From a virus: DNA of 25,414 nt. Where the stretch lies: IMG/VR virus record IMGVR_UViG_3300025276_000199, positions 1 through 25,414 of that record; one strand, 5' to 3'. Both the position numbers and the translations under genes were made by a program. The notes beneath the pieces are model-generated. The model was not told where the DNA came from, did not search any database, and saw only the letters and a program-made list of their open reading frames with translations. Position 1 is the first letter of the stretch. Each line of letters opens with the position of its first letter. Below are positions 1 to 25,414 of this stretch, piece by piece.

Positions 1-25
1 GGCTGGACCAGGGCGGCCGAATGGC

Positions 26-247
26 TTATGGTAAATACTTATTTAGAAAGTAATAAAGATGCTGATAATATTTACCTTTATTTTTTGCTACTCGATCAGC
101 ATACCAACAAGCTCTATTTATTTTGCCGCACCAGATTTGTGACGCCATACAGATCTCATCCATTGATGCTTCTGGATTATTCATTATTTTATCTAGGTCG
201 GCTTTATCACTCATATCCAGCCATATGTCGTTAATATACATCTTCAT
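26..247 (-). CDS. Small hypothetical phage protein (73 aa)
   Basis: I do not recognise this 73-residue protein. It starts MKMYINDIW and has two cysteines (in WCGKINRACW) and a basic C-terminal third. It has no signal peptide or membrane segment. The start is supported by an AGGAG ribosome binding site 8 bases upstream, which overlaps the stop codon of the preceding gene-88-like gene. The two genes are therefore probably co-transcribed and translationally linked. It is the last gene of the minus-strand cluster visible here; only 25 bases remain to the window edge. The good ribosome site and tight spacing make it a likely real gene. The overlapping plus-strand frame at 28-234 has no comparable start signal. 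Confidence 0.6.
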   Translation of the reverse strand: MKMYINDIWLDMSDKADLDKIMNNPEASMDEICMASQIWCGKINRACWYADRVAKNKGKYYQHLYYFLNKYLP

Positions 248-258
248 AGTAAATACTC

Positions 259-972
259 CTATGAGGCCGCGATGATGTTGGGATTGATAACAAAGTCTGA
301 TTGTTCAACTGATTGAGTACTCGCCTTGGTGCGCTTGTACTTGAGTCCGATGATAACCTTGCCAGCATTTAGATTGATGAGGTCCGATTGGTCGCCATCA
401 ATCACGGGTCGGCCTAGGAATCTATAGTTCGGGTTCGTTGGTAGTTCAGTGAACACGACACTAATAGGCGCGTCAGTTTTTAGTGCGCGTTTAACTTGTG
501 GCTGGTATGCCTTGGTGCCAGAGTAACTAAACATCAACCGATAATTATCTGGCGTTTTATCTAATCGCTGCGCCAGTTTAGTGTAATCATAAAAGCTTAT
601 GTTCGGGAATGCTTGGGGTATGTCGTGGCGTTCCCATTGTATGTCACTTAAAACATTCAACCGGACCACTGGCTGCACGTTGGTTTTATTGCAAAGCTTT
701 TCAAAGTTGGCCAGCTCATTGCGCAGTTGTGTTAGGAATTCTGATTGGCTTGCATGCCAGTAGTCCGTCTTACGTTGGCGACCCTGCGCGACATTGTCGA
801 ACCGACCGAAACCGGATTCTTTCAAGCATAGATTTTTACATCCTGCCTTCACGCACCATGGGCAGATAATCTCATCCGGCATAAGCGATAGACTCGCCAT
901 CCTGATATTGTCCGCTTTCTTTTCCGTCTTTCTTATCTTGGTGTTACTTGTTCCCGTATCTAATAATTTCAT
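259..972 (-). CDS. Gene product 88 (GP88) family phage protein
   Basis: This 237-residue protein resembles the GP88 family first named in mycobacteriophages, whose function is not established. The features I recognise are an N-terminal cysteine cluster CPWCVKAGCKNLC (Cys37, Cys40, Cys45, Cys49) followed by a Gly-Arg-Phe segment, then RLNVLSDIQWER and FPNISFYDYTKL in the middle, which are typical of the family. The four cysteines could bind a metal, but that is inference. The start at 972 has an AAAAAAAGGAA ribosome site with 8-base spacing, like its neighbours. It lies beyond the intrinsic terminator at 1162-1187, so it needs either its own promoter in 973-1160 or readthrough. Its stop codon overlaps the ribosome site of the next gene. 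Length suits a full family member. The family call is from memory of the motifs, not from a search. Confidence 0.75.
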   Translation of the reverse strand: MKLLDTGTSNTKIRKTEKKADNIRMASLSLMPDEIICPWCVKAGCKNLCLKESGFGRFDNVAQGRQRKTDYWHASQSEFLTQLRNELANFEKLCNKTNVQPVVRLNVLSDIQWERHDIPQAFPNISFYDYTKLAQRLDKTPDNYRLMFSYSGTKAYQPQVKRALKTDAPISVVFTELPTNPNYRFLGRPVIDGDQSDLINLNAGKVIIGLKYKRTKASTQSVEQSDFVINPNIIAAS

Positions 973-1060
973 CGTGCTATTCCTTTTTTTGTAGAGTGTT
1001 TATTGTATCAAATTCCTGGGGCATTTACTAACGTCAAGGCATAGGTATATAGGTGCGATA

Positions 1061-1115
1061 CTTGCGGCCTTAAGCTTGCGGCCTTGCGTTTTTTATTTAT
1101 GCTTGCGGCCTTGCG
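1061..1115. repeat. Direct repeats, GCTTGCGGCCTTGCG type
   Basis: CTTGCGGCCTT occurs at 1061-1071, and the longer GCTTGCGGCCTTGCG occurs at 1074-1088 and again, identically, at 1101-1115. The last two copies start 27 bases apart. They lie in noncoding DNA between the terminator and the gene-88-like gene. Possible roles are a protein-binding array or a duplicated leader; none is shown by the sequence. Confidence 0.7.
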
Positions 1116-1120
1116 CGGAT

Positions 1121-1160
1121 CCGGGGTCCGGGACCAGGCTCCGGGTCCCTGGATTCCAGG
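1121..1160. repeat. GC-rich nested palindromes
   Basis: The region contains the palindrome GGTCCGGGACC (1125-1135), a second CCGGGTCC copy (1141-1148), and a CCTGG-ATT-CCAGG hairpin (1148-1160). The stretch CGGGTCCCTGGATTCCAGG (1142-1160) resembles a second site at 2612-2631 on the other side of the minus-strand operon, sharing CGGGTCCC at one end and CCAGG at the other. Confidence 0.6.
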
Positions 1161-1161
1161 C

Positions 1162-1187
1162 AAAAAAAAGGGGAGCTCTCGCTCCCC
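1162..1187 (-). terminator. Intrinsic terminator of the minus-strand operon
   Basis: Read on the minus strand this is GGGGAGC, loop GAGA, GCTCCCC, followed directly by eight T. The stem is a perfect 7 bp and GC-rich, with a four-base loop and a proper U-run. It follows the stop codon at 1217 by about 30 bases, so it ends the transcript carrying the genes at 1217-2441. Confidence 0.9.
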
Positions 1188-1216
1188 CTGGTTGATTACC
1201 TCCAGTAGCCGTTCAG

Positions 1217-1435
1217 TTATTCAAAGCAAGTATCTTTGTGATCTAGTCCGGCCTCTAGCTCGGCTTTGAAATCAAAAGAAAATTGATCGGGGGCGTAGCG
1301 TTTACAAAGCGAGTAGATCAGTTCGATCTCGACATCTGTTAATGCTACGTTTTTATCCTTCCTGCTGATCCTTGATCCATCTGACCCTTTTTTTGTTGTG
1401 ACTTCCTGCAAATGATTTTCCCATTGTGCTTTCAT
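1217..1435 (-). CDS. Small hypothetical phage protein (72 aa)
   Basis: This is a 72-residue protein that I do not recognise. It begins MKAQWENHLQEV, has a Lys/Arg/Ser-rich stretch at about residues 14-29, and then a more hydrophobic, acidic half (ALTDVEIELIYSLCKRYAP) that looks helical. There is no signal peptide. The start has AGGAG about 8 bases upstream, next to a G6/C6 hairpin (1455-1473) in the 44-base gap. It is the last gene before the intrinsic terminator at 1162-1187. A small accessory or host-takeover role is common for such genes, but nothing in the sequence proves one. Confidence 0.6.
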   Translation of the reverse strand: MKAQWENHLQEVTTKKGSDGSRISRKDKNVALTDVEIELIYSLCKRYAPDQFSFDFKAELEAGLDHKDTCFE

Positions 1436-1454
1436 TTATTGTGCTCCTAGGTTT

Positions 1455-1473
1455 GGGGGGGATCACTCCCCCC
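1455..1473 (-). promoter_or_regulatory. G6/C6 intergenic hairpin
   Basis: Six G (1456-1461) pair with six C (1468-1473) around the loop ATCACT. On the minus-strand transcript the stem is followed by AAACC and then the AGGAG ribosome site of the next gene, not by a U-run. It is therefore more likely an mRNA stability, processing or translation element than a full terminator. Confidence 0.55.
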
Positions 1474-1479
1474 GGTTGG

Positions 1480-1716
1480 TTACTTAACCATCTTGTTTAA
1501 TTCTGCCTTGACCCGCCGGGCAGTGTCGCCGCGCCAGGTACTGGCATTCGCCAGAAAGTATAGGATCACACTGTGCCCGCTATCGGCACAGAATGAATCG
1601 TTCACACTGGTAAGAGAGTACATCGTGTCCAGATAGGGGCGCGCATATACACTGACCTTTTTCCAATCCGAGTCCACTTCTCTCGCTATCGTGCTAATTG
1701 ATCTTGTATCACTCAT
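1480..1716 (-). CDS. Small hypothetical phage protein (78 aa)
   Basis: This 78-residue protein is not recognised. It begins MSDTRSISTIAREV and contains DWKKVSVYARPYL. It has two aromatic/hydrophobic patches and a basic C-terminal helix-like tail (ARRVKAELNKMVK). The N-terminal pattern SISTIAREVDSDWKKV is faintly reminiscent of a short helical DNA- or protein-binding segment, but it is too weak to call. The start is well supported by TTAAAAAGGAAAATATC before ATG, the same ribosome-site pattern as the next gene upstream. G6/C6 hairpins sit in the gaps on both sides of it. Confidence 0.6.
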   Translation of the reverse strand: MSDTRSISTIAREVDSDWKKVSVYARPYLDTMYSLTSVNDSFCADSGHSVILYFLANASTWRGDTARRVKAELNKMVK

Positions 1717-1736
1717 GATATTTTCCTTTTTAAGGT

Positions 1737-1753
1737 GGGGGGCAATGCCCCCC
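1737..1753 (-). promoter_or_regulatory. G6/C6 intergenic hairpin
   Basis: GGGGGG (1737-1742) pairs with CCCCCC (1748-1753) around CAATG. It is almost identical in design to the hairpin after the major capsid gene (15225-15243). On the minus strand the stem is followed by ACCTTAAAAAGGAAA, the ribosome site of the next gene. No U-run follows, so termination would be inefficient. Confidence 0.55.
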
Positions 1754-1761
1754 GTTAAGTT

Positions 1762-2040
1762 TTACTCTGCATCAATTAGCGGCACAAAGTGAATGTCTTT
1801 GCCCAACTTATTGAATCTGACTATCGTAAGGTTCGATTGCTTATCAGTGTATCTCCCGAACCTTTCCAGTTCCTTGATAAACTTTGTCCCCCATATCCCC
1901 TCTATGATGAATCGCTGGTGATCAGATAACAGTGTGAAAGCTTCATGACATTTTTCTACCGCGTACGAGATATCATATGCGCCATCAACTTCATTTAATC
2001 CGAGCTTAATCAACTGTTCCTTATACGTTCGTTTACTCAT
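1762..2040 (-). CDS. Small hypothetical phage protein (92 aa)
   Basis: This 92-residue protein is not recognised. It starts MSKRTYKEQLIKLGL. The middle is predicted helical (ISYAVEKCHEAFTLLSDHQRF), followed by a basic-aromatic segment (GTKFIKELERFGRYTDK) and a C-terminal stretch that looks like beta strand (LTIVRFNK, IHFVPLID). It has no signal peptide. The start at 2040 has TTAAAAAGGAAAGTAAC upstream, a good ribosome site. The 74-base gap before it contains two mutually exclusive stems (2058-2099) that end right beside this ribosome site, so its translation or transcription may be conditional. Confidence 0.65.
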   Translation of the reverse strand: MSKRTYKEQLIKLGLNEVDGAYDISYAVEKCHEAFTLLSDHQRFIIEGIWGTKFIKELERFGRYTDKQSNLTIVRFNKLGKDIHFVPLIDAE

Positions 2041-2057
2041 GTTACTTTCCTTTTTAA

Positions 2058-2099
2058 TCCCGCTTGAATTAGCAGGGGAAAGCGGGACCGCGTCCCGCT
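2058..2099 (-). promoter_or_regulatory. Candidate attenuator with competing stems
   Basis: On the minus transcript, segment A (AGCGGGAC, 2099-2092) pairs with segment B (GTCCCGCT, 2088-2081), an 8-bp stem followed by only two T. B extended by one base (TCCCGCTT, 2087-2080) can instead pair with segment C (AAGCGGGA, 2065-2058), which lies 4-5 bases from the AAAAAGGAAA ribosome site. A:B and B:C cannot form together. This layout resembles leader attenuators, but there is no obvious leader peptide or ligand. Confidence 0.45.
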
Positions 2100-2114
2100 C
2101 TACTCTGCTAACTG

Positions 2115-2441
2115 CTAAACTCGTTTGATGTTACTGATCACGATTGTTCCCGCTCTAGGTTTAGACTCCGGCGACCGCCACTTGGCGGAAGCACTTAGGC
2201 CGCGATAGGTGAAAAACATACAATCACCGTCTCGCTCGAATTCTAATCCTTTTGTAATGATCCGATCTTTTCGTAAAACAATTTGACTATCTCTCATGTC
2301 GAGTGAGGGCCGCGCCGCTTCCTTGAATCTTTTCTGATAACTGGCAACGATCTTGGTTGCTGCTACAACTTCAGGGTCGGTTGTTATCTTAAGCGCCTTG
2401 TAATAAGCGCCGGCTGTATTCTTTTTAGTAAGTGACATCAT
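2115..2441 (-). CDS. Small basic hypothetical protein (108 aa), first gene of operon
   Basis: I choose the start at 2441 (MMSLTKKNTAGAYYKALK), not the longer frame opening at 2588. The ATG at 2441 has an AAGGAAAA ribosome site in the same position as its neighbours, and a good minus-strand promoter (2487-2515) lies inside the longer frame. The resulting 108-residue protein is basic. The N-terminal half is Lys/Ala-rich and helical (EVVAATKIVASYQKRFKEA). The C-terminal half is strand-like (QIVLRKDRIITKGLEFERD, CMFFTYRGLSASAKW). I recognise no family. It is the first gene behind the LexA-like site and would be the most directly controlled by it. Confidence 0.65.
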   Translation of the reverse strand: MMSLTKKNTAGAYYKALKITTDPEVVAATKIVASYQKRFKEAARPSLDMRDSQIVLRKDRIITKGLEFERDGDCMFFTYRGLSASAKWRSPESKPRAGTIVISNIKRV

Positions 2442-2459
2442 TTTGCTTTTCCTTTTTTC

Positions 2460-2478
2460 CTTATCATGTATTGATAAG
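2460..2478 (-). repeat. Leader inverted repeat CTTATCA-N5-TGATAAG
   Basis: This is a perfect 7-bp inverted repeat with a five-base spacer. It falls just downstream of the predicted start of the minus-strand transcript (about 2480) and directly ahead of the first ribosome site. It could be a repressor operator or a 5' mRNA hairpin. Confidence 0.5.
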
Positions 2479-2486
2479 ATGTGTCG

Positions 2487-2515
2487 ATCATACCAATAAT
2501 ATAACGCTAACGCAA
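2487..2515 (-). promoter_or_regulatory. Minus-strand sigma70-type promoter
   Basis: On the minus strand: TTGCGT (2515-2510), a 17-base spacer, then TATGAT (2492-2487) preceded by TGG, which makes an extended -10 element. The predicted start is near 2480, about 40 bases before the ATG at 2441. It would drive the operon 2441-1217. Confidence 0.6.
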
Positions 2516-2525
2516 TACATCTAAC

Positions 2526-2545
2526 TACTGTTAATTTATACAGTA
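2526..2545. promoter_or_regulatory. LexA/SOS-box-like operator
   Basis: The 20-base palindrome TACTGT-N8-ACAGTA has an AT-only core TAATTTAT. It matches the E. coli LexA consensus TACTG(TA)5CAGTA at 17 of 20 positions, including the CTG-N10-CAG core that LexA needs. It lies 10 bases upstream of the -35 of the minus-strand promoter. LexA sites usually overlap the promoter more closely, so an alternative is a phage-encoded repressor that recognises the same palindrome. Confidence 0.55.
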
Positions 2546-2611
2546 CTCTTTTGATAAACAGTCTTATCCTTTGATCGGGTATTCCCAAGGCAACAATGCC
2601 CTAAACTTTTT

Positions 2612-2631
2612 CGGGTCCCCTAGGGGCCAGG
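2612..2631. repeat. GC-rich palindromic element (second copy)
   Basis: CGGGTCCCCTAGGGGCCAGG contains the perfect palindrome CCCCTAGGGG (2617-2626). It resembles the element at 1142-1160, sharing CGGGTCCC and CCAGG. The two copies flank the four-gene minus-strand operon. Function unknown. Confidence 0.55.
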
Positions 2632-2658
2632 TCTTGAATTTTTGAGATCTTAATAATG

Positions 2659-2680
2659 AAAGAGGGGGAACCCCCCCTTT
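2659..2680. promoter_or_regulatory. G/C hairpin upstream of the terminase
   Basis: AAAGAGGGGG (2659-2668) is complementary to CCCCCCCTTT (2671-2680) with one mismatch and a minimal AA turn. The U-tract is only three bases on either strand. It may insulate the two divergent transcripts. Confidence 0.4.
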
Positions 2681-2683
2681 GAG

Positions 2684-2710
2684 TTGTGAAATTATATATA
2701 TATATATAAT
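2684..2710 (+). promoter_or_regulatory. Possible promoter for the late genes
   Basis: TTGTGA (2684-2689) and a perfect TATAAT (2705-2710) are separated by 15 bases, shorter than ideal, inside an alternating TA tract (2693-2709). Transcription would start near 2717, 30 bases before the TTG of the terminase. The TA tract alone can mimic -10 boxes, so confidence is limited. Confidence 0.35.
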
Positions 2711-2746
2711 ATCATTTCACGCATACAATCCTGTGGGAAAACCATT

Positions 2747-4210
2747 TTGAGCACTCTTGCGCATATTCCCGAATCGGATATGAAAGAGATCCTTATGTTG
2801 AAGGATCGCCTCGCCATGCTGGAGTCTAAGGACAAGTGCAAAGAATCCTTTATGGAGTACGTCAGATACATCTGGGACGGCTTTATTGAGGGAGAACACC
2901 ACCGCCTTATCGCAGACAAGCTCACAGAGGTCGCTGAGGGCAAGTGTAAGCGGTTAATTGTCAACATGCCCCCCAGGCATACCAAGTCCGAATTCGCCTC
3001 TGTACACTTCCCATCGTGGATTATGGGGCTAAAACCTGACATGAAGATCATGCAGACCACACACACTGCAGATTTGTCTGTACGTTTTGGTCGAAAGGTC
3101 AGGAACCTTATGGACACTGACGAGTATAAGCGGATATTTGATAAGGTTTCTTTGGCTCCTGACTCAAAATCTGCCGGAAGGTGGGAGACATCGGCGGGGG
3201 GGGAATATTTTGCAGCGGGTGTAGGTGGAGCCATCACGGGGCGGGGTGCAGATTTATTAATTATCGATGACCCCCATTCTGAGCAGGACGCATTATCCTT
3301 AAATGCCATGGAGGGGGCCTATGAGTGGTATACCTCTGGTCCCAGGCAGCGTCTTCAGCCAGGCGGGGCGATTGTTATTGTCATGACGAGGTGGTCAACC
3401 ATTGATTTGACCGGCAAGTTATTGAATAGGCAGGCCGAAGATCATGCAGATAACTGGGAGGTGATCGAATTGCCTGCTATTTTCGAGGATTCCGGCAATG
3501 TGTTGTGGCCTGAGTTCTGGAAGAAGGAGGAATTAGAGTCTGTTAAGGCTTCGATCCCGATATCGAAGTGGAATGCCCAGTACCAGCAGAACCCTACTTC
3601 GGAAGAGGGCGCTATTATTAAGCGCGAATGGTGGAATATCTGGACTAAGGATGAGCCACCTGCCTGTCATTACATTATTCAGTCCTATGATACGGCGTTT
3701 TCCAAGAAGGAAACGGCGGATTACAGTGCGATCACGACCTGGGGGGTATTTGATCCGGGTGATGGTATGGCTGATGCGATTATGTTGTTGAATGCGGAGC
3801 GTGGTCGGTGGGATTTTCCTGAGTTAAAGACGGTTGCTTATAACACCTATCAGGAGTATAAGCCTGATATGGTCTTGATTGAGTCTCAGGCGAGTGGTAC
3901 ACCACTGACGCAGGAGCTTAGGATGATGGGGATACCGGTTGTTAATTATCGTCCCAGCCGAGGCAATGACAAGATGACTCGGGTGCATTCTGCGAGTCCG
4001 GTATTTGAATCTGGACTTGTGTGGGCTCCTGACTTTATGTTTGCGGATGAGGTCATTGAGGAGTGTGCGTCTTTCCCTTTCGGAGAGCACGATGATTATG
4101 TAGACTCTATGACGCAAGCTATACTAAGATTCAGGCAGGGTAACTTCATATCGCTTCATTCTGACGAGGTTGAAGAGGAAGTTTCTCGCAAGCGAATTGC
4201 GTATTATTAA
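2747..4210 (+). CDS. terL: Terminase large subunit (ATPase-nuclease)
   Basis: This is the DNA-packaging motor: an N-terminal ATPase that translocates phage DNA into the prohead through the portal, and a C-terminal RNase H-like nuclease that cuts the concatemer. It has 487 residues, usual for the family. The deviant Walker A is NMPPRHTKS (residues 73-81), and Walker B is LLIIDD (170-175). Nuclease carboxylates are visible at Asp315 in QSYDTAFS, Glu379 in LIESQASG, and Asp450/Asp453 in HDDYVDS. The frame opens at TTG 2747; the first ATG is 11 codons later (2780) with no ribosome site, and only a weak GTGGGA precedes the TTG, so the exact start is uncertain. No small terminase subunit is next to it. 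Confidence 0.95.
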   Translation: MSTLAHIPESDMKEILMLKDRLAMLESKDKCKESFMEYVRYIWDGFIEGEHHRLIADKLTEVAEGKCKRLIVNMPPRHTKSEFASVHFPSWIMGLKPDMKIMQTTHTADLSVRFGRKVRNLMDTDEYKRIFDKVSLAPDSKSAGRWETSAGGEYFAAGVGGAITGRGADLLIIDDPHSEQDALSLNAMEGAYEWYTSGPRQRLQPGGAIVIVMTRWSTIDLTGKLLNRQAEDHADNWEVIELPAIFEDSGNVLWPEFWKKEELESVKASIPISKWNAQYQQNPTSEEGAIIKREWWNIWTKDEPPACHYIIQSYDTAFSKKETADYSAITTWGVFDPGDGMADAIMLLNAERGRWDFPELKTVAYNTYQEYKPDMVLIESQASGTPLTQELRMMGIPVVNYRPSRGNDKMTRVHSASPVFESGLVWAPDFMFADEVIEECASFPFGEHDDYVDSMTQAILRFRQGNFISLHSDEVEEEVSRKRIAYY

Positions 4211-4248
4211 GAATTAAATTGCATATTATTAATTAAAGGACCATGGCC

Positions 4249-5244
4249 ATGGCAATTGTTAAACTAGTAAAAGCAGTCGGCAAAAAATTAAGGAACAAGC
4301 TTAAAGAAAAAGAAAGAAAAGAAAGTAGTAATCCAAGAAAACCACCCGAAGATCCTTCTCCGGGTCAAAGTGCTTTTAGCAATCCCGAAAATTTAAAAAC
4401 TGCAACTGGACAGCCAAATAAAAGAAAGCCTCGCACCAAGACTCAGACAGAGTCAACCAAAGCCAGAAGAATGGCTGATAAAAAAGCTACTGCTAAAGCC
4501 GCAAATGTAGAAACTGGCAAAAAAGTTCTGAAAGGCACAGCACTTGTAGGCGCAGGTGCAATCGGAGGCTATGCAGCTGGAAAATCTGAAGATTCAGATA
4601 AGCCAAAAACTGACAAGCCTAAAAGAACAAACCAGCAACTAGATGCTTTTGTTAGGGAAAGCAACAAAAGAAGATCAAAAAATAAAACGCAGCCAGAAAA
4701 ACTTAAAGAACAACTTAAAGCCGAATCTTCAGGAGATAGGGTTAAGCGATCAAATCCTCCGAAAAGAGCCACTGTTACTGGCAAAAAAGACAACATGGCT
4801 AGTCGGAACATTTCCAACGAGGGTAAGAAGCAAGCTAATGTAACCCGCGAGCAATTAGAAAAACTTGGCCTTGATCCGAAAAAGAAAAGCAGTTTAACCA
4901 TCTACCTTAACGCTTATGACAGGTTAAACCGTAGACCTAAGACCAAAGCCGATCTTGTTGCTAAAAAGAACATGGGTGGCATGATGAAGTCTAAAGGCTA
5001 CGCTATGGGTGGCATGATGAAGTCTAAAGGTTCTGCGAAAGGCGGAAATATGGGCGGAAAGATGGCATCTGGCTACAAGAAAGGAGGAGTGGCCAAGAAG
5101 AACATGGGCGGCATGATGAAGAAGAAAGCTCCTTCTCGCTCTACAGGTTATATGAATGGCGGCATGGCGACTAAAACTTCTGCTCGAGGCAAGCCTAAAG
5201 GATGTGGCGCAGCAACTGGTGGCTACGGTAGGGCAATGCGTTAA
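4249..5244 (+). CDS. Lys-rich protein with Gly-Gly-Met-Met-Lys repeats
   Basis: This is a 331-residue, very basic protein of unknown function. Residues 1-200 are Lys/Arg/Pro/Ser-rich and look disordered, with a short Gly/Ala-rich hydrophobic patch (ALVGAGAIGGYAAG, near residue 100). The C-terminal 90 residues hold repeats of MGGMMKSKG (two copies 33 bases apart, more diverged copies after) and end in GCGAATGGYGRAMR. Two ATGs are in frame: 4243 is 2 bases from AAAGGA and 4249 is 8 bases away, so I chose 4249. It sits between terminase and portal. I recall similar Lys/Gly/Met-rich proteins beside portals in marine phage contigs; their role is unknown. Binding to packaged DNA or a head-interior role is only inference from charge and location. 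Confidence 0.75.
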   Translation: MAIVKLVKAVGKKLRNKLKEKERKESSNPRKPPEDPSPGQSAFSNPENLKTATGQPNKRKPRTKTQTESTKARRMADKKATAKAANVETGKKVLKGTALVGAGAIGGYAAGKSEDSDKPKTDKPKRTNQQLDAFVRESNKRRSKNKTQPEKLKEQLKAESSGDRVKRSNPPKRATVTGKKDNMASRNISNEGKKQANVTREQLEKLGLDPKKKSSLTIYLNAYDRLNRRPKTKADLVAKKNMGGMMKSKGYAMGGMMKSKGSAKGGNMGGKMASGYKKGGVAKKNMGGMMKKKAPSRSTGYMNGGMATKTSARGKPKGCGAATGGYGRAMR

Positions 5245-5424
5245 ATGAGTCTCTACGAGAACATCAGGAAGCGCAGAAATTCCGGCAAACCGATGAGAAA
5301 GAAAGGTGACAAGGGCGCACCGACAGATGTTGATTTCAAGAATGCTGAAAAAACAGCAAAGAAAAATCCTGTTAAAAAAGCCAAAGGCGGCATGGTGACC
5401 AAGTGGCAAACCAAGTGGGGATAA
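5245..5424 (+). CDS. Small basic protein MSLYENIRKRRN (59 aa)
   Basis: This 59-residue protein starts right after the stop of the previous gene (TAAATG). It reads MSLYENIRKRRNSGKP and so on, and ends KKAKGGMVTKWQTKWG. It is Lys-rich and contains the same Gly-Gly-Met motif as the neighbour upstream. Small proteins of this kind, with a Lys-Gly-Gly-Met stretch and a Trp-ended tail, are familiar from marine phage structural clusters, but no function is known to me. Tight packing between a Lys-rich protein and the portal, with 6 bases to the portal start, argues for a real, co-translated gene. It is short enough to be missed by length filters. Confidence 0.7.
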   Translation: MSLYENIRKRRNSGKPMRKKGDKGAPTDVDFKNAEKTAKKNPVKKAKGGMVTKWQTKWG

Positions 5425-5430
5425 CTACAC

Positions 5431-8055
5431 ATGGCCATTGAACGCGGCGTTGATGATGCTGACAAGTTTGATCTTGATATTGAGGACAATTCAAAAGAGA
5501 TTGAAATAAATCTCGACTCTGATCTTGATGATATTGGCGGCATAGACGATATCTTTGGCAATATGGACGACGATCAGAACGAAATCCTTGCAGATGGCAC
5601 CATGCTGGTGGGCGTTCCGCCTGAACCTATGATGGATCAGGGCGGGGATTTCTTTGAAAATCTTGCAGAAGTTATTGATGATGGTGATCTTGGCCGCATT
5701 TATTCTGATTGCATTGCTGATTTTCAAGATGACAAGTCTTCTCGCAAAGAGTGGGAAGAGCAGTACCGTGAGGGTCTTGAATTCCTTGGCATGAAGTTTG
5801 AGGAAAGGACAGAGCCCTTTAATGGCGCGTCAGGCATTATTCATCCGCTACTGGCAGAGTCTGTCACCCAGTTTCAAGCACAAGCCTACAAAGAACTCTT
5901 ACCTTCCGGCGGTCCTGTCAAGACGCAGGTAGTGGGCATGATGAGTCCTAACCTGGATCTTCAGGCAGCAAGAGTTCAGGAGTTCATGAATTACCAGATC
6001 ACTCAGGTAATGAAAGAATATGATCCTGAAACAGACCAATTGCTTTTCTATCTTCCCTTGTCGGGCAGTGCCTTTAGAAAGGTGCATTTCGATCAGGCGC
6101 TGGATCGCCCGGTATCAAGATTTATTCCTTCTGAAAAGCTGGTTGTACCTTATGGTGCTTCTAGTTTGGAGAGCGCCACAAGAATTACTCACATCATTGA
6201 TATGTCGCACAATGATGTTAAAAAATTACAGCAATCAGGTTTTTATAAAAAATCAGACATAAATTACAGCTCAAATCCTTCGTACAGTGATGATGGAGTC
6301 AATGAGGAAATTGATGAGCTTCAAGGCGTTAAGCCTTCTGGTGGCTCAGGATCTGATGAGTGCGAAATACTTGAGATGCATATTGATCTGGATCTTCCAG
6401 GCTTTGAAGATCTTGATGAGGAAGGTGAAGAAACTGGCATTAAGCTGCCGTATATCCTTACCTTGCTGCCCAAACAGTCTACAGTTTTATCTATTCGCAG
6501 AAACTACACTCAAGAAGATGTTTTACGAAAAAGAATAGATTACTTTGTTCATTACAAGTTTCTGCCCGGATTAGGTTTCTACGGCTTTGGCTTGACGCAT
6601 ATGATTGGTGGTTTATCGAGAGGTGCTACCTCGATACTCAGGCAACTGATTGATGCAGGCACATTAGCCAACCTGCCTGGTGGATTTAAAGCCAGAGGCA
6701 TTAGGATCAGAGATGATGATGTGCCTATTCAGCCAGGTGAGTTTAGGGATATGGACGCACCCGGCGGGTCTTTACGGGATGCGTTAATGCCGCTGCCGTT
6801 TAAAGAGCCCAGCGCCACGATGGTAACGCTGTTGGGTATGTTGGTTGATGCGGGTAGGCGATTTGCATCAATTGGAGATATGCAGGTTGGTGATGGCAAT
6901 GCAGAAGCGCCTGTAGGCACGACTGTTGCGTTACTTGAGCGCGGTAGTCGCGTAATGAGTGCAATCCACAAGCGATTGCATTACTCGCAGCGAATAGAAT
7001 TCAACCTGTTAGCAGGATTATTCAGGGATTATCTGCCACCGCAGTATCCGTATATGACTGCCAATGGTGATCAAAGCGTTAAGCAGTCTGACTTTGATGA
7101 TCGCATTGATGTTGTCCCGGTCAGCGACCCCAACATTTTCTCTATGAGTCAGCGCGTTATGATGGCTCAGGAAATGTTAAGGATGGTACAATCAAATCCT
7201 GAAATTCATGGTCCGGTGGGGATATACAATGCGTATAAGCGTATGTATGAAGCAATGGGTGTGCAGCAGGTCGATCAGATTCTGCCACCACCACCACCCC
7301 CGCCGCAGCCACAACCTATTGCAGCGGCTATAGAGAATGCGGGATTTGCAGCCATACAGCCTGCAACGCCTTTCCCGGATCAGGATCATCAAGCGCATAT
7401 TGCAATACATATGGCGTTTTACAATTCCGTTATTTGCCAAACAAATCCGCAGATTCAGGGTATGGTGCAAGCGCATGTCTATGCTCACATTGACATGATA
7501 GCCAGGCAGCAGGCACAGCAAGACCCTGAGATCATGCAGATGCAACAACAGATGCAACAGATGCAACAGATGCAACCACCTATGCAGGGAATGCAGGGAA
7601 TGCCTCCTCAAGGAATGCCTCCGCAGGGTATGGCTCCTCCTCAGGGAATGCCTCCGGGAGCGCCCCCACAACAGAATCCGATGATGCAGCAAATGAACTC
7701 AATGCTTGAAGCAAAGGTTGCTCAGATTACTGCACAGCTAGTGTCTCAGATTGCCCCTGCATTTGAGGCCAAACAGGATGAAGATCCTTTGATAGATCTA
7801 AGGCGAGAAGAGTTGGGTATTAAGTCTGCAGATGTTCAGCGTAAGACAGAAGAAGCTGACAAGAGATTTGGGTTAGATAAAGATCGTATAGATACCCAGA
7901 AAGAGTTGGCCGAAGAAAGAATAGATACTCAGATTGATATTGCAGAAATGAAAGATCAAATTGCGCAGGATAGGTTGGATTTGCAAGAAAAAGTGCAAAT
8001 GGGTAACCTTGCGGAAAAGATGACCAAAAACATGAACGACACTTTTCGGAGATAG
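5431..8055 (+). CDS. Portal protein, P22-like
   Basis: This is the dodecameric portal ring at the capsid vertex, through which DNA enters and leaves. It has 874 residues, long for the family because of extensions at both ends. Residues 1-75 are an acidic Asp-rich lead. The core (about 80-640) includes EEQYREGLEFLGMKFEERTEPF, GASGIIHPLLAESVTQFQA and the strand-rich RKVHFD...FIPSEKLVVPYGA, typical of P22 gp1-type portals. After it come PPPPPPPQP (near 620), a Met/Gln/Pro-rich low-complexity stretch (about 700-755), and a charged C-terminal coiled coil (about 790-870) with repeated RIDTQ and DIAEMKDQIAQDRLDL. The coil could correspond to the helical barrel, as in P22. Neighbours (terminase upstream, scaffold and capsid downstream) fit. 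Confidence 0.9.
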   Translation: MAIERGVDDADKFDLDIEDNSKEIEINLDSDLDDIGGIDDIFGNMDDDQNEILADGTMLVGVPPEPMMDQGGDFFENLAEVIDDGDLGRIYSDCIADFQDDKSSRKEWEEQYREGLEFLGMKFEERTEPFNGASGIIHPLLAESVTQFQAQAYKELLPSGGPVKTQVVGMMSPNLDLQAARVQEFMNYQITQVMKEYDPETDQLLFYLPLSGSAFRKVHFDQALDRPVSRFIPSEKLVVPYGASSLESATRITHIIDMSHNDVKKLQQSGFYKKSDINYSSNPSYSDDGVNEEIDELQGVKPSGGSGSDECEILEMHIDLDLPGFEDLDEEGEETGIKLPYILTLLPKQSTVLSIRRNYTQEDVLRKRIDYFVHYKFLPGLGFYGFGLTHMIGGLSRGATSILRQLIDAGTLANLPGGFKARGIRIRDDDVPIQPGEFRDMDAPGGSLRDALMPLPFKEPSATMVTLLGMLVDAGRRFASIGDMQVGDGNAEAPVGTTVALLERGSRVMSAIHKRLHYSQRIEFNLLAGLFRDYLPPQYPYMTANGDQSVKQSDFDDRIDVVPVSDPNIFSMSQRVMMAQEMLRMVQSNPEIHGPVGIYNAYKRMYEAMGVQQVDQILPPPPPPPQPQPIAAAIENAGFAAIQPATPFPDQDHQAHIAIHMAFYNSVICQTNPQIQGMVQAHVYAHIDMIARQQAQQDPEIMQMQQQMQQMQQMQPPMQGMQGMPPQGMPPQGMAPPQGMPPGAPPQQNPMMQQMNSMLEAKVAQITAQLVSQIAPAFEAKQDEDPLIDLRREELGIKSADVQRKTEEADKRFGLDKDRIDTQKELAEERIDTQIDIAEMKDQIAQDRLDLQEKVQMGNLAEKMTKNMNDTFRR

Positions 8056-8058
8056 GTA

Positions 8059-8232
8059 ATGGCTAACAAGGTAGAGAAAGACGGATTTACAATCAAAGGC
8101 CAAGGTAAGGTTAGCTACGGAAAAACAAAGATTGAAAAGACAGATGCTTCTTCTAAGCCAGGCATGGGCAAAGGTAAATCCCGTGGTGGTGGCGCAGCCC
8201 TTCGTGGCACCAAGTTTGAAGGGATATACTAA
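8059..8232 (+). CDS. Small basic glycine-rich protein (57 aa)
   Basis: This 57-residue protein begins MANKVEKDGFTIKGQG and ends SRGGGAALRGTKFEGIY. It starts 3 bases after the portal stop with GGAGATAGGTA as ribosome site. The terminal pattern Gly-Gly-Gly-Ala-Ala-x-x-Gly resembles the GCGAATGGYG end of the Lys-rich protein at 4249-5244, which hints at a shared interaction. Unknown function; the composition and position match the other small basic proteins around the portal. Confidence 0.65.
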   Translation: MANKVEKDGFTIKGQGKVSYGKTKIEKTDASSKPGMGKGKSRGGGAALRGTKFEGIY

Positions 8233-8249
8233 TAATTCATAATCATTAG
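8229..8249. repeat. AT-rich imperfect palindrome
   Basis: CTAATAATTCATAATCATTAG is a 21-base imperfect inverted repeat overlapping the stop of one small gene and filling the 30-base gap before the next. No T-run follows. It may fold in mRNA or bind a protein; evidence is weak. Confidence 0.3.
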
Positions 8250-8262
8250 TAGAATCTATTTA

Positions 8263-8544
8263 ATGGCAAAAGACGCAAGATTAAAAAGAATTGGTGTTAG
8301 TGGCTACAATAAGCCTAAAAGAACACCTAATCATCCGACTAAAAGTCACGTTGTTGTGGCTAAGTGCGAGGATGGTAGTGTAAAAACTATTCGTTTTGGT
8401 CAACAGGGTGTTAGCGGCGCAGGGAAAAAGCCTCAATCTGCTAAAGACAAAGCTAGAAGAAAGTCTTTTAAGGCCAGACATGCTAAGAATATTGCAAAGG
8501 GCAAGTGTTCTGCGGCTTATTGGTCTAATAGGGTTAAATGGTAG
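8263..8544 (+). CDS. Small basic phage protein (93 aa)
   Basis: This is a 93-residue, strongly basic protein. It reads MAKDARLKRIGVSGYNKPKR at the start, has a strand-like core SHVVVAKCEDGSVKTIRFG, and ends with a basic helical tail (RRKSFKARHAKNIAKGKCSAAYWSNRVKW). The tail pattern Arg-Lys-Ser-Phe-Lys-Ala-Arg-His with a Trp-ended C-terminus recurs in small proteins of marine phages, to my knowledge without assigned function. It contains two cysteines. No clear ribosome site precedes ATG 8263 (AATCTATTTA), unlike its neighbours, so translation may depend on readthrough from the previous gene or on an AT-rich leader. DNA or RNA binding is plausible from charge only. Confidence 0.7.
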   Translation: MAKDARLKRIGVSGYNKPKRTPNHPTKSHVVVAKCEDGSVKTIRFGQQGVSGAGKKPQSAKDKARRKSFKARHAKNIAKGKCSAAYWSNRVKW

Positions 8545-8552
8545 GGGGTTAA

Positions 8553-8723
8553 ATGGCTGCAGGAATGAAGCATTACAAGCGTGACGGTACTTTATACAAA
8601 GGCAATACGCATAAAATGGGTAATGGTAGTTTGCATTCTGGAAAAACACATGGAAAAAAGTCAGTAAAGCTGTACCATTTTAAGGATCTTTCAAAAACAT
8701 CTCAAAAAAAAGCCAAAAAATAA
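8553..8723 (+). CDS. Small basic protein MAAGMKHYKRDG (56 aa)
   Basis: This 56-residue protein begins MAAGMKHYKRDGTLYKGN and ends in a run of lysines (SQKKAKK). It is rich in His, Lys and Gly. GTAGGGGG precedes the ATG by about 5 bases. The pattern Lys-His-Tyr-x-x-Asp-Gly-Thr-x-Tyr-Lys-Gly resembles short phage proteins I have seen near portals, with unknown function. It is the last of the basic small genes before the long Hint-containing protein. Confidence 0.65.
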   Translation: MAAGMKHYKRDGTLYKGNTHKMGNGSLHSGKTHGKKSVKLYHFKDLSKTSQKKAKK

Positions 8724-8766
8724 ATAAAGCCTAGGCGCACCAAACGAGCCAAGATAAGGAGGCATT

Positions 8767-11424
8767 ATGCCAAGAGTAGGAAATCAACACTTTCCGTATA
8801 CAGAAGCGGGTTATGCCGCCGCTGCTAGGGCTAAAAAAGCCAGGGGATATCAAACTGGCGGCTCAGTTATGCCTTATGGCAAATCATCTCCGATTAGCAT
8901 CTCTAGTGGAGGTGGGATTAATCCCAACAACATGTTCACAGACCCAAATCATCCTCTCTATGGTAGGTTCCAGGGCGACACAGCGGCATCCTTCAGGGAT
9001 CAGTTAGAAAAGATCATGAAGAATAGACCGACAGCTCCTCGACCCCCTAGACAAGAGGGCGTAGACAGATACCTGCCTGAGGATCCGCGCCAAAGAAATT
9101 TCCCACCATACATCCCTGGACAAGGGGGCGATTATTACCCCCAGCCTTTGCCTCCTCGCTCTTATGGCGATGACATGAGAAACATTCCTTTCATCCCTGG
9201 TGGTGGAGATGCCACTGGGCAGAACCCTCCTCGCTCTTATGGCGATGACATGAGAAACATTCCTTACATCCCTGGTGGTGGAGATGCCACGTTGCGGAAT
9301 ATATTGAGGAAGCATGGGCAGAACCCTCCGCCTTCAAAAAGCGGTGGTATTTTTGGGGGGCAGTATGTAGATGACCCCGAGCTAAATAGGCTTTACAACC
9401 AATTGAAAATGACAATTGCTTCGGGTGGCGGAGTTATAATGCAAACTCCAGAGGAGTCTGCTGCTTCTTCTCAAGCACAAAGACAATTAGAACAACAGAT
9501 TATTGCGGCAGGTGGCAAGCCATATCAGTATTTTACAAGATTGCCACATGGGGGTTTTACAGAAGGAAGAGGTCCAAGACCCGGATACGACCCAATGACG
9601 GGATCGTATCCAGACAATATAAATCAAAGACCCCCTGCTATACCTGATCTTCCTAGACCAGAACTTCCCGATCTTTTTGGCACAAAACCAAGGAAAATGC
9701 CACCCGTGGCACAACCACCAATGTACGACACCACACCTGAATACAAAACTGAGGAGCCTTTTACCTTTAATAGAGAAGTGACCAACAGTTGTTTTGTCGC
9801 TGGTACGCCTATTGATATGGCGGATGGTAGCTCTAAAAACATTGAAGACATTATCGTTGACGATGAAGTTAATACTCAGGATGGCTCACTAGATACAGTT
9901 ACTTTTGTTCATGATATTCCTGAAGCTTTAAGAACGCTTGTTACGATTAATGACAGGATTACCTGTACCGATTCTCATCCTTTCTTAACAGAAGATGGTT
10001 GGAAGTCTTGTAACCCAGAAGCTTCTAAACCGACTTACGAAGAATACGATATTGAGATCGGTCAACTAACAGTTGGTGATAATCTCGTTACTGTTAATGG
10101 TCCAGAAGAAGTTACTGAGCTAATCAGCAGAGAAGAGCTTGCAAAGGTTTATAACTTTACGACTGATAAAACACACACTTATTTAGTCGATGGTGTTGTT
10201 GCGCATAATAAAAGTTATGCACGACCTTTACCTGATGGGTTTGTTGGGCCAACCGTTATAACTAAAGATCAGTACGATGAGCAACCTTACTACAACCCAG
10301 AAACAGGCGAATCGTTCTGGGCTCCCAGCGGAGGTTATAATACTCCTCCAGGCTGGGTACAAGGGACTAAAGAAGATTACGAAATTTCAGAGTTGAATGC
10401 GAAGAGGGGTATGCCTCCAGGATTTACGGCTTCACCCGGCCCAGCAACGATGGCGTTAGTGCCTTTTTACAATCCAACAACAGGCGAATCTTGGACAGCT
10501 CCCAGCGGAGGTTATAGCTCTGCCCCCGGTTGGGTACAAGGGACTAAAGAAGATTACGAAGCATCTTCAGGTGGGGGAACTGATCTTGATCCTAACGCTA
10601 AGGCTTTTCCTAATGCACCGATGGGATCTCCTCGCGCTTCGTTAACTAATGCTGGCTTGGCATACTTGAAACGCACTGGACAACCGATACCAGGCGAAGC
10701 ACCTGCATCTGGAGGAGCTGATCTTGATCCTAACGCTAAGGCTTTTCCTAATGCACCGATGGGATCTCCTCGCGCTTCGTTAACTAATGCTGGCTTGGCA
10801 TATCTGAAACGCACTGGACAACCGATACCAGGCGAAGCATCTTCAGGTGGAGGAGCTGATCCTGATCCTGACGCTATGGCTTTCCCCGATGCACAGCCGG
10901 GAGAACCGGGCTACGGGCTAACTAATTATGGTTTAGGATACATGCGGCGAAAGGGTCAGCAGATACCAGGCGAAGCGCCACCGCCTCAAGCTGATACACC
11001 ACCACCGACTCCACCCCAAGCTCGTAACTACGGTGTAGACAGAGCAGGCAAACCTTTAACAGAAGCTGCCTATAACTGGATTATTAGCCGAGGCGGGAAA
11101 GACTTAAACAATGATGGAAGAATTAATTCGCAAGAACTAGAAGCGTATCACACCGCTCAAGCTGCTCCTCCACCACCGCCACCACCGCCTGTATCTCAAA
11201 ATCTTTTGGGTGGCCAGATGTACGCCAACCAACCATCAGCAACTGCCAACATGACAACAATGCAAAATCCATATGTCTTTGGTGGATATGGTGCTCCGCC
11301 ATCAATGCCGTATGCGGGAATGGCTACTCCCCAGATTCCTTCAATCATGGGGATGTCTCCTCAGGCATACTATGGCGGTTCTGCTCAAGTAGGTATGGCT
11401 GATCCAACACAAAGAGTGTCGTAG
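8767..11424 (+). CDS. Repeat-rich virion-module protein with intein-like Hint domain
   Basis: This 885-residue Pro/Gly-rich protein has a near-perfect AAGGAGG ribosome site. Residues 1-340 are low complexity, with a 25-residue tandem repeat. Residues 342-481 are a Hint (intein-like) domain: CFVAGTPIDMADGS (Cys342 first residue), block B Thr401-Asp-Ser-His404, block F VYNFTTDKTHTYLVDG, and terminal AHN (Asn481). The residue after Asn481 is Lys482, not Cys/Ser/Thr, so it looks like a bacterial intein-like (BIL) domain rather than a standard intein. At 140 residues it has no homing endonuclease. Two YNP-TTGES-type repeats follow, then three 46-residue repeats, a canonical EF-hand loop DLNNDGRINSQE (779-790), and Pro/Tyr/Gly/Met-rich C-terminal 90 residues. 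Role unknown; position suggests a virion or assembly protein that is auto-processed. Confidence 0.75.
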   Translation: MPRVGNQHFPYTEAGYAAAARAKKARGYQTGGSVMPYGKSSPISISSGGGINPNNMFTDPNHPLYGRFQGDTAASFRDQLEKIMKNRPTAPRPPRQEGVDRYLPEDPRQRNFPPYIPGQGGDYYPQPLPPRSYGDDMRNIPFIPGGGDATGQNPPRSYGDDMRNIPYIPGGGDATLRNILRKHGQNPPPSKSGGIFGGQYVDDPELNRLYNQLKMTIASGGGVIMQTPEESAASSQAQRQLEQQIIAAGGKPYQYFTRLPHGGFTEGRGPRPGYDPMTGSYPDNINQRPPAIPDLPRPELPDLFGTKPRKMPPVAQPPMYDTTPEYKTEEPFTFNREVTNSCFVAGTPIDMADGSSKNIEDIIVDDEVNTQDGSLDTVTFVHDIPEALRTLVTINDRITCTDSHPFLTEDGWKSCNPEASKPTYEEYDIEIGQLTVGDNLVTVNGPEEVTELISREELAKVYNFTTDKTHTYLVDGVVAHNKSYARPLPDGFVGPTVITKDQYDEQPYYNPETGESFWAPSGGYNTPPGWVQGTKEDYEISELNAKRGMPPGFTASPGPATMALVPFYNPTTGESWTAPSGGYSSAPGWVQGTKEDYEASSGGGTDLDPNAKAFPNAPMGSPRASLTNAGLAYLKRTGQPIPGEAPASGGADLDPNAKAFPNAPMGSPRASLTNAGLAYLKRTGQPIPGEASSGGGADPDPDAMAFPDAQPGEPGYGLTNYGLGYMRRKGQQIPGEAPPPQADTPPPTPPQARNYGVDRAGKPLTEAAYNWIISRGGKDLNNDGRINSQELEAYHTAQAAPPPPPPPPVSQNLLGGQMYANQPSATANMTTMQNPYVFGGYGAPPSMPYAGMATPQIPSIMGMSPQAYYGGSAQVGMADPTQRVS
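9151..9300 (+). repeat. Two tandem 75-bp in-frame repeats
   Basis: Copies at 9151-9225 and 9226-9300 encode PRSYGDDMRNIPFIPGGGDAT-type units of 25 residues. The main block of about 60 bases is nearly identical between copies, suggesting recent duplication. Confidence 0.8.
10581..10994 (+). repeat. Three tandem 138-bp in-frame repeats
   Basis: The units start at 10581, 10719 and 10857, each 138 bases or 46 residues. The first two are almost identical in DNA (LDPNAKAFPNAPMGSPRASL units), while the third is diverged (DPDAMAFPDAQPGEPGYGL). Each ends with a GQPIPGEA- or GQQIPGEA-type motif. Confidence 0.85.
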
Positions 11425-11433
11425 GCTGGTTAA

Positions 11434-11631
11434 ATGGATTCAGTAAATTTAGCAAACTTTATACATGAAAAGATAAAGCAACTTGAAGGCGACAGAGTCG
11501 AGTATGTTTCAAGTGGCAATATCAAAGACATGGAGGATTACCGATTCGTAATGGGTGAATTATCTGCGCTTCGCACCCTGCGAGATGAACTTAGGAAAGC
11601 GTTGCAAAGTGAAGGAGATTTCGATGAGTGA
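11434..11631 (+). CDS. Small helical phage protein (65 aa)
   Basis: This 65-residue acidic/basic helical protein begins MDSVNLANFIHEKIKQLEG and has a second helix around FVMGELSALRTLRDELRKAL, probably forming a two-helix hairpin. The asymmetric Leu/Ile spacing suggests a coiled coil. The family is not recognised, though short helical proteins of this type are frequent between portal and capsid genes. The ribosome site is weak (AGGCTGGTTAA). Its last 8 bases overlap the start of the GroES-like gene, so the two are translationally coupled. Confidence 0.65.
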   Translation: MDSVNLANFIHEKIKQLEGDRVEYVSSGNIKDMEDYRFVMGELSALRTLRDELRKALQSEGDFDE

Positions 11632-12064
11632 TCTGGCAACAGACATAATCGCAGAACCGTCTTTAAAAGACGCATATGTACCAGAAGAAAGCAAAATTTT
11701 AGATCCAACTGTTCTAGATAAATCACTAGTGGAACGGATGCCAACCCCGGTTGGGTGGCGTTTGCTGGTGTTACCTTACAAAGGGAAAGGAAAAACGGAT
11801 GCCGGTATTCTGTTAACTAAACAGACTACTGACAGAGAAAGTTTAGCGACTGTAGTGGCTTATGTGCTAAAGGTCGGTCCTATTGCGTATCAAGATGAAG
11901 GCAAGTTTGCTGGAGAAGCTTGGTGCAAAAAAGGCGATTGGGTGCTAATAGGTAGATATGCAGGTGCTCGTTTTTCTTTAGAGGATGATGCTGAAGTACG
12001 AATCATTAATGATGATGAAGTTATTGGCACCATATTAAATCCCAACGATATTAAAGCTTTGTGA
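11624..12064 (+). CDS. GroES-like co-chaperonin
   Basis: This 146-residue protein is likely a phage version of the GroEL lid, as T4 gp31 is. After an N-terminal extension of about 38 residues, VGWRLLVLPYKGKGKTDAGILLTK aligns by eye with the first GroES strand and mobile loop; Ile62-Leu63-Leu64 replaces the GroES Ile-Val-Leu that contacts GroEL. VVAYVLKVGP matches the segment after the loop, and KKGDWVLIGRYAG matches the VKVGDIVIF-type segment. The C-terminus DDEVIGTI resembles the GroES end. I chose ATG 11624 because AGGAG lies 7 bases upstream; the longer frame from 11555 would overlap the previous gene deeply. Placement just before scaffold and capsid genes suits a capsid-folding role. Confidence 0.8.
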   Translation: MSDLATDIIAEPSLKDAYVPEESKILDPTVLDKSLVERMPTPVGWRLLVLPYKGKGKTDAGILLTKQTTDRESLATVVAYVLKVGPIAYQDEGKFAGEAWCKKGDWVLIGRYAGARFSLEDDAEVRIINDDEVIGTILNPNDIKAL

Positions 12065-12072
12065 GGTAGGTC

Positions 12073-13161
12073 ATGACAGAAGAAACTTTAAGCGATGCTC
12101 TCGCTAATTTAAACGATGACAATATAAAAAAAGCTGCTGTTCCAGAGAACATGAGAAAAACTTCTTCTGAAGTTCCTCAGGAAGAGTCTACTTTTATAGA
12201 GTTAAGTGATGAAGATGTTGCCGCAGTCTCTCCTATTACTAAAGACGAAGTTCGTGAGGATTTTGACAAAGCTCCTATAGGTGAAGACGAACAAGAGCTA
12301 ACTGAGGTAGAAAAAAAATCAAGGACAGCCCAGGGCCGAATTAACCAGGCTGTTAAGCAGGCTAAAGATTATCAGCGCAGAGAGCTTCAAGCTTTGCAAT
12401 ACGCCAAACAATTGCAGGAAGACAACAAAAAGTTATCTTCTCAAGTGCAACTCACTAATCAGACAACAGCAGATGAAAATTTAAAAATTTCAAAAAGCTA
12501 TAAGGATGAGTTTGAAGGCAGAGTAGAAGCAGAGGCGCAATCTGCAAAAGCTTCTTTGACTAAAGCTTATGAGTCTGGCGATCCTGAATCAATGGCTAAT
12601 GCTCAACAAGCATTAGCTAGGGCAGAATCTGAAAGAAGCTCTCTTGAGCAATATAAGAGAGAATTAGCCCAGTACGAAGTGGATATGCAGGCCTGGAATC
12701 ACAACCAAGCAAGACAGAGGCAAGCTGATGAAGCTCAGTACCAGCAGCAACAGCAGCGGCCTCAACAACAACCTCAGTATTCTGAGCCTTCTCAAAAGGC
12801 TCAAGGGTGGGCAGAAAAGAATGAATGGTTTGGTGTTGATAAGATAATGACAAGCACAGCCATGGTAATACATCAAGAATTAGCTGAGTCTGGAATTGAC
12901 TTAGAGTCTAATGAATACTATTCTAATTTGGACAATAGATTACGCGAAGAACTTCCAAACAGGTTCAAAGCGGAAAACAACGCAGGAAACAGCGGAAAGC
13001 CCGTCCAAACCGTAGTTTCCGGTACGCGCACAACAGGAAATGGACGCAGTCAAAACGACCGTAGAGTTGAGCTTACCCCTAGTGAGCAGGCATTAGCCAA
13101 GAAACTAGGTGTTCCGTTCAAGGAATACGCGAAACAAAAAATGAGGTTACAGGCATCATGA
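12073..13161 (+). CDS. Probable capsid scaffolding protein
   Basis: This 362-residue, mainly helical, hydrophilic protein is probably the internal scaffold that templates the prohead. Residues 1-85 are acidic. Residues 90-210 form long charged helices with coiled-coil spacing (QAVKQAKDYQRRELQALQYA, then RAESERSSLEQYKREL). A Gln-rich linker lies at about 220-237. Residues 240-300 hold a conserved-looking domain (AEKNEWFGVDKIM, ESNEYYSNLDNRLREELP), followed by a Ser/Thr/Gly linker and a basic C-terminal helix (PFKEYAKQKMRLQ), which is where P22-type scaffolds bind coat protein. GAGGTAGG is the ribosome site. It lies two genes ahead of the decoration and capsid genes. The family is assigned from architecture and order. 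Confidence 0.75.
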   Translation: MTEETLSDALANLNDDNIKKAAVPENMRKTSSEVPQEESTFIELSDEDVAAVSPITKDEVREDFDKAPIGEDEQELTEVEKKSRTAQGRINQAVKQAKDYQRRELQALQYAKQLQEDNKKLSSQVQLTNQTTADENLKISKSYKDEFEGRVEAEAQSAKASLTKAYESGDPESMANAQQALARAESERSSLEQYKRELAQYEVDMQAWNHNQARQRQADEAQYQQQQQRPQQQPQYSEPSQKAQGWAEKNEWFGVDKIMTSTAMVIHQELAESGIDLESNEYYSNLDNRLREELPNRFKAENNAGNSGKPVQTVVSGTRTTGNGRSQNDRRVELTPSEQALAKKLGVPFKEYAKQKMRLQAS

Positions 13162-13634
13162 CAAGCAATAAAACTGCTGGATCGAAGAGAGCCCCAAGGA
13201 GTCAAACTGCTAGGGGTAGCAAAACGACTAGGCAACCATGGAAGCCGCCTCAGGCACTAGAAACACCAGAAGCACCGGAAGGTATGCGTTATCGGTGGAT
13301 AAGAACTCATATTCGTAATGAAGATGACAAAACTAATGTCCATAAAAGATTTCAGGAAGGTTATGAGCCTGTGAATCCATCTGAGGTTGAAGGCTTTGAT
13401 TTGCCTACAATTGACGAAGGGAAACACGCTGGAACTGTTGGCGTTGGTGGGTTGCTTCTTGCCAAGATACCGGAAGAAACGGCAAACGAAAGAAACGCTT
13501 ATTACGAGCAGCAGACTGAAAATCAGATGAATGCTGTAGATAATAATCTTATGCGTGAAAGCGATCCTAGAATGCCGATACAACAAGAACGCAAAAGCAA
13601 GGTGACGTTTGGTGCTTCTGGTAAAAACGATTAA
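13158..13634 (+). CDS. Conserved-type phage protein of unknown role (158 aa)
   Basis: This 158-residue protein overlaps the scaffold gene by ATGA, so it is translationally coupled. A basic, Thr/Ser/Lys-rich tail (1-32) is followed by a compact region MRYRWIRTHIRNEDDKTNVHKR...GYEPVNPSEVEGF, then DEGKHAGTVGVGGLLLAKIPEE, and a helical Gln/Asn-rich C-terminus ending in VTFGAS. I recall this RWIR...NV-KR-EGYE layout from proteins just before phage capsid genes, but the function is unknown to me. A minor head or assembly factor is likely from position. Confidence 0.7.
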   Translation: MTSNKTAGSKRAPRSQTARGSKTTRQPWKPPQALETPEAPEGMRYRWIRTHIRNEDDKTNVHKRFQEGYEPVNPSEVEGFDLPTIDEGKHAGTVGVGGLLLAKIPEETANERNAYYEQQTENQMNAVDNNLMRESDPRMPIQQERKSKVTFGASGKND

Positions 13635-13667
13635 CTTTTGATTGTGTTTATTAAGGAGAACTAAGAA

Positions 13668-14276
13668 ATGGCAAATAAAGATGCCCCTTTTGGACTCCGT
13701 TATGTGCGTAACCTGCAGGGAAATTATAACTCTTCAGGTCAATCTCGTTACAGGATAACAACTGCAGATGCGACAAACGCTACTAACATCTACCAAGGCG
13801 ACATTGTTGCCCAAGGTACTGCTGGTATTGTTACTCGTATTGCGAGAGCCGATGGAGGTAGTGCTACTAGCACTATTATTCTAGGCGTATTTAATGGATG
13901 TTTTTATACAGATCCAACTACTAGCAAGCCAACATGGAGCAATTATTGGCCCGGAAACGCGGCCACTGATGCAGTAGCTTTTATTTTCGACAGTCCTATG
14001 GATGTGTTTGAAATTCAAGCTGATGCTGCTTTCCCTGTTGCTGACTTGTTTGGTAACTTTGATGTTGTTGATAACAGCGGCACAGGAAGCTCTGATAGCG
14101 GTATTTCATACCTCGAGCTTGATGTGTCTACTGGAGCAACAACTGCTGCGTTACCTGTAAAAGCCCTGGATATCTCTCAAGATCCTGAGAATTCAGATGT
14201 AAGTACAGCCAACACTAACGTGCTTGTCACCATACAGAATCATCTGTTTGGTCAGAAGCAAGTTGGTTTAGCGTAA
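13668..14276 (+). CDS. Probable head decoration/structural protein
   Basis: This is a 202-residue, Ala/Thr/Gly/Asp-rich beta protein directly before the major capsid gene. It has a strong AAGGAG ribosome site, expected for an abundant virion component. The start ANKDAPFGLRYVRNLQG and the small beta-barrel-like stretch IYQGDIVAQGTAGIVTRI look like capsid decoration or cement proteins placed beside coat genes. It has no signal peptide and one Cys. Proteome data would be needed to separate a decoration protein from another minor head protein. The family is not identified by me with certainty. Confidence 0.6.
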   Translation: MANKDAPFGLRYVRNLQGNYNSSGQSRYRITTADATNATNIYQGDIVAQGTAGIVTRIARADGGSATSTIILGVFNGCFYTDPTTSKPTWSNYWPGNAATDAVAFIFDSPMDVFEIQADAAFPVADLFGNFDVVDNSGTGSSDSGISYLELDVSTGATTAALPVKALDISQDPENSDVSTANTNVLVTIQNHLFGQKQVGLA

Positions 14277-14291
14277 AGGGAGGTTGAATAA

Positions 14292-15200
14292 ATGGCAATT
14301 TCACGCGCACAACTAGCTAAAGAACTTGAGCCTGGCCTTAACGCCTTGTTTGGCATGGAGTATGATCGTTACGAAAACGAACATGCAGAAATCTTTGACA
14401 CCGAATCTTCAGATCGTGCATTTGAAGAAGAGGTTTTGATTGTTGGTTTTGGTAATGCTTCTGTTAAAGAAGAAGGCCAAGGCGTTCAATTTGATAGCGC
14501 AAGCGAAGGTTTCACGGCTCGTTACACTCACGAAACAGTAGCTCTTGCATTCGCGCTTACTGAGGAAGCCGTAGAGGATAATCTTTACGACCGACTTGGG
14601 GCTCGTTATACAAAGGCTCTTGCACGAAGCATGGCTCACACCAAGCAGGTAAAAGCTGCAAACGTATTGAATAATGCGTTTAGCGCAAGCTTTACTGGCG
14701 GTGACGGTGTATCTTTGATTAACACCGCACACCCTCTGTCTAATGGTGGAACCATTGCTAACCGGGCTACGACAATGGCAGATCTTAACGAAACGTCATT
14801 GGAAAATGCTTTGATCAACATCTCAACTTTTGTTGATGACCGAAACATGATCTTGGCCCTTCGGGGAACCAAGTTGATTGTTCCGCCTCAACTTCAGTTT
14901 GTTGCTGATAGGCTGCTTGAAACCCCAGGAAGAGTTGGTACAGCAGATAATGACATCAACGCAATCAAGAACATGGGACTGTTGCCGCAAGGCTACTCAG
15001 TTAACCATTTCTTGACAGATACTGATGCATTTTTCCTTATGACTGACTGCCCTGATGGGTTTAAGCACTTTGAAAGAACTCCGATCACCACTTCTATGGA
15101 AGGTGATTTCGATACAGGTAATGTTCGCTACAAAGCTAGAGAGCGTTACTCATTCGGATTCAGCAACCCAAGATGTGTCTTCGGATCTCAAGGCGCTTAA
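14292..15200 (+). CDS. Major capsid protein (HK97-fold type)
   Basis: This 302-residue protein is probably the coat subunit of the icosahedral head. The typical length, the position after scaffold and decoration genes, and the segments RAFEEEVLIVGFGNASVKEE, YTHETVALAFALTEEAVED and the NTAHPLSNGG loop (about 144-154) match Mu gpT-like/HK97-fold coat proteins. RFxP-type C-terminal strands (RYKARERYSFGFSNPRCVFG) close the protein. There is no long N-terminal scaffolding delta domain, in line with the separate scaffold gene. GGGAGG is the ribosome site. A double hairpin and terminator follow directly, which often marks the end of a highly expressed capsid transcript. Confidence 0.85.
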   Translation: MAISRAQLAKELEPGLNALFGMEYDRYENEHAEIFDTESSDRAFEEEVLIVGFGNASVKEEGQGVQFDSASEGFTARYTHETVALAFALTEEAVEDNLYDRLGARYTKALARSMAHTKQVKAANVLNNAFSASFTGGDGVSLINTAHPLSNGGTIANRATTMADLNETSLENALINISTFVDDRNMILALRGTKLIVPPQLQFVADRLLETPGRVGTADNDINAIKNMGLLPQGYSVNHFLTDTDAFFLMTDCPDGFKHFERTPITTSMEGDFDTGNVRYKARERYSFGFSNPRCVFGSQGA

Positions 15201-15202
15201 AA

Positions 15203-15218
15203 GGTTTCATGTGAAACC
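15203..15218 (+). promoter_or_regulatory. Hairpin GGTTTC-ATGT-GAAACC
   Basis: This is a perfect 6-bp stem with a four-base loop, starting three bases after the capsid stop codon. It sits directly upstream of the terminator hairpin. It could stabilise the 3' end of the capsid mRNA or act as a binding site. Confidence 0.5.
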
Positions 15219-15220
15219 AT

Positions 15221-15247
15221 GGAGGGGGGGTGTAATGCCCCCCTTTT
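15221..15247 (+). terminator. Intrinsic terminator after the capsid gene
   Basis: GGGGGG (15225-15230) pairs with CCCCCC (15238-15243) around TGTAATG and is followed by TTTTAATT. It is the same G6/C6 design as the minus-strand hairpin at 1737-1753, but with a U-tract. Partial termination would favour capsid over downstream structural mRNA. Confidence 0.7.
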
Positions 15248-15255
15248 AATTGTAG

Positions 15256-15261
15256 TATAAT
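15256..15261 (+). promoter_or_regulatory. Possible -10 box (TATAAT) after the terminator
   Basis: A perfect TATAAT lies just after the terminator and about 30 bases ahead of the next start codon, with no recognisable -35 and no TGn extension. It could restart transcription of the beta-rich structural genes; weak evidence. Confidence 0.25.
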
Positions 15262-15293
15262 GACGCTATGCGTTGGTTCTAGGAGGAACTGTT

Positions 15294-16010
15294 ATGCCTA
15301 CTCATTTTCGCACTGGTGTTTCTAATCAAGTACCAGGCAATCCTTTATTTGAATTTCCTTACTTAGATCCTTCTAAGTATGTAACTTATTTTAATGATTT
15401 TTTCACTTATCATGCTGATGAGTGGACGATCACTACAACTGAAGCTGGAACTGGCAGTGCTACTGAAGCTCTCGAAAGTGGTTCTGGCGGACTGTTATTA
15501 ATCACTAACGCTGCTGGAGATAACGATTTAGATTTTCTTCAGTTAAAAGGTGAAGCTTTTAAATATGTTTCGACTAAGAACATGTTTTTTAAAGCAAGAT
15601 TTAAAGTTAGTGACGCTACCCAATCTGATTTTGTTATGGGCCTTGGTATTGCTGATACCTCTCCGCTCGATACAACAGATGGAGTCTTTTTCATAAAAGC
15701 TGATGGTGCTGCCACCATGGATTTTCTTGTTGAAAAAGATAACTCTGCAACAACTAATAGTTCAGTTGCTACGATATCTGACGATACGTTTTTAACGGCA
15801 TCTTTTTTCTATAATGCTAAAGGGGGAAGTTCCAGTTCCGGTAATGGAGCCTTTGAAGTGTTTATAGATGACGCAAAAGTTGCAACTCAAACTACGTTAA
15901 CAAACGCGCCTGATGATGAAGATCTGACTATTAGCTTTGGTATCCAAAATGGAGCAGCTGCAGCCAAGACAATGACAATTGACTATATTCTGGCAGCAGT
16001 TGAGCGATAA
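15294..16010 (+). CDS. Beta-sandwich virion protein, jelly-roll-like
   Basis: I place the start at ATG 15294 (MPTHFRTGVSNQVPG) because AGGAGGAA lies 5 bases before it; the frame opens earlier at 15273. The 238-residue product is almost all beta strand, for example MFFKARFKVSDATQSDFVMGLGI and GAFEVFIDDAKVATQ. It resembles concanavalin-A/LamG-like jelly rolls in strand pattern, which often cap phage virion proteins. There is no catalytic motif, signal peptide or membrane segment. It could be a head fibre or surface protein. The family is not identified with certainty. Confidence 0.55.
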   Translation: MPTHFRTGVSNQVPGNPLFEFPYLDPSKYVTYFNDFFTYHADEWTITTTEAGTGSATEALESGSGGLLLITNAAGDNDLDFLQLKGEAFKYVSTKNMFFKARFKVSDATQSDFVMGLGIADTSPLDTTDGVFFIKADGAATMDFLVEKDNSATTNSSVATISDDTFLTASFFYNAKGGSSSSGNGAFEVFIDDAKVATQTTLTNAPDDEDLTISFGIQNGAAAAKTMTIDYILAAVER

Positions 16011-16031
16011 TTGTAAGAGAGGTAGCTTGCT

Positions 16032-16655
16032 ATGGCCCTTAAAGGTTCAGGTAGTGATGTAACATCCAGCTTTATAACGGCTGCTGCCGCAGATCCTAAT
16101 GGTATTAGCACCGTTGCTACTATTAGTGGTGCTGCTAATTTAACTATTAATGGTGCATTGGCTGATGGGGGATCCGTTACGATGGATTGCCCCAGGAACG
16201 TCACCATATTATCTGCCGCTGATGACTCAGGTATTACGTTTACAGTCACTGGAACAGATGAAAGCGGAACTGCTATAACTGAAGTTATAACAGGCGCTGA
16301 TTCTACTACTGCAACAGGAAGCAGTTTTTTCCAGACCGTTACCCAGATAGCAACTTCAGGTTCTTCTACAGGTAACGTAAGCGCAGGATCTGGTACAAGT
16401 TGTTCTGGTGTTATTTCAGCATCAAGATGCCGGTTGCGTGGTATTTATGTAGTCAATGGAAGCGGTGCTGCAACTATAGTATTCAGAGAAGGGTCTGGCA
16501 CAGGCACAGTTGTCATGAAATTTGCGACTATTGCAGGAGCAAGTACGAACTCTTACCCTGATGTACCGGATGATGGTCTTTTGTTTAAAGCTGGAGGATA
16601 TGTAACTTTTACTGCTGTTACAGATCTAACTGCAATGACAACATTCTTTTCTTAA
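16032..16655 (+). CDS. Ala/Thr/Gly/Ser-rich beta structural protein
   Basis: This 207-residue protein is rich in Gly, Ser, Thr and Ala with short strand repeats (ITFTVTGTDESGTAITEVI, TVTQIATSGSSTGNV). It has the look of an immunoglobulin-like or beta-barrel virion surface protein. One pair of cysteines lies close together (CSGVISASRC). GAGAGG precedes the start. It is unrecognised; by position it is a minor virion protein between the capsid and connector genes. Confidence 0.55.
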   Translation: MALKGSGSDVTSSFITAAAADPNGISTVATISGAANLTINGALADGGSVTMDCPRNVTILSAADDSGITFTVTGTDESGTAITEVITGADSTTATGSSFFQTVTQIATSGSSTGNVSAGSGTSCSGVISASRCRLRGIYVVNGSGAATIVFREGSGTGTVVMKFATIAGASTNSYPDVPDDGLLFKAGGYVTFTAVTDLTAMTTFFS

Positions 16656-16667
16656 AGGCATTGGCAA

Positions 16668-17348
16668 ATGGCTACATCAGGTAGTAGAGACTTTGAGCCA
16701 GATGTTGCGGAATATATTGAGGAAGCATTTGAACGATGTGGCTTAGAATTTCGCACAGGTTATGACGGGGTTACCGCCAGGCGATCCCTTAACCTTCTGT
16801 TTGCTGATTGGGCAAACAGAGGACTTAATCAGTGGACGGTTACAAATACATCAACCACATTAACTGAAGCTGATGAATATATTGATTTGAGTGCTTCAAC
16901 GATTGATGTTCTTGATGTTGTTATTCGTAGGACTGATGGCAGCACAACTACCGATATAGCAATGCAACAAGTAGGTAGATCTGAATACTGGAATATTCCA
17001 AACAAATCTACCAAATCGCGTCCTACGCAATGGTTCTTAGATAAACAAATTATTCCTAGATTATATATTTGGCCTGCTGCAGAAAACAGCACTGATCAAT
17101 TAGTCATTAATAGACTTGTAAGAATCGAAGACGCAGATGCAAGTGTCAATACGGTAGATATGCCTTTTAGATTTTATCCATGTCTTGCTGCGGGATTGGC
17201 CTATTACATTGGACTGAAAAGAGCTCCTGACAGGATTCAAGTGCTCAAAGGTATTTACGAAGAAGAGTTTAAAAGAGCATCAGATCAAGACGAAAGCAGA
17301 GCTTCTTTTAGAGTCTCCCCTGGTATTGCATCTTCCAGGAGAGCCTGA
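16668..17348 (+). CDS. Head-tail connector-like protein, P22 gp4 type
   Basis: This 226-residue protein has an N-terminal DFEPDVAEYIEEAFERCG and RRSLNLLFADWANRGLNQWTV, a pattern typical of phage adaptor proteins that attach under the portal. A strand-rich middle follows (VVIRRTDGSTTTDIAMQQV, IIPRLYIWPA), then a helical C-terminal part with PFRFYPCLAAGLAYYIGLKRAP. The layout is like the P22 gp4 / T7 gp11-type adaptor, which closes the portal after packaging. It follows the capsid module and ends where the next gene begins (TGATG). The ribosome site AAGGCATTGGC is weak. Adaptor assignment by pattern, not by search. Confidence 0.65.
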   Translation: MATSGSRDFEPDVAEYIEEAFERCGLEFRTGYDGVTARRSLNLLFADWANRGLNQWTVTNTSTTLTEADEYIDLSASTIDVLDVVIRRTDGSTTTDIAMQQVGRSEYWNIPNKSTKSRPTQWFLDKQIIPRLYIWPAAENSTDQLVINRLVRIEDADASVNTVDMPFRFYPCLAAGLAYYIGLKRAPDRIQVLKGIYEEEFKRASDQDESRASFRVSPGIASSRRA

Positions 17349-17671
17349 TGGCGTATGCGGCTGGCAAATATGCAATTGCCATATGCGACAGATGTGGCTT
17401 TGAAAAAAAATACTCTAAGCTAATAAAAGAATGGACCGGCTTCATGGTCTGTTCTGAATGCTATGAACCAAAGAGCCCACAACTAATCCCCCCTAAACAT
17501 ATTGCAGATCCTGAGGCTTTAAAAAATCCTCGCCCTCAAACAGGCTTAGAAGAGCAAAGAACCATTCAGTGGGGATTTGATCCGGTTGGATTTATGGGAG
17601 ATGAGGCTTTAACGCCAAATACCCTGCGTGGTAATGGAGAGGTTGGTGAGGTTGAGGTAACCACAACATGA
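17348..17671 (+). CDS. Small protein with a four-cysteine zinc-ribbon motif
   Basis: This 107-residue protein has CDRC (Cys13, Cys16) and CSEC (Cys35, Cys38), a C-x2-C...C-x2-C zinc-ribbon arrangement, with KEWTG just before the second pair. The rest is Pro/Asp/Glu-rich and probably extended (KSPQLIPPKHIADPEALKNPRP). I recall related proteins of phage connector regions that keep DRSG instead of the cysteines, so this copy may have gained or kept a metal site. It shares one base with each of the adjoining stop/start junctions on its left and 4 bases (ATGA) on its right. Role unknown; perhaps a small tail or adaptor-associated factor. Confidence 0.7.
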   Translation: MAYAAGKYAIAICDRCGFEKKYSKLIKEWTGFMVCSECYEPKSPQLIPPKHIADPEALKNPRPQTGLEEQRTIQWGFDPVGFMGDEALTPNTLRGNGEVGEVEVTTT

Positions 17672-18315
17672 GTTTTACATATGCAACTTTAAAAACAGCG
17701 GTCCAAGATTACTGTGAAACAGCAGAAACCACTTTTGTTGCTACGCTTCCAACTTTTATAAAAGAAGCAGAAGAAAGAATACTGAAGAATGTTGAAATTC
17801 CAGTATTTAGAAAAAATCAAACTGGGGCGTTAACTTCTGGAACCCCTTACCTAGCAATGCCTGATAAATTTCTTTCGCCATACAGTCTTGCGGTGATATC
17901 AAGTAATGTTTATTCGTATCTGCTGCTTAAACATGTTTCTTTTATAAGAGATTACTCTCCCAACCCTGCAACAACTGGGTTGCCAAAGTATTATGCTTTA
18001 TTTGATGATAATTTTTTTATTCTCGGACCAACCCCGGACGCGCCCGATGGCGAAAACTACACTGTTGAGCTACATTATAAGTTTAGGCCAGACTCGCTGT
18101 CTGCCGGTGCAGATAGCGGAACAACCTGGTTATCAATTAACGCGCCAGATGCTTTGCTTTACGGAACCTTAGTAGAAGCAGCAACATTCTTAAAAACACC
18201 TGATGAAGTTACTCTTTATCAACAACGATTTGATATGGCGATACAGGCATTGAAGAAGCTTGGAGAAGGATACGGGGCTAGAGATGAATTTAGATATGAT
18301 ATTGCTAAGGGATAG
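17668..18315 (+). CDS. Probable head-tail adaptor/tail tubular-like protein
   Basis: This 215-residue protein overlaps the zinc-ribbon gene by ATGA. N-terminal helices (YATLKTAVQDYCETAETTFVATL, FIKEAEERILKNVEI) lead into a strand-rich core with FLSPYSLAVISS, PKYYALFDDNFFILGPTPD and YTVELHYKFRP, then a helical C-terminus (DALLYGTLVEAATFL). The overall layout resembles tail-tubular/adaptor proteins found after P22-type portals. It follows the gp4-like gene, as expected for a second adaptor ring. No active-site motif. I know similar proteins from marine phages where they are mostly called hypothetical, so the exact ring is not certain. Confidence 0.6.
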   Translation: MSFTYATLKTAVQDYCETAETTFVATLPTFIKEAEERILKNVEIPVFRKNQTGALTSGTPYLAMPDKFLSPYSLAVISSNVYSYLLLKHVSFIRDYSPNPATTGLPKYYALFDDNFFILGPTPDAPDGENYTVELHYKFRPDSLSAGADSGTTWLSINAPDALLYGTLVEAATFLKTPDEVTLYQQRFDMAIQALKKLGEGYGARDEFRYDIAKG

Positions 18316-18317
18316 AT

Positions 18318-18608
18318 ATGTTTGATATGGAAATAAAAATGTCCCCTGGGGATGTTAATGTTCAGACAACATCTGGAAGAGGGCATACCTCGGAAGAGTT
18401 ATCGGCAAATGCGGTAGCTAAAATAATTAGCATATCTGACACAGCAGATCCTGTATTGAAACAGCAAGCAGAAGCTTTTCGGGATAGAATGTTCTACGTT
18501 ATAGTTGATGCTTTAAAACAAGCGATTAAAAGTGACAGGACCACACTTTATAATGAGTTTAAAAAACAAGGCCATGATGATGTGGCTGAAATATTGAGGA
18601 AATTATAA
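18318..18608 (+). CDS. Small conserved-type phage protein (96 aa)
   Basis: This 96-residue protein begins MFDMEIKMSPGDVNVQTT. A flexible Ser/Gly/Thr/His lead is followed by a helical half (NAVAKIISISDTADPVLKQQ, DRMFYVIVDALKQAIKSDR) that ends in a short basic helix. AAGGGA is the ribosome site. The family is not recognised by name; the helical pattern suits a small tail- or adaptor-associated protein. Its stop codon overlaps the next start (TAATG). Confidence 0.6.
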   Translation: MFDMEIKMSPGDVNVQTTSGRGHTSEELSANAVAKIISISDTADPVLKQQAEAFRDRMFYVIVDALKQAIKSDRTTLYNEFKKQGHDDVAEILRKL

Positions 18609-19078
18609 TGGCTATATCTCAGGCAATGTGTACGTCTTTCAAGAAGGAGCTATTGCAAGGCATACACAACCTTACTAGCGGCAGTGGCGGCGGTACAACT
18701 ACTACTACGGGATCAGGCAATGCGTTTAAAATTGCCTTGTATACTAGCAGTGCATCTCTTGGTGCTGCCACAACAGCTTATAGTGGCACTAATGAGGCCA
18801 GCGGAACTGGGTATAGTGGGGGAGGAAATGCATTAACCAATGTTACACCGACAACTTCCAGCACCACTGCGCTAACAGACTTTGCGGATACAACTTGGTC
18901 AAGTTCCAGTGTTACGGCAAGAGGCGCAGTAATTTATAACTCTTCCACCACGGCAGGATCGGCAAATAGAGCCGTTTTAGTACTAAATTTTGGTTCTGAT
19001 AAAGCTTCATCGAGTGGAGATTTCACTATTACTTTTCCTACCGCTGACGCAAGTAGCGCGATTATTCGGATTGCCTAA
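18608..19078 (+). CDS. Ser/Thr/Gly-rich virion protein (156 aa)
   Basis: This 156-residue protein has an N-terminal helix (AISQAMCTSFKKELLQGIHNL), a Gly/Thr linker (SGGGTTTTTGSG), and then beta strands (AFKIALYTSSASLGA, RAVLVLNFGSDKAS, DFTITFPTAD). The Phe-Lys-Ile-Ala-Leu-Tyr-Thr stretch after a linker is typical of small phage structural proteins near tail fibres. It starts and ends in one-base TAATG overlaps, so expression is coupled. Unknown function. Confidence 0.6.
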   Translation: MAISQAMCTSFKKELLQGIHNLTSGSGGGTTTTTGSGNAFKIALYTSSASLGAATTAYSGTNEASGTGYSGGGNALTNVTPTTSSTTALTDFADTTWSSSSVTARGAVIYNSSTTAGSANRAVLVLNFGSDKASSSGDFTITFPTADASSAIIRIA

Positions 19079-19503
19079 TGGCAGATGTTAATGTTGTTTT
19101 TGAGGGCTGGGACAGTATTACCCAAGGGTGGGGAGATGGCACTTGGGGCAATGATGTAGGATTTACGGCTCTTACAATCGGTCAAGGTAATGTTACGGTA
19201 AATGACGGCGGTGGGGTTACAGTATCTGCCTCTGGTGTTACTGGAACCTCAGCCGTTGGCAGCGTTACTATCGGAGAGGGGACAGGGGTTACAGTTACTG
19301 TCACCGGGAACTCTGTCACTGCAACCGCAGGTAATACCACAGAAGAGGCTGGCGGCGGTATATCAGTTGGCGTTACTGGGATAGGAGCTACCGGAAGTAC
19401 ATCTTCTGTGCTTATATGGGGCGATGTAGATACTTCACAGACAGTAACTTGGGTTGCAGTTAACACATCACAGACACCAAATTGGACAGATATAGCAGCA
19501 TAG
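19078..19503 (+). CDS. Val/Gly/Thr-repeat structural protein (141 aa)
   Basis: This 141-residue protein has Trp-rich ends (EGWDSITQGWGDGTWGND; VTWVAVNTSQTPNW) and a middle made of Val-Thr-Val-x-Gly-type repeats, predicted as a beta-solenoid or fibre-like stack. It is acidic and has no cysteine. It is likely a fibre or tail appendage component because it sits directly before the tail fibre gene; the family is unknown. The Trp clusters at both ends might be interaction patches, an inference only. Confidence 0.6.
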   Translation: MADVNVVFEGWDSITQGWGDGTWGNDVGFTALTIGQGNVTVNDGGGVTVSASGVTGTSAVGSVTIGEGTGVTVTVTGNSVTATAGNTTEEAGGGISVGVTGIGATGSTSSVLIWGDVDTSQTVTWVAVNTSQTPNWTDIAA

Positions 19504-19513
19504 AGGAATAAAC

Positions 19514-20749
19514 ATGGCTACATACGTCAACAACCTACGAGTAAAAGAGATCGCCACCGGGGATGAATCGGGAACGTGGGGAACAAGCACTAATACCAAC
19601 CTGGAGTTGATAGGTCAGGCGTTAGGCTATGGCACAGAAGGCATTACAACTAATGCTGATACGCATGCCTCTACAGTAGCTGATGGCGCAGCGGATGAGG
19701 CGAGAGCAATATACCTAAAGTATACGGGTACTTTAGACTCTGCCTGTACGATTACTATTGGCCCTAACACAATGAAGCGTTTTCAAATTATAGAAAATGC
19801 AACGAGCGGTAGCCAAAGTATCATTATAAGCCAAGGCAGTGGAGCAAATGTCACCATAGGTACTGGTGCGGTTAAGGCAGTTTACTTAGACGGTGCTGGC
19901 TCTGGAGCCGCAGTATTAGATGCCCTGGTTGATCTTGACTTAACAGGAACAACAACCGCCGCAGCAGTAACTGCTTCTGGTGCGTTAACCGGGGGTACAG
20001 TAGTCGCAGGAAGCTCCAGTGCTGGAACAACTGTTTCCGCAGGAGATATAGCTATTAAAAACGGTGGCGCTCAGTCTACTGTTAAGTTCTATTGTGAAAG
20101 CAGCAACGCGCACTACGCTCAGATACAAGCCCCCGCTCACTCTGCTTTTTCAGGGAATGTAACACTTACTCTACCTGCAACAACCAGTACGATTGTTGGG
20201 GATAGTGCAACTCAAACGCTTACTAATAAAACGCTTACTTCGCCTAAAGTTAATGAAGACGTAGCAGTTACTTCAACAGCCACTGAAATTAACATCCTAG
20301 ATGGAGTAACGTCTACTACAGCAGAACTAAATTACCTCGACATTACTACGCTGGGATTGACCGCAGCATCAAAAGCTGTAACGGCGGATGCTAATGGTGT
20401 GGTAACAAATGACGCTGGTACTTCAGGAGAATACACAGCCGTTACTTCAAGCTCCAATGCAGTGTCCTTAAACTTACGGCTAGGTGATAACTTCAGTCAT
20501 GATTTAACCGAAGCGACTACTGTTTCTTTTGCTAACCCTGCTGCAAGCGGAAAAGTCAGCACGGCTACGTTGCGGGTTATTCAAGGGTCTACAGCTAGAG
20601 CAATTACGTGGCATAGTTCAATCAAGTGGGCTGGTGATACTGCGCCTACGCTCTCAACTGGAGATGATGACGTTGATGTTTTTGTCTTCTACACAGTAGA
20701 TGCCGGGACGACCTATTACGGCTTTACTGCTGGACAGGACATGTCTTAA
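19514..20749 (+). CDS. Tail fibre protein
   Basis: This 411-residue protein has an N-terminal attachment-like segment NLRVKEIATGDESGTWGTST, a form seen at the start of many marine phage fibres. Strand-rich repeats follow, with AVTASGALTGGTVVAGSSSA and DSATQTLTNKTLTSPKVN, the latter a common phage-fibre motif. TATEINILDGVTSTTAELNYLD (about residues 254-275) is the classic fibre repeat. The C-terminal 90 residues form a possible tip domain. Trimeric fibres of this kind bind host surface receptors. GAGGAATAAAC is the ribosome site. It is overlapped at its stop by the LamG gene (TAATG), so the two are coupled. Confidence 0.8.
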   Translation: MATYVNNLRVKEIATGDESGTWGTSTNTNLELIGQALGYGTEGITTNADTHASTVADGAADEARAIYLKYTGTLDSACTITIGPNTMKRFQIIENATSGSQSIIISQGSGANVTIGTGAVKAVYLDGAGSGAAVLDALVDLDLTGTTTAAAVTASGALTGGTVVAGSSSAGTTVSAGDIAIKNGGAQSTVKFYCESSNAHYAQIQAPAHSAFSGNVTLTLPATTSTIVGDSATQTLTNKTLTSPKVNEDVAVTSTATEINILDGVTSTTAELNYLDITTLGLTAASKAVTADANGVVTNDAGTSGEYTAVTSSSNAVSLNLRLGDNFSHDLTEATTVSFANPAASGKVSTATLRVIQGSTARAITWHSSIKWAGDTAPTLSTGDDDVDVFVFYTVDAGTTYYGFTAGQDMS

Positions 20750-22773
20750 TGAGTGGTGCCACTAAAATACTGATGGGTAGTGGTGCTGTTGACCTACCAA
20801 GCGATGATGAGTTTGATAACGTCAGTTTTCTAAGCCATTTTGATGGCTCTAACAATGGCACCAATAGTGCTTATGACGACGGATCAGCCAGCAACCATAC
20901 AATAACTACCGCAGGAACTCCCCCTCAAGGAACCTTTAGTCCTTTTGCTAGAGTAGATGGGGAGTGGTCAAATTATTTTGCTCTTGGTGGCGATGCTCTT
21001 ACATTTACAAATGATGCAACAATGTCGTGGGATGGAGACTTTACAATTGAGTTGTTTTGTAATGTCGGAACTATTGCTACAGAAGGTTCGACTAACCCCT
21101 CTCTGCTTCTTATCGGAAGTATACAGCTATATCTAAATGCGACTTCTGGTAGTCCGAACTTTGTCGCGTTGCATGTGGGCGGTGCTGACATTGTCGAAAG
21201 CGCGGCTGATTCTATTACAACTGGCGTTTGGCATCACATTGCCATTGTGAGGTCGGGATCAGGCACCAACAATCTAAGTTTGTACCTGAATGGTACAAGG
21301 GTTGACCAAGTAACAAACACGGCGACACTAGGCGGATCGTCAGGTACTTCAAGAATTGGTAATTACGCTGATAATCCAGCAGGTGGTATTAATGGGTATA
21401 TGTCTAATGTGCGTATATTAAAAGGCACTGCCTTGTATTCTGGCTCAAGCATAACGGTTCCAACATCAGCACTTACTGCAATTACAAATACCAAGCTGCT
21501 AACTTGTCAATCTAATAGGTTTATAGATAATTCTTCGACAGGTTTTTCTCTTACAGTAGTAGAAACTCCTCGACCAGCCGCTTTTACTCCTATCCTAACC
21601 AGCAAGGTATATGACTCAGCGGTCAACGGGGCGGGCGCTTATTTTAATGGCTCCAGTGACTACCTGACCCTTGCATCTTCAGCAGACTTTGGAATGGGTA
21701 CTGGTAACTTTACTTGGGAAGCGTGGATTTACCAGACATATCGACATGGATCATTGTGGCAGCAGTTATTCTCAACTGACAATTACTCTACTGGGAACAA
21801 TATCAGCATCTGGCTCACCAGCTCTGGGACTGTTGCTATTTATTATGTAGGCGGCTCGTCTTCTTTTACAACTACCTCATCATTTCCAATAAATACTTGG
21901 ACGCACATTGCTATTGTTCGCAAAGGAACGGGAACAAACGAGTTTTCAATCTACATTAACGGGGTGGCTGGCATTACAGGGACAATGGGAACAGATTTTC
22001 CCGATGATGGAATCACAATTGCACGGCACGGATCTGGTACTACCAATTACTACTATGGGTATATATCAGATTTTAGAATAGTAAAAGGGACAGCGGTATA
22101 CACTGGCAACTTTACACCACCAACAGCACCGCTCACAGCAGTCACCAACACTAAACTTCTGCTCAACATGGCTGATGGGCAAGCAATTGATAGTGCAGCA
22201 CAGAATAATATAACGCTAGTTGCTAATGCTGACACCAGCACAACTCAGGCTAAGTTTGGCACAGCTTCTCTAGCTTTAGATGGAACAGGCGACTATGTAA
22301 CTCTTCCTTATGAATCTTTTGCACCTTTTGGTACAGGCAATTTTACTATTGAGGGCTGGGTATACTTTACAGCTAATGATAACGGTGGCGGTGTTTTTCA
22401 ACTCAGTAACGGATACCTCAACTCACAAGTCAGAGGGCCAACACTGGGGCTTGATGGGAGTAGTGACAATTGGAGGTGGTACTACGGCACTTCAAGTGCG
22501 AGTCACGGAAGTGTCGGGCCAAGCGTAGACACTTGGTATCATTTTGCGTGGGTTAGAAATTCTGGTACATCAAAAGTGTACATTGATGGCACTGAAATAT
22601 TAACGGCTTCTGACGCAACAAATTATACTGATACTTACTTTACAATCGGTGCTTATTACAACAGCTCTTTGGAGTTAAACGGCTATATTGACGAATTTAG
22701 AATCAGCCATATAGCTCGTTACACCAGCAACTTCACCCCCACGACAGAAGTATTCCCGGACAAAGGACAATAA
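20749..22773 (+). CDS. Three-domain LamG (concanavalin A-like) adhesin
   Basis: This 674-residue protein is built from three LamG-like beta-sandwich domains at about residues 20-240, 280-460 and 465-670. Each has the FTIELF / FTWEAWIY / FTIEGWVYF core strand (near 97, 319, 530), TGVWHHIAIVR / INTWTHIAIVR / VDTWYHFAWVR, and a closing GYMSNVRILKGTALY / GYISDFRIVKGTAVY / GYIDEFRISHIARY motif. LamG-type modules bind carbohydrates and proteins, so it is probably a receptor-binding fibre or tail spike tip. It has no signal peptide. It starts on the stop of the fibre gene (TAATG). The three copies differ clearly in sequence, so the triplication is old. Confidence 0.85.
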   Translation: MSGATKILMGSGAVDLPSDDEFDNVSFLSHFDGSNNGTNSAYDDGSASNHTITTAGTPPQGTFSPFARVDGEWSNYFALGGDALTFTNDATMSWDGDFTIELFCNVGTIATEGSTNPSLLLIGSIQLYLNATSGSPNFVALHVGGADIVESAADSITTGVWHHIAIVRSGSGTNNLSLYLNGTRVDQVTNTATLGGSSGTSRIGNYADNPAGGINGYMSNVRILKGTALYSGSSITVPTSALTAITNTKLLTCQSNRFIDNSSTGFSLTVVETPRPAAFTPILTSKVYDSAVNGAGAYFNGSSDYLTLASSADFGMGTGNFTWEAWIYQTYRHGSLWQQLFSTDNYSTGNNISIWLTSSGTVAIYYVGGSSSFTTTSSFPINTWTHIAIVRKGTGTNEFSIYINGVAGITGTMGTDFPDDGITIARHGSGTTNYYYGYISDFRIVKGTAVYTGNFTPPTAPLTAVTNTKLLLNMADGQAIDSAAQNNITLVANADTSTTQAKFGTASLALDGTGDYVTLPYESFAPFGTGNFTIEGWVYFTANDNGGGVFQLSNGYLNSQVRGPTLGLDGSSDNWRWYYGTSSASHGSVGPSVDTWYHFAWVRNSGTSKVYIDGTEILTASDATNYTDTYFTIGAYYNSSLELNGYIDEFRISHIARYTSNFTPTTEVFPDKGQ

Positions 22774-22775
22774 TT

Positions 22776-23267
22776 ATGATGAAAATAGCCCAGTTAGATG
22801 GCTCAAATATTGGGGATATTGCCGAATGTACAGCTTTGTTTCCCAACACCAGCTTCCCTAAAAGTGGCCCTGACGCAGAGTGGTTAACGCTTAATGAGTG
22901 CGCTGAAGTCGTAACATTCCTACCCTTTGATGCTGCTACGCAAAAGAATGAAAGCGTTACGCCATACCTATCAGGTGGCAAGGTCTATACCCGTCGTGTG
23001 ACTAACATGACTGATGCAGAAAAAGCAGCAGTGGTCACAGCAAATAATGCAACAGCGGCTGTAAATAACAGAGCGCAAAGAGATGCGTTGTTATCGGAGT
23101 CTGATTGGATGGTCATTAAATCCCAAGAAACTAGCACGACACTAAACTCTAGCTGGGCGACTTATCGACAGGCGTTACGAGATATTACGGCTCATGAAAA
23201 CTGGCCTAATTTAACGTCAGCGGCCCAAGATGGAAGTGGTGGGGATTGGCCCGCCGCACCAGAATAG
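22776..23267 (+). CDS. Tail fibre assembly chaperone-like protein
   Basis: This 163-residue protein is probably a fibre-folding chaperone or tip-associated protein. Residues about 97-150 resemble the phage tail assembly chaperone (APC) domain: RDALLSESDWMVIKSQ, SWATYRQALRDITAHENWP, and a C-terminal Trp-Pro. This domain is typically the last gene of a tail-fibre operon, which fits its place after the fibre and LamG genes. The first 90 residues (acidic, with FPNTSFPKSGPDAEWL) are less clear. AAGGACAATAATT gives a ribosome site 8 bases before the first of two ATGs. The domain name is from memory of the motif. Confidence 0.75.
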   Translation: MMKIAQLDGSNIGDIAECTALFPNTSFPKSGPDAEWLTLNECAEVVTFLPFDAATQKNESVTPYLSGGKVYTRRVTNMTDAEKAAVVTANNATAAVNNRAQRDALLSESDWMVIKSQETSTTLNSSWATYRQALRDITAHENWPNLTSAAQDGSGGDWPAAPE

Positions 23268-23311
23268 AACGATAGTGGTGGATGAAAACTTTCTATGGTT
23301 TGGGAGCTACC

Positions 23312-24754
23312 ATGAAAAAAGTATTTATCTTCGTAGCTGCCCTGGCTATGTTAACTCCTGTGAACCTGTTTGCCGCCCAATCGGGTAACTGTACGGCTGG
23401 TACAGAATTCTGTGAAGATAATAACCAGACGACTACTTCGACAGGAACGAATACCAACACCAATACCAACACGAACACCAATACAAATACCAATACAAAC
23501 GCTAACACCAATACCAACACAAGTACGTCAACGGCTACAAATACTAACGCCAATACCAACACCAACACCAACACAAATACCAACGCTAACACCAACGTCA
23601 ACACCAATACCAACACGAACACAAATACAAACGCCAACACCAATGTGAACACCAATACCAACACTAATGTGAGCACAAATACCAACGCTAACACCAATAC
23701 GAACACTAATACCAACGCGAATACCAACACGAATACTAACGTGAATACAAATACCAACGCTAATACAAACACAAACGCTAATACTAATAGTACGACCTAT
23801 AGTGGGAGCAATACTAATACCAACACCAATACCAACACCAACACCAACACCAACGCTAATACCAATACGAATACAAATAACAGCACCAGCAATAATACAA
23901 ATAACAATGTAAGTTCGGGCGGTACAAATAACACTAACGCGAATACTAATACGAACAATAGTACTAGCAACAATACAAATAATAATATCAATACCAATAG
24001 CAGTACTAACACCAATACCAATACCAATAGCAGTGCTAACACCAACACGAACACTAATGTTAATACTAATAATTCAACGGTAAATTCAACGGCTAATAAC
24101 AACAACACAAATACAAATACGTCAACTGTTGATCAAAATGTTAATAGTAATAGCGCATCGAATAACACGAATACCAATACTAGTACTTCAGACAGCACAT
24201 CGAATAATAGCAACACCAATACTAATAAGAGTGAAAGTACGTCAGATAGTAATGTGACAACAAACAACAAGAATGAAAATACTAACAAGAACGAAAATAC
24301 TAATAAGAACGAAACCAACCAAACAATTAAGCAGGAGATTACAACAAAGGCACCTCCTGCAAGTGCAATAGCGCCCTCCATTGGTGCTAGTTACTCTCAG
24401 GATTTATGTACCACGGGCATCAGTGGAGCTTTCCAAGGACAATTATTTGGTTTTGCGGCAGGTAAAAGCGTTAGGGATATGAATTGTGAGCGTATTAAAT
24501 TATCTAAGACGCTTTATGATATGGGGATGAAAGTTGCGGCAGTGAGTTTGATGTGCCAAGACGAACGAGTTTTTACTTCTATGATGATGGCTGGCACTCC
24601 TTGCCCTTATGAAGGAGAAATTGGAGAAGCAGCTCGGCTTGCATGGGAAGACAATATAGCTCAAAGACCCGACAAAAAAGCATACCTCAAGAAGATAACG
24701 CCTACTAGAGCAGAAAGGAAAGCAGCAAGACTTAAAGCAAAAGAAAAAGGATGA
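23312..24754 (+). CDS. Secreted Asn-Thr repeat protein with Cys-rich C-terminal domain
   Basis: I place the start at 23312 (MKKVFIFVAALAMLTPVNLFA), which gives a classic Sec signal peptide and a GGGAG ribosome site; an upstream in-frame ATG at 23282 would spoil it. The predicted cleavage is near residue 21. After a short Cys pair region (NCTAGTEFC), residues 46 to about 340 are Asn-Thr alternation with Ala, Ser and Val substitutions. The C-terminal 117 residues (from 364) carry four cysteines (Cys366, and those in MNC, LMC and TPCP), suggesting two disulfides in an oxidising compartment. 480 residues in all. The product would go to the host periplasm or surface. Function unknown; it is followed by a second secreted gene in an ATGA overlap. 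Confidence 0.8.
   Translation: MKKVFIFVAALAMLTPVNLFAAQSGNCTAGTEFCEDNNQTTTSTGTNTNTNTNTNTNTNTNTNANTNTNTSTSTATNTNANTNTNTNTNTNANTNVNTNTNTNTNTNANTNVNTNTNTNVSTNTNANTNTNTNTNANTNTNTNVNTNTNANTNTNANTNSTTYSGSNTNTNTNTNTNTNTNANTNTNTNNSTSNNTNNNVSSGGTNNTNANTNTNNSTSNNTNNNINTNSSTNTNTNTNSSANTNTNTNVNTNNSTVNSTANNNNTNTNTSTVDQNVNSNSASNNTNTNTSTSDSTSNNSNTNTNKSESTSDSNVTTNNKNENTNKNENTNKNETNQTIKQEITTKAPPASAIAPSIGASYSQDLCTTGISGAFQGQLFGFAAGKSVRDMNCERIKLSKTLYDMGMKVAAVSLMCQDERVFTSMMMAGTPCPYEGEIGEAARLAWEDNIAQRPDKKAYLKKITPTRAERKAARLKAKEKG
23447..24330 (+). repeat. Asn-Thr low-complexity tract
   Basis: Roughly 290 codons alternate Asn and Thr, at first almost strictly and then with Ser, Ala, Val and Lys inserted. Asn uses both AAT and AAC and Thr uses ACA, ACC, ACG and ACT in scrambled order, so the amino-acid pattern is better conserved than the DNA. 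Confidence 0.9.
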
Positions 24755-25414
24755 AAAAACTTCTTTTGCTGCTAGGGATTCTGTTTGCTGCTAATGCAAT
24801 AGCAGACAATAACAGCGCCTGTTCTAACAGCCAAGATTGCTACAATAGCGGTGTATACATCTATGAGGGTGGTCAAGACCTTGTAGATCTCTATAACATG
24901 TCAGGTACTACCAACTTAAACGCTGGTGACGATCAATATTCAAGCCAAGTATCTCTTGGGATGGAATGGAATCGTTGGGGACAAACTTGGTCACATGCCA
25001 GAATGTCTACTAATGGGTGTTTAAACCTTAGAAGTGGATCGGCTGGAGGTAATTCAGCTAACTGTTTAGATTTTACACCTCAGTCCTTACCTTACAGAGA
25101 CTACACCTTATATCCTCTATGGACTGATTTAATCAGGGGTACAGCGTCAGGAGGACAAACCTCTAAGATGTTGTTTAAAGACTTCGGAGACTATGCTGTC
25201 TTTGGTTGGTATTACCTAAGAGAGTTTCAAAGAAGTTCAAGCAATAGTTTTGAAGCAATCCTTTACGCCAATAACTCATACGAATTCAGATACAGAGAGT
25301 TAGACATTATTAACCATGATGTTGTTATAGGCGAACAAGGGAAACACTCTACTACCCCGGAAGATACCAAAACATTCTTATACTACAATGATGGTCAGAG
25401 TGGTTACGTTACAT
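24751..25414 (+). CDS. Secreted nidogen-like protein (partial, runs off window)
   Basis: An open frame from ATG 24751 runs to the right edge without a stop (221 full codons seen). It begins with a Sec signal peptide, MKKLLLLLGILFAANAIA, cleaved after residue 18. The mature protein has cysteines early (CSNSQDC) and later (GCLNLR, NCLDF). The segment SLPYRDYTLYPLWTDLI, followed by MLFKDFGDYAVFGWYYLREFQRSS and FEAILYANNSYEFRYREL, resembles the nidogen-like (NIDO) extracellular domain. The ATGA overlap with the Asn-Thr gene means co-expression and hints at a joint surface role. Family match is by pattern only; the C-terminal part is not in view. Confidence 0.75.
   Translation, partial: MKKLLLLLGILFAANAIADNNSACSNSQDCYNSGVYIYEGGQDLVDLYNMSGTTNLNAGDDQYSSQVSLGMEWNRWGQTWSHARMSTNGCLNLRSGSAGGNSANCLDFTPQSLPYRDYTLYPLWTDLIRGTASGGQTSKMLFKDFGDYAVFGWYYLREFQRSSSNSFEAILYANNSYEFRYRELDIINHDVVIGEQGKHSTTPEDTKTFLYYNDGQSGYVT

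Follow-up and report, generated by a model that had tools for sequence, protein, structure and literature searches.

The superinfection-exclusion proteins Sp and Imm of T4 and Llp of T5 are small exported or membrane proteins that reside in the envelope of the infected cell, and each is a single, early protein. The literature discusses the curli modules carried by marine phages as devices for superinfection or "sibling capture" (PMC9599517, PMC7029224). Here we describe an exported phage protein that can be compared with these systems and with the spanins Rz/Rz1. It is encoded near the end of the window, the whole stretch of 25,414 nucleotides of viral DNA that was analysed (IMG/VR record IMGVR_UViG_3300025276_000199). 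A preliminary description had assigned to this gene, hereafter A, a Sec signal peptide, about 290 residues of Asn-Thr alternation and a C-terminal domain with four cysteines, and all three are present in its 480-amino-acid product. Beyond that description, our main point is that A is the first gene of a conserved three-gene unit, A-B-C, of which the Asn-Thr tract is the variable part. The features concerned are:

22776..23267, + strand: tail fibre assembly chaperone, upstream neighbour of gene A (PF16778, E 6.6e-14; phrog_4912)
23312..24754, + strand: complete gene A, the Asn-Thr repeat gene, an open reading frame uninterrupted by stops (480 aa)
23312..23377, + strand: Sec signal peptide of A, residues 1-22, MKKVFIFVAALAMLTPVNLFAA, without lipobox (from sequence)
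23378..23446, + strand: mature N-terminus of A with the pair C27-x6-C34 (from sequence)
23447..24316, + strand: Asn/Thr tract of A, residues 46-335 (from composition, codons, register and landmarks)
24350..24661, + strand: PPxSAxAP-type linker and four-Cys helical domain of A, which defines the family, phrog_20531 (from conservation, AlphaFold2 and dN/dS)
24751..25413, + strand: gene B, cut by the contig end, with signal peptide and beta-sandwich domain; its start overlaps the stop of A (ATGA)

Elsewhere in the window, a large virion-like protein (8767-11424) carries a Hint/intein-like insert (CFVAGTPIDM...VAHNKS; PF05203, E 1.3e-7) together with two tandem repeats, one of 138 bp (x2.4) and one of 75 bp (x1.9), a tail protein (20749-22773) has three Laminin_G_3 domains (PF13385, E 4.9e-52), and a match to PF17338, "Gene product 88" (262-972, - strand, E 1.2e-34), is encoded on the other strand from the late genes.

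A Shine-Dalgarno-like GGGAG stands immediately 5' of the ATG of gene A, and an alternative upstream start at 23282 would lengthen the product by 10 residues. The four C-terminal cysteines (C366, C392, C415 and C431) are invariant among relatives, and a pair akin to C27/C34 is found in 24 of 65 window-like relatives and in none of the pelagiphage-type members. Compared with its relative in L003, gene A has a dN/dS of 0.06 in the C-terminal domain and 0.07 at the N-terminus, both of which are under strong purifying selection; no value was retained for the tract, where repeats align to themselves and the alignment is unreliable. With these low values and a reading frame that is open in relatives, the gene is not a broken remnant, a finding that would have spoken against the preliminary description. 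The AlphaFold2 model of A is confident only for the C-terminal helices (pLDDT 88-94 at residues 411-480); a fold search of the PDB with this model returned no match and a Pfam search at E 0.1 no family. A crude signal-peptide score was passed by 220 of 271 A family members, compared with 14% of background ORFs. The locus in L002 is nearly identical to the window across the first 440 codons of A and departs from it thereafter (window 24635-24754), which suggests a recombination joint inside the gene.

Members of the A family turned up at 279 loci, spread over at least three phage lineages, namely SU10-like podoviruses, pelagiphage types and the CRP-810 roseophage type. Searches with the four-Cys domain, which is absent from Pfam, gave at least 560 matches in IMG/VR and matched 11 phage records, including the Pelagibacter phages HTVC115P, HTVC202P, HTVC023P, HTVC033P, Mosig and Baldr and the Roseobacter phages CRP-207 and CRP-810; in GTDB only 27 contigs were matched, all of them metagenome-assembled, binned or single-cell assemblies. 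The phrog_20531 profile covers this domain and matches 55 of 55 A members tested (best E 1.5e-17; window protein E 2.4e-14), and one member additionally matches phrog_5960 weakly, no other PHROGs family being matched. The search for the C-terminal domain that had been proposed earlier thus finds it widespread in phages, and the protein, then judged odd for a phage, belongs to a family common in marine phages.

In the first set of loci, all 82 that leave room for it have a candidate gene B after A, an overlap of a few or some tens of bases between the two genes being usual. The L002 copy, which is complete, encodes 971 amino acids. B proteins are built from a variable N-terminal domain, a low-complexity acidic or Gln-rich linker and a loosely kept C-terminus, and the N-terminal domain switches type between relatives. 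The domain of the L049 protein that corresponds to window B was modelled by AlphaFold2 as a beta-sandwich (pLDDT ~95), for which the PDB gave no significant match and the significant viral structure matches were proteins without a useful name; a NIDO-type domain was considered for B by eye only and was dropped, full-length B proteins having no Pfam match at E 0.01. The dN/dS of B is 0.01-0.11, and the signal-peptide scores of A and B are both far above those of background ORFs. Gene C encodes a protein with one N-terminal membrane segment, a coiled coil and a C-terminal Asn-Pro-Leu (NPL), and was found with an iterated profile at 170 of 170 loci extending at least 3.8 kb past A (53 window-like, 11 from named phages, 15 from GTDB, 41 pelagiphage-type and 50 roseophage-type). 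Membership of C is partly a matter of coiled-coil similarity; the NPL tail, which is not explicable by the coiled coil, provides an independent check, as 199 of 201 complete C proteins have it compared with 7 of 1371 background ORFs. The order A-B-C is constant at all loci with enough sequence, across distant phages. That A is part of a three-gene phage unit, conserved and exported, is established. No function for any of the three proteins emerged from sequence searches of Pfam, PHROGs and the PDB, and literature searches, which did not extend to supplementary tables, found the curli modules and neither a description of the trio nor virion proteomics of a carrier; with no published description found, the trio is previously undescribed. 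Its identification bears on several GenBank phage annotations whose names look wrong: two "lysozyme" entries, CRP-207_gp73 (L087:3292-3873) and CRP-810_gp51 (L086:6165-6587), are gene C, the "OmpA family protein" CRP-810_gp53 (L086:4779-5534) is gene A, and the "transport protein tonB" of ctXG6705 (L088:7230-8336) is gene B.

In the window the trio comes after the tail fibre and tail fibre chaperone genes, with C lying past the contig end, and some relatives have the same late-gene position; in the T7-like S28-C10 it lies between the tail fibre genes and terminase, where T7 has its holin and spanin genes. In the near relative L002, genes for small membrane proteins, a lipoprotein and a lipase come next after C, and then those for a membrane protein with an EF-hand-like motif and for a GH24 lysozyme. 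A gene for a peptidoglycan hydrolase (GH24, GH19, M15 or another type) occurs within 3 kb upstream or 4 kb downstream of the trio in 38 of 76 representatives (8/25 window-like, 4/11 named, 3/10 GTDB, 12/17 pelagiphage-type and 11/13 roseophage-type), counts of which some part is expected by chance in genomes of 40-60 kb and in which representatives of the same lineage are not independent. In pelagiphage-type loci the hydrolase gene often begins at the stop codon of C. These adjoining endolysins belong to unrelated families, which suggests a role of the trio in late envelope breakdown or its timing. A constant association with lysozyme does not hold, the endolysin being distant in the ~160-kb contigs, HTVC115P, Baldr and HTVC202P. 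Class 3 lipase genes, possible helpers of membrane breakdown, lie between C and the lysozyme in L002 (10304-10909, Lipase_3 E 2.8e-17) and L022 (8908-9642); the lipases of L022 and L065 were matched by iterated profile. Small proteins with EF-hand-like DADGDG or DINGDG motifs are encoded near the endolysin in L002 (10906-11235) and, 8 bases after C, in L211, and they occur in both SU10-like and roseophage-type loci.

A substitute for spanins was a strong candidate reading of the trio. The Rz family PF03245 scored above cut-off in 0 of 19 trio carriers, and phrog_739 was weakly matched by 2 of 49 C members (best E 5.8e-6), a profile that also matches 9 of 14 control genomes. As a test for an o-spanin, that is, a lipoprotein partner with a lipobox, the lipobox was called in A of 1 of 76 representatives and in B of none. 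Moreover, two ~165-kb marine phage contigs that carry A-B-C have, elsewhere, an overlapping Rz-like and lipoprotein gene pair:

L282:175-594 and 527-910, - strand: Rz-like/lipoprotein pair, overlapping genes
L283:553-933 and 866-1369, + strand: Rz-like/lipoprotein pair, overlapping genes

This coexistence argues that the trio is not a simple spanin replacement and, together with the lipobox result, lowered our estimate of that idea. One lineage has the trio embedded in a curli module: L012 reads CsgG, curlin, FecR, second curlin, A, B, C and adenylate cyclase (CsgG is named from Pfam, while the other names rest on sequence and on analogy to the published module), and the curlin, FecR and cyclase matches of L014 and L017 represent parts of a module of this type. 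CsgG was found in 2 of 52 records, many of which are fragments.

The tract itself comprises 125 Asn, 93 Thr, 31 Ser, 14 Ala and 10 Val in 290 residues, Asn and Thr making up 75%. Asn is encoded by AAT (71) and AAC (54) and Thr by all four codons, which upholds the mixing of synonymous codons noted earlier, except that ACC is over-used for Thr (42%, against 17% in the other genes of the window): Thr codon use in the tract is not fully neutral. Exact DNA repeats reach at most 25 nt, compared with a mean maximum of 21.5 (17-32) in codon-shuffled tracts, so the tract is not a recent DNA duplication. The alternation described for the tract is most regular in about its first half; the later part is more irregular and the landmarks TTYSGS and VSSGG interrupt it; TTY-[ST]-G and SGG landmarks recur above shuffled expectation and are common to pelagiphage-type members too. 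Substitutions follow the slots. The position flanked by NT and TN is restricted to N, S or T (561, 71 and 7), and the one between TN and NT is taken by T, N, V, A, S, I or L and by a small number of other residues. Overall, the N slot accepts N, S, T and some G and the other slot T, N, V, I and A. Over whole tracts, charged residues fall almost exclusively in the Thr slot and one parity is kept by 89% of Thr. By autocorrelation the two-residue register is undecayed up to lag 40, with no period beyond two residues and no rung-like period, and AlphaFold2, weak evidence for a sequence of this kind, gives the tract a pLDDT of ~30 and no structure. Consequently, the beta-solenoid or ice-binding repeat suggested in the preliminary description, for which structure prediction had been proposed, is unsupported, and no fold match speaks for it. 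N-glycosylation is also disfavoured, N-x-S/T sites being rarer in the tracts (1587) than in shuffled ones (2292). Tract length varies among relatives from about 12 to 400 residues, and many A family members have almost no tract; the span from signal peptide to domain is ~33-133 residues in roseophage and pelagiphage types and down to 14 in some named phages, which points to the long tract as a lineage-specific expansion.

Considering the tract only, this expansion might be neutral and microsatellite-like, a mere linker beside a four-Cys domain that alone matters. The wide range of lengths agrees with it, as do dipeptide slippage, which would preserve the register of period-2 units, and the ACC excess, which hints at an old repeat unit. 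However, the codons are scrambled, D, K, H, Y and I are one base away and do not enter the NT?TN position, and the TTY-[ST]-G landmarks are retained beyond shuffled expectation; we regard a neutral origin as rather unlikely. The slot-specific substitutions fit selection for a polar, two-faced chain, although slippage could also hold the register. The reading first proposed, of an exported protein whose amino-acid pattern is under selection, is supported. The same register, persistent to lag 40 with its slot-specific residue sets, could instead belong to an amyloid-like strand of an extracellular beta-fibre exported through the phage curli (type VIII) channel, and the position of the trio between curlin genes and adenylate cyclase in L012, with partial modules in L014 and L017, would suit it. 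Nevertheless, A matches neither curlin nor any other Pfam family, AlphaFold2 gives the tract no structure, 50 of 52 records are without CsgG and many family members are nearly free of the tract, so that A as a curli subunit fails for most carriers and a fibre is improbable.

For the trio as a whole, it is still more improbable that A and B are virion or tail-associated proteins whose signal peptide is simply a hydrophobic N-terminus. Tail fibre genes adjoin the trio and tail proteins can carry lectin-like domains, but signal-peptide-like N-termini recur in A and B across lineages, the four invariant cysteines are as expected of an exported protein, the linkage to the membrane protein C is constant, and in several isolates the trio lies away from tail genes. 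Remodelling of the surface or periplasm, by which A-B-C would block superinfection or alter adhesion of the infected cell with the variable beta-sandwich of B as binding part, is a different matter: the Rz/Rz1-like pair in the ~165-kb carriers and the one curli-embedded lineage keep it viable. A and B are exported, the N-terminal domain of B changes type while its C-terminal stretch is loosely kept, and the curli modules, in one of which the trio occurs once, have been discussed in the same sense (PMC9599517, PMC7029224). The late-gene and lysis-gene surroundings, the missing outer-membrane export partner in most carriers (CsgG in 2/52 records) and the lack of a lipobox in A and B speak against this reading, which is rather unlikely and yet a serious rival.

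We tentatively favour a late step in which A-B-C helps or times envelope breakdown and the release of progeny. A would be the exported four-Cys subunit of a three-protein module in the envelope of a Gram-negative host, a complex that we infer to be anchored by C. The latter would be an inner-membrane protein whose coiled coil projects into the periplasm, where the disulfide-bonded domain of A and the C-terminal domain of B would dock on it; the Asn/Thr tract of A and the acidic or Gln-rich linker and variable beta-sandwich of B may then extend towards the cell wall or outer membrane. The tract would serve as a soluble, neutral, two-faced spacer, free to vary in length and neither ice-binding nor a solenoid, and the trio would work beside holin, endolysin and, where present, spanins. 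Put more broadly, and with somewhat greater reserve, A-B-C could be a hitherto undescribed machine of three components that crosses the host envelope and has spread over marine tailed phages unrelated to each other. A coiled coil would anchor it in the inner membrane, a disulfide hub would join its parts and its outward-facing domains would be interchangeable; it would be used to break down the envelope late in infection, to time lysis or to control superinfection. If the trio acts in envelope breakdown or superinfection control, it would fill a gap in how marine phages leave or guard SAR11 and roseobacter hosts.

Of the systems already known, phrog_20531 (PHROGs v4) and A are one protein family, and the library entry of this phrog records no function. 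The superinfection-exclusion proteins of T4 and T5, compared by description, have no B-like or C-like partners. The curli/type VIII secretion modules of pelagiphages and an OM43 phage (PMC9599517, PMC7029224, PMC9004378) likewise consist of exported marine-phage proteins, and in L012 the trio sits inside one; unlike their curlins, A has a Cys-rich domain, no curlin match and mostly no CsgG alongside. The two-component spanins Rz/Rz1 (PF03245, phrog_739) resemble the trio in that C shares an i-spanin-like layout, with N-terminal membrane segment and coiled coil, and in that the trio, too, often has lysis-gene neighbours, whereas A and B are without lipobox and the trio consists of three genes with large exported products.
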